Assembly (NCBI GenBank): GCA_016209205.1
Contig: JACQWQ010000026.1
Location: 1-64,000, forward strand
Reading direction: 5' to 3'
From: Chloroflexota bacterium
GTDB lineage: Bacteria; Chloroflexota; Anaerolineae; UBA4142; SHND01
DNA: 64,000 nt
Part shown: positions 1 through 64,000 of the stretch, in pieces
How the letters are laid out: every line of letters begins with the position of its first letter
Numbering within the stretch: position 1 is the stretch's first letter
Made by a program: the position numbers and the translations under genes
The notes under the pieces: model-generated
Databases searched by the model: none
Told to the model about the DNA's origin: nothing
What the model saw: only the letters and a program-made list of their open reading frames with translations

Positions 1-104
1 TGCTCGCGCGCATAACTCAAATCGAGCGGACGCTGCACGATGGCGACGAGAACCTCACCACGTTCTTGATTTCGATTCGTCTTGCGCTTTGTTTCTGGCT
101 TCAT
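1..104 (-). CDS. partial small hypothetical protein (runs off left edge)
   Basis: An ATG at 104 on the minus strand opens a frame that stays open to the window edge (about 34 codons seen). It begins MKPETKRKTNRNQERGEVLV, followed by a stretch with the look of a small conserved protein (VAIVQ, then DLSYARE). There is no strong ribosome binding site. It lies just downstream of the DGR reverse transcriptase on the same strand, after a hairpin. I do not recognise the family with certainty, and the gene could be spurious because so little is visible. Confidence 0.4.
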   Translation of the reverse strand, partial: MKPETKRKTNRNQERGEVLVAIVQRPLDLSYARE

Positions 105-120
105 TGTGAATCCGAGACAG

Positions 121-196
121 CTGCCAACGGATGAAAAACGGATAAGCGGATACGAACGCGCTCATCCGTTTATCCGTTTTCAATATCCGTTGGCAG
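121..196. repeat. nested inverted repeat immediately downstream of the reverse transcriptase
   Basis: The outer arms 121-132 and 185-196 (ctgccaacggat / atccgttggcag) are perfect complements. The inner arms 136-152 and 164-180 are complementary with one wobble. The structure overlaps the RT stop codon region (180-182). A related copy lies upstream of the RT at about 1252-1325. It may act as a terminator or as part of the retroelement; the role is inferred. Confidence 0.65.
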
Positions 197-1223
197 CGTT
201 TTTCAACACCGCGCGGCGCAAGCCCCACGTATCGCCGTAACGCACATGATTGACCCAGCCGTGTATCGCCGCATCCATTTTTTTCCAGCCGATTTCGCCC
301 GTCCGCCATTGCGCGTGCAGTTGCGCCAGATGCCGCCGAAAGGCAAAGCCCTTGCGCGCTTTCAAACGGCGGTGCGTGGGAAATACGGTAAAACCGAGAA
401 AGGGAATGCCTTCTGTAATTAGACTGGGTTGCGCGCGGCGGGCGTGCAGCGTCAAACGTAAAAACGTCAAACGTTTGAAAATCTCTGCGCGCCATTCCCG
501 CAAGACGCGCTTGTCGTCGGCAAAAAGAAGAAAATCGTCAACGTAGCGCACGTACGCGCGGCATGACAATTCGCGTTTTACAAAGTGGTCGAACGGATTG
601 AGATAACAGTTCGCCCAAAATTGACTGGTCAGGTTGCCAATCGGTAAACCGCGCGGGCGGTTTGCCGCGAACAGGTCATCGCCGGGGAAATACACCATTG
701 CGTATTCGTCCGCTAAAACGCCGCGCCCGCTTTCGAGAATTTGGTCAATCAGCCACAACACCTGTGCGTCGTCAATTTTGCGCGCGAGAATCTCGCGCAG
801 GATGGCGTGGTCAATGCTCGGAAAGTATTGTTTGATGTCACACGGCAAGACGTATTTGTAACGCCGCGCAAATTCCTGTGCCCGATCTAACGCGCGATGT
901 GTCCCTTTGCCGACGCGGTTGGCGTACGAGTCGGAAATGAACGAACGCTCGAAAATAGGTTCGATGAGATTGCAGAGCGCGTGATGTACCACGCGGTCGC
1001 GGAACGGCGCGGCGGAAATGAGCCGCTTTTTCGGGTCGTGAATGTAAAAGCTGTGGTATGTGCCGGGGGTGTAGGATTGGTCTTGCAGTTCGCACTGCAA
1101 TTGCAGCAGATTGTCTTCGAGGCGATACTCGAACGCGGCGACGTTCGCGTGACCGCGTTTGCCGCGCGATGCTTTGCGATAGGCGTAGAAGAGATTGTCC
1201 CACGAGCAGAGTTGGGCGTACAT
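180..1223 (-). CDS. DGR reverse transcriptase
   Basis: Reverse transcriptase of a diversity-generating retroelement, 347 aa. It copies the template-repeat RNA into adenine-mutagenised cDNA that replaces the variable repeat of the target gene. The RT palm motifs are visible: DIKQYFPSID at 129-138 holds the first catalytic Asp, and YVDD at 227-230 holds the other two. The motif-4 sequence GLPIGNLTSQ at 192-201 has the IGxxxSQ signature typical of DGR RTs, in place of the QGxxxSP of group II intron RTs. There is no maturase or endonuclease domain, as expected for a DGR. An in-frame stop lies just upstream of the ATG at 1223, so the start is fixed, although no strong SD is seen. It is the last gene of the minus-strand order target-avd-TR-RT, the classic Bordetella phage arrangement. 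Confidence 0.95.
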   Translation of the reverse strand: MYAQLCSWDNLFYAYRKASRGKRGHANVAAFEYRLEDNLLQLQCELQDQSYTPGTYHSFYIHDPKKRLISAAPFRDRVVHHALCNLIEPIFERSFISDSYANRVGKGTHRALDRAQEFARRYKYVLPCDIKQYFPSIDHAILREILARKIDDAQVLWLIDQILESGRGVLADEYAMVYFPGDDLFAANRPRGLPIGNLTSQFWANCYLNPFDHFVKRELSCRAYVRYVDDFLLFADDKRVLREWRAEIFKRLTFLRLTLHARRAQPSLITEGIPFLGFTVFPTHRRLKARKGFAFRRHLAQLHAQWRTGEIGWKKMDAAIHGWVNHVRYGDTWGLRRAVLKNAANGY

Positions 1224-1251
1224 AGATGGCAGTGGTTAGCGGATACATAAA

Positions 1252-1325
1252 GTGGATAAACGGATACGACGCGCGTCATCCGCTTATCCGCTCGCGCTGT
1301 ATTCCAGCGCATTATCCGTTGGCAG
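1252..1325. repeat. second copy of the palindromic repeat flanking the RT gene
   Basis: The segment holds the arms gtggataaacggat and atccgcttatccgc plus a downstream atccgttggcag (1314-1325). It closely matches the repeat at 121-196, so the RT gene is bracketed by two related imperfect palindromes. It lies between the template repeat and the RT start. Confidence 0.55.
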
Positions 1326-1409
1326 GTTGCCCCGCGCGGAGGACGGTCCCTCGTTACCTCGGGATAAACCTTGCGCGCGGGGCGCTTTTCTATTTGCCCG
1401 GCGCTGTCA

Positions 1410-1440
1410 GACCTCACAGGTTTTCAAAACCTGTGAGGTC
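1410..1440. repeat. perfect 15-bp-arm palindrome (GACCT...AGGTTTT family)
   Basis: Arms 1410-1424 and 1426-1440 are exact complements around a single base. Related palindromes occur at 54967-55067 and inside a gene at 23518-23551, so this is an interspersed repeat family. Here it sits between TR and RT and may also work as a hairpin in the TR transcript (inference). Confidence 0.7.
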
Positions 1441-1569
1441 TTGTCGCGCGCGGCCAGGAACAGAACGCGCCGTTTTTCTTGCCGCGACGCGCGAGCTTGC
1501 GCCAACGCGTATTTCTGGCGGAGCGTTCCCTCATTCTTTCGGGACAAGTTTTTACTCCCTGAAAGACGT

Positions 1570-1691
1570 GAGACAGCACCACACGAAAACCCCTGTTGAT
1601 GTTACGGTTGTCGGGATTATTCCTGTTACGCCTCGCACAGCGCACATTGCGCGTATCATTATTGAACGAACCACCGCGCAACACGCGGAGC
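1570..1691 (-). repeat. DGR template repeat (TR)
   Basis: This 122-bp block aligns without gaps to 2302-2423 at the 3' end of the NACHT-FGE gene. The two differ at 13 positions. Twelve of these (plus-strand 1597, 1600, 1602, 1608, 1621, 1624, 1633, 1647, 1648, 1654, 1659, 1660) are adenines in the TR coding sense that have become C, G or T in the VR. About 25 such adenines lie in the central part, so roughly half differ. All twelve are nonsynonymous in the target and alter ten residues. The remaining mismatch (1578) lies at the far end, where IMH and IMH* elements are known to differ. The adenine-rich codons (AAT, AAC, AGG) are typical of a DGR template. It is non-coding RNA, not a protein gene. 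Confidence 0.95.
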
Positions 1692-1731
1692 TGCCTATCG
1701 TTCTGCCCCCGCATCAAAATTGATGCCAAAG

Positions 1732-2085
1732 TTAATGGGTCACTTTGCGCCAACCGCCCAACAAACGTCCAATCTCTGCGACCATCGCGGCGGCGTGTTG
1801 ATATTGTCCTGCCGTCAACCAATCCCATTTTGCAGCGAGCCGCAAATATAAACGGACGCGCGCCAATGCTTCATCCGCGCGGGCTAAACGTTCCAAACGT
1901 TCTTTGCCCGAACGGTACTGCGCTTCTTCCAAACGTTCCCGCACATCAAACGCCGCATCCAACAAACGCGCTGTCGCGGTGAAACGGTGTGCGCGCGGGA
2001 ATTGATTGGTCAGCGGCAAGAGCCACGTCAAAAAATCGAACGTGCGCGTAAAAATGGGCATTTCGGATTCTTGTTTGGATGCCAT
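1732..2085 (-). CDS. avd: DGR accessory variability determinant (Avd-like)
   Basis: Small basic helical protein of 117 aa, the Avd-type accessory factor that binds the RT and the template RNA during mutagenic retrohoming. The family look is clear: MPIFTRTFDFLTWLLPLTNQ at the N-terminus, a central KERLERLARADEALARVRLY helix, and a C-terminal GQYQHAAAMVAEIGRLLGGW. The start is set at the ATG at 2085 (MASKQESEMPIF) because GAGGG lies 5 nt upstream; a second ATG at 2061 is possible. It lies between the variable target gene and the TR on the same strand, the canonical DGR position. Confidence 0.9.
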   Translation of the reverse strand: MASKQESEMPIFTRTFDFLTWLLPLTNQFPRAHRFTATARLLDAAFDVRERLEEAQYRSGKERLERLARADEALARVRLYLRLAAKWDWLTAGQYQHAAAMVAEIGRLLGGWRKVTH

Positions 2086-2134
2086 TATACCCTCAAAAAA
2101 TTTTTTTCGCGCGTTGAGAGGGGGCTTTGCCCCC

Positions 2135-2187
2135 TGACGAGTCGCCACACTCAACGTGAGTCGAGCAGAGAGTGTGGAGACTCGTCA
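2135..2187. repeat. hairpin repeat, family shared with 54452-54504
   Basis: Arms 2135-2152 and 2170-2187 are complementary with one mismatch and share the tgacgagtc.ccac arm with the palindrome at 54452-54504. The internal spacers of the two copies are also related in inverted orientation. It lies about 100 bp downstream of the variable repeat, where some DGRs carry a stem-loop, but the second copy far away suggests an ordinary interspersed repeat. Confidence 0.6.
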
Positions 2188-2287
2188 CCTCTCAAACTCT
2201 CCCCCTTTTTGTCGCGGCCCGCCTTTTTTCAGTCCGTGAATTCAATTCGCGGCGTTCCAGAGTAACAGAGTCCAGAGGGTTCAGAGT

Positions 2288-5200
2288 TCAGAGTCGAACG
2301 GGAGACAGCCCCACACGAAAACCCCTGTAGAGGCTACGGATGTCGGGATTATCCCAGTTACGCCACGCACAGCGCACAAAGCGCGCATCAAGATTGAACG
2401 AACCACCGCGCAACACGCGGAGCGCATCACCTTCCAGCGAATTATCTTCTTGAGTACCGTACTCTTGATAATTCTCCACCCACTTGGTCGCGCACCAATC
2501 CCACACGTTCCCACTCATGTCCAGCACGCCGTATTCATTCATGCCTCTTGGAAAACAACCCACCGCGCTCGTCGCGCCAATTCCTGTTTCATCATAATTC
2601 GCGTGTTCGGGCGTAATGTCCTTGCCCCACGGATATTTGCGCCCGTCAGAGGTGCGCGCGGCTTTTTCCCATTGCGCTTCGGAGGGGAGGCGACAAGTCA
2701 CAGGACCCACGTCGCAAGTTTCAATTTTGCCATCGCGCCAGACTTGAACCTTGTAACCTGCAACCTGCAACTTGGACCCTACCCACTTGCAAAACGCCGC
2801 CGCTTCGTACCACGTCACATTGACGACGGGATGATTCGGCAAGTCATACACGCCGCCGTATTTTTCATTCGCAATTCTATCGCGCCGCCACTGCCAGCCC
2901 GCGTCGGTCCAAAATTCTCTTTTTTGATACCCGTTCTCTTTTTGCTCAACGAACGCGTCGAATTGCGCGTTGGTGATGGGATAGCGCGTGATGTAATATT
3001 TGTCGCCCGCTTTGGTGTTCTTGAATTTGTATTTTACGCGCTGCCCTAATTCGTCGTCGTACGCTTCGGGGTCATAGTGTGGGTCGTTTTTGTTTTTGCT
3101 GCTGCCCATCCAAAAATCCTCATAAGGGATTTCGCAGAAAAGCAAATCGGGCAGACCATTTTCATTCACCATGACTCCTGTGCGCGTGTCACCCAAACGC
3201 GCGAGGGTGTTGCCTGCGTTCGCGCGGAGGACGCCGGGCGCATGCAGATTCGGATTCTCCAACGCGTTCGCCAACAGTTTTGCTTGCTGCGTCTGGAGTT
3301 CGGGATTGGGTTTTTCCAGTTCCAGCACTGCCGCACCCGCGAGTTCGAGACCCGCGAGCCGGTGTGCGGAATCGGCGGGCTGGGTGGAGAGCCACTCTAA
3401 ATACTGTTCCGCATATTTGCCATAGTCCACCAGAGCGTACCCATAGAGCAGCAGCAGCGTTTCGCGCCACCACGCCTCCGCGAGATGCTTGCCCAATTCG
3501 CGCCACGCGTCCGTGCGCTGTTTGGTCAAGAGCCGCGCGGCGAGAAATTCTTGGAATGTGAGGTGGACGAATTGAAACAGTTCCGCGCGTTCTTCAAACA
3601 AGCCGCCGCGCGCCCGCACCGTTTCGATAAATTGCTCCAGCTTGTCGGGCGGCAAAACGGCGCGCAAAATTTCGCGCAAGCGGTCTTCATTCACCGCCGC
3701 GCCTGCGCGTCCGCCTTTGTGCATCTCCAATGCAATGTGCGCCAGCCAATCGCGCTGGGCGTCCCATGCGCCGCCCCATTCCACCAATTCTTGGCGCACG
3801 CCGTCCGCGTCGTCGCGCAAATACTGCGCCTGCAAAATCACGCTGACCGCCGCTTCATACAATTTTGCGCGTTCGCGCGGCAGTTTCGTCTCGCCCCAAC
3901 TAACGCTCACCACCATCGTCGTCATCAAGGGTGTGCTGATGAGCGGGTCCAAATCTTGCTCTATGCGCCGCGCGTTGATTTCTTGAATCGCGTCCACCAA
4001 CTCGCGCGTTTTTTTCTCGACCTCGCCCGGATAGAGTTGGCGGCACCAGTTTTCGACGAGGGTCGCAATTTGTTCGGGTTCTAACGGCTGCACGTCGAAC
4101 CGCGCAAAATCATCGCCAAACACCGCGTCTTGGGAGTAGCCCGCTTCGCGCGCCGTGACAATGAAACGATTCTTGGGGTAAATCTCGTTCGCCAATTCCT
4201 CGACCTGCTGCTTGACGCGCCCACGTTCGTGGCGGCTTACCACTTCGTCCAAGCCGTCCAACATGACGAGGCAGCCGCCGCCCAACAAAAGCCGGTCAAA
4301 AAAATCTTCGGAAACTTCCAAGACGGAATTGCGATGTTTGAGGTACCACGGCACGAAACCTGCCAACGTGCCGACGCGCGGATTGGTGAGCCGTTCGGTG
4401 GGAGATTGTTGACAGAGCCGTTGATATTCGCGGAGATAGCGCAGCGGAATAATCAGGGGCACCAGCGTCGTGATGCCGCGCGGGAGTGCAAAGGGCAAGG
4501 GCGCGCCCGTTTGCGCGTGCAGCGTCAAGCCCGCCGCCAAGAACGCGAGGAGCGTGCTTTTGCCGCAGCCCGCGCCGCCGATGAGGGCGAGCCGTTCCTT
4601 TTCCAGCAACAGTTTTTCGAGCGCGATGGGTTCGCTCTCTTTTTGTTTGCTGCGGACGAGTTCGAGATACGCTTTGATTTGGGAAACGTTATCGCGCGTG
4701 TGTCCGGCTAATGCTTCGATTTCTTCACGCTGCGGCGGCGCAAAACGGCGCAGCGTCAACGGCACAAACACCTCGGCAAGGGAACGCACGCGCTGTTTGT
4801 GCTCGGCTTTGATACTTTCCAGCCCATACAGCCGCGCGCGATTGTACGCTTTGCCGATCCAGTCCTGATATTCCCCCAAGATGCGCGCAAAAGTTTGGTC
4901 GTCCAGTGCGGCGCGTCCCGGCGCGTTTTGGTAAATGTGATAAATCGTTTGCCGAATCTTTTTACCCACCGCGAGTTGTTCGACCTTCGCGCCCGCGCCG
5001 ATATTCGCCGCGTTGTAATCACCTTGCACGACCAAGGTTTGCAACGCGTTCGCCAGCGCGGCATCCTCGCTGAACAGTTTCTTGAGTTGATAGCGCAAAT
5101 TATTTTGCGCATCCGCGTCGTCGGGCGTTTTCGCCACGTCGGCGACGGCTTCTTGCGCGGCGGGTTTCGCTTGCACCTTCGGGCGCAGTTTTTCCCAAAT

Positions 5201-5341
5201 TTGTTCGACCACTTTTTCGCCCGCTTTGCCCGCCGCGCCTTTGGCGATTTCTGCGCCAAGCGCCCCGCCGCCCGCGACCAAAGACGGCAAATACGGCGTC
5301 AATAGTTTTGTGAGTTCCGATGCGAGTTGAGAGGGGTCCAT
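2288..5341 (-). CDS. NACHT NTPase with DGR-diversified FGE-sulfatase/C-type lectin-fold domain
   Basis: 1017-aa predicted intracellular sensor and target of the DGR. In order: an N-terminal helical region (1-105) that could be an effector-associated part; a GDYNAANIGAG turn (107-116); a linker to about 245; a STAND/NACHT NTPase with Walker A GGAGCGKST (255-263) and Walker B CLVMLDGLDE (357-366) followed by FIVTAREAGY (393-402); a helical middle; and from about 730 an FGE-sulfatase domain (RLPSEAQWEKAAR, KYPWG, NVWDWC). The last 44 residues include the variable repeat. Diversified residues are 984, 986, 988, 993, 996, 997, 1001, 1003, 1004 and 1005. No signal peptide is visible. By family knowledge, NACHT proteins act in bacterial immunity and FGE-fold domains display DGR-varied binding surfaces, so ligand sensing coupled to NTPase switching is the likely role. 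Start ATG 5341, weak SD. Confidence 0.92.
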   Translation of the reverse strand: MDPSQLASELTKLLTPYLPSLVAGGGALGAEIAKGAAGKAGEKVVEQIWEKLRPKVQAKPAAQEAVADVAKTPDDADAQNNLRYQLKKLFSEDAALANALQTLVVQGDYNAANIGAGAKVEQLAVGKKIRQTIYHIYQNAPGRAALDDQTFARILGEYQDWIGKAYNRARLYGLESIKAEHKQRVRSLAEVFVPLTLRRFAPPQREEIEALAGHTRDNVSQIKAYLELVRSKQKESEPIALEKLLLEKERLALIGGAGCGKSTLLAFLAAGLTLHAQTGAPLPFALPRGITTLVPLIIPLRYLREYQRLCQQSPTERLTNPRVGTLAGFVPWYLKHRNSVLEVSEDFFDRLLLGGGCLVMLDGLDEVVSRHERGRVKQQVEELANEIYPKNRFIVTAREAGYSQDAVFGDDFARFDVQPLEPEQIATLVENWCRQLYPGEVEKKTRELVDAIQEINARRIEQDLDPLISTPLMTTMVVSVSWGETKLPRERAKLYEAAVSVILQAQYLRDDADGVRQELVEWGGAWDAQRDWLAHIALEMHKGGRAGAAVNEDRLREILRAVLPPDKLEQFIETVRARGGLFEERAELFQFVHLTFQEFLAARLLTKQRTDAWRELGKHLAEAWWRETLLLLYGYALVDYGKYAEQYLEWLSTQPADSAHRLAGLELAGAAVLELEKPNPELQTQQAKLLANALENPNLHAPGVLRANAGNTLARLGDTRTGVMVNENGLPDLLFCEIPYEDFWMGSSKNKNDPHYDPEAYDDELGQRVKYKFKNTKAGDKYYITRYPITNAQFDAFVEQKENGYQKREFWTDAGWQWRRDRIANEKYGGVYDLPNHPVVNVTWYEAAAFCKWVGSKLQVAGYKVQVWRDGKIETCDVGPVTCRLPSEAQWEKAARTSDGRKYPWGKDITPEHANYDETGIGATSAVGCFPRGMNEYGVLDMSGNVWDWCATKWVENYQEYGTQEDNSLEGDALRVLRGGSFNLDARFVRCAWRNWDNPDIRSLYRGFRVGLSPVRL
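2302..2423 (-). repeat. DGR variable repeat (VR) with IMH
   Basis: It encodes the C-terminal end of the NACHT-FGE protein and is matched by the TR at 1570-1691. The two sequences diverge abruptly past the 2423/1691 end, which defines the upstream border. The near-3' segment gggctgtctc in the coding sense is the probable initiation of mutagenic homing site; the TR has gtgctgtctc there. Stop codon TGA is at 2288-2290, just beyond the VR. Confidence 0.93.
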
Positions 5342-5374
5342 AATGCTCTAATTACCCTGAAAGAATGTACGGGC

Positions 5375-5438
5375 GTAGTAACGATTTCAATCGTTCATGT
5401 AGGCAATGCGCAGCTACCACGAATAAATTCGTTACTAC
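5375..5438. repeat. inverted repeat upstream of the NACHT-FGE gene
   Basis: gtagtaacga (5375-5384) pairs perfectly with tcgttactac (5429-5438). Similar gtagtaac text occurs at about 14930-15000. It lies between two minus-strand genes and is probably an interspersed palindrome. Confidence 0.4.
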
Positions 5439-5443
5439 ATCCA

Positions 5444-5854
5444 TCATCTCACATAGTCCTTGACGAAATCAAAATACCCGCGCCGCCCCAATTCCTTGTT
5501 CCACATTTCGATGGAACGGCGAATCCGTTTGAGGCAGGCAACGATTTCGTCTACGGTCTTGACGTAAACGGAAATGTTGGCAGGTTTCTGGTTTTTGTCC
5601 AGGAGCGTTCCGCGTCCCAAATGAAATTCGCACATCACTTGCGCATTCTCGAACGCTTTTTGCGCCAGCGGTGAAAGCTGGAGCGCGGGCGCGGCGCGAT
5701 TTTGCAGCTGCGCTTGATAGACGCGAATCAACGCGTTCACTGCTTCGCGCGCGTCAAAATCGGTCAGGTCGTCATGTTCGCGATAGGTTCGCGCCAGCGC
5801 CAGTTCAATGTTGTGCAAAACATCAATGTATTTTTCTTCAAATGTATCGGGCAT
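5444..5854 (-). CDS. conserved hypothetical helical protein
   Basis: 136-aa soluble protein, MPDTFEEKYIDVLHNIELAL at the start, with helix-rich composition (about three long amphipathic helices), no signal peptide and no membrane segment. It resembles small conserved proteins of unknown function from Chloroflexota-like genomes; I cannot name a domain. It lies 102 bp upstream of the NACHT-FGE gene on the same strand and could belong to the same conflict module, but nothing in the sequence proves this. Confidence 0.7.
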   Translation of the reverse strand: MPDTFEEKYIDVLHNIELALARTYREHDDLTDFDAREAVNALIRVYQAQLQNRAAPALQLSPLAQKAFENAQVMCEFHLGRGTLLDKNQKPANISVYVKTVDEIVACLKRIRRSIEMWNKELGRRGYFDFVKDYVR

Positions 5855-5895
5855 GGTTCCTCCATTCTCTCAACTCGCGAATCGCGTATCGCATA

Positions 5896-6140
5896 TCAAA
5901 ATTCACTCCCTCACTCTATCTCTCCCGCGCTCCATCTCTCCCTCACTCTATCTCTCCCGCGCTCCATCTCTCCCTCACTCTATCTCTCCCGCGCTCCATC
6001 TCTCCCGCGCTCCATCTCTCTATCTCTCCATCTCTCCCGCGCTCCATCTCTCTATCTCTCCATCTCTCTATCTCTCCAACTTCCAACTTCCAACTTCCAA
6101 CCTCCAACTTCCAACCTCCAACTTCCAACCTCCAACTTCC
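5896..6140. repeat. tandem low-complexity repeat (ATCTCTCCCGCGCTCC, then TTCCAACTTCCAACC)
   Basis: About 170 bp of variable-order units such as ctccatctctcccgcg is followed by about 70 bp of ccaacttccaac units. It lies between two minus-strand genes and touches the glycosyltransferase stop. Open frames through it are compositional artefacts. Similar words recur at 27430-27600, 35338-35410, 36840-36895 and 62105-62265. Confidence 0.9.
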
Positions 6141-6145
6141 AATCT

Positions 6146-7159
6146 CTACTTCAACCCACTCGCCAACACCTGCCGATACGCCTTCATCCGCGCGGCGCGC
6201 AGTTCGCGTTTGTGCCCCAACACATATTTCGCGGCTTCTTCCAACATTTGAAAACCAAACATGCCCAACAAGAACCAGCGCAACAGTTCGCCTTGCAATA
6301 CGCCGTGATGTTTTTTGAAATAGCGCACTTTGCTGGAATGAAAATAAATGTCGCGCTGCGCGATAACTTGTTCCGACGATTTGCCTTCGTGGTGCAGCAC
6401 GCGCGCGTTCGGAAAATAGACGACGCGCCAACCGGCTTGTTTGGCGCGATAACACCAGTCCAATTCTTCCGAGTACATGAAAAAGCGTTCGTCGAATCCG
6501 CCGATTTGTTCATACACCGCGCGCCGCACGAACATCGCCGCGCCGACGACCCAATCCACGTCTTGCGTGGTCGAGTCATCAGTCATTTCCCGAACGGAGT
6601 TCGGGCGTAAACGATAATCAGTAATCAGTGAATTGTTAGGAAACCATTGTTCCAGTTTCGTGGATTCGAACAACGCGGTGGAAAATTTTGGAAAGCGGCG
6701 GCGCGAGGATTGCAGCGAACCGTCCGCGTACACCAGTTGCGGACCGACGATGCCCACGCGCGCATTTTCCGGCGCGTCCATGTAATCGAGCAGCGCGCGC
6801 AATGCGCCGGGCAGCAATTCCGTATCGGGATTCAGGAGAAAGATGTAGCGACCGCTCGCCGCAGCGGTCGCAGGGGAGGGGAACGAAACGGCGTTCGTTC
6901 CGTACTGACCGCTCGCCGTAGCGGTCAGTCCCTGATTATTGCCGCGCGTAAACCCCACGTTTTCCGTATTCGCAATCACGTGCACGTGCGGAAAATCGGC
7001 GCGTAGCATCTCGACCGTCCCATCGCGCGACGCATTGTCCACCACGATGATTTCAGCGACACAGTTCGCCGCCGCCGCGTCGGCGAGAATGGCTTCCAGC
7101 GCGCGCTTTAACAGTTCGCGCACGTTCCACGAAACGAGGATAAAGGAAATGTCGAGCAT
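6146..7159 (-). CDS. family 2 glycosyltransferase
   Basis: GT-A fold transferase of the rhamnosyltransferase-like WbbL type that would add a sugar to a lipid-linked or surface polysaccharide on the cytoplasmic face. Seen: the N-terminal SFILVSWNV strand, VVDNASRDGT (nucleotide-sugar site), FLLNPDTEL (metal-binding region), and the acceptor-domain motif FFMYSEELDWCYRAKQAGW. The C-terminus has a hydrophobic helical stretch. I chose the ATG at 7159 (MLDISFILV) over the upstream TTG at 7171. Compared with the family there is an extra stretch of about 25 residues just before FLLNPDTEL, encoded by two copies of a near-palindromic 20-mer (6850-6869 and 6907-6926). The context of PMM/PGM, GMD and Rmd downstream supports a role in glycan synthesis. 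Confidence 0.88.
   Translation of the reverse strand: MLDISFILVSWNVRELLKRALEAILADAAAANCVAEIIVVDNASRDGTVEMLRADFPHVHVIANTENVGFTRGNNQGLTATASGQYGTNAVSFPSPATAAASGRYIFLLNPDTELLPGALRALLDYMDAPENARVGIVGPQLVYADGSLQSSRRRFPKFSTALFESTKLEQWFPNNSLITDYRLRPNSVREMTDDSTTQDVDWVVGAAMFVRRAVYEQIGGFDERFFMYSEELDWCYRAKQAGWRVVYFPNARVLHHEGKSSEQVIAQRDIYFHSSKVRYFKKHHGVLQGELLRWFLLGMFGFQMLEEAAKYVLGHKRELRAARMKAYRQVLASGLK
6850..6926. repeat. two near-palindromic 20-mers inserted in frame in the glycosyltransferase
   Basis: gaccgctcgccgcagcggtc (6850-6869) and the same with one change (6907-6926) are direct copies, each close to a perfect palindrome. Together with the spacer they add about 25 codons to a conserved region of the enzyme while keeping the frame. 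Confidence 0.7.
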
Positions 7160-7184
7160 GGCAGATGGCAAATCACAAATCGTG

Positions 7185-7381
7185 AAACGTCATGCGTGAA
7201 ACGTGAAACGTCAAATGTCAATTGGACTCTTGCACTATCGCACTACCGCACTACCGCACTCACCAAGCATAACGCAACTCGCTAAAAACATAAAGCCGAC
7301 AGTACATGCCGTACCATCGGCTTGACGTTTCACGCTTGACGTTTGACGTTTCACGTTTGACGACACGCGATACGCGATACG
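7185..7381. repeat. low-complexity intergenic repeats (cgtttcacgtttgacg; cactaccgcact; cgatacgcgatacg)
   Basis: This gene-free stretch between the GT2 start and the polyprenyl synthase stop consists of short reiterated words. cgtttcacg/cgtttgacg words recur at 13860-13945, and cgatacgcgatacg words recur inside tatD. I see no promoter or gene in it. Confidence 0.8.
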
Positions 7382-8350
7382 CTATTTCTTCCGCTCCACC
7401 ACATAGTCCGCCAATTGATGCAGCGTCTGGCGATACTTGGTCTTGGGCAGCGCTTCGAGCGCGCGCTGCGCCTCGCGCACCAGTTCTTGCGCTTCTTGAC
7501 GCGCGGCGGTCATTTCGGGTGAGGTACGAATGTCCTCGATCACCTCTTCGAGTTCCAGCGTGCTGTGTCCGTTTTTCACGGCGATGGATGCGATCACCGG
7601 ATGCTTGGGATGTTTTTCATAATAGATGATGGCGGGCAGCGTCACGATGCCTTGCCGCAAGTCGCTGCCGACCGGCTTGCCCACTTCCGCTGGCGTGCCG
7701 ACAAAATCCAACACGTCGTCAATGATTTGGAACGCGGTGCCGAGTTTGCGCCCGTACATGCCCAACGCGTTGATATGCGCGTCCGACGCGTTGCCCAGCA
7801 CCGCCGCCGAACGCAGCGCGCCTTCAAACAACGACGCGGTTTTCGCATAAATGCGCGTATAGTACTCGTCGCGATTCGGATTGGACGACGAGCCGGTATA
7901 GTCCTGTTTGATTTCGCCTTCGACGATGACCATGATGGTATCGGCGAAAATGCCGAGCACTTTGGTGTTGCCGACCTCTGCCGCGATTTTTGCCGCTTTG
8001 GCCCAAACGTAATCGCCCGCGAGCACGGTGGACTTGCTGTCCCATTTGCTGTTGATGGTCGCCGAACCACGCCGCGTCGCTGCCTTGTCCAACAGGTCGT
8101 CGTGAATCAGCGTCGCCATGTGCAAAAGTTCCACTGAGACCGCGAGTTTCAACAAATTATCGTCGCGCTGCGGAAACATACGGCCCGCCAAAAGCGTCGC
8201 CGCCGGGCGCATGCGTTTGCCGCCGCTTTCGATGATAGATTCGATCACGAGCGCCAAGGGCCCAAATTCGGCGCGCGCCGCATCACGGAGCTGCAATTCC
8301 ACTTTTTGCATATCCGCTTCAATGGGTTTCAAAATGTCTACCAGTTCCAC
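7382..8350 (-). CDS. trans-polyprenyl diphosphate synthase
   Basis: All-helical prenyl chain elongase that condenses isopentenyl diphosphate onto an allylic diphosphate to make a long isoprenoid for quinones or lipids, 322 aa (usual 300-330). First Asp-rich motif DDLLD at 84-88 (LIHDDLLDKA) and second DDVLD at 211-215 (FQIIDDVLDF) are intact; GGKRMRP near 43-49 binds the diphosphate. The start is GTG 8350 with GAGAGG six bases upstream. Chain length cannot be read safely. The gene stands between the glycosyltransferase and tatD on the same strand, separated by repeats. Confidence 0.93.
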   Translation of the reverse strand: MELVDILKPIEADMQKVELQLRDAARAEFGPLALVIESIIESGGKRMRPAATLLAGRMFPQRDDNLLKLAVSVELLHMATLIHDDLLDKAATRRGSATINSKWDSKSTVLAGDYVWAKAAKIAAEVGNTKVLGIFADTIMVIVEGEIKQDYTGSSSNPNRDEYYTRIYAKTASLFEGALRSAAVLGNASDAHINALGMYGRKLGTAFQIIDDVLDFVGTPAEVGKPVGSDLRQGIVTLPAIIYYEKHPKHPVIASIAVKNGHSTLELEEVIEDIRTSPEMTAARQEAQELVREAQRALEALPKTKYRQTLHQLADYVVERKK

Positions 8351-8365
8351 GACAACCTCTCTTGA

Positions 8366-8414
8366 GTGACGGGTGACGGGTGACGGGTGACGGGTGACGG
8401 GTGACGGGTGACGG
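8366..8414. repeat. tandem gtgacgg heptamer array
   Basis: About seven head-to-tail copies of gtgacgg lie directly upstream of the polyprenyl synthase start region on the minus strand. It is a simple repeat that may vary in copy number. Confidence 0.9.
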
Positions 8415-8487
8415 GGTGGCGGATAAATTCACACTCACCATCGTTTTTCACTCGCCGCGACACGCTCACACCATTACACTCGATGTA

Positions 8488-9276
8488 TTAGAGCCGAAAC
8501 AATTCTTTTGCATTTTGCGCGGTCTGCATCGCAACTTGTTCGATTGGCAAACCTTTGCATTCGGCAATGCGCTGCGCGATCAAATTTACGTGCGCGGGTT
8601 CGTTGCGTTTCCCGCGCAGCGGGTGCGGCGCCAAATAGGGTGAATCCGTTTCGATCAAAATTTTTTCAAGCGGCAGGGCGCGCAAAATTTCGGGCGCACG
8701 TTTATTGTTTTTGAACGTAACCGGTCCGCCGAACGAAACAAAAAATCCCAAATCGAATGCCGTCCGCGCCATCTCGACGCTGCCCGAAAACGCGTGCAGC
8801 ACGCCGCGTGGTTCGCCTATCGCGTATCGCGTATCGCGTATGGCAAAATTTCTCAGTGTCCCGATAATTTTATCGTGCGCATCGCGGTCATGGATTGCGA
8901 CCGGCAAATTTAACTCCGCCGCGAGTTCCAATTGCTTTTCAAAAAAATGTTGTTGCAGGGCTGTCGTCGTTTTGTCCCAATAATAGTCCAACCCAATTTC
9001 GCCAATCGCTATCACTTTCGGATGCTGTGCCAGTTCTCGAATCAATCCCCAGTCCCCAGTCTCCGCCTGTCCCACACTTTCGGGATGAATCCCCACCGCC
9101 GCATAGATGCACGCATACCGTTCCGCCAATTCGATCACCGCGCGACTCGACGCCACATCCGTCGCCAGCGTCAGCATCCGCGTCACGCCCGCGTCCAACG
9201 CGCGTTGGATCACCGCGTCGCGGTCGGCGTCGAATTGTTCGGCGGTGAGATGACAGTGTGAATCAAAGAGCGTCAT
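8488..9276 (-). CDS. tatD: TatD family metal-dependent DNase
   Basis: TIM-barrel hydrolase of the TatD family (3'-5' exonuclease and AP endonuclease-type activities known in the family), 262 aa, cytoplasmic. Metal ligands are visible in DSHCHL (5-10), GEIGLDYYWD, VAIHDRDAH, LHAFSGS and IETDSPYLAP. An extra loop, IRDTRYAIG, between VAIHDRDAH and GVLHAFSG is encoded by the genomic repeat word cgatacgcgatacgcgata (about 8815-8842). The repeat therefore inserted in frame in a surface loop while the catalytic motifs stayed intact. The start overlaps the end of the upstream protease-like gene by 14 bp, suggesting translational coupling. Confidence 0.93.
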   Translation of the reverse strand: MTLFDSHCHLTAEQFDADRDAVIQRALDAGVTRMLTLATDVASSRAVIELAERYACIYAAVGIHPESVGQAETGDWGLIRELAQHPKVIAIGEIGLDYYWDKTTTALQQHFFEKQLELAAELNLPVAIHDRDAHDKIIGTLRNFAIRDTRYAIGEPRGVLHAFSGSVEMARTAFDLGFFVSFGGPVTFKNNKRAPEILRALPLEKILIETDSPYLAPHPLRGKRNEPAHVNLIAQRIAECKGLPIEQVAMQTAQNAKELFRL

Positions 9277-9691
9277 GCTTTCTCTGGCGCGGGTGGATGA
9301 ACTTGACCTGACGCTCGGCGAAAATCACGCGAAAGGTCTCGAAAAATTCGTGCCTGCCCAATAACGCGGGTCCCGCTTCTTGATCCAAAAAGCCGATTGG
9401 AATTTTTCGCGTATATTTGCCCATGCGCGCCATCTGCCCCCGATACAGAAAAAGATTCGCGTTCCCACCGATACCTTGCGTTTGCTGCAGCTCGCAATCC
9501 GCCAAATCGACGCCCAAGGGCAGCGCAAAGCTGCGCGGCAAGATCGAAAAATCCGCGCCCGTGTCAACAATCATGCGAATCGGCAGCCAAAACGCGTCGG
9601 TCTTGTGTTCGAACTCGACAACGGCAACCGGGCGATAGATGCGTCCGAACGAATGCGATGGGATTTCCTGAAAACGAAAGGTTAAAGGCAT
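9263..9691 (-). CDS. retropepsin-like aspartyl protease domain protein
   Basis: 142-aa single-domain protein with the aspartic protease hallmark IVDTGADFSILP (Asp43-Thr-Gly) and a C-terminal ALLGRHEFF-ETFRVIF segment typical of the bacterial retropepsin-like family. Such proteins would act as dimers; substrates are unknown. No signal peptide. It overlaps the upstream small gene by 10 bp and the tatD start by 14 bp, so the three form a tight minus-strand run. Confidence 0.85.
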   Translation of the reverse strand: MPLTFRFQEIPSHSFGRIYRPVAVVEFEHKTDAFWLPIRMIVDTGADFSILPRSFALPLGVDLADCELQQTQGIGGNANLFLYRGQMARMGKYTRKIPIGFLDQEAGPALLGRHEFFETFRVIFAERQVKFIHPRQRKHDAL

Positions 9692-9921
9692 AGAATATAA
9701 GTTTCCTCACCCATCGCATAAGCCAAGAGCGGCGTTTGATCCGGATATTTTTCGCGCAATTCCGCCAACAGTTTCGCCGCTTGCTTGCCGCTCTCGACGG
9801 GAAAGATTTGTCGCCCGACGACAATGACGTTCTTTCCGTGAAATTCACGTTCGTGTGTTTTGAGCGTTTGAATTTCAATTTGATGCTTTGCCGATACACG
9901 GCGTTTTTTCTCTTTCCGCAT
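9682..9921 (-). CDS. DUF5678-like small protein
   Basis: 79-aa protein with NVIVVGRQIFPVESG followed by a helix with regularly spaced Lys/Glu and a closing strand YAMGEETYILCL. This pattern fits the small DUF5678-type domain often found beside retropepsin-like genes. The start is the ATG at 9921, with AGAGGTG 4 nt upstream. Its stop overlaps the aspartyl-protease start by 10 bp, implying coupled translation of a two-protein module. Function unknown. Confidence 0.7.
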   Translation of the reverse strand: MRKEKKRRVSAKHQIEIQTLKTHEREFHGKNVIVVGRQIFPVESGKQAAKLLAELREKYPDQTPLLAYAMGEETYILCL

Positions 9922-9931
9922 CGTACACCTC

Positions 9932-11380
9932 TTACTCGAGTCCGGCGAGCCGCAACCCATCATGCAAAATTTCCTGCACCTTGTCTTGATGCGTCGTTTC
10001 GGTATAAACACGAATGATGGGTTCGGTGCCGCTGAAACGAATCAGCATCCAGCCGCCGTCCTCCATTTCATAACGGAAGCCGTCGAGCGTGTTGATGCTC
10101 AAAACCTTCAGTCCTGCAAGGTGCGATGGTTTTTCGTTGGCGATTTTCGCGCGCACCTCAGCATTGCGCGACGGCGGGAACGGCGTGTCAATGCGGTCGT
10201 AATAATGCGGACCGACAATGCCAAACAAATGGTCGAGCAGCTGCGTCGGCGTCTTGTTCAACTGCCGCATCAAATCCATCAAGAACAAACTGCACAGAAT
10301 CCCGTCGCGTTCGGGCATGTGCCCGCGAAACGCAAAGCCGCCCGATTCTTCGCCGCCGATCATGGCGTTCGTTTCCAACATTTTCGGGGCGATATATTTG
10401 AAACCGACGCCCGTTTCGTGGACGGGCACGTTGTAAATTTCGCCGAGTTTGTTCAACATCGAGGTCGTCGAAATGGTTTTGACGATCGGTCCGCGCCAAC
10501 CGCGCAGTTCCAAAAGATAATACGCGAGGAGCGCATAGACTTGTAGTTGATTGACGAACCGCCCGTTCTCGGCGACAAAGCCCACGCGGTCGGCGTCGCC
10601 GTCGGTCAAAAAGCCCGCGTGCGCGTGCGCGGCAGGCACCGTTTCTTGCAAGCGCGCGGTGTTGGGCGGAATCGGTTCGGGGCGTTTCATATCGGGAAAA
10701 ATCGGATTGCGCCCGCTGTGAATTTCCGTGACCGTCGTTTTGCCGCCGTCCAAAATGCGTTTCAGCCAACCGCTGCCGACGCCCCACATCGGATCGTGTA
10801 TTACATTTAGCCCCGCGCTTTTTAACGGCGCAACGTCAATCATGTCGGGCAAATGCGCCAGATACGCCGCGCTCGCGTCAAATTTCATCACCGCGTTCAC
10901 TTGTAACGCATCTGCCAAGGGTTGACGTTTCACCCCTCGCCCTTCGCGGGGCAGGCTGTTTGACGTTTCCGGTATCACCGCTTCGATTTTTTTCAAAACC
11001 TCCGGGTCCACCGCGCCGCCAAATTCGTTGCGCACCTTGAACCCGTTGTCGGTGCCGGGATTGTGTGACGCCGTGATATTGATCGCGCCGGCTGCCTGAT
11101 TTGCGATTGCTGCATACGAAATCACCGGCGTCGGCGTGCCTGTTTCGGTGAGTAAAACGGGAATGTCGTTCGCCGCCAAGACTTCGGCGGCTGCCGCCGC
11201 GAAATGTTCCGACGCAAAACGATAGTCGTAGCCGATCACCATGCCGCGTGCGTGCGCGTTGTGGTGCGCCGCAAAATAGGTCGCCACACCTTGCGCCGCG
11301 CGCCGGACATTTTCAAACGTGTAATCTTCGGCGATAACGCCGCGCCAACCGTCGGTGCCAAATTTAATCTCGTAGGTCAT
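9932..11380 (-). CDS. phosphoglucomutase/phosphomannomutase
   Basis: Alpha-D-phosphohexomutase, 482 aa, interconverting hexose-6-phosphate and hexose-1-phosphate. Seen: FGTDGWRG near the N-terminus, the phosphoserine loop ITASHNPG, the metal loop DGDADRVGF, the sugar-binding EESGGF, and the C-terminal phosphate loop RFSGTEP. It is placed next to GMD and Rmd on the same strand and would supply mannose-1-phosphate for GDP-mannose if it is the PMM type; the motifs do not decide between glucose and mannose. A short extra loop, SLPREGRGVKRQPL, is repeat-derived (cccctcgcccttcgcggggc in the DNA). Confidence 0.92.
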   Translation of the reverse strand: MTYEIKFGTDGWRGVIAEDYTFENVRRAAQGVATYFAAHHNAHARGMVIGYDYRFASEHFAAAAAEVLAANDIPVLLTETGTPTPVISYAAIANQAAGAINITASHNPGTDNGFKVRNEFGGAVDPEVLKKIEAVIPETSNSLPREGRGVKRQPLADALQVNAVMKFDASAAYLAHLPDMIDVAPLKSAGLNVIHDPMWGVGSGWLKRILDGGKTTVTEIHSGRNPIFPDMKRPEPIPPNTARLQETVPAAHAHAGFLTDGDADRVGFVAENGRFVNQLQVYALLAYYLLELRGWRGPIVKTISTTSMLNKLGEIYNVPVHETGVGFKYIAPKMLETNAMIGGEESGGFAFRGHMPERDGILCSLFLMDLMRQLNKTPTQLLDHLFGIVGPHYYDRIDTPFPPSRNAEVRAKIANEKPSHLAGLKVLSINTLDGFRYEMEDGGWMLIRFSGTEPIIRVYTETTHQDKVQEILHDGLRLAGLE

Positions 11381-11384
11381 GGAT

Positions 11385-13792
<2,408 letters not shown>

Positions 13793-13839
13793 TTACCTCG
13801 TGTTCTTTAGTGCGATAGTGCGGATGAACTGCATCCGAG

Positions 13840-13945
13840 CAATCGTGCAATCGTGCAATTGACGATTGACGATTGACGTTTCACGTTTGACGTTTCACGT
13901 TTCACGTTTGACGTTTCACGTTTCACGTTTCACGATACGCGATTC
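13840..13945. repeat. cgtttcacgtttgacg low-complexity array
   Basis: Reiterated cgtttcacg/tttgacg words lie between gmd and rmd and run into the last codons of rmd, so the C-terminal tail SRIVKRET of the reductase is repeat-encoded. Confidence 0.8.
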
Positions 13946-14905
13946 GCCATTCGCCACCCGCCCGCGCCAATAATCCAAAATGTCGCGCAGCGTTTGCTCG
14001 AACGGGATTTGCGGTTCCCAGCCCGTCGCGTTTTTCAATTTCGACGCGTCGCAATAACTCACGGGCGTGTCGGACGGGCGCATTCGTTCGGGATCGTATT
14101 CGATTTCAAACGGGACCCGCGCGAGGTGTTGGTAGATTTCGACGAGTTCGCGGATGGCGCGCGGTTTGCCCGAACCGAGATTGTACACCTCGCCCGCTTG
14201 TCCGCGTTCCAACGCCAAGACGTAACCGCGCACCGTATCGCGCACGTCGGTGAAATCGCGCTGCGCGTCGAGATTGCCCACGCGCAATTTTTTCGCGCGC
14301 ACGCCCGCTTCCATCTCCGCGACTTGTTTGGCAAAACTCGCCGCGACAAAGCGTTCGCTTTGTCGCGGACCGATGTGGTTGAACGGACGCATGCGCACGA
14401 CGTGCAGCTGGTGGCTGAGAAAATACTGCAAGCCGAGAAAATCTTGGGTGATTTTGCTCACCCCGTACGGACTGTCGGGCCGCAGCGGTGTGTCTTCGTC
14501 AATCGGCAAATCGGCGGGCGTGACGCGGCCATATTCTTCATTCGAACCGACGACGAGCAGGCGCGCGTTTAATTTTTGCCGTGCGGCGGTGTGGAGTAGG
14601 TTCGTTTCCGCGCGGATATTGTTTTCCAGCGTTGCCCACGGATCCTGCCACGAAATCGGAACAAAGGCCTGCGCGGCAAGATGATAGATGCGGTCGGGAG
14701 AAACTTGAGCGAGGAGGGCGGCGGTAAAACGCGGGTCGGTCAAATCACCGTGCACAAACGAAATACGCGCATCGGTAGGCGGATGTTCGCCGCCGTGCTG
14801 TGATACGCCCCACAATTCCGCCGCGGGGTGCGTTTCGAGCCCCAACAAATATTCGGCGAGGTAACTTCCCGCAAACCCGGAAATCCCGGTAATCAGTACG
14901 CGCAC
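13916..14905 (-). CDS. rmd: GDP-6-deoxy-D-mannose reductase (Rmd-like)
   Basis: Short-chain dehydrogenase/epimerase-type reductase, about 329 aa, expected to reduce GDP-4-keto-6-deoxymannose to GDP-D-rhamnose using NAD(P)H. Seen: Rossmann motif VLITGISGFAGSYLAEYL at the very start, catalytic YGVSK, and the family stretches RPFNHIGPRQ, VGNLDAQRDFTDVRD and VYNLGSG, which match Rmd better than GDP-fucose synthase. I set the start at GTG 14905 because GGGAG stands a few bases upstream and the Rossmann strand begins at once; an upstream ATG would add an unlikely 26-residue tail. It directly precedes gmd in transcription order. A decayed 5' fragment of a related gene lies at about 17980-18042. Confidence 0.85.
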   Translation of the reverse strand: MRVLITGISGFAGSYLAEYLLGLETHPAAELWGVSQHGGEHPPTDARISFVHGDLTDPRFTAALLAQVSPDRIYHLAAQAFVPISWQDPWATLENNIRAETNLLHTAARQKLNARLLVVGSNEEYGRVTPADLPIDEDTPLRPDSPYGVSKITQDFLGLQYFLSHQLHVVRMRPFNHIGPRQSERFVAASFAKQVAEMEAGVRAKKLRVGNLDAQRDFTDVRDTVRGYVLALERGQAGEVYNLGSGKPRAIRELVEIYQHLARVPFEIEYDPERMRPSDTPVSYCDASKLKNATGWEPQIPFEQTLRDILDYWRGRVANGESRIVKRET

Positions 14906-15089
14906 GCCACTCCCTTGGTCGAAACACGTAGTAACGTGCGATGTGCGATGTAGGCGATGAAATTCATCGCACATCGCCTTCATCGCCTTATTCGTTACCG
15001 CGCGGATTGCGTTTCGTCACGCGATGCGGGATTATAACACGCGCGGGGCTTTTTGCAATATCTTTCACAAATGAGAACGCCGAGCAAGC

Positions 15090-15158
15090 TTGACCCCTTT
15101 TTGCGTTATGCTAAAATATTGCCGCCTCAATGCTCACCTTATCCTCGCCCCCCCCCCC
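15090..15158 (+). promoter_or_regulatory. promoter and poly-C leader of response regulator copy 1
   Basis: TTGACC at 15090-15095, a 16-bp spacer and TAAAAT at 15112-15117 form a good sigma-70-like promoter. A run of 11 C follows at 15148-15158, inside the predicted 5' UTR and 67 bp before the start codon. The corresponding region of copy 2 has 10 C at the same relative place. The rest of 14906-15089 shows only inverted gtagtaac and gatgaaat words and no gene. Confidence 0.6.
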
Positions 15159-15225
15159 GAAAGTGGTTTGAGCTCCGCGCGATGCACGACTGGGTTACGC
15201 TGGTTTCGTTTGTTTTGGAGGGTTT

Positions 15226-15840
15226 ATGCCGTCTGCTGAAACCGCGCGCCTCGTTGTTCTGGATCCAAGCGCCCTTTTTTATCACGCCCTGCAAGCCGCG
15301 CTTGCGCGCGCGTACGATGGCACAATTGTTGACGCTTGCAACGCGACGAACGCGCTGCAAGCTATTGACAGCGCGCGTAGTGCATTGATTTTGATCGGTC
15401 CGAATTGGAGCCCGCCGGAAGCGTTGCGCTTGTGTCGCACCGTGCGCGACAAATCGTCTGCCATACGAATTGTAATCCTATCTGCGCTCGCAGAGGAATC
15501 ACTGCTCCAAACCGACGCCGTGTATTCCGGCGCCAGCGCGTGTTTGGGTCCGGCGGCGGACGCAGAAACGCTAGTGGGCGCGCTGCGCCAGGTGCAACGC
15601 GGCGCAACGTTATTCGCGCCGGACATCCTGCGCGCCGCGCACCAACTCCCCAAACCAACGCCGCGTGAATTGGACGTACTTGGCGCGTTGGCGCAAGGCA
15701 AAACGGATCGTGAGATCGCAGACGCATTGCACATCAGCGAGCAGACGGTCGGAACACATTTGCGCAGCATTTTTCGCAAACTGGAGGTGCATGATCGAAG
15801 AGCGGCAGTACGCCGGGCGCGGCAGCGCGGGTGGGTGTGA
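15226..15840 (+). CDS. LuxR/NarL-type response regulator with degenerate receiver, copy 1
   Basis: 204 aa. The C-terminal LuxR-type helix-turn-helix (about 143-200) is intact: TPRELDVLGALAQGKTDREI, then HISEQTVGTHLRSIFRKL. The N-terminal receiver-like domain lacks the acidic pair (VLDPSALFYH) and has LILIGPNWSP where the phospho-accepting Asp region LLDxxMP should be, so it probably does not work by ordinary phosphorylation. GGAGGG precedes the ATG. Copy 2 at 18282 is of equal length and closely similar throughout, and the flanks are duplicated too. Just downstream lie palindromic sites and a secreted-protein locus, which it may control (inference). Confidence 0.9.
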   Translation: MPSAETARLVVLDPSALFYHALQAALARAYDGTIVDACNATNALQAIDSARSALILIGPNWSPPEALRLCRTVRDKSSAIRIVILSALAEESLLQTDAVYSGASACLGPAADAETLVGALRQVQRGATLFAPDILRAAHQLPKPTPRELDVLGALAQGKTDREIADALHISEQTVGTHLRSIFRKLEVHDRRAAVRRARQRGWV

Positions 15841-15849
15841 GCAGAAGCG

Positions 15850-15902
15850 TACGACGACGTAGTAGAAAAAAATAGCACGTCGTGGTACGAAAAAATACTA
15901 CG
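15850..15902. promoter_or_regulatory. candidate operator dyads downstream of response regulator copy 1
   Basis: The words acgacgtagtag, cacgtcgtggtacg and aatactacgg repeat with short A-rich spacers. The same block follows copy 2 at 18902-18958. Its position between a LuxR-type regulator and a secreted-protein gene, in both cassettes, suggests binding sites; it could equally be a decayed repeat. Confidence 0.45.
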
Positions 15903-16128
15903 GCAATGAACATTTCCTGGCCGCGAATGACAATCTGTTCCCAGGCGGCTGGTATCTCTACCGTGTCCAGTATGTGGGGAACGGTAAATGGCGCGCCGAT
16001 TGGATGGATGGCAATAACGTGCGGTTCTGGCTTATTGTTACAAAATAATCCAGAATAACGTTCCAAACAATCAGGGTGCGATCACACCTTGCGGCGCGAA
16101 TAATGACTGGGACGTGTCCTTTTGAAAT
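15893..16128 (+). pseudogene. remnant of a secreted protein related to the gene at 23302
   Basis: From 15893 a frame reads KYYGNEHFLAANDNLFPGGW and continues to a stop at 16046-16048. After a frame change the text continues NNQGAITPCGANNDWDV to a stop near 16126. The second part resembles the end of the 23302 product (SSDQNAIGLSTCNN, ANNDWSQW), and both are followed by a gene for a membrane-anchored protein of about 200 aa. There is no start codon with an SD and the reading frame is broken, so it is a decayed copy. Confidence 0.55.
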
Positions 16129-16143
16129 AGCGGAGCAACAAAC

Positions 16144-16749
16144 ATGTCGAACCGAAAGATTCTCATCATCACCGGGTCCCTGATTCTGGGCTTGTTCGTC
16201 ACACTCGGGTACCTTGGATCGCACTATGCAAGCGCGCAATGTAATTTTCAAGCTCGTTCGCTAACTGAGGCAACTCCTCAAGAAATTGCCACGGCGGCAA
16301 CTCAATATACCTGTACCCAATTCAATGCGGCAGGCGAAACGCGTGTTCGCCTCTCGCGGCGCGTCAATGATTCCGATTTGTTGGAACTCGGGCTACATCC
16401 TGAAAACATTTGCCGAGATCAACCGCTTTATCTCGTTATTGTGCAAGGAAATTTCACGAGCAAACTTGAGAGGCGCGGCAAAGAGATCAAGTATAAATAT
16501 GTTTCCTATGTCTTTGATCTTACGACAGGCAATCCCATCTCGTGGGCTACCTCGCAAAACGGAGGTGCGTTTCGAAAGATTCTTGACGACGCGACCTTGC
16601 CCGATGATCCTGTAATGGTACCCCCTGAGCTTTTGACGCCCGATGCGCGTATAGAACAGAGTCTAGCCAAGACCAGAGAGGCAGAAAGCAACCACATTCA
16701 AAGACCTGTCTGTGGAAGTAATTTACCCGCACCAACTAGAGCTCCATGA
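16144..16749 (+). CDS. membrane-anchored or secreted hypothetical protein
   Basis: 201 aa with an N-terminal hydrophobic segment (about 6-26, ILIITGSLILGLFVTLGYLG) followed by an extracytoplasmic domain. No known domain recognised. The central stretch YVSYVFDLTTGNPISW parallels LYVFVDSETGQAF of the 24164 product, so the two are probably distant paralogues, each second in a two-gene unit behind a secreted protein. A terminator follows at 16763-16792. The start is ATG 16144, with cggag about 9 bases upstream. Confidence 0.7.
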   Translation: MSNRKILIITGSLILGLFVTLGYLGSHYASAQCNFQARSLTEATPQEIATAATQYTCTQFNAAGETRVRLSRRVNDSDLLELGLHPENICRDQPLYLVIVQGNFTSKLERRGKEIKYKYVSYVFDLTTGNPISWATSQNGGAFRKILDDATLPDDPVMVPPELLTPDARIEQSLAKTREAESNHIQRPVCGSNLPAPTRAP

Positions 16750-16762
16750 CCCCAAAAGCAAC

Positions 16763-16792
16763 AACGCGCTGAAAAATCCAGTGCGTTTTTTT
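16763..16792 (+). terminator. intrinsic terminator after the 16144 gene
   Basis: Stem aacgcgctg (16763-16771) with cagtgcgtt (16779-16787), one G-U pair, then a T run to 16792. Confidence 0.75.
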
Positions 16793-16816
16793 CTCTGTGC
16801 GTTGAGCTCATCCCGG

Positions 16817-16966
16817 TCATGTGAACACAAGCGCGATTTCTTGGCGCGTTACTTTTTCAATCCCCACATTCAGCGCCGCCCAACGCGGCACAATGTCGCC
16901 GTAACCGCGTTCCAAAAACGCGATGCCGTTCACCTGTGTTTCGCCGGGCGCAATCGCGGCAGTTTA
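16817..16966 (-). pseudogene. decayed 3' end of a murA copy (fragment a)
   Basis: About 150 bp matches the 3' end of the intact murA at about 21787-21934 with scattered differences, including the shared stretch ccgcgttccaaaaacgcgat. It encodes only the last 45-50 residues of MurA and has no start. The PIN toxin gene ends exactly at its inner edge (16964), so the toxin-antitoxin pair appears to have landed in or next to this copy. Confidence 0.75.
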
Positions 16967-17398
16967 TTCTGCTCGCGCCGCATCCAATATTTTCAAAAAT
17001 TGTACCGGCGTCACGATTTGAATTCCTTCAAATTCGCCGAGCGTCAACAAATCCAAGTCGCCCGTCACAATGTAATCGGCGTGACCGTCTGCCGCGCTAG
17101 CGAGAATGGGGTCGTCGTGCGCATCACGCGAAGCGGGGTCAACGGTGCGCTTGACGGCAACCATTTCCGCTTCGTCACGCATCCGCGCCAAAAAACCCAT
17201 TCTGCGTTCGACGGCGACAAATTCGGCGTAAAGTTTTTGAATCCGCGGGCGAATCAAGACGCGCGCCACTTCGGCGATGAGATACTCGGAGGTCAGCCAA
17301 TCAAACTCGATAGTGGCGCGGCGCAAAATTTGCGCCGGTTTGCCTTCCGTCTTGATGACTGCACTAACAAGAATATTGGCATCCAAGATCGCGCGCAT
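16964..17398 (-). CDS. PIN-domain toxin (PIN_3 / putative toxin family)
   Basis: 144-aa PIN-fold ribonuclease, toxin of a type II pair. Acidic metal-binding residues are present: ILDANILVSA (Asp6), LIAEVARVL (Glu), DAHDDPILA and TGDLDLLTL near the C-terminus. The start codon overlaps the antitoxin stop codon (17398), so the two are translated together. Substrate RNA unknown. The pair stands between two murA 3' fragments in a rearranged region, which suggests mobility. Confidence 0.9.
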   Translation of the reverse strand: MRAILDANILVSAVIKTEGKPAQILRRATIEFDWLTSEYLIAEVARVLIRPRIQKLYAEFVAVERRMGFLARMRDEAEMVAVKRTVDPASRDAHDDPILASAADGHADYIVTGDLDLLTLGEFEGIQIVTPVQFLKILDAARAE

Positions 17399-17748
17399 TA
17401 GCGTTTCCTGCGTTCGCGACGCATTGCCATCACTTCTTGCAGTACGTCTTGATATACCTTATCTTCGTCCAGAGGCGCGCTCGCTTTATTCATCTGGTCC
17501 AGAAACGTTGCCATCTCTTTCGCCGCTTGCTGCCGTTTCGCGCCGTTGCCGAGACGCGGTTGTTGTTTGGCTTGCTGCGGATACAGTCGCTGAAAATCGC
17601 TGATGGACACTATCGCCGCGACGGGCAGCCCCGCGCGCTCGATGATTTGCGGCTCGTCGAGTTCGTACACACGCTTGAGGACTGCGCCAAAATTATTTTT
17701 CGCGCGGCTGGCTTGCACCACGCGCACCGTTGGTTTTTTGCGAGACAT
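17398..17748 (-). CDS. Phd/YefM-like antitoxin
   Basis: 116 aa. The N-terminal RVVQASRAKNNFGAVLKRVY, then IIERAGLPVAAIVSISDFQRL, is the Phd/YefM DNA-binding fold. The Lys/Gln-rich C-terminal half would wrap and neutralise the PIN toxin. It is first in the minus-strand operon. Inverted repeats at 17772-17799 just upstream fit autoregulation. Confidence 0.88.
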   Translation of the reverse strand: MSRKKPTVRVVQASRAKNNFGAVLKRVYELDEPQIIERAGLPVAAIVSISDFQRLYPQQAKQQPRLGNGAKRQQAAKEMATFLDQMNKASAPLDEDKVYQDVLQEVMAMRRERRKR

Positions 17749-17771
17749 GGTTTTTCCTTTCGCTCCACGAG

Positions 17772-17799
17772 TTGGCTATGTATAGCCAACCATAGCCAA
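17772..17799. promoter_or_regulatory. toxin-antitoxin operator
   Basis: ttggctat-gt-atagccaa is a perfect 8-bp inverted repeat (17772-17789), followed at once by a third half-site, catagccaa. It lies 24 bp upstream of the antitoxin ATG, the usual place for an autoregulatory site. Confidence 0.7.
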
Positions 17800-17824
17800 G
17801 TGTAACAAGGAATCCGACCCGCGT

Positions 17825-17867
17825 CAAACAGGACCAGCACGCCCCGTGCGCGTGCTGGTCCTGTTTG
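17825..17867. repeat. perfect 17-bp stem hairpin
   Basis: caaacaggaccagcacg (17825-17841) is fully complementary to cgtgctggtcctgtttg (17851-17867), with a 9-base loop. There is no T run on either side; it may be an interspersed palindrome or transcription barrier between the toxin-antitoxin pair and the murA/rmd debris. Confidence 0.7.
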
Positions 17868-17919
17868 CGGAAATACGTTTGCCCCTCACGCTGTCGCCAA
17901 TTCGCGCGACGCGAGTTAC

Positions 17920-18042
17920 ACCTTTTCAATCCCCAAATTCATCGCCGTCAAACGCAGCGCAATCTCGCGGTAACTCCGCTAGATAACCTCCCGCAAAACC
18001 TGCGAGCCCGGTAATTAGCACGCGCGCGCCACTCCCTTGCAT
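17920..18042 (-). pseudogene. fused debris: rmd 5' end joined to murA 3' end (fragment b)
   Basis: 17920-17978 matches the last 20 codons of murA (compare 21826-21884). 17980-18042 matches the first 20 codons of rmd with its upstream GGGAGTGGC (compare 14858-14918); translated it gives VLITGLAGFAGGYLAEL, with the start codon GTG changed to GCG. The junction means that the body of rmd and most of murA were deleted from an earlier duplicate. No function expected. Confidence 0.75.
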
Positions 18043-18163
18043 ATTTCGTAGCGACGAATTGATTCGTCATCACGCAGTCTGCGTTTCGTCATGCGATGCA
18101 GGACTATAACACGCGCGCGGCGTTTTGCAATATCTTTCACAAATGAAAAACTGTCGCGCTCAT

Positions 18164-18220
18164 TTGACTTTTGGCTTGCAAAACGCTAGAAGGGTGTCGT
18201 CTTCATGCTGCCCCCCCCCC
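18164..18220 (+). promoter_or_regulatory. promoter and poly-C leader of response regulator copy 2
   Basis: TTGACT (18164-18169), a 17-bp spacer and TAGAAG (18187-18192) form a weaker match than copy 1. A run of 10 C at 18211-18220 lies in the predicted leader, 61 bp before the ATG. The upstream text (about 18075-18145) is nearly the same as 15015-15075, so promoter and gene were duplicated together. The remaining part, 18043-18163, shows no gene. Confidence 0.5.
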
Positions 18221-18281
18221 GCCTGTTCCTCCACCTTGATCCCGTGCAACTCTGGATTATTCTTGTTTCCTTGGAGGGTCT

Positions 18282-18896
18282 ATGCCGTCCACTGAATCCG
18301 CACGCCTTGTCATTTTGGATCCGAGCGCATTTTATTATCACGCGATGCAATCTGCACTCGCCAGCAACTTTGATGGCATCATCATTCACGCGTGCAACGA
18401 GACGACCGCACAGGAAGCAATTGACCCCCATGGTCGTGCATTGATTTTGATCAGTCCGAACTGGGACCCGCCGGAAGCGCTGCGCTTGTGTCGCGCGCTG
18501 CGTCAAGCATCGCCTTCTACCCGCATCGTCATCATGTCGGTAGCAGCAGACCAAACCCTGTTTCAAACGGATGCCGCGTATTCCGGCGCAGGCGCGTGTC
18601 TCGCCGCGACTGCCGATACGAAAACCATTGCGGTTGCGCTGCGCCAAGTAGAACGCGGCGCAACACTTTTTGCGCCGGACGTCCTTCGCGCGGCGCACCG
18701 ATTGCCCAAACTCACACAACGCGAATTGGAATTGCTGCGCGCATTGGCGCAAGAAAAAACGGACCGTGAAATCGCCGACGAGTTATATCTGAGCGAACAC
18801 ACGGTGGGCGCGCATTTACGCAATATTTTTCGGAAACTGGAGGTGCATGGCCGCCGCGAAGCCGTGCGCCGCGCGCGGCATCGCGGGTGGGTATGA
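18282..18896 (+). CDS. LuxR/NarL-type response regulator with degenerate receiver, copy 2
   Basis: 204 aa, paralogue of the gene at 15226. The helix-turn-helix is intact (LTQRELELLRALAQEKTDRE, LSEHTVGAHLRNIFRKLEVH). The receiver region again lacks the phospho-acceptor: LILISPNWDPPEAL, and VILDPSAFYYHA in place of the acidic pair. GGAGGG precedes the ATG. It is followed by the same palindromic block as copy 1 and then by the M23-type secreted peptidase gene, so each regulator copy heads its own secreted-protein cassette. Divergence between the copies is spread over the whole length, so the duplication is not very recent. Confidence 0.9.
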   Translation: MPSTESARLVILDPSAFYYHAMQSALASNFDGIIIHACNETTAQEAIDPHGRALILISPNWDPPEALRLCRALRQASPSTRIVIMSVAADQTLFQTDAAYSGAGACLAATADTKTIAVALRQVERGATLFAPDVLRAAHRLPKLTQRELELLRALAQEKTDREIADELYLSEHTVGAHLRNIFRKLEVHGRREAVRRARHRGWV

Positions 18897-18901
18897 GGGA
18901 G

Positions 18902-18958
18902 ACGTACTACGACGTAGTAGAAAAAAATAGCACGACGTAGTACGAAAAAATACTACGG
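18902..18958. promoter_or_regulatory. candidate operator dyads downstream of response regulator copy 2
   Basis: tactacgacgtagta (18905-18919) is nearly palindromic and is followed by cacgacgtagtacg and aatactacgg, matching 15850-15902. It is located between the regulator and the M23-type gene. Confidence 0.5.
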
Positions 18959-19031
18959 CGTGGGATTGAATTAGCATACGCAACAGATTATGATGGCAGC
19001 CAAGACAAACAGCCCTAAAAAGGAGGTTCGT

Positions 19032-20164
19032 GTGAAATATATCGAACGAGTCGGTTTCTTGGCTACCCTAGTAGCACTTGTGATAATTGGGATGCTCTCT
19101 ACGCCTGTGTCCGCAGACTTCCCGAATGGACGAGATTGGGCGACGTACAAGGATTCGCGTTTGGGCTTTTCATTGGAGTATCCCGCGGGTTGGCAAATTC
19201 AGAGCCGAACAGATAATCCTGACTCTATCAGCAAAGTCCTTACATTGACTGCACCCGCCTCAAGTGAGGGTGCAGTGTCAAGTTCTATCTCGATAGGGCA
19301 GTACCTGTACGAGATCAATTCTGGTGAAACCTTGTCTCGATGGATGAACCGCTATCCGAGACAATTTTCAAAATCCGAGATCAAAACGTTTGATATGCAG
19401 CATTGGAAAATAGATGGAGCGCCCGCACGCTACATTCGCGGCGCTTCACCATTAACCCAATATCAATATACAAACATTCGTCGTGGCAGCACGGTTTGGT
19501 TCGTGTGGGCAAATTTTGCCGATACTGCAGGAACCGATTTTGGAGATATTTATCTCCGCGTTGTCAGATCGCTCAAGTTCGACAAAGAGTCGCCAACCAC
19601 ACTGCAGGCAATCTACGGTATAGATTTTCAGCCGCTCAGCATGCCCGCAATGCCACAATGCCACAAGATTCGGTTTTGCTCCCTGCTGCGCCAGAGATTG
19701 GCTCGGCATGGTGGTCCCCAGTTGTCAAGCCAATTGGGGGTAGTGCGTACACTGTCAAGTGTGGCTCATCCGCGCACACGAATGGCGCGTCGTACGCGGC
19801 AGATGTTTCAGTCGGAGTAGGCACAAACGTATATGCTGCAAACGACGGTGTTATAGAGTTTTGGGGATGGGACAATTCCGGCTATGGCAATCTTGTCAAG
19901 ATCAAGAAGACAAGCAATGGCTACAGACATTACTATGGACATCTGAATGAAATTAACTTTGCCCAACCTAGTAATGTAACCCGAGCTGCCTATCTCGGTA
20001 AATCGGGCAGTAGTGGCACAACTCAAGCGCATCTCCATTTCCATGTCCAAAGCGGATCGAACCAACTTACAGCGACCGGCATTACGCTTGTAGGAATGAC
20101 CGGGTTTACGAGTAATCAAAACTATCCGGGTGTTAACGCGGCTTGTGGCACAATGGGGCGATAG
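19032..20164 (+). pseudogene. secreted M23-family peptidase, frameshifted by an 8-bp tandem duplication
   Basis: The start is GTG 19032, with AAAAGGAGG ideally placed upstream. A signal peptide (MKYIERVGFLATLVALVIIG, ending about PVSA) leads into a PsbP/lipoprotein-like domain (GFSLEYPAGWQIQ). The frame then breaks. atgccaca occurs twice head to tail at 19650-19657 and 19658-19665; removing one copy restores AMPQDSVLLPAAPEIGSAWW and the M23 (LytM-like) domain: HTNGASYAADV, ANDGVIEFWG, YYGHL, and HLHFHV with the Zn-binding HxH. The intact protein would be about 374 aa and would cut peptidoglycan or another peptide outside the cell. It may be a pseudogene, a phase-variable gene or an assembly error. 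Confidence 0.85.
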
Positions 20165-20233
20165 TTATCAAAATGCGCATACTTGCATCTATCACGCGCA
20201 TATTCTCATTTCAAAAAAAGCATCAAACAAACC

Positions 20234-20274
20234 ATGTCATGGGGCATAGCACATATGGGCTTGCCCCATGACAT
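20234..20274. terminator. hairpin after the M23-type gene
   Basis: atgtcatggggca (20234-20246) pairs exactly with tgccccatgacat (20262-20274). There is no clear T run, so termination is only probable. Confidence 0.5.
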
Positions 20275-20277
20275 ACA

Positions 20278-20507
20278 GTTAACTGTCAATAATCAGGACA
20301 TCGTGTACGGCTTTTTAGACATTCTCTAACCGCGACTGTAGTCAAGACATCGTGTACGGTTCCAAATGCTATTAGTCAAGAATCGTCGGCATTCAAGCCC
20401 GAAAATTGAAAATAGTACACGATGTTGTGAGTACGATTGGCAGTTAGGGAGTCCACGATGTTGTGATTGCAAACCAGTACACGATGTCCTGATTATTGAC
20501 AGTTAAC
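20278..20507. mobile_element. 230-bp MITE-like element with perfect 31-bp terminal inverted repeats
   Basis: The ends 20278-20308 and 20477-20507 are exact inverted copies (outermost gttaactgtcaataatcagg). Inside, the core word gacatcgtgtac is repeated at 20346-20357 in the left orientation and as gtacacgatgt at 20415-20425 and ccacgatgt near 20453, like multiple transposase-binding sites. There is no open frame for a transposase, so it would move only with help in trans. Dinucleotide ca flanks both ends and could be a short target duplication. The TGTC start of the inner end recalls IS481-type ends (inference). Confidence 0.85.
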
Positions 20508-20527
20508 CACTAGAGAGTTTGAGTTTC

Positions 20528-21697
20528 ATGAAGACCTTACGATGTCTAACCTTGGCAGTCATGTTTGCGTTCATGTTCGGCGGCTGCGCGCCCACGACAC
20601 CGCAATTTGATTCGCGTCCACCGACCGCGACGCATACGCCGTTGAACACGACCTTGCCCGGCGCCAGCCCTACGTTGTTTTCTCCCGCGACGCCGCCTTT
20701 AGCTCATGCCGTTCCAAACACAACGCTCTTGTATAGCCGGGACTGTGGTCTCTATGCGCTGCCGTCTTTGGCTGCGCTGGATAAACCTGAAATGCGCGCG
20801 GTGTATCAGGGCTTGGCAAATTGTAATGATTTCGGCGCGTTCCTTGTCGGTTATGCGCCCATTCTCTCTCCCGACCACAAACAACTTTTCATCACAGGAC
20901 CCTACGAAAGTTGGCTTGCCAATTTAGAAACGGGCGCGCTGCGAAAATTCTTTTCTGCAAAAACAGCCCCATCTTGGAGTCCTGCGAGCGATGCGTTAGC
21001 GTATGTTGCGGATGAAACGCTCTATCGCCTCGGCGTGGCGCAAGGTGCAAAACCGGAGCCGCTGTTCCAACACGCAAATTTAATTCCCTTGTTTGCGCGC
21101 TGGTCACCCGACGGCAGATGGATTGCCGCCGCAAGCACGACTGAAAACAATGCGAACGGTGAACCGCAAATCACAATTTGGGCAATTCCCGCGACGGGCG
21201 GCGACGCGCGCGCGTTGGGCACAATACCTGTCCCCGCGACCGAGTGGGTTCCTCAAGATATGCAATGGGCGCCCGATAGTCAAGCCATTGGCACATCCTT
21301 TGGCTGGTTCTTGTCACTCGACGGAACAAAACAGCTGGTCACGGAATTGGCAACTATACCGTGGTGGACACCCGCACAAGCTCGCAAATTAATTGGTAAT
21401 CAAGTGGACCCGAAATGGGACTTTTCGCACGATGGAAAGCGTTTGGCGTGGCTGGAACCGAAAGATGGTTCGTTTCAAATTGTGACGATAGATGCATCCA
21501 CGCGCGCCCAAGAATTGATCGGAACCCTTCCAGCTCCGTACGCGCTGATGGTTCGGTGGAGTGCGGATGACCGGTTCTTGATTATTGATGCAGGCGGAGT
21601 CATTTGGAAGATGGCGGCTGTGCCCGGCAGCGCCGCCGAACCTGTGCTCAAAGATGCGCTGTTGGTAAATGTTATTCCGCGTCCAAATGCGCCGTAG
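20528..21697 (+). CDS. lipoprotein with TolB/PD40-like beta-propeller repeats
   Basis: About 389 aa from ATG 20528. The signal peptide ends with the lipobox FMFGGC, so it should be lipid-anchored outside the cytoplasmic membrane. A Thr/Pro-rich linker (TATHTPLNTTLPG) leads to a domain with repeated blade motifs: ILSPDHKQLF, SWSPASDALAYV, RWSPDGRWIAAA, QWAPDSQAIGTS, FSHDGKRLAWLE, RWSADDRFLII. These are typical of PD40/TolB-type propellers that bind proteins or glycans. There is no catalytic motif. The gene starts only 21 bp after the MITE, so the element may supply or disrupt its promoter. Confidence 0.85.
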   Translation: MKTLRCLTLAVMFAFMFGGCAPTTPQFDSRPPTATHTPLNTTLPGASPTLFSPATPPLAHAVPNTTLLYSRDCGLYALPSLAALDKPEMRAVYQGLANCNDFGAFLVGYAPILSPDHKQLFITGPYESWLANLETGALRKFFSAKTAPSWSPASDALAYVADETLYRLGVAQGAKPEPLFQHANLIPLFARWSPDGRWIAAASTTENNANGEPQITIWAIPATGGDARALGTIPVPATEWVPQDMQWAPDSQAIGTSFGWFLSLDGTKQLVTELATIPWWTPAQARKLIGNQVDPKWDFSHDGKRLAWLEPKDGSFQIVTIDASTRAQELIGTLPAPYALMVRWSADDRFLIIDAGGVIWKMAAVPGSAAEPVLKDALLVNVIPRPNAP

Positions 21698-21777
21698 GAA
21701 ACATATTTCAATGAGTTGCTATCAAGAACCACGCGCGGCAAAAATCCAACGCATGGTTCTTTCTGCCACCATCGCTT

Positions 21778-23130
21778 TCATCGCGGGGATGCGAACACGG
21801 GCGCGATTTCTTGCACGGTCACTTTTTCAATCCCCAAATTCATCGCCGTCAAACGCGGCGCAATGTCGCCGTAACCGCGTTCCAAAAACGCGATGCCATT
21901 CACCTGTGTTTCGCCCGGCGCAATCGCGGCGGCAATCACGTATGCCAAGCCCGCGCGCAAATCGGGAATCGTGATTTCGTCCGCATCGTGAAACGGCGTC
22001 GGTCCCATGATGATGGCGCTGTGCTCGTGTCCCTGGTCGCGGTAACGACACGGCACGCTGCCCAAACAATGCGTCGTCAATTGCGTTTTCGCGCCGAGTT
22101 TGTTCAACGCTTTCAAATAGCCAAAGCGTTTTTCGTACACCGTTTCGTGAATCACCGAAATGCCGTCCGCCTGCGTCAACAAAATCGCAAACGGCTGCTG
22201 CCAATCGGTCGAGAATCCGGGATACACATCCGTTTCAATCATCGTCGGACGAATCGCGCCGCGCCGGAAAAAGCGGATGCTTTCCGCGCCCTTGAGCTCG
22301 ATCCCCCCCCCCACGAGTTGATAGTACGACAAAAAGTTGCCGAGCGTTTCGGGACGAATGCCGTGAACGGTAATGTCGCCGTCCGACGCGCACGCGAGGC
22401 ACGCCCACGACGCGGCTTCGAGGCGGTCGCCGAGAATCGGCATGGTGGTGCCGCTCAGCGCAGGTACACCATCTATGCGAATTTCGCGGTTGGGCGTCGT
22501 AAAAATAATTGCGCCCATCGAACGCAGCATCGTGATCAGTTCGAAAATTTCCGGCTCCATCGCCGCGTTCGTAATCACCGTGCGCCCTTCCGCCAACACG
22601 CCGAGATACAAACTCGTTTCCGTCGCGCCGACGCTCGGATAGGGCAGATTGATTTGCGCGCCATGTAGTTTGCCGTACCGCCGCGCGACAAACCCGTCGT
22701 CCGTTTCTTCGATAATGCCGCCGAACGCGCGAATTGCGGCGAGATGAAAGTCCACGCCGCGCGTGCCGATTTTGTCGCCGCCCAACACGGGCACGAACAC
22801 TTCGCTCCAATGGTGCAGCAGCGCGCCAAGCAACAGAATCGGAATCCGGTTGCTGCCCGAGTGGGGCGTCGGCACGTGCGACGATTTCATCGCCGACGGG
22901 TCAATCGTCATCGTGTCGTCTCGACGCGTAACCTTGATGCCGACCGATTCCAACATTTCCTGCGTAATGTCCGTGTCGCCAATCGGCGGCACATTCGTCA
23001 GCGTCGTCGGTTGCTCGCTCAACAGCGCGGCGACCATGGCTTTGGTTGCAAAATTTTTCGCGCCGAGCGTTTTAATTTCCCCGCGCACGGGATGTCCACC
23101 GCGAATGCGATACGCTATGGTTTCTTTCAT
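21778..23130 (-). CDS. murA: UDP-N-acetylglucosamine 1-carboxyvinyltransferase (MurA-like, Cys-to-Asp)
   Basis: 450-aa enolpyruvyl transferase of the first committed step of peptidoglycan synthesis: PEP plus UDP-GlcNAc gives enolpyruvyl-UDP-GlcNAc. The Lys25-Asn26 pair (LGAKNFATK) is present. The active-site loop reads LGGDKIGTRGVDFH, so Asp119 stands where most MurA have the fosfomycin-target Cys; by analogy with known Asp-type enzymes this predicts intrinsic fosfomycin insensitivity. The start is ATG 23130, because GGAGG is 9 bp upstream; the ATG at 23139 lies too close to it. A run of 10 G in the coding sense (plus 22303-22312) encodes part of VGGGIE and is a slippage risk. Two decayed 3' copies lie at 16.8 and 17.9 kb. 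Confidence 0.93.
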   Translation of the reverse strand: MKETIAYRIRGGHPVRGEIKTLGAKNFATKAMVAALLSEQPTTLTNVPPIGDTDITQEMLESVGIKVTRRDDTMTIDPSAMKSSHVPTPHSGSNRIPILLLGALLHHWSEVFVPVLGGDKIGTRGVDFHLAAIRAFGGIIEETDDGFVARRYGKLHGAQINLPYPSVGATETSLYLGVLAEGRTVITNAAMEPEIFELITMLRSMGAIIFTTPNREIRIDGVPALSGTTMPILGDRLEAASWACLACASDGDITVHGIRPETLGNFLSYYQLVGGGIELKGAESIRFFRRGAIRPTMIETDVYPGFSTDWQQPFAILLTQADGISVIHETVYEKRFGYLKALNKLGAKTQLTTHCLGSVPCRYRDQGHEHSAIIMGPTPFHDADEITIPDLRAGLAYVIAAAIAPGETQVNGIAFLERGYGDIAPRLTAMNLGIEKVTVQEIAPVFASPR

Positions 23131-23301
23131 TTCGTGCATCCTCCATGCAGCAAACCCAACAGATATAGCATACTGATTTCTCGCATGGCGTCAATGTAAT
23201 TTTGATGCCAGAGGAACAGAGGAATGACGGATTTCGTGCACACAAAGTTCTATGCTTGAATCGCTTCAAGACCAACTCGATTGAAAAAAGGAGGCAGACG
23301 A

Positions 23302-24141
23302 ATGAAAAAATCGATGATGCTTGTTTTGGGGCTCGGTGTTCTTGCTTTGGTTGCATTCAAAGTTCTTGCTTTGGATTCCGCTATCGCTGCTCCCAAAGCA
23401 AGCTGTCCTGGGCTTGATCGTCCTTGTGCGGACGGTTATTACAATGCGCCCAATCTTCAACGAACCATAACCGGAGTGATGACACTAGAGCGGATTCCTA
23501 ATTCGTATGTGGGCAAAAGACCTTTCGGGTTTCCGAAAACCCGAAAGGTCTGCCCACCAATCAGACTGGAATCCGCTCTAATGTCCAGTGGCGATCCACA
23601 AATCCGCGATCAAGCACAGAATAGCTACTCTGCAATGCGTGTCGCTGTTGCCACAACGGATCCGATTAACCACACGAATTGCGGCATTGGCGAAATAGGA
23701 TGGGTAAAATCTCCGACCCACTATAATGATCAGCATAGACATGTGTATATTACCTATCACTGGGAAGAATGTGCTCCCAATGGACAAGGAACGACAATTG
23801 ATACCCCCATTGTTTTGGCGGATGGGGACTATAGTCCGCATGACTATCGCGTCACCGAAAAACAAAAGGATCCTACGCTTTGGCGTTTCAGATACGATGT
23901 GAATGCATATACAAAAAAGATTCGGATGGACTTTCAAAAAACTCTCAATGTGGGGTGTGGTGGCGGGGTTTCAAGCGATCAAAACGCGATAGGTCTCTCT
24001 ACCTGCAACAACGTAGCATACGCCAACAACGACTGGAGTCAGTGGGTGCTTGTACCAAGTCACAAGAAGAGAGTTGTAGCACCCTATTGGGTAGGAAATA
24101 TCAACGCCTCAACATGGCAAGCCGGTGGACATAACGAATAA
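23302..24141 (+). CDS. secreted hypothetical protein with an inserted palindrome
   Basis: 279 aa from ATG 23302; AAAGGAGG lies about 8 bp upstream. The signal peptide is MKKSMMLVLGLGVLALVAFK, to about AIAA. The mature part has no domain I recognise. It is Cys-containing (CPGLDRPC, CNN) and rich in His, Tyr and Trp (HRHVYITYHWEEC), suggesting an extracytoplasmic, disulphide-bonded protein. Residues around VGKRPFGFPKTRKV are encoded by a hairpin repeat (23487-23579) that keeps the frame. It is followed 22 bp later by a membrane-anchored protein gene, forming a two-gene unit; a decayed version of the unit lies at 15.9-16.7 kb. Confidence 0.75.
   Translation: MKKSMMLVLGLGVLALVAFKVLALDSAIAAPKASCPGLDRPCADGYYNAPNLQRTITGVMTLERIPNSYVGKRPFGFPKTRKVCPPIRLESALMSSGDPQIRDQAQNSYSAMRVAVATTDPINHTNCGIGEIGWVKSPTHYNDQHRHVYITYHWEECAPNGQGTTIDTPIVLADGDYSPHDYRVTEKQKDPTLWRFRYDVNAYTKKIRMDFQKTLNVGCGGGVSSDQNAIGLSTCNNVAYANNDWSQWVLVPSHKKRVVAPYWVGNINASTWQAGGHNE
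23487..23579. repeat. nested palindrome inside a coding sequence
   Basis: Outer arms agagcggattcc (23487-23498) and ggaatccgctct (23568-23579) are exact. gtgggca (23509-23515) pairs with 23551-23557, and agacctttcgggttt (23518-23532) with 23537-23551. It is of the same style as the palindromes at 1410 and 54967, and adds about 30 codons in frame. Confidence 0.75.
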
Positions 24142-24163
24142 GCGCATAGGAACCGGAGGAGTA

Positions 24164-24772
24164 ATGAAAATGAAACAGATCAAAAATACACGTTTCTTGT
24201 TCCTTGCAGTAGGATTCGGCGCTTTGCTTTTCGTTCTACTGGTAACCGGTTCGTTGGTCGTCGCAGATACTCAAAAGCGCGCAAAAAGTGATTACGGTTA
24301 TCTGAACCAAGTATCGGCAAAAGCCGCTACTGCCAAGATGACCGATGTCATTGCAGTCGCTCTCGAAAAAGCAGAGACGGCAGGCATGAAGAATTCGCCA
24401 AAGGAAATGCGCATCGTCAGCGGCGTTTACAGGGAGTTTGAACGTCCAGGTGAATCGGATTCTTTCTATGACAAAAAACGGGTTCACGTCGTATGGATCG
24501 TAAGTGAACCATACAAAATTGTATTGCCCGGTGCGCGCAATCAAGTCGTTAGCCATCTGTATGTCTTTGTTGATTCTGAAACCGGACAAGCATTTGAATT
24601 TCGCTATGGCGAAAAACCGAGTCCACAACTGGAACAAATAGCTTGGCAGCGCGTGACCAAGGCGGATATAGGCAAATTTCCTGTGCCAGTGTTCAGTTAC
24701 GACGCATATTTACCGCCTGCAAAAGGCGACCAAGCGAATCCTTCTGCTACAGAGACGCCTGTAAGCAAATAG
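24164..24772 (+). CDS. membrane-anchored hypothetical protein
   Basis: 202 aa from ATG 24164, with GGAGGAG just upstream. An N-terminal membrane segment (FLFLAVGFGALLFVLLVTGS) is followed by an extracytoplasmic domain with HLYVFVDSETGQAFEFRYGE, reminiscent of a PepSY-like or peptidase-propeptide-like strand pattern but not a safe match. The C-terminus is Pro/Thr-rich. It is probably co-transcribed with the 23302 gene and is architecturally similar to the 16144 product. A bidirectional terminator follows. Confidence 0.72.
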   Translation: MKMKQIKNTRFLFLAVGFGALLFVLLVTGSLVVADTQKRAKSDYGYLNQVSAKAATAKMTDVIAVALEKAETAGMKNSPKEMRIVSGVYREFERPGESDSFYDKKRVHVVWIVSEPYKIVLPGARNQVVSHLYVFVDSETGQAFEFRYGEKPSPQLEQIAWQRVTKADIGKFPVPVFSYDAYLPPAKGDQANPSATETPVSK

Positions 24773-24799
24773 TTTTTTCTGCATTCACCTGCAAAAATC

Positions 24800-24835
24800 A
24801 AATCCGCCCGCGCGAGATCTCGCGCGGGCGGGTTT
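24800..24835. terminator. bidirectional terminator between the 24164 gene and metK
   Basis: An 18-bp stem with no loop spacer (aaatccgcccgcgcgaga with 24818-24835, one mismatch), GC-rich core and A/T ends, lies between two convergent genes. Confidence 0.8.
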
Positions 24836-24854
24836 ATTATCTCCGATGCTCGTT

Positions 24855-26060
24855 TTACAGTCCTGCTTCTGTTCTCAAGAATTCTGCCTTGTCAATGCGT
24901 TCCCACGGCGCGTCAATGTCGTGACGACCAAAGTGCCCGTATGCCGCCGTCGGTTGATAGATCGGACGGCGCAAATCCAAATCGCGAATGATTGCCGCCG
25001 GGCGCAGATCAAAGTGTTTGCGAATCAGCGCGTTGATTTTGTCGAGCGACACTTTTTCCGTGCCAAACGTTTCACCCATCACCGAAACGGGATGCGCAAC
25101 GCCAATCGCGTACGCGACTTGGAGTTCAAAGCGCTCCGCGAGTCCCGCCGCGACGACATTTTTAGCGACGTACCGCGCGGCGTACGCCGCCGAGCGGTCC
25201 ACCTTTGTCGGGTCTTTGCCGCTGAACGCGCCGCCGCCGTGCCGCGCAATGCCGCCGTACGTGTCCACGATGATTTTGCGTCCGGTCAAGCCCGCATCGC
25301 CCATCGGTCCGCCGATGAAAAAGCGCCCCGTCGGATTCACAAAATAGCGCGTGTTTTTGTCCAGCAATTCTTCCGGCACGACCGATTCGATGACGTACTT
25401 GCGAATATCGGACGCGATTTTCTTGTGCTCCAAATCTTGCCAGTGCTGCGTCGAAATCACGATCGTGTCCACGCGCACCGGTTTGCCGTACGCGTATTCC
25501 ACCGTCACTTGCGATTTGCCGTCGGGCCCAAGATACGGCAGCACGCCGTCCTTGCGCACTTCGGCGAGCCGTTTCGTCAATTTGTGCGCGAGGTTGATCG
25601 TGAGCGGCATGTATTCGGGCGTCTCGTTGCAGGCAAAACCGATCATCATGCCCTGATCGCCCGCGCCGACGCGGTCAATTGGATCGGTGTCGCCTTCGCG
25701 TTCTTCGAGCGCATGATTCACACCTTGCGCGATATCGGGCGATTGTTTTTTGATGGACACGATAATGCCCGCCGTTCGGTAATCGAGACAATACTTGCTG
25801 TCGGTATAACCAATTTTCTCTAACGTGTCACGCGCAATATCATAGGCATCAAAGTACGCGGTGGTGGTGATCTCGCCCATGACTACGACGAGACCACCGC
25901 TCGCCGCCGCTTCACAGGCGACCCGTCCATACGGATCATGCGCATAAATTGCATCCAACACACCGTCAGAGATTTGGTCGCACACTTTGTCGGGATGTCC
26001 TTCGGTGACGGATTCCGAAGTGAGCAGCAATTTCGGCGCTGCCATGAAAGTAGTGGTCAT
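24855..26060 (-). CDS. metK: S-adenosylmethionine synthetase
   Basis: 401-aa (usual 380-400) enzyme making SAM from methionine and ATP. Signatures are present: [18 protein letters not shown] at the N-terminus, [18 protein letters not shown], the flexible-loop region [30 protein letters not shown], and the C-terminal YGHFGR. The start may be ATG 26060 or the internal [11 protein letters not shown], 15 bp later. It is upstream of nothing else on its strand, but ahcY and an adenosine-kinase-like gene follow on the same strand to the right, so the SAM cycle enzymes are clustered. No SAM riboswitch is seen directly in front of this gene. Confidence 0.97.
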
Positions 26061-26062
26061 AT

Positions 26063-26150
26063 TTATCTAGTGATCAGTAATCAGTGACCAGTTATCAGTA
26101 ATCAGACTGATAACTGGTCGCTGATTACTGATTACTGATTACTGGCTACT
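26063..26150. repeat. cagtnatcagt repeats forming a dyad
   Basis: gatcagtaatcagtgaccag words are followed by their inverted versions. They fill the gap between the metK start and ahcY stop, so the metK promoter must be inside or beyond them. The same family occurs at 31811-31888, 45300-45385 and 63434-63690. Confidence 0.85.
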
Positions 26151-26155
26151 TGATT

Positions 26156-27578
<1,423 letters not shown>

Positions 27579-27600
<22 letters not shown>

Positions 27601-28544
27601 TCCAATTCCTCCCAATTTCCAAATTCCTGTCTGAACCGCGCGATGAATTCGTGCAGTTCATAGTGATGATTTTGCGTGCCGTGTTCTTCGAGCGCATACG
27701 TCGCGGCAAGCGAACCCAGTCTTCCCGTAAATTCCCACGACAGATTGTGTAGTACGCCCTTGATAATTCCGGCGCGATACGCGTCGCCCGCGCCCGTCGG
27801 TTCGCCGATCCGTTTTGGCTTGGCAACAGGGATTTGGATGGTTCGTCCCGCGTGCGTGATGGTCGAGCCATTTTCGCCGTACGTCACGATGAGCGTTTCG
27901 GTTTGCGCGGCGATTTCATTCTCATTCCAGCCGGTTTTGTTTTGCAGCATGCCCAATTCGTAATCGTTGAGAATGATCATTTTGGAATCGCGACAGCCCG
28001 CTTTAAGGTCTTCACCGCTGAGGCGAATGATTTGTTGGCTCGCGTCGTAAACGTAGGGAATGCCCAGCTCCTTGCACTCGGCGACGTACTGCACCATCGC
28101 CGCGGGGTCGTTCGGCGAAATTACTGCCAACTCGATCTTGCCGTTGATGTGGTCTTGAAACGAAACGAGCCGCGCGTGCGCCATCGCGCCGGTGTAGAAC
28201 GACGCGATTTGGTTTTGCTCTTTGTCGGTGCTGACAAAAAACGACGCGGTAAACTCATCGGGGATTTCGATGATGGCAGAGGTGTCAATGTAGTGCAGTT
28301 CGAGCCAGCGGCGATATTCGGCAAAATCTTCGCCGACCGTCGCCATGATTTTCGGGCGCTCGCCGAGGAGGGCGAGATTGTACGCAATGTTGGTGGCAAT
28401 ACCGCCGCGCTGGCGCTTCATGGAATCCACGAGAAACGAAACCGAAATCGCGTGAATTTTTTCCGGCAGGATATGATCCTTGAAATAGCCCGGAAAGGAC
28501 ATGATGTAATCGTAGGCGATGCTGCCTGTAAGAACGACGCTCAA
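27579..28544 (-). CDS. PfkB-family carbohydrate kinase, probable adenosine kinase
   Basis: 321-aa ribokinase-like enzyme. Seen: the N-terminal GSIAYDYIMSFPG, GGIATNIAYNLALLGERP (substrate site), TASFFVSTDKE, and the catalytic/anion-hole EPTGAGDAYRAGIIKG. The location directly after ahcY in transcription order, and the known similarity of bacterial adenosine kinases to this type, make phosphorylation of adenosine released by AhcY the likely job; the sugar specificity cannot be read from sequence. The C-terminal LEKLEIRN is encoded by the neighbouring repeat array. Confidence 0.82.
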
Positions 28545-28581
28545 AGCAATAACCTCATGAATCGGTGTCGGATGGCTGTGG

Positions 28582-28692
28582 TATAATTACCGTAGAGTGG
28601 TAAACGCAAGACCAAAGTGGCTGGACGGCTGAAGGTAGCGGTTCACCTTCTCACGTTTTGTGAGATAAATCGGCGCTCTGGCAGTTTACCAT
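28582..28692 (+). ncRNA. structured small RNA, copy 1, with its own -10 box
   Basis: TATAAT (28582-28587) stands 7-10 bp before the RNA body. P1 pairs tggtaaac (28598-28605) with gtttacca (28684-28691). P2 pairs ccaaagtg with cgctctgg (one mismatch). A hairpin ctcac-gtttt-gtgag covaries with the copy at 28715. The conserved single-stranded words gcggttcacc and ataaatcggcg lie between. There is no open frame. The strand is inferred from the -10 position; the minus strand would make it a leader of the adenosine kinase gene. Confidence 0.7.
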
Positions 28693-28698
28693 TTGTGA

Positions 28699-28810
28699 TA
28701 TAATTAGCACATAGATGGTAAGCATAAGACCAGAGTGGCTGTTCGGCTGTTCACAGCGGTTCACCTTCTCTACGCGCGAGAGATAAATCGGCGCTCTGGC
28801 AGTTTACCAT
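28699..28810 (+). ncRNA. structured small RNA, copy 2, with its own -10 box
   Basis: TATAAT (28699-28704) is at the same distance from the body as in copy 1. P1 pairs atggtaagc (28715-28723) with gtttaccat (28802-28810) by one G-U. P2 ccagagtg/cgctctgg is complete with one U-G. The hairpin ctct-acgcgcg-agag replaces ctcac/gtgag of copy 1, so the stem is kept while the bases change. gctgt/acagc forms another stem. The end reads into ttttctattt. It overlaps the DUF3800 stop codon by seven bases, in convergent orientation. Confidence 0.72.
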
Positions 28811-29421
28811 TTTTCTATTTCTGACCAGTTCATCATTTGCTCAAAATAGATTTTCTGCGCTACAAGCTCCAGATACTCCTCTTCCTCGTTCTGGTACTTT
28901 GCCATCCCTGCCCCTGCCACAAAATCAGCGATTTGCAAACACACATCAGTCTGGCTCTCCCCATGCTCGATTTTTAGCTTTCGCCCTACGCGCGCCTCCA
29001 ACTCTCGATTCACTTTGGCGCGTTGTGTAGGATTCGTGAATTGCTTATCCAACACAAATTCAGCGTGCGGAAAATCAGATAGGATTCTTGTAAACAAGGG
29101 GAGCGCTGCTTGAGCAAAAATCTCAGGAGCGCTCCCTAACGGTAAACGATCCTTTGCGATAATCAGCAAGTAAAGCTGTGCGTCGGAAACTTGCGCCAAC
29201 AGCTCAAAAAACTTGATGCGCGTTTCTCTACCAGCGGAAAAGAAACGCAGCTCGATGACATTCTGAAATTGTTTGCCGCGCTGTTTCAGCCAGGCTCGAA
29301 CCTTTTTTACAACTCCACTCAACTCGCGTGGATTACCAGTTCCGACTGCGGCGACAACAAAAAATCTTCCCGAGCGATCAAGCAGGTTTCCACTTTCATC
29401 TACATACACAAAGTAGGTCAT
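28804..29421 (-). CDS. DUF3800 protein
   Basis: 205-aa protein of the DUF3800 family (RNase H-like fold predicted for the family). Hallmarks: VYVDESGN at 5-11, a FFVVAAV strand, FVLDKQF and the closing LQIADFVAGAG with its Asp. Known literature reports several classes of structured RNAs next to DUF3800 genes; two tandem structured RNAs abut the 3' end here. A nuclease, toxin or mobile-element role is plausible but unproven. It begins 4 bp after the broken dinB gene and ends inside RNA copy 2, and it is the last gene of a compact minus-strand run headed by mtnA. Confidence 0.88.
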   Translation of the reverse strand: MTYFVYVDESGNLLDRSGRFFVVAAVGTGNPRELSGVVKKVRAWLKQRGKQFQNVIELRFFSAGRETRIKFFELLAQVSDAQLYLLIIAKDRLPLGSAPEIFAQAALPLFTRILSDFPHAEFVLDKQFTNPTQRAKVNRELEARVGRKLKIEHGESQTDVCLQIADFVAGAGMAKYQNEEEEYLELVAQKIYFEQMMNWSEIEKW

Positions 29422-29425
29422 AAGC

Positions 29426-29906
29426 TCAATTTATGTTTCCAAAAATCTGCCGCAAATGCTCTTGCAAATGTCCAAAATAATCGCGAATGAAATAATCCAG
29501 TGTCACGGGTTGATTCGCGGGAACCGTCTGCCACGCGATTTTGTCGAGCGAGTGTTTGGTGCGCGGTTTCTTTAAGGTTTCATCCGAAATGCTGCTGATG
29601 ACGTGAAGTAGGTGCAAATTGTATTCCGTCCACAAATCCACGAGTGCCGCCCATGACTCGAGCTCGTACTTTTGCACGCGCACCCATTCCTCTTGCGCGT
29701 AACCGTCAAACACCAAATCGTCTTGCAGCTGGGCGCGCACGAAACGCGCGTGATTGTTCGCCGCCGAATCAATCAAGTGTCAGAATTTGTTTCGCGCACC
29801 AACCGTCTTTCAACGGTTTTTCCGTTTCCCCTTCGGAAATTTCCAGCAAGCGTTCCGATGCGGATTCGATGGTGGTACGAAATTGGGCGAGAAATAACTC
29901 ATCCAT
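29426..29906 (-). pseudogene. DinB-like protein gene, frameshifted
   Basis: The N-terminal part from ATG 29906 reads MDELFLAQFRTTIESASERL to GWCAKQIL, then meets TGA. The C-terminal part continues in another frame as LIDSAANNHARFV to the stop at 29426. A two-base loss at about 29777-29783 (expected GQIL-GHLIDSA) explains it. The intact product would be a roughly 160-aa DinB-fold metal-binding helical bundle. It sits between mazF and DUF3800, with 2-4 bp spacing on both sides. Confidence 0.8.
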
Positions 29907-29908
29907 TT

Positions 29909-30265
29909 TTACTTGAGCATTTTGATTGGCAATCTCAAAACGAGAATTAAACCTCTTTCCACCTCATTCACTTTCTCGTCAGCAATATTACCCAATTTTC
30001 TGATAAACCGTTCAGTTGCAATTGAGCGCAATTGAAAGGTGTCAATCGCAGATGACTTGGACAATCCATTTTCTGCCGTCGCATCAATGCGAATCATCCA
30101 TGGCGCAATCGTGTAGCGATCCTTCCAGTCCGTAATCGGCGCAACGATTCTGAGCGGTAACTTGCCAACATTATCATCGCTCACGATAAGGGCTGGGCGC
30201 GTTTTGCTTATTTCTGCGCCTACCGTCGGATCCAGATTGACCAACCAGATTTCACTTCTCTGCAT
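29909..30265 (-). CDS. MazF/PemK-family toxin
   Basis: 118 aa from ATG 30265 (MQRSEIWLVNLDPTVGAEIS); endoribonuclease toxin. The family core, WLVNLDPTVGAEISKTRPAL, then VAPITDW, and the later TFQLRSI, are present. Its start overlaps the antitoxin stop by 14 bp. It is part of the compact mtnA-to-DUF3800 run, so a riboswitch controlling mtnA may also influence it. Confidence 0.9.
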   Translation of the reverse strand: MQRSEIWLVNLDPTVGAEISKTRPALIVSDDNVGKLPLRIVAPITDWKDRYTIAPWMIRIDATAENGLSKSSAIDTFQLRSIATERFIRKLGNIADEKVNEVERGLILVLRLPIKMLK

Positions 30266-30551
30266 AAAAATCTTCCGCGTCAAGTGCTGTGAATGCCGTC
30301 AATTCTTTATCGTTCAAATAATCAGGTAGCAACGCCTCAGCCGCAATCGCAAGCTCTCGATCCAATTCAGCACGCGCTGTCACGTAATCCGATTTTTGTT
30401 CGGTGACTTGTGGCACGGCTCGCTTTGGAACGAGTTGTTCGCTTGGCGGTTGATTTGTTATAAGGCGAAAAAGCATAACGCGCTCATCCGGTGTCAAGCG
30501 ACGAATGGCATCCGCAATCTGGTCGAGCGTCAATTCAACGGTCAGGGTCAT
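30252..30551 (-). CDS. MazE-position antitoxin
   Basis: 99 aa, directly upstream of and overlapping the MazF-like gene. The N-terminal LTLDQIADAIRRLTPDERVM, then LFRLI, is a helical segment; the middle and C-terminal parts are charged and likely disordered (YLNDKELTAFTALDAEDFYA), suited to wrapping the toxin. The sequence family is not a classical MazE; the call rests mainly on position. GGAGGGGTG precedes the ATG, and the gene starts 3 bp after the mtnA stop. Confidence 0.75.
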   Translation of the reverse strand: MTLTVELTLDQIADAIRRLTPDERVMLFRLITNQPPSEQLVPKRAVPQVTEQKSDYVTARAELDRELAIAAEALLPDYLNDKELTAFTALDAEDFYAEK

Positions 30552-30554
30552 AGC

Positions 30555-31595
30555 TCACCCCTCCACAGGATCCATCACCCGCTGCAAATTTTCCTGGAAC
30601 GGCGGATACACCACGCCGCGCTCGGTGACAATCGCCGTGAGATATTTGTTGGGCGTCACGTCGAACGCGGGATTTCCGACGCGGACGCCTTGGGGCGCAA
30701 AACGCACTCCCTCAATCGTCGTCACCTCGTCCGCGCCGCGTTCTTCAATCGGAATCTCGCGCCCCGACGCAAGCGTCATGTCAATCGTCGTCGTCGGCAT
30801 CACGGAATAGACCGGCACATTGTTTTCGTGCGCCACGACCGCGAGTTTGTACGAGCCGATTTTGTTCGCCACGTCGCCGTTCGAGGCGACGCGGTCCGCG
30901 CCAAAGAAAACTTTGGTCGCCAAACCGCGATACAAATAATGCCCCCCCGCGTTGTCCGCAATCAATGTCATCGGCACGCCGTACTGCATCAATTCCCATG
31001 CGGTCAACCGCGCGCCTTGCAAACGCGGGCGCGTCTCGTCTACGAGCACGTGAATCTTTTTGCCTTGACGATGCGCTTCGATGATACAGCCAAGCGCAGT
31101 GCCCACGTCTACCGTCGCAAGCGGACCTGTGTTGCAGTGATGAATGATAGTGTCGCCGTCTTGAATCAATGCCGCGCCAAAACGCGCCATCTTTTCATTC
31201 GTCGCAATATCTTCTTCCGCAATCTGCTGCGCTTCGGCAACCACCAGGTCGCGCAAATCCTTGACGGGCAAATTCGATGCGCGGACCTTTTTCAATATGC
31301 GCTGGATTGCCCAGCCAAGATTCACCGCCGTCGGACGCGTTTCGTACAAGTCTTGTCCGGCGTGTTCCAAATCGCGCACAAAATCCTCGCGCGTGGTCGC
31401 GTGCGATGCCATCGCCGCGAGCGCCAGACCGAACCCGCCCGCTGCGCCAATCGCGGGCGCGCCGCGCACCCACATTTCCTTGATGGAACGCGCCACCGTC
31501 GGATAATCGCGAATTTCGACGTAGACAAGTTCTTGCGGCAACCGCCGCTGGTCAATCATGCGCACGATGCCGTCGCGCAGTTCGAGCGTTCGCAT
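30555..31595 (-). CDS. mtnA: S-methyl-5-thioribose-1-phosphate isomerase
   Basis: 346-aa isomerase of the methionine salvage pathway (methylthioribose-1-P to methylthioribulose-1-P). Signatures: WVRGAPAIGAAGGFGLALAA, the catalytic Cys in IHHCNTGPLATVDVGTALG, GAQRLTAWEL-like RLTAWELMQYGVPM, FFGADRVASNGDVANKIGSY and YSVMPTTTIDM. The start is ATG 31595 with gtgaggtg just upstream. A SAM-I riboswitch with a terminator lies 110-350 bp upstream, matching the known logic of SAM-repressed sulfur salvage. Confidence 0.96.
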   Translation of the reverse strand: MRTLELRDGIVRMIDQRRLPQELVYVEIRDYPTVARSIKEMWVRGAPAIGAAGGFGLALAAMASHATTREDFVRDLEHAGQDLYETRPTAVNLGWAIQRILKKVRASNLPVKDLRDLVVAEAQQIAEEDIATNEKMARFGAALIQDGDTIIHHCNTGPLATVDVGTALGCIIEAHRQGKKIHVLVDETRPRLQGARLTAWELMQYGVPMTLIADNAGGHYLYRGLATKVFFGADRVASNGDVANKIGSYKLAVVAHENNVPVYSVMPTTTIDMTLASGREIPIEERGADEVTTIEGVRFAPQGVRVGNPAFDVTPNKYLTAIVTERGVVYPPFQENLQRVMDPVEG

Positions 31596-31608
31596 AACAC
31601 CTCACCCT

Positions 31609-31697
31609 GACACGTCGTCACGCATATTGCTTAAATGACGCGGGGTGCGTGATGACGTGTCACCCCGCCCCCTCTCCTCGTAGGAGAGGGGAGACAT
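31609..31697. repeat. palindromic repeat between riboswitch and mtnA, same family as 37431-37506
   Basis: gacacgtcgtcacgca (31609-31624) pairs with 31646-31661 (one mismatch); then cccctctcc-tcgta-ggagagggg forms a second hairpin. The same pair of hairpins occurs in frame inside the membrane protein gene at 36098, encoding a closely similar peptide (GDTSSRT...MRDDVSG). Confidence 0.75.
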
Positions 31698-31705
31698 GGA
31701 GGTAC

Positions 31706-31945
31706 AAAAAAAATCTCCCATGATGGGAGGACGCATACCGAATGAGTCTTCCTCATCTTTCAAGGTCGCTTGCGCAAAGAACGCGCACAACACTTGACGG
31801 AATTGGCACTGCTTCAGTCACCAGTAATCAGTAAACAGTGAACAGATTTTGTATCTGATGACTGATTACTGACGACTGATAACTGCCCAGTTGCCGAGGC
31901 TTCACAGGGCCGTTCCCTCCGCCTCCTCTGGATGAGTTCCAGTTG
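31706..31945 (-). promoter_or_regulatory. SAM-I riboswitch with intrinsic terminator, upstream of mtnA
   Basis: Read on the minus strand, the leader holds the SAM-I core: ctcatccagagg (P1/P2), gcggaggga-acggccc-tgtgaagcc, cggcaac, then gtgccaattccgtc, a tgcgc/gcgca P4 hairpin and cttgaaagatgagg closing P1 (31751-31757). A terminator (ctccca-tca-tgggag, then eight T) is at 31706-31730. SAM binding should therefore stop transcription. The P3 arm is greatly enlarged: 31811-31888 consists of cagtnatcagt repeat units that pair with each other and extend the helix. The match to the family consensus covers all core strands. Confidence 0.92.
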
Positions 31946-32024
31946 TAACTTGTTAATTCGTTCCGCAGCGACGAAACACACAACAACTCACAGAGTACAG
32001 CACTCGGCTCTGTGAGCGTGCACG

Positions 32025-32053
32025 AATATAACATGGCGATACCGCTTTGTCAA
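32025..32053 (-). promoter_or_regulatory. promoter of the riboswitch-mtnA transcript
   Basis: TTGACA (plus 32048-32053), a 17-bp spacer and TATATT (plus 32025-32030), read on the minus strand, sit about 80 bp before the riboswitch P1. Confidence 0.85.
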
Positions 32054-32059
32054 AAAAAT

Positions 32060-32190
32060 CGCGGATAGCCGATAGCCGATAGCAAATAGCCGCGAGCGGG
32101 TAGTCCATTGCCATTCGCGCTATCCTATCTGCCATCTGCCATACGCCATCTGCCATCTGCGGTTTGCAATTTGCCATCTGCCATCAGCCC
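32060..32190. repeat. gccatctgccat / gccgatagccgatag repeat array
   Basis: Short reiterated words lie between the two divergent promoters. The last ttgccatct unit supplies the -35 element of the rightward promoter. There is no gene here. Confidence 0.8.
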
Positions 32191-32199
32191 ATCTATAAT
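32171..32199 (+). promoter_or_regulatory. promoter giving a leaderless transcript
   Basis: TTGCCA (32171-32176), a 17-bp spacer and TATAAT (32194-32199) are followed only 7 bp later by the GTG start at 32207, so the mRNA would begin at or next to the start codon. Confidence 0.7.
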
Positions 32200-32206
32200 C
32201 GCCCGC

Positions 32207-33862
32207 GTGTCCGTCAACCTCCGGCGCGCTGTTTTTGCAAGCGCCAACGTAAATTCCCTTTATCCCGTCCTCGCCCTGCTTGTTTCGATTTTTGCCATCG
32301 CTCCGCTGTGGTATCCGGGCTTTTTTCAATCGCACACGGGTTACGCCGCCGTTTACAATCTGATTGACCTCGATCAACATCTCGGCAATCTATTGACGTG
32401 GATTCCAACGTGGGGACGCGCGTTCGATTTGCTGCGGATGGACGGACCGCTCGCGTATTGGCTTGCCGAATTGTTTCACCTTTTCGGTTTGTCATATCTT
32501 GGTGCAATCAAGTTGGTGTATGCCCTCGCGTTCGGCGTGTCCGCGTACGCGATGTTTGTCGTGGCGCGACGCGTTCTGCAAAACGACGCGGGCGCGCTGC
32601 TGGCGGCGACGATCTATTTGTATTTTCCGTATCACATCGCGCTCGTCTATCAACGCGGCGCGTTCGGCGAAGCTGTCGCATACGCGCTGTTTCCTCTCGC
32701 ACTGTTGGCGTTGCGCGCACTCCAGAGCAAAGCAAACCCACGCGCGTTGATTCTGGGCGCGCTCGCAATGCTGCTGCTTACTTTGACGCAAGCAGGGCTC
32801 TCGATTCTGTTCGGCATATTCGCGGTGGTGTGGCTGTGGTTCTTGGGGGGAAATAATACGCGTCCTGTTTTTTTACGCGCGATTGCCGCAATCGTCGTCG
32901 GCGTCGCATTGGGTCTTGCCTTGCGCGCCCCGTCTATTTTCGCGCAAGCGCAAGTGTTCGCCCCGAACGGTTTCGTACCCGCGTTCGTGTATCCATTTCA
33001 ATTTCTCACGGCGACGTGGGGTAATGCCCAACCGCGCGGCGTATTCACACCGGAACGCGCGGGCGAGGAAGCCGCGTATCAAATCGGCATCGCCGCGTTG
33101 GGATTCACGATTCTCGCATTGGCGTTGTTGTTTCGCAACGGACGTGCTCAAGCGCGGTCGAGTCCGATGTATCGCGTTGCCATCGTAAATGTGCTGCTTG
33201 CTGCCGTGCTGATTGTTTCGATGACGCCGTGGGTCGAGCCGCTGTGGAGTTTTACGTTTGGTTTTCTCGTACAATATCCATTTCAACTGCTCACGTTCGT
33301 CGGATTGTCGCTCGCGTTCGTCGCAGGTTCGATGGTTATCACCGACGAACGCTTTGCCGATATTCCACTGCTTGCCGCACTGGTGATTGTGCCGGTGCTC
33401 GCGGTGTATCCGTATCTCGCGCCGCAGTATTTTGATTTGAATCCGACCAAGCCCGCGCTGGCGCGTTTCAACGACGAATTGGCTTTGCTCGACGCGAAAA
33501 TCACGCGCCCGCCCGGCGTGTGGCGACACGGCGCGACGGTGGAAATTGATTTGACGTGGCAAGCGTTAAAGCAGCCGAATCGCGATTACACCGTGTTTTT
33601 GCACATCGTGGACGAGAACGGCAAGCCGTGGGGCGCGACCGATGAGAAACCGCAAGGGGCGGTCGCTAGCGACCGCAGCGCGCTCTCGACGCTCAAACTG
33701 GTTCAGGGACAAATCGTCAGCGACACACACGCGGTGCAAATTGATTTGAAAGGTCCGCCCGAAGGGTATCATATCCGACTCGGCATCTATCCGACCGCGA
33801 CGGGACAACCCGCGCCGACCGAAACGGGCGCGACGGAGATTAGAATAGAGGAAAACAAGTAA
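32207..33862 (+). CDS. multi-spanning membrane protein, PTPS-related/GT-C-like, paralogue 1
   Basis: 551 aa from GTG 32207; an upstream frame extension is repeat-encoded and rejected. It has about ten hydrophobic helices (for example LYPVLALLVSIFAIAPLWY, ALAMLLLTLTQAGLSILFG) and a short soluble C-terminal beta domain (RHGATVEIDLTWQAL, YTVFLHIVDENG). It shares motifs with the next two genes (ELFHLFGLSY near the N-terminus; YFPYHIALVYQRGAFGEAVA after the third helix), placing it in the 6-pyruvoyl-tetrahydropterin-synthase-related membrane family. GT-C-like enzymes using lipid-linked sugars have this layout, so a glycosyltransferase role is possible. It lacks the HDARH motif seen in the two paralogues (here SHTGYAAVYN). 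Confidence 0.8.
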   Translation: MSVNLRRAVFASANVNSLYPVLALLVSIFAIAPLWYPGFFQSHTGYAAVYNLIDLDQHLGNLLTWIPTWGRAFDLLRMDGPLAYWLAELFHLFGLSYLGAIKLVYALAFGVSAYAMFVVARRVLQNDAGALLAATIYLYFPYHIALVYQRGAFGEAVAYALFPLALLALRALQSKANPRALILGALAMLLLTLTQAGLSILFGIFAVVWLWFLGGNNTRPVFLRAIAAIVVGVALGLALRAPSIFAQAQVFAPNGFVPAFVYPFQFLTATWGNAQPRGVFTPERAGEEAAYQIGIAALGFTILALALLFRNGRAQARSSPMYRVAIVNVLLAAVLIVSMTPWVEPLWSFTFGFLVQYPFQLLTFVGLSLAFVAGSMVITDERFADIPLLAALVIVPVLAVYPYLAPQYFDLNPTKPALARFNDELALLDAKITRPPGVWRHGATVEIDLTWQALKQPNRDYTVFLHIVDENGKPWGATDEKPQGAVASDRSALSTLKLVQGQIVSDTHAVQIDLKGPPEGYHIRLGIYPTATGQPAPTETGATEIRIEENK

Positions 33863-33945
33863 ACAGGGAAGCAAGTAAACAGGGAAACAAGTATCTTGTC
33901 TACCTGTTTCCGTGTTTACTTGTCTACCTATTGCCTTGTTTACTT
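33860..33945. repeat. aaacagggaaacaagta repeats with inverted copy
   Basis: gtaaacagggaa words are followed by cctgtttccgtgtttacttg; same family as 11385-11490. The array contacts the stop codon of the upstream gene and leaves 6 bp before the next ATG. Confidence 0.8.
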
Positions 33946-33951
33946 GCGACT

Positions 33952-36066
33952 ATGCAACCCGCCATCACGATCAACCGTTCCACAAGCGGCAGTGGGCTAG
34001 CTGCGCTCCGCCGTCTGCTGGCACGCGCCGGAATTCAGGTGATAGTGGATCGCCACGCGGTCGCGCTCGCGCTGGTTTCACTCCTCGCGCTCGGTCCGAT
34101 GCTGCAAGCGGGATATTTTTGGGGCGCGCACGATGCACGGCATTCGGTGTATTTTTTGTTCGAGTTTGATCGCGTGTTTCGCGACGGCGTGCTGTACCCG
34201 CGCTGGTTTCCCGACATGACGTACGGGTACGGCTATCCGCTCTTTAACATTTACGGACCGCTCGCGTTTTATATCGGCGAATTTTTTCATCTCCTTGGGT
34301 TTGGTTTTGTTACGGCGGTAAAAATCGTTTTCGCGCTGGCGTGGGTGCTGTCGGGACTGGCGATGTACGGGTTTGTGAAACGCGTGTTTGAAAATCGGAA
34401 CGCGGCATTTATCGCGGGCTTGCTGTACGTGTTCATGCCGTACCATTTGATTGACGTGTACGTGCGCGCGGCACTGGCGGAATCGGTTGCACTGGTGTTT
34501 TTGCCGCTGACGCTGTGGGCGTTTTACAACACGGTAGAGGCAGGCAGAGCTGTCATTCTGAGGAGCGGAGCGACGAAGAATCTCTCTAGCCGCGACGTTG
34601 AGATTCTTCGCTCCGCTCAGAATGACAGCCACCCCATTCGCAGCATTTTGTTCGCCGCGTTCGCGTACGCCGGCATGGTCTTTGCGCACAACGGCATCGC
34701 GTTGTTGTTCTCCATCGTGCTCGCCGCGTGGATTTTGTTCCTCGTACTGCGCACGCGCGATTCGAAAAACAGATTTTTCTCGAAAGAAAATATCTTGGGT
34801 CTGATTCGCAACGTGCTGCCGACGATAGTGGGCGGACTGCTCGGGCTGGGGCTTACGGGCATTTTCATGCTGCCGCTCATTTTGGAATATCGCTATATCA
34901 ACGTCGCGCAGTGGACGCAAAATTATTACAGCTATCAAGACCATTTCGTCGAGCCGTTTCAATTGTTTAGCCCGGCGTGGGGTTTTGGCATCAGCAATCT
35001 CGGTCCCGTTGACGGCTTGTCCTTTCAACTCGGACTCGTGCCCGTCATCCTCGCATTCTTTTCTCTGTTCGTTATCGCCAAGAATCCAAACGCTAAACGC
35101 GCATACATTTTGTTTTTCCTCATCCTTACAATCGTCGTCGTCCTGTTGATGTTTGATTTTTCGCTGCCCGCGTGGCGCGCATTCGGTCTCGCCAGCGTCG
35201 CGCAATTTCCATGGCGCTTGCTCACGCTTACGACGGTGTCGCTGTCAGTTGTGGGGGGAAGTGTGATGTTGTTGGACGCGGAGCGCGTATCGCAAATCGC
35301 GGATCGCCTATCGCCTATCGCTCATCGCGAATCATCCTCCAACCTCCAACCTCCAACCTCCAACTTCCAACCTCCAACTTCCAACTTCCAACCTCCAACT
35401 TCCAGTCTCCAGTTATCAGTCTCCAGTTATCAGTCTCCAGTCTCCAATCTCTCCACGCTCGCGCTCGCGGCGTTGATTTTGCTTGGCAGTTTTTCGTACA
35501 TCACCGCGCAAATTATTTTGGAGCCGAAAGAAGGTCCGGTGAGTTTGGCGGGCTTGATGGCGTTCGAGCAGTCCGCGAATGAAATGACGGGTACGACGAT
35601 CTATGCGCAGGAACAACCGCGCTGGTCGCCGCTGGCGGACAATTACATGGCGGGCAAGCGCGTCAATACCAAGATTGATTTCAGCACCGTGCCCGAATGG
35701 TTGTTTATTCGCGTGACGCGCGATGGGATTCGCACGACGGGCGAACGCGTGGATTACAACGCGCCGAACGGCGACGCGACGATTGTGTTTAACGCGCAAA
35801 GGTACCCCGGCTGGCGCGCTTACTTGACCCCGTCGCGCTCAAGCGAAATCGTGCGCGAGCTGCTGATTGAAACCGAGCCGCCGTACGGGCGCATCAAAGT
35901 GACGCTGCCGCAAGGCGAGCACGGCGTGATGCTGCGCTTTCAAGACACGCCGCCCCGCACACTCGGCACGATTATTTCGGGCATATCGCTGCTCATTGCG
36001 ATCGAGCTGCTTGCCTATGACCTGCGCGCGAAACGCGCCTTTTCACAAAAAAAATTTACGCAGTAA
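33952..36066 (+). CDS. multi-spanning membrane protein, PTPS-related/GT-C-like, paralogue 2
   Basis: About 704 aa from ATG 33952. After an N-terminal cytoplasmic stretch come the first helix and the family motif GAHDARHSVYFLFEFDRVF, then LYPRWFPDMTYGYGYPLFN, YGPLAFYIGEFFHLLG and FMPYHLIDVYVRAALAESVA. The Asp and His motifs in the first outside loop are what GT-C transferases use. Two genomic repeats are inserted in frame: a hairpin at 34549-34628 (encoding ILRSGATKNL...EILRSAQNDS) and a 170-bp low-complexity block at 35283-35455 (encoding [17 protein letters not shown] and similar). Both fall between membrane helices. The C-terminal soluble domain (RYPGWRAYLTPSRSSE) parallels paralogue 3. Confidence 0.82.
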   Translation: MQPAITINRSTSGSGLAALRRLLARAGIQVIVDRHAVALALVSLLALGPMLQAGYFWGAHDARHSVYFLFEFDRVFRDGVLYPRWFPDMTYGYGYPLFNIYGPLAFYIGEFFHLLGFGFVTAVKIVFALAWVLSGLAMYGFVKRVFENRNAAFIAGLLYVFMPYHLIDVYVRAALAESVALVFLPLTLWAFYNTVEAGRAVILRSGATKNLSSRDVEILRSAQNDSHPIRSILFAAFAYAGMVFAHNGIALLFSIVLAAWILFLVLRTRDSKNRFFSKENILGLIRNVLPTIVGGLLGLGLTGIFMLPLILEYRYINVAQWTQNYYSYQDHFVEPFQLFSPAWGFGISNLGPVDGLSFQLGLVPVILAFFSLFVIAKNPNAKRAYILFFLILTIVVVLLMFDFSLPAWRAFGLASVAQFPWRLLTLTTVSLSVVGGSVMLLDAERVSQIADRLSPIAHRESSSNLQPPTSNFQPPTSNFQPPTSSLQLSVSSYQSPVSNLSTLALAALILLGSFSYITAQIILEPKEGPVSLAGLMAFEQSANEMTGTTIYAQEQPRWSPLADNYMAGKRVNTKIDFSTVPEWLFIRVTRDGIRTTGERVDYNAPNGDATIVFNAQRYPGWRAYLTPSRSSEIVRELLIETEPPYGRIKVTLPQGEHGVMLRFQDTPPRTLGTIISGISLLIAIELLAYDLRAKRAFSQKKFTQ
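34549..34628. repeat. hairpin repeat inserted in frame (gtcattctgagcggagcg family)
   Basis: gctgtcattctgaggagcgg at 34549-34568 and the reverse complement ending at 34628 form a long imperfect stem around ctctctagccgcgacgt. It is typical of dispersed palindromes of this sort; it adds about 26 codons to paralogue 2. Confidence 0.75.
35283..35455. repeat. low-complexity block inside coding sequence
   Basis: Three known intergenic repeat families follow one another here inside the gene: gcctatcgc words, ccaacttccaac words and cagttatcagtctcc words. The reading frame is kept across all of them. Confidence 0.9.
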
Positions 36067-36081
36067 ATTTTTTTTGTGAAA
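36041..36081. terminator. long perfect hairpin at the end of paralogue 2
   Basis: tttcacaaaaaaaattta (36041-36058) pairs exactly with taaattttttttgtgaaa (36064-36081), and the stop codon is in the second arm. A stem with A and T runs on both sides is a likely terminator. Confidence 0.7.
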
Positions 36082-36097
36082 GGGACCAACTCTACTC

Positions 36098-38083
36098 GTG
36101 GCGCGCATCAAAATTTCCCCGCAGGTTATTGTTCTCCTCGCGTTTGCGACACTCATTGCCGCGCCGCTCACCGCGCCCGGTTATTTCATGTTCGCGCACG
36201 ATGCGCGGCATACGGTGTATTTTATGCAAATGTTCGATGCGGCGCTGCGCGATGGCGCACTGTATCCGCGTTGGGCGGCGGACATGGTGTTTGGGTACGG
36301 CTATCCGGTGTGGCTCATTCTCGCGCCGCTGCCGTACTATGGCGCGGAATTTTTTCACCTGCTCGGTTTGGATTTTCCCGCGTCCATCAAAGCGGTCGAA
36401 GCGGTCAGTTGGTTCGCCAGCGCGTTGGGCATGTATCTGTTCGCGTCGCGCGTGATGGACAAGGACGCGGGGCTGGTCGCGGGCGTCGCGTATTTGTTCG
36501 TGCCGTATCACGTTGTAGATTTGTACGTGCGCGGCGCGATGGCAGAATTCCTCGCGTTCGTTTTCCCGCCATTCATTTTGTGGACAACCTATCAGATTTT
36601 TTCCACGCGCCGCGCGTTCTACATTCCGCTCACCGCGCTCGCGTACGCCGCCATGCTGTTGACGCACGTGCAAATGACGGTGCTGTTCTCGCCGGTCATT
36701 TTGGGATACATCTTGACGCTGTGGTGGATGGAAAAAGGGCAGGCACGTGAGAATGGGCAGGCGCCAGAAAATGGGCAGGCACGTGAGAATGGGCAGGCGC
36801 CAGAAAATGGGCAGGCACAAGGCACTGCCCCTACGCAAACATCTCTCCCTCTCCCCCTCTCTCGCTCCCTCTATCTCTCCATCACTCGCTCACTCCTCGC
36901 GCTCGCCTGGGGCGTCGCCATCGCGGCGGTTTTCTTTCTGCCCGTCGCGTTCGAACAAAAATACTTGACCAGCGACCCGCTCATCGGCGGTTTCTTTAAT
37001 TTCCGTTTGCACTTTGTAAATCCGTCACAGCTCGTTTCGCCGTTTTGGGGTTACGGCTATGCGGGCATCAACGGCACTGACCAATTTTCATTGCAGCTCG
37101 GCATCCTGCCATTGTTTTTCGGCGTACTCGCGTTATTCACATTGAAACGCGCGGAACGCGCGAGCGCGCAAATCATGTATTTCGCGCTCGTCACGCTCGC
37201 GGCAACCATCGCCATGTTGTCCATTTCGACGCCGTTGTGGGAACTCGCCGCGCCCATCGTCGCCTTTATACAATTTCCCTGGCGTGTCTTGTTCGTCAGC
37301 GCGTTCGCCCTCGCATTTCTCGCGGGCGCGTCCGTGCGCGCGATTAGTTCCCCTCCCCCTGTGAGAGATGAGTTAGTCGTCGGTCGTGTAGGCGACCTTC
37401 CGAATCGAGAGCGCATGGTAGATTCCCCTCTCTTTGCAGGAGAGGGGTTAGGTGACACATCATCACGCACCACGCGTCAGCCAAACTCTATGCGTGATGA
37501 TGTGTCAGGGGTGAGGTCGGATTCGTTTCGCGCGGCTCTCGTTATCTCGTTTCTCTTGGCTTTTGCCATGTTCCCCTTCACGCGTCCACAATACACCGAT
37601 ACGCAATTCACGTGGAACACGATGATGGATTTTCAGGTCAAAGACCGCGAACTCTTGGGCGATACGATTTGGGTGCAAAAACGTCCCCAAGATTCGCCGT
37701 TGGTGGAACAATATCGCGCGGGCAACATCGGAACCAAGGCAGTCGTCGTAGAAGGGGAAGGTAGCATCGAATTGTTGGAACGTCGCGCGCTGGGCGACAC
37801 CATTCGCGTCAATGCGACAACACCCGCCCGGGTCATGTTTTACACGCGCTATTTTCCGGGCTGGACGGCGACGGTGGACAACGCGCCTGTTCCCGTCGAA
37901 CCGTACGGCGAGCAAGGTTTGATTGCGCTGAATGTTCCCGTGGGCGTTCACACCATCGCCACGCGTTGGGGCACGACCATACCGCGCGTGATTGGTGCAA
38001 TCATTTCGTTCGTTGCCCTCATTTCCGTTTTCCTCTGGCTGTGGCGCACGCGCCAATCGCCTATCGCGTATGGCTTGTCGTGA
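36098..38083 (+). CDS. multi-spanning membrane protein, PTPS-related/GT-C-like, paralogue 3
   Basis: 661 aa from GTG 36098. Family motifs: FAHDARHTVYFMQMFDAAL, LYPRWAADMVFGYGYPVW, EFFHLLGLDFPASIKAVE, FVPYHVVDLYVRGAMAEFLA. About ten helices and a C-terminal soluble segment (YTRYFPGWTATVDNAPVPVE). Three repeat insertions are kept in frame: ARENGQAPENGQ units from a tandem gggcaggc repeat (36736-36825), a ctccctctctcgctccctc block (36840-36895), and the double hairpin at 37431-37506 (GDTSSRTTRQPNSMRDDVSG). A possible transfer role for lipid-linked sugars is inferred from the GT-C-like layout and from HDARH in the first loop. Confidence 0.82.
   Translation: MARIKISPQVIVLLAFATLIAAPLTAPGYFMFAHDARHTVYFMQMFDAALRDGALYPRWAADMVFGYGYPVWLILAPLPYYGAEFFHLLGLDFPASIKAVEAVSWFASALGMYLFASRVMDKDAGLVAGVAYLFVPYHVVDLYVRGAMAEFLAFVFPPFILWTTYQIFSTRRAFYIPLTALAYAAMLLTHVQMTVLFSPVILGYILTLWWMEKGQARENGQAPENGQARENGQAPENGQAQGTAPTQTSLPLPLSRSLYLSITRSLLALAWGVAIAAVFFLPVAFEQKYLTSDPLIGGFFNFRLHFVNPSQLVSPFWGYGYAGINGTDQFSLQLGILPLFFGVLALFTLKRAERASAQIMYFALVTLAATIAMLSISTPLWELAAPIVAFIQFPWRVLFVSAFALAFLAGASVRAISSPPPVRDELVVGRVGDLPNRERMVDSPLFAGEGLGDTSSRTTRQPNSMRDDVSGVRSDSFRAALVISFLLAFAMFPFTRPQYTDTQFTWNTMMDFQVKDRELLGDTIWVQKRPQDSPLVEQYRAGNIGTKAVVVEGEGSIELLERRALGDTIRVNATTPARVMFYTRYFPGWTATVDNAPVPVEPYGEQGLIALNVPVGVHTIATRWGTTIPRVIGAIISFVALISVFLWLWRTRQSPIAYGLS
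36736..36895. repeat. in-frame tandem gggcaggc repeat followed by a ctccctct block
   Basis: Five 18-21 bp units alternate gggcaggcacgtgagaat and gggcaggcgccagaaaat; then ctctccctctccccctc text of the 5.9-kb and 62.1-kb family follows. It encodes a hydrophilic loop between helices of paralogue 3. Confidence 0.88.
37431..37506. repeat. in-frame double-hairpin repeat (copy of 31609-31697)
   Basis: cccctctctttgcaggagagggg is followed by gacacatcatcacgca (37454-37469), a perfect partner of 37491-37506. It is the same arrangement as in the mtnA leader, in opposite orientation. Confidence 0.8.
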
Positions 38084-38140
38084 GCGCCGCCAAGTTTCGG
38101 GCGATTAGCGATTCGCGATTGGCGATACGCGATACGCGAA
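38070..38140. repeat. cgattcgcgattggcgatacgcg words
   Basis: Low-complexity words run from the last codons of paralogue 3 into the spacer before the OmpR-type regulator. Confidence 0.7.
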
Positions 38141-38146
38141 CGTCAT

Positions 38147-38174
38147 TTGTCAATTGTCCAACCTATGCTAGAAT
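38147..38174 (+). promoter_or_regulatory. putative promoter of the OmpR-type regulator
   Basis: TTGTCA (38147-38152), a 16-bp spacer and TAGAAT (38169-38174) precede the ATG at 38223 by about 50 bp. No good SD is seen before the ATG. Confidence 0.5.
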
Positions 38175-38222
38175 TACCTCGCCGCGACCTTCGATTCACG
38201 CGGTGAACCGTCTTTTTGATCT

Positions 38223-38918
38223 ATGGATCAGCACAAACGTATCCTCATTGTTGACGACGACCCCAAAATGGTGGACTTGCTGCGCGTGCAGTTTGAACGC
38301 AGCGGCTTTGCGGTCATGACCGCCACCAACGGCTTGCAAGGCGACAAGGTCTTTCGCGCCAATCCCGTGGACGTCATCATGCTCGACGTGATGATGCCGC
38401 AGCGCGACGGCTTTGAAATGCTGCGCGACGTGCGCGCCATTTCCGGCGTGCCGGTCATCATGCTTTCCGCGTTGGGTGACACCGATAACGTCGTCAAAGG
38501 GTTGGAACTCGGCGCGGACGATTACATTACCAAGCCGTTCGAGTTCAAAGAAGTTTTGGCGCGCGTGAATGCGGCGCTGGCGCGCGTGGAGCGTGTGAAA
38601 GGCGCGACGCCAGAAGCGCGCGTGCAAACGCGCGGCGATGTTTCGCTCGATTTGGATCGCGGCACGGCGCGCGTGCGCGACACCGAGGTTTCACTCACGC
38701 CGATTGAATTGGAACTGCTGCATTACATGATGCTGCACGCGGGGCGCTTGCTCGAACGCGAGACCCTGCTGCGCGACGTGTGGGGTTACGATTATTTTGG
38801 CAAGACCAATTTGGTAGACGTGGCCATCCGGCGGCTGCGCGAAAAAATTGAAGCCGATCCCTCGAATCCCGTGTACTTGCTCACCGTGCGCGGGCAAGGG
38901 TATCGTTTTGCCGGGTAA
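38223..38918 (+). CDS. OmpR/PhoB-type response regulator
   Basis: 231 aa. The receiver domain is intact: acidic residues in ILIVDDDPKMV, phospho-acceptor Asp in VDVIMLDVMMPQRDG (about residue 56), Thr/Ser in VIMLSALGD and Lys in YITKPFEFKEV. The C-terminal winged helix-turn-helix has TPIELELLHYMM, LLRDVWGYDY, LVDVAIRRLREKIE and VRGQGYRFAG. No histidine kinase gene is adjacent, so it is an orphan here. It may control the following LysM protein gene or the membrane proteins before it (position only). Confidence 0.95.
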   Translation: MDQHKRILIVDDDPKMVDLLRVQFERSGFAVMTATNGLQGDKVFRANPVDVIMLDVMMPQRDGFEMLRDVRAISGVPVIMLSALGDTDNVVKGLELGADDYITKPFEFKEVLARVNAALARVERVKGATPEARVQTRGDVSLDLDRGTARVRDTEVSLTPIELELLHYMMLHAGRLLERETLLRDVWGYDYFGKTNLVDVAIRRLREKIEADPSNPVYLLTVRGQGYRFAG

Positions 38919-38982
38919 ACTCGGTATTTTCCCAAATCCTTCGTGAACAACGTTTGTCAAACCGGTCAGGTTTTTCAGAGTA

Positions 38983-40164
38983 ATGTCAAGTAACCGTCCA
39001 ACCAATCGCCCGCGCAACAAACCGCCGGAACCGTGGCGCATCGAACGCATGGTGCAACGCGTCCCGGCGCATCTGGGCGAAGAAAATAATTTTTCCCCGT
39101 GGCTCGTCGTGGGTGCTGTCGCCGTTGTCGCGCTGGTCGCGGGGCTGTGGCTGTTTTTCTCCGGCCTGCCGCAAAACCTCGTCGCTACTGCTCCGACGCC
39201 GCAAACACGCACGCGCACGCCGCGTCCGCCGAATACGGTTGTCGTCACCGCAACGCCCGAAGCCAACACCTCGACGCCGACGCGCCGCCCGACCCCCTTC
39301 ATGGTGGAATACATTGTCAAGAGCGGCGACACGCTGATTGACATTGCCAACAAATTCAACGTGACCGTAGATCAAATTCGCGACATCAACAACCTGACGG
39401 GCGATATTATTCACGTCGGCGACAAACTGTTGATTCCGCAGCCGACGCCGACGCCCAAGCCCGGCGTGATCGCGCAAAATCCGACCGAGGCGCTACCTGA
39501 ACTTCCCAGCGCCACGCCGACATTGACGGGGTCGGCATTCAATACGCCGACGCTCATTCCGCTTGCACAAAACCAAACGACCGCTCAAGCCACAACCCCC
39601 ACGCCGACAGCGGGGGTTGTTGTTTATTACGTGCAAGCCGGCGACAATCTCGGCACGATCTCCAAAGCATTCAGCACGACGGTCGAAGTCATCATGCTCG
39701 TTAACAAAATGACCAGCACGATCATTCATGTCGGGCAAGCGATCACGATCCCCGTCGGCGCGTGGACGCCGACGCACACGCCGACGCGCAACGTCGCGCG
39801 CACGATTACGCCGACGCCGCAATTTACGTACAACGCGCCCGCGCTCTTGTCGCCCGGCGCGAATGTGCAAATCAGCGGCAGCGCGATTTTCCAATGGACG
39901 GCGGTGGGCGTCTTGCCCGATTCCGCGTCGTACATCATTTCCCTGCGCTACACCGACGGCGACAATGTAATCACGCGCGCCTTCGACGCCGGACGCGCGA
40001 CCTCGTACCGCGTGGACGCATCGCCTTCCGGTGCGCCGAATACCGAATACACCTGGTACGTCGTCGTCGTCCGCAACATCGGCTGCGGTCCCGCTTCGCC
40101 CGACGCGACGCAGCCCTGCGCGGTCAGCCCGCCCAGCGCGACGCGAACGTTTATGTGGAAATGA
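38983..40164 (+). CDS. membrane-anchored protein with two LysM domains
   Basis: 393 aa, type II membrane topology: cytoplasmic N-terminus, one helix (about 41-63, WLVVGAVAVVALVAGLWLFF), then Thr/Pro linkers and two LysM domains, YIVKSGDTLIDIANKFNVTV (about 109-153) and YYVQAGDNLGTISKAFSTTV (about 203-248), which bind peptidoglycan or chitin-like glycans. The C-terminal part (about 290-393) looks like a fibronectin-III-type beta sandwich (FQWTAVGVLPDSASYIISLR, YTWYVVVVRN). It is likely to hold the membrane to the wall or tether partners. It starts 64 bp after the response regulator. Confidence 0.9.
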   Translation: MSSNRPTNRPRNKPPEPWRIERMVQRVPAHLGEENNFSPWLVVGAVAVVALVAGLWLFFSGLPQNLVATAPTPQTRTRTPRPPNTVVVTATPEANTSTPTRRPTPFMVEYIVKSGDTLIDIANKFNVTVDQIRDINNLTGDIIHVGDKLLIPQPTPTPKPGVIAQNPTEALPELPSATPTLTGSAFNTPTLIPLAQNQTTAQATTPTPTAGVVVYYVQAGDNLGTISKAFSTTVEVIMLVNKMTSTIIHVGQAITIPVGAWTPTHTPTRNVARTITPTPQFTYNAPALLSPGANVQISGSAIFQWTAVGVLPDSASYIISLRYTDGDNVITRAFDAGRATSYRVDASPSGAPNTEYTWYVVVVRNIGCGPASPDATQPCAVSPPSATRTFMWK

Positions 40165-40173
40165 CGCCCCATC

Positions 40174-40473
40174 ATGCACATCATCACACGCAAACGTTTG
40201 AATGATTCTGTCTCTGAACAAGAGTACATGGAACTGGTTGCGTTCCTCGATGAATTGATTGACCAAGTGGGCAATGATGAAAACCATCCACTCGCATCGC
40301 TAATGGAAGTGATTGGAACACTCATCGAAAAATACGAAGACGAGCATATCCCGGAACTGACTACTGATGACCGATTCCCTTCTCACCCACCTCGCCCAAG
40401 GCAACCTCCTCTGCGACGGCGCAATGGGCACCCTGCTGTACGCGCACGGCGTCTCGTTCGAGCAATGCTTTGA
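40174..40473 (+). pseudogene. chimeric remnant of a higBA-type toxin-antitoxin locus
   Basis: The first ten residues, MHIITRKRLN, look like a HigB toxin start. After that the text switches to VSEQEYMELVAFLDELIDQV and LASLMEVIGTLIEKYEDEHI, the usual N-terminal half of a HigA antitoxin. The helix-turn-helix part that should follow is missing, and the frame runs on into the next gene (RFPSHPPRPRQPPLRRR is that gene read out of frame). An internal deletion between higB and higA plus loss of the 3' end explains it. It overlaps the next CDS by 107 bp, with real content only to about 40365. Confidence 0.6.
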
Positions 40474-42277
40474 CGCGCTCAATTTGGAACAACCCGCGCT
40501 CGTGCAAGAACTGCACGACGAATACCTGCGCGCGGGCGCGGAGGTCATCGAAACCAATACGTTCGGCGCGAATCGTTTCAAACTCGACGCGCACGGGCTG
40601 AACCATCGCGTTGCCGAAATCAACGGCGCGGGTGTGAAACTCGCGCGCGATGCGATCAACGCGTCGGGGCGCACCGCGTTCGTCGCCGCCTCTGTCGGGC
40701 CGTTGGGCGTGCAACTCGCGCCCGTCGGCTCCATTTCGCGCCAAGAGGCGTACGACGCGTTCCGCGAACAAATCGCCGCGCTCGTATCCGCGCAGCCCGA
40801 CGCGCTCGTCTTTGAAACCTTTTCCAATCTCCAAGAAATTACCGAAGCGATTCGCGCCGCGCATGATGTAGGGGCGCACGCCGTTGCGCCCCCTGCCGCG
40901 CCCATTCCCATCATCGCCCAAATGACCTTTACGCGTGACGCCGTGACGACGTACAGCTATACGCCCGTACAGGTCGCGCACGCGCTCGCCGCGTTGAAAG
41001 TAAACGTCATCGGCGTGAATTGTTCCGTCGGTCCCGCTTTGGTTTTGCGGGTCGTCGAGCAGATGATCGAGACCGTGCGCCAGGACCCGCGCAAACCCGG
41101 CATGATTTATTTTTCCGCGCAGCCCAACGCGGGTTTCCCCGAAGCGAGCGGCGGACGCATTTTTTATCCCGCGACGCCCGATTATTTCGGCGATTACGCG
41201 CGCCGTTTCGCCGAAGTGGGCGTCAGTTTCATTGGCGGCTGTTGTGGGACGACACCGCAGCATATTCGCATGATGCGCCTCGCGCTCGACGCGCACGCGC
41301 GTAAACACGCGCGCGTTACATCCGTCGCCGCGCGCGAAAAACAAGCCGCGCCCGTCGCGCCTGAACCGCCGACACAGCTACAGCAAAAACTCAACGCGGG
41401 ACGTTTCATCGTCGGCGTGGAAATGGATCCGCCGCGCGGGTTCAATCCCGACGCGGTGCTGGCGGGCGCGCTGCTTTTGAAACAAGCGGGCGCGGACATT
41501 ATCAACGTCGCCGATACACCCCGCGCACAAATGCGCATGAGCGCGTGGGCCGTCGCGCATTTGGTGCAAACACAAGTCGGCGCGGAAGCGGTATTGCATT
41601 TTCCCGTGCGCGGCAGAAATCTTTTACGCGTTCACGGCGATTTGCTCGCCGCGCACGCGCTACGCGTCCGCAACATTTTCGCGTGCATGGGCGATCCCGT
41701 CGCGACGGGCGATTACCCGCAGGCGACCGACGCGTACGATGTCGTTCCTTCCGGTCTGGTGAAATTGGTCAAGCAGCATTTCAATCAAGGCGTTGACCAT
41801 GCGGGCACTTCGATTGGCGCGCCGTGCTCGTTCACCGCAGGCGTCGCGTGCGATTTGGGCGCGCGTGACGCGGCGCGTGAAATCAAAACCCTGCGCAAAA
41901 AAATTCAAGCGGGCGCGGATTTCTGCCTGACGCAGCCGATCTATGATCCAAACGTCGCGCGCGAATTTTTGAAGCGCTACGCGGACGAGTATGGCAAACT
42001 CGAACTGCCGATTCTCGCAGGCGTGCTGCCGCTGGCAAATTCGCGACACACGGAATTCTTACACAACGAAGTTCCGGGCATCATCATCCCCGACGCGCTG
42101 CGCGAACGAATGCGCCGTGCGGGCGACGCGGGACAGGCAGAGGGTTTGAAAATCGCGAGTGAGTTGTGGCAAGAGCTGACGGAATTTGCGCACGGCGTCT
42201 ACATCATGCCGCCGTTTCATCGGTATGAATTGGTTGCAGAGTTGTTGAGCGCGGTGCGCGTCAAAGCCAATTGCTGA
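40367..42277 (+). CDS. homocysteine S-methyltransferase / methylenetetrahydrofolate reductase fusion
   Basis: 636-aa bifunctional enzyme of the YitJ-like type. Residues 1-300 are the Hcy-binding methyltransferase domain: LCDGAMGTLLYAHG, ETNTFGANRFKLD, and zinc ligands Cys in GVNCSVGP (about 218) and the pair in GGCCGTTP (about 289). Residues 340-615 are a methylene-THF reductase domain: VGVEMDPPRGF, ADIINVADTPRAQMRMS, FACMGDPVATGDYP, FCLTQPIYDP. It would link one-carbon folate units to methionine formation, closing the methyl cycle with metK and ahcY. A small palindrome-derived loop (40868-40896, GAHAVAPPAAP) lies in the first domain. Start ATG 40367. Confidence 0.93.
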   Translation: MTDSLLTHLAQGNLLCDGAMGTLLYAHGVSFEQCFDALNLEQPALVQELHDEYLRAGAEVIETNTFGANRFKLDAHGLNHRVAEINGAGVKLARDAINASGRTAFVAASVGPLGVQLAPVGSISRQEAYDAFREQIAALVSAQPDALVFETFSNLQEITEAIRAAHDVGAHAVAPPAAPIPIIAQMTFTRDAVTTYSYTPVQVAHALAALKVNVIGVNCSVGPALVLRVVEQMIETVRQDPRKPGMIYFSAQPNAGFPEASGGRIFYPATPDYFGDYARRFAEVGVSFIGGCCGTTPQHIRMMRLALDAHARKHARVTSVAAREKQAAPVAPEPPTQLQQKLNAGRFIVGVEMDPPRGFNPDAVLAGALLLKQAGADIINVADTPRAQMRMSAWAVAHLVQTQVGAEAVLHFPVRGRNLLRVHGDLLAAHALRVRNIFACMGDPVATGDYPQATDAYDVVPSGLVKLVKQHFNQGVDHAGTSIGAPCSFTAGVACDLGARDAAREIKTLRKKIQAGADFCLTQPIYDPNVAREFLKRYADEYGKLELPILAGVLPLANSRHTEFLHNEVPGIIIPDALRERMRRAGDAGQAEGLKIASELWQELTEFAHGVYIMPPFHRYELVAELLSAVRVKANC

Positions 42278-42315
42278 AAAAAATCGTCGTCTGCAAGACG
42301 ACGATTTTTTTCAGC
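42273..42315. terminator. terminator after the methyltransferase/MTHFR gene
   Basis: A perfect 19-bp stem, gctgaaaaaaatcgtcgtc (42273-42291) with 42297-42315, contains the stop codon and ends in a T run. It would work on both strands. Confidence 0.9.
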
Positions 42316-42362
42316 ACAACAACCCCTTGTATTTCTTTCCCATTTCGTAGAAAATACTGTCC

Positions 42363-45300
42363 GTGTCTACCCTATCCCCCATTGACGACGCGGCGCTGCA
42401 CGCTGCGCTCGAAAAATATTTTCAATATCCCGCCTTCCGCCCCGGACAACTTGACGCGCTGCATCACGTTTTGAATGAACGCGACACGCTCGTCGTCATG
42501 CCCACCGGTTCGGGCAAATCGTTGATTTATCAACTCGCCGCGCTCGTGCGCGACGGGACCGCGCTGGTCATTTCGCCGCTCGTCGCGTTGATGAAAGACC
42601 AGGCGGATTCGTTGACGCGGCGCGGCATTGCGGCGACGTACATCAATTCTTCGCTAACCGTCGCGGAGCAAAACAAACGGCTCGACGCGCTCGCGCAGCA
42701 GCGATACAAAATCGTCCTCGTCGCGCCCGAACGTTTGCGCAGCGGCGCATTTCGCGGCGCGTTGAAACGCGCGCCGCTCAGTTTGCTCGCGATTGACGAA
42801 GCGCATTGTTTGTCGCAGTGGGGACACGATTTTCGTCCCGATTATTTGCACATTGCCGAAGCGCGGCGCGATTTCAAACCGCCCGTCACGCTCGCGCTCA
42901 CCGCCACCGCGACACTGCGCGTCCAGGATGACATTATCAAAATGCTCGAATTGCAAAACGCCGAGCGGCTCGTCACTGGCTTTAATCGCCCGAATTTGTA
43001 TCTCGAAGTGCTGTACGCGCCGGATGTCAAAACCAAACTCGCGTTCACGCGCGAAATTTTATCGCATGCCGAAGGGGCGTCCTCCGCGCAAGGCGGAGGA
43101 ATTATCTACGCGGGCACACGGCGGGACACTGAAGAGGTCGCGGATTTTGTGAGGCAAGTTTGTAAATTGCCTGCCGCGCATTATCACGCGGGCGTGGACA
43201 ATGAAACGCGTCACGACGTGCAGGACAAATTTCTCGCGGGCGATTTGCCGCTCGTCGTCGCGACCAACGCGTTCGGCATGGGCATTGACCGTCCCGACGT
43301 GCGCTTTGTGTTGCATTATACGGTGCCCGGCACGCTCGAAGCGTATTATCAAGAAGCAGGACGCGCGGGACGCGACGGCTTGCCCGCGCGCGCGACGTTG
43401 ATCTATTCCCCCAAAGATACCGCGCTGCACGAATCTTTTATCGCCAACGATTCGCCCACTCTCGACCAATTACGCGCGCTGCATCAATACCTGCAAACGC
43501 ACCCGCAGACCAACGCGCTCGCCATCGAACAAAGCATTGGCTTGCGCGAAGTGACCGCGCGCGTGGCGCTCGAACAATTGGAAGCCGCGCGCTTGATTGC
43601 ACGCGAACCGTTTGACGAATTTGGCGCGATGCGCGTCAAGGTTGCGCCGTTGAACGAAGGGTTGCTGCGCCAAATCGCCGCGCAGGTGCAAGCGCGGCAA
43701 CAGCACAAACGCGGCTTGTTGGGAAAAATTGTTTCGTACGCCGAAACCAACGCGTGCCGCCGCCGCGTCATTTTGGACTATTTTGGCGACCACGGCGCGG
43801 CGGATGCGCCGCTGTGCTGTGACAACGACGCGGCGCGCGCGGAACTGAAAACAGAACAAGCGACCGCCCGCGCGGCGGCGACCGAAACGGAACACATTGC
43901 GCTCACGGTGCTCGACGCCGCGCAAGCGTTTCAACGCAAAATCGGTAAGGGGAAACTCGCGGACATTTTGAAAGGATCGCGCGCGAAAGATGTGCAGCCG
44001 TTCGTCAAATCGCCGTTCTATGGCAAACTCGACGCGCTGCGCAAAGCCGAACTCGAGACGTTAATTCAAAAACTATTCGACGACGGCTATTTGAAACAGG
44101 TCGGCAGCGAATATCCGACGCTTGCGCTCACGCCGCGCGGTGAGCACGCGTTGAAAACACGCGCGGCAATTGCCACAAACCTTCGCGCGCCGCAACCCGG
44201 CGCTCTGGCGCGCGCGTACGCCGAACGCGAAGCGGGCGGCACCGTCGCGCTCACTGCGCAATTGTTGGCGCAAGGCGATACGCCCGAACAAATCGCCGCC
44301 ACACGCGGTCTCACGCTGGGCACCATCTATTCGCATCTCGCGCAGTTGATTGCGCAAGGTCACGTGGACGTGAACGCGGTCGTGCCGCAAGCGTTACAAA
44401 ATCAAATTCGCGCGGCGATCGTACAAGTGGGTTCCGCCGGTTACCTCGCGCCCATCAAAGCGCGCCTGCCTGAAGAGATTGATTACAGTGTCATTCGCTG
44501 TGTGGTCGAAGCATGGAAGCGCGAACAAGGCATTACGCCTGCTGTTTCCACACCACTGCCCACCGTTTCCAAGATCGCGCCCTTGAAAGACTTGCCGCTG
44601 GAACCCTTGCGCGAATGGCGGCGCCGCGAAGCGTTGGCGCGCGGCAACCCCGATTATTATTTATTCGGCGACGAAACCCTGCGCCGCCTTGCGACAGGCA
44701 GACCGCAAACGCTCGGCGAATTGCGCAGCTATAACGGGCTGGGCGCGGAGGTCATCGAACAATACGGCAATGAAATTCTGCAAGTAATTCGCGAGTTTGA
44801 TTCCACGCAGACGATTGATTTGATTTTGGAATGTGTAAAAAACATGCCGGGTCAATTGCCGCGCAGCGGCATCGCCAAGGTGTTGGTTGGGTCCGAAGCA
44901 GAGCGCGTCGAAAAATATCAAGCCAGTTCCTTTTATGGACGTCTAGCCGGTCAGAGCCGCATTGATGTGACGCTTCAAGTAGATGTCTTGATCGAGCATG
45001 GATTGCTCAGTCAAAACGACAAGGGCTATTTATTGCCCGCGGCAACGGACGCGCCAAATCAATCTACAGCGCGTCCGTCTGAGGACACCGCGTTGTTTGA
45101 AAAATTACGCACGTGGCGTCGCGAAAAAGCGCGCGTTGATCAAATTGCGCCATACATGATTTTTTCGGATGCGGTGCTGCACGAACTTGCAACGTTGAAA
45201 CCCAAGACACGGCAAGAGCTGTTGAACATTAAAGGCATTGGCTTTAACAAATCGGAAAAATACGGCGCGCAAGTTCTAGCCATCATCGCCCAATCGCCCA

Positions 45301-45959
45301 GTCTCCAATCGCCAGTCACCAGTCATCAGTCATCAGTCATCAGTCATCAGTCATCAGTCGCCAGTTCCCAGTCGCCAGTCCCCACAATTGATGATTTTCT
45401 GGCGCAGCCGCACGCGCGCGTGTTGTCGGGACCCTGGCGCGCCGGTTGGGCGTTGGATTTTCATTCGCGTTTTGACGGCGACGCGCAAAATCGCGGCGTG
45501 ATTGGCGATCTCGTGTTTCGGTACAAATATCGCGACGAACACGGCTTGGCGCGCGATTTGGCGCAGCGGTGGGTGGAATTGTTGCGCGCGCAGGCGGGCT
45601 TGCCGAAATTTGATGCGGTAATTCCCGTGCCGCCTTCGACGCCGCGCGAGTTTGACCCCGTGAGTCATTTGGCGCGCGCGTTGGCAGAAGCATTAGAAAC
45701 CCCCGCGCTGCTGGGCGTGCTGGTGAAAACGCGTGCGACGCAGCCGCAAAAAGAAATGACCGCGCTCGCGCAAAAACAAGCCAACGTGCGCGGCGCGTTC
45801 GCGCTGCGCGGCGATTTGCGCGGCAAGCATATCCTTTTGGTAGACGATTTGTACGATTCGGGTGCGACCTTGCAGGAAGCGGCGCGCGTCTTGCAGCGCG
45901 GCGGCGCTGCGAGCATCGTCGTGCTCACGTTGACCAAGACCATTCATTCTGATCGGTAG
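42363..45959 (+). CDS. recQ: RecQ-family helicase with two HRDC domains and a C-terminal ComF-like phosphoribosyltransferase domain
   Basis: 1198 aa from GTG 42363. Superfamily-2 helicase core: Walker A MPTGSGKS (46-53), DEAH (145-148), motif III LTATAT, QEAGRAGRDG. The RQC zinc site is degenerate (one early Cys, then only CC), but two RQC-like winged-helix repeats (SPFYGKLDALRKAELETLIQ and SSFYGRLAGQSRIDVTLQVD) and an HTH segment (TPEQIAATRGLTLGTIYSHL) follow. HRDC domains lie at about 739-815 and 907-980. A repeat-coded linker (978-1009, HQSSVISHQSSV) joins a ComF/PRTase domain with VDDLYDSGATL (1159-1169). It is followed by dprA, so the ComF part may tie helicase action to DNA uptake and recombination (inference). 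Confidence 0.93.
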   Translation: MSTLSPIDDAALHAALEKYFQYPAFRPGQLDALHHVLNERDTLVVMPTGSGKSLIYQLAALVRDGTALVISPLVALMKDQADSLTRRGIAATYINSSLTVAEQNKRLDALAQQRYKIVLVAPERLRSGAFRGALKRAPLSLLAIDEAHCLSQWGHDFRPDYLHIAEARRDFKPPVTLALTATATLRVQDDIIKMLELQNAERLVTGFNRPNLYLEVLYAPDVKTKLAFTREILSHAEGASSAQGGGIIYAGTRRDTEEVADFVRQVCKLPAAHYHAGVDNETRHDVQDKFLAGDLPLVVATNAFGMGIDRPDVRFVLHYTVPGTLEAYYQEAGRAGRDGLPARATLIYSPKDTALHESFIANDSPTLDQLRALHQYLQTHPQTNALAIEQSIGLREVTARVALEQLEAARLIAREPFDEFGAMRVKVAPLNEGLLRQIAAQVQARQQHKRGLLGKIVSYAETNACRRRVILDYFGDHGAADAPLCCDNDAARAELKTEQATARAAATETEHIALTVLDAAQAFQRKIGKGKLADILKGSRAKDVQPFVKSPFYGKLDALRKAELETLIQKLFDDGYLKQVGSEYPTLALTPRGEHALKTRAAIATNLRAPQPGALARAYAEREAGGTVALTAQLLAQGDTPEQIAATRGLTLGTIYSHLAQLIAQGHVDVNAVVPQALQNQIRAAIVQVGSAGYLAPIKARLPEEIDYSVIRCVVEAWKREQGITPAVSTPLPTVSKIAPLKDLPLEPLREWRRREALARGNPDYYLFGDETLRRLATGRPQTLGELRSYNGLGAEVIEQYGNEILQVIREFDSTQTIDLILECVKNMPGQLPRSGIAKVLVGSEAERVEKYQASSFYGRLAGQSRIDVTLQVDVLIEHGLLSQNDKGYLLPAATDAPNQSTARPSEDTALFEKLRTWRREKARVDQIAPYMIFSDAVLHELATLKPKTRQELLNIKGIGFNKSEKYGAQVLAIIAQSPSLQSPVTSHQSSVISHQSSVASSQSPVPTIDDFLAQPHARVLSGPWRAGWALDFHSRFDGDAQNRGVIGDLVFRYKYRDEHGLARDLAQRWVELLRAQAGLPKFDAVIPVPPSTPREFDPVSHLARALAEALETPALLGVLVKTRATQPQKEMTALAQKQANVRGAFALRGDLRGKHILLVDDLYDSGATLQEAARVLQRGGAASIVVLTLTKTIHSDR
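45300..45385. repeat. cagtcatcagt repeat array in frame inside recQ
   Basis: About ten 9-10 bp units of the cagtnatcagt family code for the linker between HRDC2 and the ComF-like domain, giving SHQSSVISHQSSVISHQSSV. Confidence 0.92.
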
Positions 45960-45961
45960 AG

Positions 45962-46014
45962 AAAGCCATTCCAATAAAAAATTTTCTACGAAAATTTTTT
46001 ATTGGAATGGCTTT
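45962..46014. terminator. 24-bp perfect hairpin between recQ and dprA
   Basis: 45962-45985 and 45991-46014 are exact complements with loop ctacg. The A- and T-rich inner part would terminate transcription in either direction. The dprA start codon is only 6 bp beyond. Confidence 0.85.
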
Positions 46015-46020
46015 GATTTC

Positions 46021-46932
46021 ATGTCCAAAGCACACTGGCTCGCGCTCGCGTCTCTCTCTGGCATCGGCGGCGCGACGGCGCGTAAATTGATTCAACAGTT
46101 TGGCGACATTGAGACGGTGTTTGACGCGACCGACGCGCAGCTGTTGGAAATTCCGCGCATCACCGAAGCGGTGGTAGAACAATTGCGCGCGGTCTCGCTC
46201 GAAAACGTTCAGCAAGAAATCTACGCGCTCACGCAGGACGACATTGATTTGTGGACGTGGGACGACGCGCGTTTCCCAAAACTGCTGCGTGCATTAAGAG
46301 ATGCGCCGGTGGTTTTGTTTGCGCGCGGCGCGTTGAAAAAAGCAGATGAAAACGCGGCGGCGATTGTGGGGACGCGCGAGCCAACTGTAGTGGCGATTTC
46401 AATCGCTCAGACGATAGCGCGAGAATTGGCGCTGCGCGGGTTGACCGTCGTCAGCGGTTTGGCGTTGGGGATTGATACCGCAGCGCATCGCGGGGCATTG
46501 GACGCGGAAGATGGCAGAACGATTGCGGTGTTGGGTTCAGGGATTCGCGTGATTCACCCGCGCGAAAACGCGGAACTGGCGGAACGTATCGCGTCGCGCG
46601 GCGCGGTGCTTTCGGAAGTGATGCCCAACACACCGCCGCGCGGTCCGCAATTGATGGCGCGCGACCGCATCATCAGCGGTCTGAGTCGCGCGGTGATTGT
46701 GGTCGAAGCGAGCGCGCACAGCGGCAGTCTGGACACGGCAGAACGCGCGCGCAAACAAGGACGTTTGGTGTACGCCGTGCCGGGCAGCGCGGGCACCGAA
46801 GGTTTGTTGAAAGGCGGCGCGCGGCGTTTGGACGCGGAGGCGTTGGATTTTGACGCGCTGGCGGAGGCGATTTACGCGCACAAGATGCAGAAGGAAAGGG
46901 ACACGCCGCCACAACAAGGCATGTTGTTTTGA
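46021..46932 (+). CDS. dprA: DNA processing protein DprA
   Basis: 303 aa. It protects incoming single-stranded DNA and loads RecA during transformation. The N-terminal helix-hairpin-helix-like region (GIGGATARKLIQQFG) precedes a Rossmann-like domain: AAIVGTREPTVVAISIAQ, TVVSGLALGIDTAAHRGAL, IAVLGSGIRVIHPREN, LMARDRIISGLSRAVIVVEA, SGSLDTAERARKQGR. The C-terminal winged helix is short or absent. It stands after the RecQ-ComF fusion, which makes a small competence-related neighbourhood, although other com genes are not in the window. Confidence 0.95.
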   Translation: MSKAHWLALASLSGIGGATARKLIQQFGDIETVFDATDAQLLEIPRITEAVVEQLRAVSLENVQQEIYALTQDDIDLWTWDDARFPKLLRALRDAPVVLFARGALKKADENAAAIVGTREPTVVAISIAQTIARELALRGLTVVSGLALGIDTAAHRGALDAEDGRTIAVLGSGIRVIHPRENAELAERIASRGAVLSEVMPNTPPRGPQLMARDRIISGLSRAVIVVEASAHSGSLDTAERARKQGRLVYAVPGSAGTEGLLKGGARRLDAEALDFDALAEAIYAHKMQKERDTPPQQGMLF

Positions 46933-46970
46933 ATATCGAATGAAAAATAACCTTGAGGAGTAACGATGCA

Positions 46971-47225
46971 ATGAGCAAACGAAAAATCCTTGAGCGCGCG
47001 CTTGCGGGATCCAAGAACATTTCTTTCAGTGATATGCTTGCACTTGTGGAAGCATTTGGCTTTCGTTTATCGCGTATCAAGGGCAGCCATCACATTTTTA
47101 CTCATGCGCAAGTGGTGGAACTCGTCAACCTGCAAAATGTGAATGGCAAAGCCAAGCCCTATCAGATCCGACAATTCTTGAAACTTGTAGAGCGTTATAA
47201 TCTACACATGGAGGGTGAGGAATGA
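46971..47225 (+). CDS. hicA: HicA-family toxin
   Basis: 84 aa from ATG 46971, with GAGGAG about 10 bp upstream. It is a double-stranded-RNA-binding-like mRNA interferase; the key His is in IKGSHHIFTH. The neighbouring pattern FSDMLALVEAFGFRLSRIKG and YQIRQFLKLVERYNL fits the HicA (YcfA) family. Its stop overlaps the hicB start by 4 bp. Confidence 0.9.
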   Translation: MSKRKILERALAGSKNISFSDMLALVEAFGFRLSRIKGSHHIFTHAQVVELVNLQNVNGKAKPYQIRQFLKLVERYNLHMEGEE

Positions 47226-47443
47226 AAGATTATCATATCAACATTTTTTACAGCCAAGAGGACGAAGGATACATCGCCGACATTCCTGACTTGGAAGCGT
47301 GCTCGGCGTTTGGGAATACGCCCGAAGAAGCGCTCAGAGAGGTAGAAATTGCCAAACAAGCATGGCTTGAAGCCGCGCGCGCCGAAGGCAAACCGATTCC
47401 CGAGCCGCGTTATCGCCCCGCGATTTATCAATTCGCCACATAG
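47222..47443 (+). CDS. hicB: HicB-family antitoxin
   Basis: 73 aa; the partially degraded RNase H-like fold of HicB is seen in YHINIFYSQEDEGYIADIPD, then LEACSAFGNTPEEALREVE and PEPRYRPAIYQ. No C-terminal DNA-binding domain, as in the short HicB forms. It overlaps the hicA stop by 4 bp. Confidence 0.92.
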   Translation: MKDYHINIFYSQEDEGYIADIPDLEACSAFGNTPEEALREVEIAKQAWLEAARAEGKPIPEPRYRPAIYQFAT

Positions 47444-47466
47444 GTGTGTCCGAGGAGATTTCCTCC

Positions 47467-50277
47467 ATGACTCCTTTACCCCAACTTGTCGCGCCAATCG
47501 GGCGTGCACAAGAATTAAATGATTTGCTCGAGCTCTTTTCAGCCGTTCGCACAACGCGCAAAGGACAAACAGTCTTTCTTTTGGGTGGGGAGGGAATGCA
47601 CCGCAAAGCGACAGCGCGCAAATTTTTGCAAGCGGTGGGGAATGAATCGAATGTGATCACGGCGAGCGTTCAATTCCACGACCGCGAAAAACATCCGCGT
47701 GATTGGGAGAAACTGGTTTCCGAAGACGCGCGCTGGCAGCACCAATACGCGCAGTTCGCGCCGATTGTCGAAAAATATTTTCCCAAAGCGATCAAGATTG
47801 CTGGATTGCCCTGGCTGGCGTTGGCGGTGCAGCTCCTCGCCAAAAGTAAATCACTGCTTGAAGCACTAAAAACGCAGCGTTCGTTCGCGTTGCAAGATGA
47901 CCCATTTGTTTTAAAAGAGTTCATGCGTCATGTTTCGCAGCATTATCACGTCGCGATTTTGCTGGAAGATTTGACGTATGCGGATTCGCCGTGGATAGAT
48001 ATTTTGCGGCGCGTGTTGAACGAGATGCACCGCGACTTGCCGCTGCTTTTGATTGCGACGGTCGAAGCGAATGCGCCTCTGGAAAAAATTGCCAAGGATA
48101 ATTTGTTGGAAAGTCAATGGCTTGTGCAAGATGCGGTCGCGCGCCAAGTGGGGCAAGCGCGTTTCTTTGCGCCATTGACGCTCGACGACATCCACCATCT
48201 TTTTCCAATGCGGATAGATGGCTCGCTCGCGCGCCGTTTGCACGAATGGACGGACGGGATTCCTGAATTGATTCAGGTATTGTGGAACGAGTGGGTGCGG
48301 GAACGCGTGGTCGAGTATTCTCCGACAGGGACGCTCCAAGCGCGCGCGGACACAAAGGAATGGGTGTGGGGCCCTGCCAAAGATATTGCTGAGCAGCAGG
48401 TTGAGCAATTACTGGATGAGGATAGCCCATTCGAGACCGAGCTCGTTTTTTCGATTTTGCAGCTCGGCGCGCTAGAGGGCAGCCCCTTTACCGCAGAGGC
48501 GGTGGCGGAAGCGTGTCAAGGCGATGCGAACGATTTGATTGATTTTTTCGACGACTATTTGGTCGAGTCCGAAACCAATCCGCGCGGCATTTTGAACGAG
48601 GCGGGATGGACAACCGTTTTGCTGGGCGAAACAGAAAAAGAGCTCGCGCTGTATTCCTTTCGTTTTCCGTTCCACGAACATGTTTTCGTCAAATATCCGT
48701 CGGACGCGCAGACACGCGGCAATGCGTTCGCGCTCGTCCGGGCATTGGAAAAAGCGTACTATCCACAAACGCACCTGCACGCGCGCAAACTCGCGCGGCT
48801 CTGGACACTGGCGGGAAATGAACACCGTGCGCGTGAATACAAACGAATGCTTGCGATTTCAAACAACATCGAAATTTTACGCTGGCAGGTTTCTGTTTTG
48901 CATCAGTTCGCGCAAGACAAATTTGATTTGTATCGCCTCTTTCGCTCCCAAATCAACTTGGGTGAGCAGCTATTTGGTCATGTCCAGTACTTGGAAATCG
49001 TTCGACTTTTTCAGCGCGCAGTGAATACCGCAAAACGATTGGAAAATGTACAAGACCAAGCATTGGCGCTTTATTATCTCGGACGGGCATGGTCATATGG
49101 CGGCGAGTTTGCGAATGCGCGACAAGCGTTGGAAACAAGTCGAGCGTTTGCGTTGCGCGCAAACGCTCGTTCCACTCTCGCCGCCACGTTGTACGAACTT
49201 GGCAGCATCGAATCGGACCAAGGCAACTATCCCGCCGCACGAGAGTACTTGGAGCAGGCGCTCGCCCTCGAACGCGAACTGGGCGACAAAGGCGGCATCG
49301 CCTACACCTTGCAGCAATTCGGCGTCATCGAATTTAAGCAAGGCAACTATCCCGCCGCACGCGCGCATTACGAGCAGGGGCTCGCCCTCGAACGCGAATC
49401 GCCGGGCGGTCAAGCGGGCAGCAGTCCGAAAATTGAAAATTATTTGGGCTTTCCTGCAGGGTTGTCGGGCTTGGATTTGACGCGCCGCGCGTTGACACAG
49501 GCACAACGCTTTGGCGCCGAAATTCTCGCGACACAGCAAGTGAGCGCGCTGCGCGTGCAAGACCCGTACCGCGTTTTGGTTTTGGACGACGGCGCCGAGA
49601 TTGTGACCAAAACGGTGCTGATTACGACGGGCGCGTCGTTTCACATTCTCGATTTGCCGGGCGCGGCAGAACTTACGGGTAAAGGGGTGTATTACGGCGC
49701 GGCGTACACCGAAGCCATGTTTTTCAAAGACCGCGATGTTTTTGTCGTCGGCGGCGCGAATTCGGCGGCGCAAAACGCGCTCTTTCTCGCGCGCTATTGT
49801 CGCAAGGTGACGGTGCTCGTACGCAGTGTATTGTCCACGTCGCAATATCTCACCGATGCGCTGTATGCAACGCCGAACGTCCAAGTGCGTCTCGGCACAT
49901 CATTGGTTGCCTTGCACGGTACCGACAAGTTGGAAGCGGTGACGATTCATGACCGCAAGGTGGGACACGACGAAACGATCCCCGGCGCGGCATTGTTTGT
50001 GTTTATCGGACAGCGCCCGCGCAGTGAATTTGCCGAGGGGATGCTGCGCCGCGGGCCCAAAGGACATTTGTTGACGGGTCCCGCGCTGCGCGATGAGAAC
50101 GGCAAGTGGCCCCCCGATTGGAAACTCAAACGCGAACCGATGCTGCTAGAGACGAATATCCCCGGCGTGTTTGCGGCAGGCGATGTCCGTCAAGGCGCGC
50201 GCAATCGCGTGGCGGCAGCGGCAGGCGAAGGCAGCACCGCGATTTCGATGGTGCATGAGTATCTGACGACGGTATAA
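47467..50277 (+). CDS. fusion of a STAND-like ATPase/TPR protein with a truncated thioredoxin-reductase-like domain
   Basis: 936 aa from ATG 47467 (GAGGAG 9 bp upstream). Residues about 10-420 resemble an AAA/STAND ATPase, but the P-loop reads GGEGMHRKAT instead of GxxGxGKT, so ATP binding is doubtful. TPR repeats follow (NYPAAREYLEQALALERELG, NYPAARAHYEQGLALERE). At about residue 643 (nt 49390-49402) the text changes to PGGQAGSSPKIENYLGFPAG, a thioredoxin-reductase-like oxidoreductase that has lost its N-terminal FAD-binding GxGxxG third. The NADPH site VVGGANSAAQNA and the late GVFAAGDVRQGARNR remain; CxxC is absent. The shared ALERE at the joint suggests an illegitimate deletion between two genes. 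The following histidine kinase usually partners the intact oxidoreductase. Confidence 0.85.
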   Translation: MTPLPQLVAPIGRAQELNDLLELFSAVRTTRKGQTVFLLGGEGMHRKATARKFLQAVGNESNVITASVQFHDREKHPRDWEKLVSEDARWQHQYAQFAPIVEKYFPKAIKIAGLPWLALAVQLLAKSKSLLEALKTQRSFALQDDPFVLKEFMRHVSQHYHVAILLEDLTYADSPWIDILRRVLNEMHRDLPLLLIATVEANAPLEKIAKDNLLESQWLVQDAVARQVGQARFFAPLTLDDIHHLFPMRIDGSLARRLHEWTDGIPELIQVLWNEWVRERVVEYSPTGTLQARADTKEWVWGPAKDIAEQQVEQLLDEDSPFETELVFSILQLGALEGSPFTAEAVAEACQGDANDLIDFFDDYLVESETNPRGILNEAGWTTVLLGETEKELALYSFRFPFHEHVFVKYPSDAQTRGNAFALVRALEKAYYPQTHLHARKLARLWTLAGNEHRAREYKRMLAISNNIEILRWQVSVLHQFAQDKFDLYRLFRSQINLGEQLFGHVQYLEIVRLFQRAVNTAKRLENVQDQALALYYLGRAWSYGGEFANARQALETSRAFALRANARSTLAATLYELGSIESDQGNYPAAREYLEQALALERELGDKGGIAYTLQQFGVIEFKQGNYPAARAHYEQGLALERESPGGQAGSSPKIENYLGFPAGLSGLDLTRRALTQAQRFGAEILATQQVSALRVQDPYRVLVLDDGAEIVTKTVLITTGASFHILDLPGAAELTGKGVYYGAAYTEAMFFKDRDVFVVGGANSAAQNALFLARYCRKVTVLVRSVLSTSQYLTDALYATPNVQVRLGTSLVALHGTDKLEAVTIHDRKVGHDETIPGAALFVFIGQRPRSEFAEGMLRRGPKGHLLTGPALRDENGKWPPDWKLKREPMLLETNIPGVFAAGDVRQGARNRVAAAAGEGSTAISMVHEYLTTV

Positions 50278-50288
50278 AGTCACCTAAC

Positions 50289-51680
50289 TTGAACGACTTT
50301 CTCCGCCAAATCCCGCTCTTCTCCGGTCTCGACGATTACGCGTTGGAGCGCCTCGTCGCAATGAGCCGCGAGTTCGAGCTCGCGCCCGGCGACTATTTGA
50401 TTCGTGAAGACGAAATAGGCGATTCGATGTACATCATCGTCGAGGGCATGGTCCAGGTACGCAAAAAATCCGGTGGTGGGGAAGTGGTTCTGGCGGAGCG
50501 CGGCGCGGGTGAGGTCATCGGCGAAATGTCAGTGCTCGATCAAGCGCCGCGCTATGCGTCCGTCATCGCGCTGACAAAATGCCGCATCTTGCAAATAGAT
50601 CAAGAGACGTTCATGGCGCTGATGGATTGGAGTCCGACGGCAGCGCGCGCGATTCTGCGCACGTTCGCACAGCGCATCCGCTCCTCACAGGCAATGCTGC
50701 AGCAGCGCGAAAAAATGGCTTCGCTCGGCACGCTCTCGGCAGGCATCGCGCACGAATTGAACAATCCCGCTGCGGCGGTGAAACGCGGCGCGTCCCAATT
50801 GCGCGCCGATTTACGGCAGGTCGAACAATTGACCGTGCAGCTCGACGGGTTGGACGTGCCGGTGGAACAGCGCAAGGCGTTGACTGCGCTGCGCGCGCAA
50901 ATTGACGAAGGGGCGCGCCGGGCCCAAACGCTTGATGCACTGGCGCGCGCGGACTACGAAAGTGAAATTCAAGATTGGTTGAGCGAACACGCGATTCCTG
51001 AACCGTGGGAAGTTGCGCCGCGTTTGGTGGCGTTGGGTTTTGATCGCGAAAAATTGGAACAACTCGACGCGACGTTTGACGCGCGCACTTTGCCGCTGGT
51101 GATTGAATGGGCGGCGGCGCGCGGCAGCGGAATTGCCTTGTTGGATGAAATTGCCGACAGCGCCGAACGCATTTCCAAAATCGTCAAAGCCGTCAAAGAA
51201 TACTCGTATCTCGATCAAGCGCCGCTGCAAGAAGTGGACGTGCACGAAGGTTTGGAAAACACGCTGACGATTTTGCGCAACAAGTGGAAACAAGGCGTCA
51301 CCATTCAGCGCAACTATCAACGCGATTTGCGCAAGGTGGAGGCGTACGCCAGCGAACTCAATCAAGTGTGGACGAACATCATTGACAACGCGATTGACGC
51401 CATGCAGGGCGAGGGCGAATTGACGTTGTGTACGTACGGCGAACCCGATCACGTCTGCGTCGAGATTTGCGACAATGGGCCCGGCATTCCGCCCGAAATT
51501 CAACCGCGTATCTTTGACGCGTTCTTTACGACGAAACCGGTCGGGCAGGGCACGGGCTTGGGCTTGCACATTTCATACAACGCCATCGTGCTCAAACATC
51601 ACGGGCGCCTTTCCGCCGAATCCACACCGGGGCATACGTGTTTCAAAGTCGCGCTGCCGTTCAGTCAAAGTCAAAAGTAA
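50289..51680 (+). CDS. cyclic-nucleotide-binding-domain histidine kinase
   Basis: 463 aa from TTG 50289, 12 bp after the upstream gene. The N-terminal cNMP-binding fold (about 1-125: IPLFSGLDDYALERLVAMSR, GDSMYIIVEGMVQV, GEVIGEMSVLDQAPRYAS) precedes a histidine kinase core with phospho-His in LSAGIAHELNNPAAAV, the N box WTNIIDNAIDAMQGEG, DNGPGIPP and GTGLGLHIS. No membrane segment, so cytoplasmic. No response regulator is next to it. It is probably co-transcribed with the oxidoreductase-like fusion; in related loci the oxidoreductase and this kinase form a pair, perhaps a redox-sensing one (inference). Confidence 0.92.
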   Translation: MNDFLRQIPLFSGLDDYALERLVAMSREFELAPGDYLIREDEIGDSMYIIVEGMVQVRKKSGGGEVVLAERGAGEVIGEMSVLDQAPRYASVIALTKCRILQIDQETFMALMDWSPTAARAILRTFAQRIRSSQAMLQQREKMASLGTLSAGIAHELNNPAAAVKRGASQLRADLRQVEQLTVQLDGLDVPVEQRKALTALRAQIDEGARRAQTLDALARADYESEIQDWLSEHAIPEPWEVAPRLVALGFDREKLEQLDATFDARTLPLVIEWAAARGSGIALLDEIADSAERISKIVKAVKEYSYLDQAPLQEVDVHEGLENTLTILRNKWKQGVTIQRNYQRDLRKVEAYASELNQVWTNIIDNAIDAMQGEGELTLCTYGEPDHVCVEICDNGPGIPPEIQPRIFDAFFTTKPVGQGTGLGLHISYNAIVLKHHGRLSAESTPGHTCFKVALPFSQSQK

Positions 51681-51681
51681 C

Positions 51682-51732
51682 GAGGACTGAGGACTGAGCG
51701 CCGCTTTTTCGTTTACTCAGTCCTCAGTCCTC
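51682..51732. terminator. hairpin after the histidine kinase
   Basis: gaggactgaggactgag (51682-51698) is exactly complementary to 51716-51732, with loop cgccgctttttcgttta. It is repeat-like and a probable transcription stop. Confidence 0.6.
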
Positions 51733-51748
51733 AGCACTCGTTACTCGC

Positions 51749-52168
51749 ATGTCTCCCGACCAAGTTAAACAGATTTTGCTCGATACCAAAACGATTGCCG
51801 TCGTCGGCATTTCGTCGCGTCCAAATCGGCCGGCCCATGATGTGCCGAAATATCTGCAAGAGCATGGCTATCGCATCATTCCCGTCAATCCGAATGGGAC
51901 GGAGATTCTCGGCGAAAAGGTGTATGCGCGGCTCACTGCGATTCCGAAAGAAATTCCGATAGACACGGTGCAAATTTTTTTGCGTTCCGAAGAGGCGCCG
52001 CCGGTCGTCGAAGATGCGATCAAAATCGGCGCCAAGGTGGTGTGGATGCAAGAAGGTGTGCACAACGACGCCGCCGCCAAACGCGCCGCAGAGGCGGGCT
52101 TGCAAGTCGTCCAAGACCGCTGTATGCGCGCGGCGCACCGCTTCTTTTTTGCGGAAGCGAAAAAGTAA
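51749..52168 (+). CDS. CoA-binding protein (YccU-like)
   Basis: 139-aa Rossmann-fold CoA-binding domain protein: TIAVVGISSRPNRPAHDVPK near the start, IIPVNPNGTEILGEKVY, VQIFLRSEEAPPVVEDAIKI, VVWMQEGVHN, then a conserved Cys-Met in VVQDRCMRAAHR. Small cytoplasmic protein common in bacteria, with no enzymatic role assigned. It is framed by repeats on both sides. Confidence 0.9.
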   Translation: MSPDQVKQILLDTKTIAVVGISSRPNRPAHDVPKYLQEHGYRIIPVNPNGTEILGEKVYARLTAIPKEIPIDTVQIFLRSEEAPPVVEDAIKIGAKVVWMQEGVHNDAAAKRAAEAGLQVVQDRCMRAAHRFFFAEAKK

Positions 52169-52169
52169 A

Positions 52170-52250
52170 ATTCAAAATTAGAAATTAGAAATTAGAAATT
52201 GAGGATTCGGGGTGTGAATTTCTAACTTCTAATTTTTAATTTCCAATTTC
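52170..52250. repeat. aaattagaaattag repeats with inverted copy
   Basis: ttagaaattagaaatt words are followed by tctaacttctaattttt. They fill the whole spacer up to the next ATG (52254), leaving no room for an SD, so the next gene may be leaderless or use the repeat as its leader. Confidence 0.8.
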
Positions 52251-52253
52251 CCC

Positions 52254-53048
52254 ATGTCCAAAGTCATCGTTTTCGTTCACGGCGCAGGTAAATTCAAGAA
52301 GAATTATTTCAAGGAACCCTTGGCCGCGTTGACCGCGCTGTTGGGCACGCAACCGCCTGCCGTCGGCGTGTGGTACTCGGATATCGCGAGCGTGGGCGCG
52401 TCGCTCGGCGTTGCCGCGCGCGGCAAAACACGCGGCAAAAGGGGACGAACGCTGGATGGAGACGAAGTCGCCAATTTCAAAGCCGCCTTCGCGATGTTGG
52501 TGCAAAGTGATTTCAACGCGCTGCCGCAATACGAGCGCCACACCATCGCGTTCGCCATGCCCGCGCAGTTCCTCGCCGAAGTCATCGCGACGGATTTGAC
52601 CCAGGTCGCGGGCTATCTGTTCGATTCCAAAACGTACAGCGCGATTCAGACGCGCATGCGCGACGGCTTGAATCAGGCGTTGGGCATGGGCGACGAAATC
52701 GTGATTGCGAGTCATTCGCTTGGCTCGGTGGTCGCGTTCGATTGCCTCAAAGAGTCGGCGGGCAATTCCAATGTCGCGTCGCTTTTTACGCTCGGCTCGC
52801 CGCTGTCCAAATTACGTCGTTTGAATCTGCGTACGGGCGACCTCGGTGCAATTCCCGGAAATGTGGGCGAATGGTTGAATTTGTACGATTCGACCGACCC
52901 GGTTGCCAACGCACTGGGGCCGGTGTTTCCTTCGCGCCCGTTCCGTCTGCGCGACGTGTTTGTAGATGTGGATACCGACCCGATTCGTTCGCACGATTAT
53001 TTCAGGAATGAAGAGACGCTGACGGAACTCGCCGCCGCGATGTTGTAA
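52254..53048 (+). CDS. alpha/beta hydrolase fold protein
   Basis: 264 aa. It starts VIVFVHGAGKFKKNYFKEP (oxyanion-type HGxG) and has the nucleophile elbow IASHSLGSVVAFDCLKE (Ser in SHSLG), then LFTLGSPLSKLRRL and a late His in PIRSHDYF that could complete the triad. No signal peptide. Probable esterase or lipase-like serine hydrolase of unknown substrate. A bidirectional terminator follows. Confidence 0.85.
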   Translation: MSKVIVFVHGAGKFKKNYFKEPLAALTALLGTQPPAVGVWYSDIASVGASLGVAARGKTRGKRGRTLDGDEVANFKAAFAMLVQSDFNALPQYERHTIAFAMPAQFLAEVIATDLTQVAGYLFDSKTYSAIQTRMRDGLNQALGMGDEIVIASHSLGSVVAFDCLKESAGNSNVASLFTLGSPLSKLRRLNLRTGDLGAIPGNVGEWLNLYDSTDPVANALGPVFPSRPFRLRDVFVDVDTDPIRSHDYFRNEETLTELAAAML

Positions 53049-53051
53049 GCA

Positions 53052-53083
53052 AAAAACCGCGCCCTTGAGGGGCGCGGTTTTTT
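53052..53083. terminator. bidirectional terminator between convergent genes
   Basis: aaaaaaccgcgccc (53052-53065) pairs with ggggcgcggttttt (53070-53083), loop ttga, with A and T runs on both sides, between the hydrolase (+) and the foldase (-). Confidence 0.92.
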
Positions 53084-53131
53084 TGTGGGCTGGATGTAGG
53101 GGCGACGGCTTGTCCTCGCCCGATCTGTCTC

Positions 53132-54442
53132 TTATTGATTCGTCGCGGAACTGATCGGTTTTTTGACTTCGCTCGGCACATAGTCCGCCGAGAAAAAGCG
53201 CTGGATCGTCGAAGTGACGCGAACGAGCTTGAGCCAGTCGTCGAGTGCGGTTGCCCGTTTCTGCGCCAGCGCGGCTTCGTCGAGCGCGCGATTCGCGTCC
53301 CTTTCGAGAACCTTGATGACGTGCAGACCGAACGTCGAAGTCACGGGCGCGCTGACCTGAAGCACGGGCAGACTGAACGCCGCGTCTTCAAATTCTTGAA
53401 TGAACTGCCCACGCGCCGCCCAACCGAGATCGCCTTTGTTGGTCTTGGCGCTGGGGTCAATCGAAAGTTCTACTGCCAACTTTTCAAAATCCTCGCCTGC
53501 TTTTAACCGCTCTAGGATCTTTTGCGCTTCGTCGAATGTTTTGACGAGAATGTGCGCGATGTGAATTTGTTCTGCCGTCGTCTTGACCTCTTTGGCGAGC
53601 GCATCGTTCAATTTTTCGCGCAGCAAATTTGTCTGGACAATTTTCCGGTAATCGTCAAACGAGTATTGGCCCTGACTGATATTGTCTTTGAGCTTGTTCA
53701 GCTCGGTGTGGTATGCTTCCGCGCTCAAAGGCGTTTGGGTCGGCTGCGGTGTTTCAGTCGGGCTTTCCGTTGGCGTTGCCGCCAGAGTCGCGGTCAGCGT
53801 TGCAGTAGCGGTGAGGGTTGCCATTGCCGTCGGCGAGACGGATGGCGTGGCGGTGTTGGTCGGCGTGAGAGTAGGCATGCGCGTGTTGGTCGGCGTAGGC
53901 GATGGACCGGCGGTCGGTGTGAGTGTAGGGCGGTCATAGCCGAGATTCTCTTTGATCGAGAATTCGATTTCGTTGTCCACTTCTGCCATTGTGACGGTGA
54001 TGCCGCGCTTGCTGGCTTCTTGACGCACGAGCTCGTCGTCAATGGCGTTTTCGAGGCCTTTGCTCGATACTTGCAAGAGCGCGGTTTGCAGCTGCGAGAG
54101 CTGCTGCTGGTAATACTGCACGATGGACTGCATCGAGGGATCGTTCGGATCGAACTGCTGGAAAGCATTGTTGATGCTGTTGATGCGCGACAAGATGACT
54201 TGCGTATCGTAACGCACGCGGGCTTGATAATCGCGCACCTTGAGCGGCGCGCCATTGACGGTGGCGATGGTTTCATCTTGAATGGCGAGCACGGTGCGCC
54301 AATAGCCGAGGCCGAGCACGATCACAATGAGCGCGCCGACAATGCCGAGCGCGATCAAGAGCACGCGCTGCTGTTGCTGTTCGCGTTCGCGCACGCGCGA
54401 TTGTTTGCGCGTTTCAGATTGGGGTTGATTCTTTTTGGGCAT
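53132..54442 (-). CDS. membrane-anchored PpiC-type peptidyl-prolyl isomerase (foldase)
   Basis: 436 aa. A short charged N-terminus (KKNQPQSETRKQSR) and one membrane helix (about 26-48, VLLIALGIVGALIVIVLGLG) place the rest outside. A SurA-like N-terminal region (IATVNGAPLKVRDYQARVRY, DDELVRQEASKRGITVTMAE) is interrupted by a long Thr/Pro linker (TPTAGPSPTPTNTRMPTLTP and similar, about 173-240). A parvulin/PpiC domain follows: IHIAHILVKTFDEAQKIL, KGDLGWAARGQFIQEFEDAA, TFGLHVIKV. It assists folding of secreted proteins such as the large lipase further along. Confidence 0.92.
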   Translation of the reverse strand: MPKKNQPQSETRKQSRVREREQQQQRVLLIALGIVGALIVIVLGLGYWRTVLAIQDETIATVNGAPLKVRDYQARVRYDTQVILSRINSINNAFQQFDPNDPSMQSIVQYYQQQLSQLQTALLQVSSKGLENAIDDELVRQEASKRGITVTMAEVDNEIEFSIKENLGYDRPTLTPTAGPSPTPTNTRMPTLTPTNTATPSVSPTAMATLTATATLTATLAATPTESPTETPQPTQTPLSAEAYHTELNKLKDNISQGQYSFDDYRKIVQTNLLREKLNDALAKEVKTTAEQIHIAHILVKTFDEAQKILERLKAGEDFEKLAVELSIDPSAKTNKGDLGWAARGQFIQEFEDAAFSLPVLQVSAPVTSTFGLHVIKVLERDANRALDEAALAQKRATALDDWLKLVRVTSTIQRFFSADYVPSEVKKPISSATNQ

Positions 54443-54451
54443 GGTTCAAAA

Positions 54452-54504
54452 TGACGAGTCTCCACGCTTTTTGCTCGATGTACGTTGGGCGTGGAGACTC
54501 GTCA
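54452..54504. repeat. palindromic repeat, family shared with 2135-2187
   Basis: Arms tgacgagtctccacg (54452-54466) and 54490-54504 are exact complements. It lies between rpsR and the foldase gene, both on the minus strand, so it may end the ribosomal-protein transcript. Confidence 0.75.
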
Positions 54505-54566
54505 AGCGCATAGACGTTCGCGCCGCCTATGCCCTGCTGTTTTTGGATCGAAAAGTTGCGGCGGCG

Positions 54567-54941
54567 TTATCCGTTCATACCGCGCACGTGTTCGGGCGCA
54601 AAGGGCAAGAGCGCAAGATGGCGCGCGCGTTTGATGGCCACGGCCAATTCGCGTTGATGTCGCGCACAGGTGCCGATTTTGCGGCGCGGGCGAATCTTGC
54701 CGCGATCGGTCAGATAGCGGCGTAGTTGATCGCCGTTCTTGTAATCAATGACCTTGTTTTTGTCTTTGCAGTAAATACAGACCCGGCGCTGGGGCGGCGC
54801 GAAACGGCGCTGTCCATCGCGGTTGGTTTGATTGCGGTCGCCGCCGCGCTCGAAGCGCGGACCGCGTCCGCCGCCCGACCCACCGCCGCGCGGACCGGAA
54901 CTGCTGCGCGGACCGGAACTGCTGCGTGTTGGATTGTCCAT
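54567..54941 (-). CDS. rpsR: 30S ribosomal protein bS18
   Basis: 124 aa; the conserved core (from about residue 50) contains CIYCKDKNKVIDYKNGDQLR, YLTDRGKIRPRRKIG, CARHQRELAVAIKRARHLAL and LPF. Its Cys pair plus a later Cys suggest a zinc-type form. The first 48 residues are an unusual Gly/Arg/Ser-rich extension (GPRSSSGPRGGGSGGGRG), longer than the typical 75-90 aa protein. Last gene of the rpsF-ssb-rpsR operon. Confidence 0.96.
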   Translation of the reverse strand: MDNPTRSSSGPRSSSGPRGGGSGGGRGPRFERGGDRNQTNRDGQRRFAPPQRRVCIYCKDKNKVIDYKNGDQLRRYLTDRGKIRPRRKIGTCARHQRELAVAIKRARHLALLPFAPEHVRGMNG

Positions 54942-54966
54942 ACGTTACGTTAATTGCTCCTGATAA

Positions 54967-55067
54967 GACCTGACAGGTTTTTGCAACCTTCGCGTGAAGA
55001 GTGGCGTCTGCTGCGAACTTTTGCGAATGCGTTGCCCAAAACTATTGTGGTCGAAACCTGTCAGGTC
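54967..55067. repeat. inverted repeat of the GACCTGACAGGTTT family between rpsR and ssb
   Basis: gacctgacaggttt (54967-54980) and aaacctgtcaggtc (55054-55067) are exact complements about 73 bp apart. Related to the palindrome at 1410-1440. Confidence 0.75.
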
Positions 55068-55076
55068 GGGCTAAAT

Positions 55077-55490
55077 TCAAATGGATGGTTCGTCCGTCCC
55101 CGGCGCGCTAATGTCGCCCAGGGCAGAATCCAGCGCGCCGCTGTCGTCCGGACGCCCCTTGCGGTCGAGAATGTTTACATCATTGGCGACGACTTCGGTG
55201 CGATAGTGTTTTTGTCCGTTGTCGCCTTCCCAACTGCGCGTTTCCAAACGCCCTTCGACATAGACCATCGAACCTTTGGTGAGGTACTGGCTGCAAATTT
55301 CGGCGAGCCGCCCCCACGCGACGACGTTGAACCAATCGGTGACTTCGGCGCGTTCGCCTTCGGGTTTCATGTAGGTGCGCGAAACCGCGACGCTGAACGA
55401 GGTGACGGGCTTGCCGCTCGGCGTATAACGCATTTCGGGATCGCGTCCAAGGTTGCCAATGATCATGACTTTGTTGAGACCGCGTGCCAT
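55077..55490 (-). CDS. ssb: single-stranded DNA-binding protein
   Basis: 137 aa from ATG 55490 (AAGGGAG 6 bp upstream). OB fold: MARGLNKVMIIGNLGRDPEM, RYTPSGKPVTSFSVAVSRTY, TDWFNVVAWGRLAEICSQYL, KGSMVYVEGRLETRSWE, YRTEVVANDVNILDRK. The short acidic tail ends DEPSI rather than the usual DDIPF, so the partner-binding tip differs. Operon partner of rpsF and rpsR, a common bacterial arrangement. Confidence 0.97.
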   Translation of the reverse strand: MARGLNKVMIIGNLGRDPEMRYTPSGKPVTSFSVAVSRTYMKPEGERAEVTDWFNVVAWGRLAEICSQYLTKGSMVYVEGRLETRSWEGDNGQKHYRTEVVANDVNILDRKGRPDDSGALDSALGDISAPGTDEPSI

Positions 55491-55492
55491 GT

Positions 55493-55939
55493 TCAACTCC
55501 CTTCTGTTGTCGTTGCCGGTACCTCAGTGGGTGTTTCCGTTGCCGGTGTTGCGGCGGCTGCTTCCGCAGCTTGCGCCGCAGGCGCCGCTTCCATTGCCGC
55601 TGCGGTTTCTGTCGCCGCCGCTGCGGGCGCCGGGGCAGGCGGTTGGGGCGGGGTGAGTTTGTCCACGCGCACGCACAAAAAGCGCAGCACGTCGTCGTTT
55701 AATTTCAGCGCGCGTTCGACCGGGCGCACGGCAGTGCCCGGCAGCATCACATACAGCGTAGTATAGTACCCGTCGTGGTTTTTGTGGATCGGAAAGGCAA
55801 GGCGGCGTCTACCCCAATCGTTGCGGGCGACGATCTCACCACCGGCGTTTTTCACCTGTGCGGCGATACGGGCATTGGCGGCGTCGAGTTTGGCTTCTTC
55901 GAGTGGGCGCAAGATGTAGGTCAATTCGTAGTTTGACAA
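55493..55939 (-). CDS. rpsF: 30S ribosomal protein bS6
   Basis: 148 aa. I placed the start at TTG 55939 because GAAGGGAG stands 5 bp before it and the conserved sequence begins at once (SNYELTYILRPLEEAKLDAA). Then VKNAGGEIVARNDWGRRRLA, FPIHKNHDGYYTTLYVML and LKLNDDVLRFLCVRVDK. The C-terminal 48 residues are an Ala/Pro/Thr-rich tail, longer than in most bS6. First gene of the operon; ssb follows 3 bp downstream. Confidence 0.96.
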   Translation of the reverse strand: MSNYELTYILRPLEEAKLDAANARIAAQVKNAGGEIVARNDWGRRRLAFPIHKNHDGYYTTLYVMLPGTAVRPVERALKLNDDVLRFLCVRVDKLTPPQPPAPAPAAAATETAAAMEAAPAAQAAEAAAATPATETPTEVPATTTEGS

Positions 55940-56133
55940 GAGGGCTCCTTCCCTTGGGAAATGCTTGGGCAGTTCACAAAAAGGATTTCCATCGCCCAAA
56001 GCGGTTGATTCCTTTTTGCAACCTGCCCACTGCGCAGCACAAAAAACGCGCCCGCGTTCTTGTGCGAGGCGCAGAGCGAAAAGGTACGTGCAAAGAAATA
56101 CTTTGCGGATTTTGTTTGAAACGAACGGGCGCG

Positions 56134-56162
56134 ATTATAGCATTGGCATCGTTCGCGTGCAA
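56134..56162 (-). promoter_or_regulatory. promoter of the rpsF-ssb-rpsR operon
   Basis: On the minus strand, TTGCAC (plus 56157-56162), a 17-bp spacer and TATAAT (plus 56134-56139). Transcription would start near 56127, giving a leader of nearly 190 nt before rpsF. The leader contains a GC-rich hairpin near 56045-56060 followed by a T run (gcgcgttttttg), possibly an attenuator; S6-S18 feedback on such leaders is known in bacteria. I see no gene between 55940 and 56254. Confidence 0.75.
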
Positions 56163-56254
56163 ATTTGATTCGCAATTGTCACGGTTTGCTTGGTGGAGTA
56201 GGTCTGATTGACCGTCGCATAAAACGTGCGCGGAGTGCCGTGTATTCGCGCGCT

Positions 56255-57274
56255 CTATTTTGTTAACGCTGCTTTGGGACGCCAGCGTGTCCAGTATTTT
56301 GAACTCACCAACCAAATGGTAAACCCCAGCGAAACCAAGCCGATTACGTTTCCGACTAACTTGGCGAGGGTTTCTTGAAGATCGTGGGATTCCTGTGCTT
56401 GACGCACTTGCGGCGCAAGATACTCTTGAGGGATTTTGAGTAAGAGCACCGGTTGTGCGACGGGAAGCCACGTCGGTCCCAAGAAACTTTGGATCGTACC
56501 GATTACATAGATGGGCTTGCCTTCAAAAATGACACCCCGATTCTCGGCTGCCCAGCCCGCCCACGAGAAATCCGAGTTAAGGTCACCATCCGATGAAATC
56601 AATTGGTCGTTCAAGGATAGAAAAATGCCGTTGGCAGATCGAAAAGTACGATCCAAAGAGAAATTACCTACGACTTTACCGCTCCGGGCCATCGATTTTA
56701 TACCTGCGGTACTAAGCTTGCCGTAAAGAGTTGGATATTCTGCACCCTTTTGTTCAAGCAAAAAACTGGTGCTTGGTGTGGGGAGAGACGGGTCTTGTAC
56801 CACCACGGCTAGATTAAAGATTGGGTAAATTCCTTTTGCTGTCTGAAGCCGCGACTTGAGTTCACGAGAGATATTAGCCCCCTCTTCCAGAGCTATATGT
56901 TCCAACGGAACCTGTTCGTTCGATTTCACATTCACGAGCCAATAGGTGAGGTCCGCATTTCCTGTGGCTTTTCGCTGTTCCAGAATCCAATACTCCACGA
57001 TCGGATACGAACCGCGATATCCTGCATCAAGCAGTTGCGCAAGGCGCGCCGCCTTGTCCGCATCACCGACACATGCAGCCACAAGCACATCTACATTGTC
57101 AGGATAGCGCGCTTCTTCGCTCCATGGCGGCGCCAGACATTGAAACAAGAATTCGAACACATGATTGCGCGGCAGCCACCAGCCCCAACTCCAGGTCCAA
57201 TACAACAGCCAGACGAGCGAGAGGAATGTGACGCCCCTGCGATGGGTTTGGATTAAAGATACAAGACGCTGCAT
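56255..57274 (-). CDS. membrane protein of unknown function with large central domain
   Basis: 339 aa from ATG 57274 (GAGAGGGA 8 bp upstream). Two hydrophobic segments bracket the protein: near the N-terminus (GVTFLSLVWLLYWTWSWGWW) and near the C-terminus (LVGNVIGLVSLGFTIWLVSS). The domain between them has no motif I recognise; features are VDVLVAACVGDADKAARLAQ early and FEGKPIYVIGTIQSFLGPTW late. Possibly an exposed regulatory or trafficking protein. It lies between the ribosomal operon and the lipase gene, on the same strand as both. Confidence 0.75.
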   Translation of the reverse strand: MQRLVSLIQTHRRGVTFLSLVWLLYWTWSWGWWLPRNHVFEFLFQCLAPPWSEEARYPDNVDVLVAACVGDADKAARLAQLLDAGYRGSYPIVEYWILEQRKATGNADLTYWLVNVKSNEQVPLEHIALEEGANISRELKSRLQTAKGIYPIFNLAVVVQDPSLPTPSTSFLLEQKGAEYPTLYGKLSTAGIKSMARSGKVVGNFSLDRTFRSANGIFLSLNDQLISSDGDLNSDFSWAGWAAENRGVIFEGKPIYVIGTIQSFLGPTWLPVAQPVLLLKIPQEYLAPQVRQAQESHDLQETLAKLVGNVIGLVSLGFTIWLVSSKYWTRWRPKAALTK

Positions 57275-57456
57275 TGTGAATTCCCTCTCCCCAACACCGC
57301 CAAGCGTCATAGTTCTGCCACGTGCGCTGACGCTTGGCGGTGCTTCGCTGTGACTCGCCCCGTCATGGTCCGAACGAGGCATCGAATTTTGATGGTCGGC
57401 TCACCGCATCGAAATACACGCGCAAGCCCACAGCATTGCTGTGCTCGCCGCAAAAA

Positions 57457-60400
57457 CTACTCGTCTCGCTCGTCCTCACGAACTTGAATATTTCCTTCCG
57501 TCAGCGTCCCGTCGTTGCCGTAACCGTTGCTGAAAGAAATGGCAAAGGTGTCTGTGTCCCTGCCCGGTTCGCCGTTGTCTTGAAGGGTTACGGTGAACTG
57601 AACCGTCGTGGTCTTGTTGAGAATTCCCGTGCCCTGAATCACGGCGCGGTTTTCTGTAACCACCAAGTCTTCAAGCGTGGTACTCTTGAACTTGATGCCC
57701 GCCGCTTTGTCTTCATACTCGATTTCCCCTTTAAGCGGACCGCCCACTTTTTTGCGTTTCGCCTCGACCTTGAACGATGCTTTCTTGCCGCTTACGGTGG
57801 AGGGGATTTTGCCTTCGCCCTTGACCTTTGCTTTTGCCGAGACCGCAGTGGGAGTATTCGTCACAGACGGCGTGCTGGAGGGGATGGGTGTCGGGGTCGG
57901 AGTATAGGTCGCTGTAACGGTTGGCGCGTCTGTAGGTGTGACCGTTTGTGTTACAGTACTCGTTGGTATGCTGGTTGGGGTGAACGTTGCGGTACTGGCT
58001 AGCGTTTCGGTTGGAATTGGTGACTCGGTTGGTGTATTGGTTGGCGTGCTTGTCGGTGTATCCGTCGGTGTTGGAGTTGGGAGCGCGATGATATTGGCGC
58101 GCAAGGTATCGCTAACCACAAATCCAGCGGTGTCTGTGATTGTCAGCGTCACAGTAAAGTCGCCTGCCGCACTGTAACTGTGTGTCGGAGTCAATGTATC
58201 CGCAAGCGTACTCCCATCACCAAAATCCCAACCGATTTCGTGTGTATCGTTCGGGTTGGGGTCGGTGAACCCGCCATGAAGTGTAAGCACAGCGCCAACG
58301 GTGCCGGTAATGTCATCTCCGGCTTCGATCAAGGGAGGGTTGGGAACTTGAGATGCAGCCGACGGCAAATCAAAAGATAGCGTGTCAACCTGACCCTGGA
58401 CCGTGTTGCCCACACGCCCGAACAAACTGACGGCTGCCTGCGAATCACCAAAAGTGCCCATGAGTTGGTATTCGCCATTACCGGTTCCTGTTACGGTGAG
58501 CGTATAGTTTCCGGGCGTGGGATTAAACAGGGTCAAGTACTTGTCGTCATTTGTAGTATCGCGAGCATAACTCCCCAACTCTAATTCCTGAATGGTATCG
58601 TTGGGTGCGCCAGGTTGATACCCAAGCCGATGTCCGTTCGGATCGGTCAACGTTAATTCGACGGGGCTGAATGCCACAATGTACATCATCCCCGTTACGG
58701 GCATCGGTACCTGTTCAGCGGCGCTCGGTAACATCTCCGCCGCCAAAGAACCTGCCATATCGTTTCCCATCAAGCACCTGATCGTCGCGCGGATTGTCTC
58801 TTCTTGACCTGCCAAGGTCGCATGTTCCTTGTTCGGAATGGCTATTGACGAAGGTGTGTGTCCATTGTACCAGATACCCTCTGGGTTCGCGCTGATACTT
58901 GGCACATATCCATCACCCTTATGGTCAGGATCTTTGTCTTTGGGAAGATCCTGTACATATTTTCCATTGAACCAGTATGGCGCTTGGCTGATGCTTGGAT
59001 CCGTAACCTCATAGGACCTGGTTGTATCTAGTCCATCGCCAAAGATCATGCATACATTTTCCTGGACCGGATTCAACCGCTCGTCCAGCAACTGCATGCG
59101 CGCTGGCGCGTTCAGACCGAAATACTGGGTCTCCCATCCAATGGGGTCGCTCGTAACTTTTGGATTGCCCGTATAAGCGTCAAATGCTTTTCCCGCCATC
59201 TGCTCGCTCAGCCCATTACCTTGTTCATGAGCCACGACACTTGAATCTTCCAACAGGGGATTTGCCATGCGTCCGAAAGGAAGCGGATTACCTTGACTGT
59301 CTTGTAGGGAGGCAATGATGTCGTTGTAGGCAGCCAAGAACTCGGGCAAGATGGTTGGACCATTGACCGGATCGTGAGCATATTGATATTTCTCGTTGTC
59401 ATCTTTCCACGCCCACCAACAATTGTTTTGAGCATAATAGATACACGTAACATCATAGCCATGCGCTTTTGCGCGCGTGGGCGCTACATCGTTCAGGGCA
59501 ATCATTTGAATCGGATCCAAGCCCTGGGGCTGGACGCCTTCCAGCGGATAATAGGGTGCAGGCAGCCCTTTTTGAGGTCCACCAATGCTCACAAATTTTC
59601 TGACGTCATTGCCGTACAAAGAGGCAGCACTTTCAATATAGGTGCGTGCCACCAATGTTCCCGTACTATGTCCTATCAAATCAACTTTGATAGGCACTGT
59701 ACCATCGCTGCCGGATACCCACGCAACCGCAGATGCTTTGCCTTTGGCATCATCAATTCTCGTCTTCAAGTGTTCCGCGGACGTTAGGTTCGAAGTGAAC
59801 CAGTCATACGGAAACTCGAAATAGGTCTTTTCCCACTCGAAACCCATCTTTTCGAGCGCCCAAAAGAGATTATTGTATTGCCCAAGAATATTCGCGGGAC
59901 CATTGTCCAGATGGGGATCGCCACCATATCTGGGCGGCAGCGTCGCGCCGAGACCGGGCAGGAAAATGATGGGATGGATTTGCGCGGTTGGATGAGAAAT
60001 GGTCTTTTGGGCTTGGCCCAACATTACGTTGCTTGCGCGCAATTCAAGCTGCCCCGCGTTCGATGGCTGAATCCACACGTTCCAAGTAAACGCGTATGTT
60101 TCATTTGCTTGGAACGTCCAAGTGCATTCACCTTCATAAGATATATAGCTGTAGGGCTCACCATTGTACGAACCTTTCGTACCGGAACACCCTGCAGCTC
60201 CCGACACAATATAGAACCGTGTCGTGTTACTTGACGAACCAAACTGGAAGGGGATTACTGTGGTCAGCTCTGTTGATTGTGGGTTCGTTACTATTATTTT
60301 AATAGTCAGCGGATTTGGCTTGTACCATCCATTCTGTATGTCCAATGTACTCATTGCATTTCCACTTGCATCTGTCACCGCAAGCGAAATCAACGGTTGG

Positions 60401-62000
60401 GTTGGGGTCGGGGTTGCTGTCGGCGTAGATGTAGCCGTTGCCGTTGCCGTCGGCGTGGGATTCGCCGTTCCCAATTCCGCATAATACACTTGCCCGTTCG
60501 CGCCGCTCCACACAAATTGTCCTACCCCTGCATCATCCACGATAACAGAACCCCAACGCTCCGTGTAGGACGCCGCATCGTTGCTCTGCAGCGCCGTCGT
60601 CCAGCCGCCGCCGTCGTAATGACTCAACTGGAGCAGCGGCGGCGTCTGCGTCCAGTCGTCCAAACCGACATAGACATTGTTAGCCGAACCCGCGCCCACA
60701 AGCGGACTGCCCGGCATATCACCGCCGCCTTGACCAAAGAGCACATTCGCTGCTCCCGTCCATCCCCCGCTCTGTAACTTGGCGGCATACGCAATCGCAT
60801 ACCCCGTGTCCGCAAAACTTCGCCACGCCAAGTGCGCGTTCCCGTCCGCGTCAAACGCCAGCGCGGGGGCGTTGGTATCTTGCGCAACTTGTTCGGGCGC
60901 ACTCCATTGCGCGTCGTTCGCGCAGTCCCCGTTCGCCGCCGCGAGATTGCATGCGCGATAGTTGAGCGGCGCGCAATTGTTGCCGTTTTCGTCGCACGCC
61001 CACGGCAGATATGCAACACCGACCATGGGCGCGCTGCCCACCGCCGCCGCGCCCGTCATTTCCAAATACGCGCTGTCTTGGTGCAATTCGGTCGGACCGG
61101 TCCAATTTCCGGCGGCTTGCCCTTCGGCATACATGACGTGATAGACGCTGAACCCGTCGGGCGTCAGGTCTTCTTGGAGCCACACTGCGTGCAGTTGGCT
61201 TGCGCCGCCATAATGCGTCGCGCCCAGTTGGGCGTTGTAACTGGTCGCGCCGGTGGAAAGGGTTTGTGGCGGCGAGCGCGGGCAGCCACGCCGCATCATT
61301 CGTCACGTCGAGATATTGCGGCGCGGTCCATGCGCTGCTGTTGGCGACGCGCGTGCTGAGCCACAGTCCGGCGGGTGGTCCATCCGAATACCATACCGCG
61401 GTCAAATTACCTGTCGCATCCGCCGTGATTGCAGGGGCGCCGGACCAACCCAGCCCTGCGGCGAGATCCGTGATGGCGGTATTCGCATGGGGCGCAGGGT
61501 TCGCGTTGGGCGGCGATGAATTTTTGCGTCCCGGGGTCGCGTTCGGATTGACGCTCAAGCGCAAAATTTGAATTTGATGTTTGGCATTGACGCGCACGAG
61601 CGCGTCCACATTCGCGCCCGCTGCGAGGGCATCCAGCGCGATTTTTTTCCGCCCTGCGGCAAGGCGTGATTTGGCAGTGACGCGCCAAGCCATCACCCCG
61701 TGCGTGGTGCGGAGTGTAATCCGTTTGCCCTTGATGCGTTGGATGCTGCCGGTGAGGTGATAGACCCCGGGCGCAAGTTTACGTGTGGCGCGTCCCGGGG
61801 CGGGCGTGCGTGCGCGTGGCTTGCGGCAGCGCGGTCTTGGACGATTTGGCGCGGCGTGTTGCGGCGGCGGGCGGCGGTGCGGCAGGTCCTGGTTGGCTCA
61901 CTTGCTGTGCGCGCAGGGGCGGAGAAAAAGTGACCAGCAACAGCAAGGCAACAAAAAGCGCGACGTACAGCGAAAGGCGGGAAAGCAATGCGAGTTTCAT
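57457..62000 (-). pseudogene. large secreted LCAT-like lipase/acyltransferase gene with two frameshifts
   Basis: The start is ATG 62000 with AAGGAG upstream; signal peptide MKLALLSRLSLYVALFVALL to about LRAQQ. This frame ends at 61779. The protein continues in a second frame (RATRKLAPGVYHL, about 61795 down to 61265, with TANHGV-like beta repeats such as GLGWSGAPAITADATGNLTA) and, after another shift near 61262, in the long third frame of about 1270 codons to 57457. That holds propeller-like repeats, TPT linkers, an LCAT-type domain (IIFLPGLGATLPPR, nucleophile VDLIGHSTGTLVARTYIE), a PKD domain (IGWDFGDGSTLADTLTPTHS) and a C-terminal SKKASF-type beta domain. About 1510 residues if intact. It could be a pseudogene or carry assembly errors. 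Confidence 0.85.
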
Positions 62001-62104
62001 GCTGGGCTCCTTGAATTTTGAGAGATGTATGTGTTACGCCGCAACGGAAAGGACTGGGGCGCGCGAAACAGTGCTTCTACGATGAAAGCAGAAGGCAAAG
62101 AAGG

Positions 62105-62265
62105 ATGGAGAGAGGGGGAGGGGGAGAGAGGGGGAGGGGGGGAGAGGGAGAGAGGGAGCGATGGAGCGATGGAGCGATGGAACGATGGAGCGATGGAGCG
62201 ATGGAGCGATAGAGTGATGGAGCGATGGAACGATGGAGCGATGGAGCGATAGAGTGATGGAGCGC
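62105..62265. repeat. gagagggggaggg and gatggagcgatggagc tandem arrays
   Basis: About 50 bp of G/A-rich text is followed by about 12 units of gatggagc/gatggaac. Long open frames through it are artefacts. 62270-62400 continues with gatacgcgatatgcgattcg words; 62400-62590 shows no gene. Confidence 0.92.
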
Positions 62266-62593
62266 GTAAAACTGCCTGTCCCGAACCGAGTGAGGGATGA
62301 AACGAGATGCGAGAAACGAGAGACGATACGCGATATGCGATTCGCGATACGCGATACGCGAGGTGACGGAGCAAGGCGGAGGACGAGCATGGTGGGCGCT
62401 CCTTTCCAAAACGTGTTTAGAAAACTGTGTCAGCGCAAACGTAACAGCGGGCGCATTATTTATCCGTTTTGGAGCTGTGTCCATTTGCCGCCTATCTTGT
62501 GATCGCGCAGTTGGACTGCGCGATGCCGCGCGTCAGACCGCCCCCGCGGCTCCCGGGCTTTATTCATTCATGCCGCGCTGCGTCATAAACCTA

Positions 62594-62655
62594 TTGACGC
62601 GCGCGCAAAGCAATGCTATACTCTCTCTACCGACCGTTAGGTAGAATCGGTCGCT
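62594..62655 (+). promoter_or_regulatory. promoter and operator of the TetR-family gene
   Basis: TTGACG (62594-62599), exactly 17 bp, TATACT (62617-62622). An imperfect dyad around the start of transcription (cgaccgttaggtagaatcgg, 62631-62650, arms cgacc and ggtcg) fits an autoregulatory TetR-type operator. Confidence 0.85.
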
Positions 62656-62702
62656 AGTGATCGCGTTTGTGACGCACTGCGTCACAAAGCGAACGGGAGA
62701 CT

Positions 62703-63434
62703 ATGGCGTCTCATACTCGACGAACGAGCTCCGGGCGCGTCAACGGACGCGCGCCAACCGCATCCACCCCGCCTTCCTCTGTGCGCCTGCCTGCGCCGCG
62801 CGACGGCGCAGCGCCGCGCGCAAAATCGCCTGCCCCCGCCAACCACGCTAAACAAGCTGAAATTTTCGCCGCCGCCCTGCGCCTCTTTCAAGCCAAGGGC
62901 TATCACGGCGCGTCCATGCAAGACCTCGCCAACGCCGTCGGCATGCAAAAGGCATCCCTCTATTACTATTTTCACAGCAAAGAAGAATTGCTCGTGCAGG
63001 TCTGCGAACGCGGCACCGGCGCGTTCACGCAAGAATTGGCAGAAATCGTTGCGTCCGATTTGAACGCGAGCGAAAAATTGCGCCGCGCGTTGGAATGTCA
63101 TCTCGTCGCGTTGTGCGAGCAGCTCGACCTCTTTACCGTGTTTCTCCGCGAACAAAAATTTCTCGGCGCCGCGCAAAAGAAACAGCTGCGCGGCGAAGGC
63201 AAAAAACATGCCGAACTGTTGGCGACGATTCTGGCGCAAGGCATCGCGACGGGCGAATTCCGCGCGGTGAATGTGACGGTGACGACGCTGGCGCTGCTCG
63301 GCATGTGCAATTGGTTGTACGAGTGGTACTCGCCCGACGGCGCGCTGACCCCGCGCGAAATTGCCGCCATGTTTGCGGAATTGGTGTTGAACGGTTTGGC
63401 GCAAGATACACGCAAGGCAAAGAGAAACAAGTAA
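62703..63434 (+). CDS. TetR/AcrR-family transcriptional regulator
   Basis: 243 aa. GGGAG lies 5 bp before ATG 62703. An unusual 48-residue Pro/Ala/Ser-rich N-terminal tail (RAPTASTPPSSVRLPAPRDG) precedes the helix-turn-helix: AEIFAAALRLFQAKGYHGAS, MQDLANAVGMQKASLYYYFH. The C-terminal ligand domain (LECHLVALCEQLDLFTVFLR, EFRAVNVTVTTLALLGMCNW) is like those of lipid or acyl-CoA responsive members. The clear promoter and dyad upstream suggest autorepression. Neighbouring targets are not evident. Confidence 0.94.
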   Translation: MASHTRRTSSGRVNGRAPTASTPPSSVRLPAPRDGAAPRAKSPAPANHAKQAEIFAAALRLFQAKGYHGASMQDLANAVGMQKASLYYYFHSKEELLVQVCERGTGAFTQELAEIVASDLNASEKLRRALECHLVALCEQLDLFTVFLREQKFLGAAQKKQLRGEGKKHAELLATILAQGIATGEFRAVNVTVTTLALLGMCNWLYEWYSPDGALTPREIAAMFAELVLNGLAQDTRKAKRNK

Positions 63435-63690
63435 TCAGTGACCAGTAATCAGTGACCAGTAATCAGTGACCAGTAATCAGTAATCAGTGATCAGTGGACA
63501 GTGACCAGTAACCAGTAATCAGTGATCAGTGGACAGTGATCAGTGACTGATGACTGATGACTGATGACTGATGACTGATGACTGATGACTGATGACTGAT
63601 AACTGATAACTGATAACTGATAACTGATAACTGATGACTGATGACTGATGACTGATAACTGATAACTGATAACTGATGACTGATGACTGA
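63434..63690. repeat. cagtaatcagtgac / ctgatgactgat tandem arrays (inverted halves)
   Basis: About 110 bp of gtaatcagtgaccagt words is followed by about 150 bp of the complementary ctgatgactg / ctgataactg words, so the two halves can pair into a long hairpin. Largest example of this family in the window. Confidence 0.95.
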
Positions 63691-63710
63691 CCACCGGGAG
63701 GATTTTTACA

Positions 63711-64000
63711 ATGGCGTTGTTAGAAGTTGGTTCCAGCGCACCCGCATTCAAAGGGATGAATTTGTTGGGCGGGGAATTTGATTTTGAAACGCTCAAGGGC
63801 GCGAAAGGAATCGTCCTTACCTTTTCACCCGATCAAATCAATCCCGCACAGGTTTCGTGGGCGAAAAACTTGTACGAAAAAAATCGCGCCGACATCGAAA
63901 TGGTTTCCGTCACGCGCAAAATTCCGAGCGTCACGATGGCGAAAGCGTTTTTGATGCAGCTCGGGATCAAGTTCCCGGTGATATACGACCAAAAGCAAGA
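63711..64000 (+). CDS. partial AhpC/TSA-like redoxin lacking the usual peroxidatic Cys (runs off right edge)
   Basis: From ATG 63711 (GGGAGG 8 bp before) 96 codons are seen: MALLEVGSSAPAFKGMNLLG, then GIVLTFSPDQINPAQVSWAK, then FLMQLGIKFPVIYDQ. This is the thioredoxin-fold start of an alkyl hydroperoxide reductase/TSA protein (GSSAPAF, LGIKFPVIYD). The place where peroxiredoxins have PxxxTxxC reads SPDQINPAQVSW, so the peroxidatic Cys is missing. It may be a non-peroxidase redoxin-like protein; the rest lies outside the window. Confidence 0.75.
   Translation, partial: MALLEVGSSAPAFKGMNLLGGEFDFETLKGAKGIVLTFSPDQINPAQVSWAKNLYEKNRADIEMVSVTRKIPSVTMAKAFLMQLGIKFPVIYDQKQ

Follow-up and report, generated by a model that had tools for sequence, protein, structure and literature searches.

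Structured RNAs near DUF3800 genes are already represented in Rfam; to our knowledge no role is known for them, and they were reportedly defined by Weinberg in 2017. In the available part of one report they are called putative ncRNAs (PMC10910872), and the accessible portions of two describe DUF3800 itself as a neighbour of Cas12a2 and as present at some VI-F and V-A2 loci (PMC10910872, PMC12669027). For AbiF/RCd22, the excerpted source describes an RNA in which the abiF motif occurs twice and which binds and neutralises a toxic protein (PMC12373285). An RNA-antitoxin role for DUF3800 was not found in the literature searched, which consisted of partial texts and had most subscription journals outside its scope, and nothing on point appeared by title for RNase HII together with toxin-antitoxin and noncoding RNA.

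In the window (the whole stretch of 64,000 nt that was analysed, from an uncultured bacterium of Chloroflexota type), a preliminary description had proposed two tandem RNAs abutting a DUF3800 gene, each with TATAAT at the same distance, and both points are borne out. RNA a lies at 28594..28695 (+) and RNA b at 28712..28813 (+), scoring 106.4 and 117.4 bits against model R1, values that are circular because R1 was built with these copies. Each is approximately 100 nt long, and the two repeat in register with a period of 118 nt, at 80 % identity over 55 nt and 100 % over 33 nt. Extended -10 boxes are present at 28579..28587 (+) for RNA a (TGG and TATAAT, the latter at 28582-28587) and at 28696..28704 (+) for RNA b (TGA and TATAAT, the latter at 28699-28704), each RNA starting 6-7 nt 3′ of its own box; TGn with TATAAT or TACAAT is likewise readable 5′ of the RNA in sister copies. 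No -35 box for either RNA passes a consensus scan, and neither does any terminator at the two RNAs, including the T-rich run at 28810..28822 (+), which was read from the sequence and is the proposed 3′ end of the transcript. This run is present after RNA b and absent after RNA a in the window, G003, and G002, and is found behind the last RNA in G003, G002, and G005. Because it follows b and not a, transcripts from the first promoter might span both units. The RNAs are directed away from the neighbouring kinase gene and into the 3′ end of the DUF3800 gene, whose stop codon is within the 3′ strand of the RNA b end stem, giving an overlap of 10 nt.

A compensatory hairpin and a closing end stem of 8-9 bp had also been claimed. 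The stem exists, but its length is 11 bp in both RNAs. Compared with shuffled sequences, the + strand fold has z -3.04 for RNA a and -3.25 for RNA b, and the - strand fold z -2.74 for copy a and -1.39 for copy b. A 32-pair structure is shared by eight homologous copies (two from each of the window, G003, and G002, one from G005, and one G003 paralogue), in which 98.4 % of cells are paired and 7 of the 32 pairs are altered on both sides, in agreement with the compensatory hairpin and with covariation in homologues, here across four genomes of the genus. Pairing percentage, double-changed pairs, and covariation score were each reached by 0 of 500 shuffles, in a test on eight related sequences in which the structure has the advantage of having been derived from their own alignment; further pair types, one of the five measures, were not above shuffles (238 of 500), and slid controls paired at 35-51 %. 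Since the + strand reading contains 30 G-U cells against 1 A-C cell, encoding of the RNAs on the + strand is settled. The middle hairpin has two versions, one per copy, in each species (window, L020, L021), and as read from the alignment their order in G002 is reversed relative to G000 and G003.

Membership of the known DUF3800 RNA families, also raised previously, is supported in part. DUF3800-III (RF02962) is the best Rfam family for both copies, at 22.5 bits (a) and 24.9 bits (b), and both align to model positions 1-108, i.e. its full length, but both miss the gathering cut-off of 43.8 bits. In the reverse direction, R1 matches the accepted DUF3800-III RNAs at L070 (24.2 bits, E 5e-4) and L007 (23.1 bits, E 1e-3). 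It also identifies window-like RNAs at 31-35 bits in L031, L032, and L066 and at 46.9 bits at G077:C20, where no DUF3800-III is listed in Rfam scans to E 1 (L031, and the second RNA of L032), to E 0.1 (G077:C20), or at gathering (L066). With strict filters, the R1 matches among 249 genomes of the class came from G077 and from four members of the window's genus; the match at G019:C43 was seen only in a separate, less strict search, the stricter filters of the searches over 40 genomes losing weak matches of this kind. Based on these scores, kinship of the window RNAs with DUF3800-III is likely, the link not being tight, and they are best placed as a divergent relative of that family, not a member.

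The convergent DUF3800 gene (28804..29421, - strand; 205 aa), assigned from Pfam, matches PF12686 at 41 bits, passing the cut-off of 21. The best fold matches of its predicted structure are RNase HII/H2, with an RNase H fold and conserved acidic residues, so the nuclease-like protein of the preliminary description is supported by a predicted RNase HII-like fold. Searches by sequence gave no convincing solved-structure relatives of the window protein. Weak PADLOC matches were to DUF3800_VII (E 1.3e-4) and PDC-M04A (E 0.0035, and E 5e-8 for the paralogue L030); the name PDC-M04 was not found in the literature searched. No viral relatives of window-type proteins were found in IMG/VR by alignment, and by fold the best viral match (E 1.3e-7) is to a phage protein that carries the name DUF3800. 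Nine DUF3800 matches are present in the window's own genome. At L036 and L038 two DUF3800 genes adjoin each other, one of which ends at a DUF3800-IX RNA; at L038 this gene is split into two frames.

The site is flanked by a PfkB-family kinase gene (27579..28544, - strand; profile match and synteny), which is divergent from the RNAs and conserved, and by a DinB-like fragment (29426..29776, - strand; 21.1 bits against a cut-off of 24.8). A SAM riboswitch (RF00162; 31750-31938, - strand; 60.7 bits, cut-off 44.4) is the sole entry in a whole-window Rfam scan at gathering. It precedes an MtnA-like gene (PF01008), with the DUF3800 gene downstream on the same strand. The same-strand gene row around the module reads like methionine salvage and may be one operon; the RNAs oppose its direction. 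Within the MtnA-kinase gap there is also a PemK/MazF-like toxin gene (PF02452; 29909-30551, - strand), with a small gene upstream of and overlapping it, and G004 has similar genes.

Kinase and MtnA genes are separated by ≤85 nt in 7 of the 11 order-level loci with both in view and by 382-817 nt in the other 4, and the content of the gap differs by species within the window's genus. Both RNAs and DUF3800 are present in G003 and G002 (84 % and 66 % identity), and one RNA with the final 27-28 codons of DUF3800 in G005. In G004, antitoxin-like, PemK, and DinB genes resembling those of the window are present without RNA or DUF3800, DinB adjoining the kinase with no module between, and the sequence parts from that of G004 approximately 15-25 nt ahead of the first -10 box, the distance for G003 being 17 nt. 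No such kinase was seen in G001 (79 % complete). At a paralogous locus, G003:C132, the RNA adjoins DUF3800 among other neighbour genes. Since the module is missing from G004, decayed in G005, and complete in G003 and G002, the RNAs and DUF3800 behave as a module that is gained and lost, the direction of change at G004 being unproven. The mobile-element hypothesis put forward earlier is consistent with absence in one genus-mate and decay in another, but neither transposon ends nor a multi-copy family were found; an element with recognisable ends was rejected, no terminal repeats or target duplications having been established.

Promoters convergent with DUF3800 genes are found well beyond this site. 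Using a sigma-70-type pattern, TTGACA-(16-18)-TATAAT, within 250 nt past the stop codon, an opposite-strand promoter of at least 10/12 was identified for 49 of 78 near-full DUF3800 frames, a non-random sample, and on the gene's own strand for 1 of 78. The same criterion was reached by 12 of 420 other frames (Fisher 8e-36 against 49/78), a control set of long stop-to-stop frames at those loci that contains spurious ones. The 78 frames were drawn from the window genome and its relatives, relatives of the window protein, and fetched DUF3800 matches, the last from genomes chosen for a DUF3800-III RNA (plus G019), and include the frame of one broken gene (L087). By our own tally, 66 of the 78 have a promoter or a recognised RNA (DUF3800-III, -VI, -IX, -X, or model R1) at one end, a count in which two are DUF3800-VI RNAs 5′ of the gene and the R1 cases are partly circular. 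The 12 with neither are L036 (one of two genes), L038, L011, L012, L071, L073, L077, L156, L168, L172, L176, and L182; some of these have weaker promoters, and two are from Bacteroidota, in which promoters differ. Because several promoters have no Rfam family behind them, none being listed for example behind that of L010, it is likely that there are further RNA classes beside DUF3800. At L010, L012, L013, and L018 (C229, C7, C117, and C15 of the window's own genome), DUF3800 ends next to promoter-like boxes and an apparently structured segment without an Rfam match there, which may represent new classes; a DUF3800-IX RNA is approximately 930 nt away at L013.

Arrays recur among these loci and, on this survey, the RNA pair of the window is not exceptional. 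Two DUF3800-IX RNAs are convergent with DUF3800 at G082:C190, and three are in tandem with a spacing of 145 nt at L225 (G204:C168, 1006-1364, + strand), where the middle RNA, at 30.0 bits, falls short of the 36.8-bit cut-off and the 3 kb examined contain no DUF3800. Promoter-like boxes are readable before each array copy. Likewise, two tandem DUF3800-VI RNAs are present 5′ of the gene at L149 and L154. At L032 (G000:C98, 1270-1507, + strand), a DUF3800-III-type RNA (39.1 bits, below cut-off) is located between the promoter and a window-like RNA; a single promoter next to a DUF3800 gene thus seems to serve two different RNAs, and the sister locus L031 (G002:C252) has only the window-like RNA. 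Near-identical DUF3800-III RNA units with promoters at L119 (G072:C176, 1292-1400 and 2450-2558, - strand) flank what reads like a small toxin-antitoxin gene pair, and their outer flanks differ. Promoter and RNA are common to G077:C115 and G031:C735, their flanks little so.

Loss at these loci is one-sided. There are 40 DUF3800-III matches in 23 of the 249 class genomes, 37 of them above the Rfam cut-off and excluding G019:C43, a 41st locus found by R1; 14 of these 23 genomes have just one match. Each DUF3800 profile hit next to these RNAs is convergent with the RNA and on its 3′ side. DUF3800 is near-full beside 14 matches (including G077:C139 and G006:C67, with shortened ends, and G163:C4, cut by the contig), broken or partial beside 12, and without trace beside 14. 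A promoter of at least 9/12 is retained by 21 of the 26 RNAs without near-full DUF3800, compared with 1.8 % in 380 flank windows and 9.0 % in shuffles. RNA genes at these 26 loci look almost as intact as those at the other loci: the mean promoter score is 9.9-10.0 against 10.7; mean end-stem pairing is 7.3-7.4 of 8 against 7.1, a comparison biased by the RNA model, which selects sound stems, whereas the promoter is outside the model. The T-run averages 7.1 T in 12 nt in the 14 no-trace loci against 8.9. Of the 22 further genomes that have a DUF3800-III match, five gave no DUF3800 at E ≤ 0.001: G203 (97 % complete), G072 (73 %), G136 (96 %), G049 (77 %), and G101 (95 %, with a match of 30.3 bits and a right flank of 264 nt). 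At least one DUF3800 is present in each of the remaining 17. For DUF3800-IX the loss is weaker: the best 30 of 58 matches comprise 20 near-full, 4 partial, 5 with none, and 1 with a short flank, i.e. loss in 9 of the 29 with enough flank.

Six remnants have the N-terminal part of DUF3800 close to the RNA and the middle missing (G203, G228, G248, G163:C398, G143:C855, and G146:C128), although both ends were detected by tblastn only in G228. C-terminal-type hits inside the RNA itself (G136, G049) were excluded from the remnants, of which 3 of 12 are weak (G104:C48, E 9e-5; G124:C131, E 0.002; G143:C855, E 0.002-0.006). In the same search, 3 of 41 left flanks also matched (E 1e-5 to 0.009), in each case within residues 1-50 of a single query frame, a segment taken to lie ahead of its domain. 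A reading of the remnants as MITEs was rejected, as G203, G228, and G248 each have a single DUF3800-III match in the genome and the other three score unlike their genome-mates. Distances between RNAs correlate with those between proteins (Mantel r 0.80 for 21 pairs, and 0.68 for the 13 pairs below 50 % identity, with 0 of 5000 permutations reaching the value in each case), in a set where the second RNA of G000:C98 replaces its DUF3800-III RNA and each tandem locus contributes copy b only. The correlation fits a matched RNA-protein pair, although joint inheritance alone would also suffice.

Retention of the RNA after loss of the nuclease suggests that the RNA restrains the nuclease, and an antitoxin pair is the reading preferred here because the nuclease is readily lost and the strongly promoted RNA is kept and multiplied. 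We give about an even chance to an RNA-restrained nuclease module resembling type III toxin-antitoxin systems in action, with another layout and fold. Such a module would comprise a DUF3800 nuclease gene and, tail-to-tail with it, at least one separately promoted RNA gene. The RNA would bind the nuclease and keep it inactive, comparable to the RNA antitoxins of type III toxin-antitoxin systems and AbiF, and a second copy would provide a higher RNA dose or a two-unit transcript. A fall in RNA through transcription shut-off, phage attack, or loss of the module would free the nuclease and lead to growth arrest. Transcription, binding, inhibition, toxicity, and trigger are all putative; of the hypotheses in the preliminary description, that of a toxin-antitoxin accords with the pattern of gene loss, its toxic component being presumed, and nothing was found in support of a guide RNA. 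Several observations count against restraint by the RNA. The layout is not that of type III systems, in which the RNA is 5′ of the toxin on the same strand, and orphan RNAs could be recent relics or could serve the other DUF3800 copies of those 17 genomes in trans. Among the five DUF3800-free genomes, two are 73-77 % complete and one depends on the 30.3-bit match. The weaker T-run of no-trace loci, the weaker loss with DUF3800-IX, the 12 of 78 frames without a 10/12 promoter or recognised RNA, the window copies without a clear -35, and co-divergence of the kind that joint inheritance gives also weigh on that side. That DUF3800 modules are widespread RNA-restrained nucleases, and that solitary RNA arrays protect against incoming or resident DUF3800, is a tentative extension and on the doubtful side; if true, duplicated, mixed, and lone RNA units would amount to solitary RNA immunity to a selfish nuclease.

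DUF3800 might instead depend on the RNA as a cofactor or for recognition, the two forming an active ribonucleoprotein, for example in anti-phage defence. An accessory role proposed for DUF3800 beside Cas12a2, in the available parts of the sources (PMC10910872, PMC12669027), points this way, as do the RNase HII-like fold, the weak PADLOC matches, RNA-protein co-divergence, and the phage DUF3800 as best viral fold match. This seems rather unlikely, as near-full nuclease is absent beside the RNA in 26 of 40 cases, 5 of 22 genomes lack a DUF3800 match, the three-RNA array has none in the sequence examined, and the RNA finishes in its end stem, in most cases with a T-run, leaving no guide-like tail; an activating or steering RNA does not readily explain RNAs and arrays without DUF3800, unless it acts in trans. 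An independent small RNA gene with its own function, having DUF3800 as a dispensable processing or mobility partner, would account for the promoter-bearing units of G072 with their different outer flanks, for the likeness of G077:C115 and G031:C735, and for the RNA-only array at G204:C168. We consider it improbable given that an RNA or promoter adjoins one end of 66 of the 78 near-full DUF3800 frames, that RNA and DUF3800 co-diverge, and that no terminal repeats and mostly single matches per DUF3800-III genome were found. It is very improbable that DUF3800 is silenced in cis, by convergent transcription or 3′ overlap: RNA b covers the end of the gene and the surveyed DUF3800-III neighbours are all convergent, but among the 14 near-full cases 11 have a frame that, stop codon included, stops short of the RNA, RNA a does not overlap the gene, and it is the fold that is conserved, across divergent genes. 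The earlier alternative of a tandem, riboswitch-like leader of the kinase gene on the - strand can practically be dismissed; the copies are just 5′ of the kinase start on that strand and copy a folds better than shuffles there too, but the G-U excess and the -10 boxes are on the + strand, the paralogous RNA at G003:C132 accompanies DUF3800 amid other genes, and R1 finds an RNA beside 0 of 12 order-level kinase loci.

The tail-to-tail arrangement, the convergent promoters, and the loss of the nuclease but not of the RNA make the role of the RNA testable at little cost. Should the RNA restrain the nuclease, a further fold and a further layout would be added to RNA-controlled nucleases, in a setting where one RNA family is in 23 of 249 class genomes and another in archaeal genomes (L068, L069).

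Compared with the described systems, DUF3800-III is closest in form, having in common with the window the end stem, the UAAG..CC word, the inner stem, the AAAUCGG word, and a convergent position at the DUF3800 gene end (also in sister species); the window hairpins are shorter, and the window RNA is duplicated with an extended -10 per copy. DUF3800-IX, -X, and -VI are likewise sited at DUF3800 genes, mostly convergent at the gene end for -IX and -X and with arrays of two and three copies for -IX, but their sequence and fold differ, and DUF3800-VI is tandem, 5′ of the gene, and labelled Cis-reg. The RNAs of OMEGA/TnpB systems are on the same strand, at the gene end, and run into the guide; a guide of this type was rejected here, the window RNA being on the opposite strand and ending in a closing stem and T-run. 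In type III systems the RNA repeats are upstream on the toxin strand, whereas the window RNAs are convergent at the 3′ end. The fold of ToxN differs from the RNase HII-like fold; for the window protein RNase HII/H2 are the best matches, and the absence of ToxN/AbiQ from the match lists proves nothing either way. In the accessible part of its description, ToxIN resembles the window in combining repeated RNA units with a ribonuclease (a predicted one in the window), and differs in that its RNA repeats are short pseudoknots (PMC8860590). The DUF3800 nucleases of Cas12a2 and type VI-F loci share the domain and RNase H fold, and according to the available excerpts are found with TPR domains or beside CRISPR effectors, whereas the window DUF3800 has its own RNA (PMC10910872, PMC12669027). 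AbiF/RCd22, as far as the source was available, has its RNA (abiF motif RNA, RF03085) upstream of the gene and a protein with a link to ancestral Cas13 instead of an RNase HII-like one, and has in common with the window a structured motif present twice beside a protein gene (PMC12373285).
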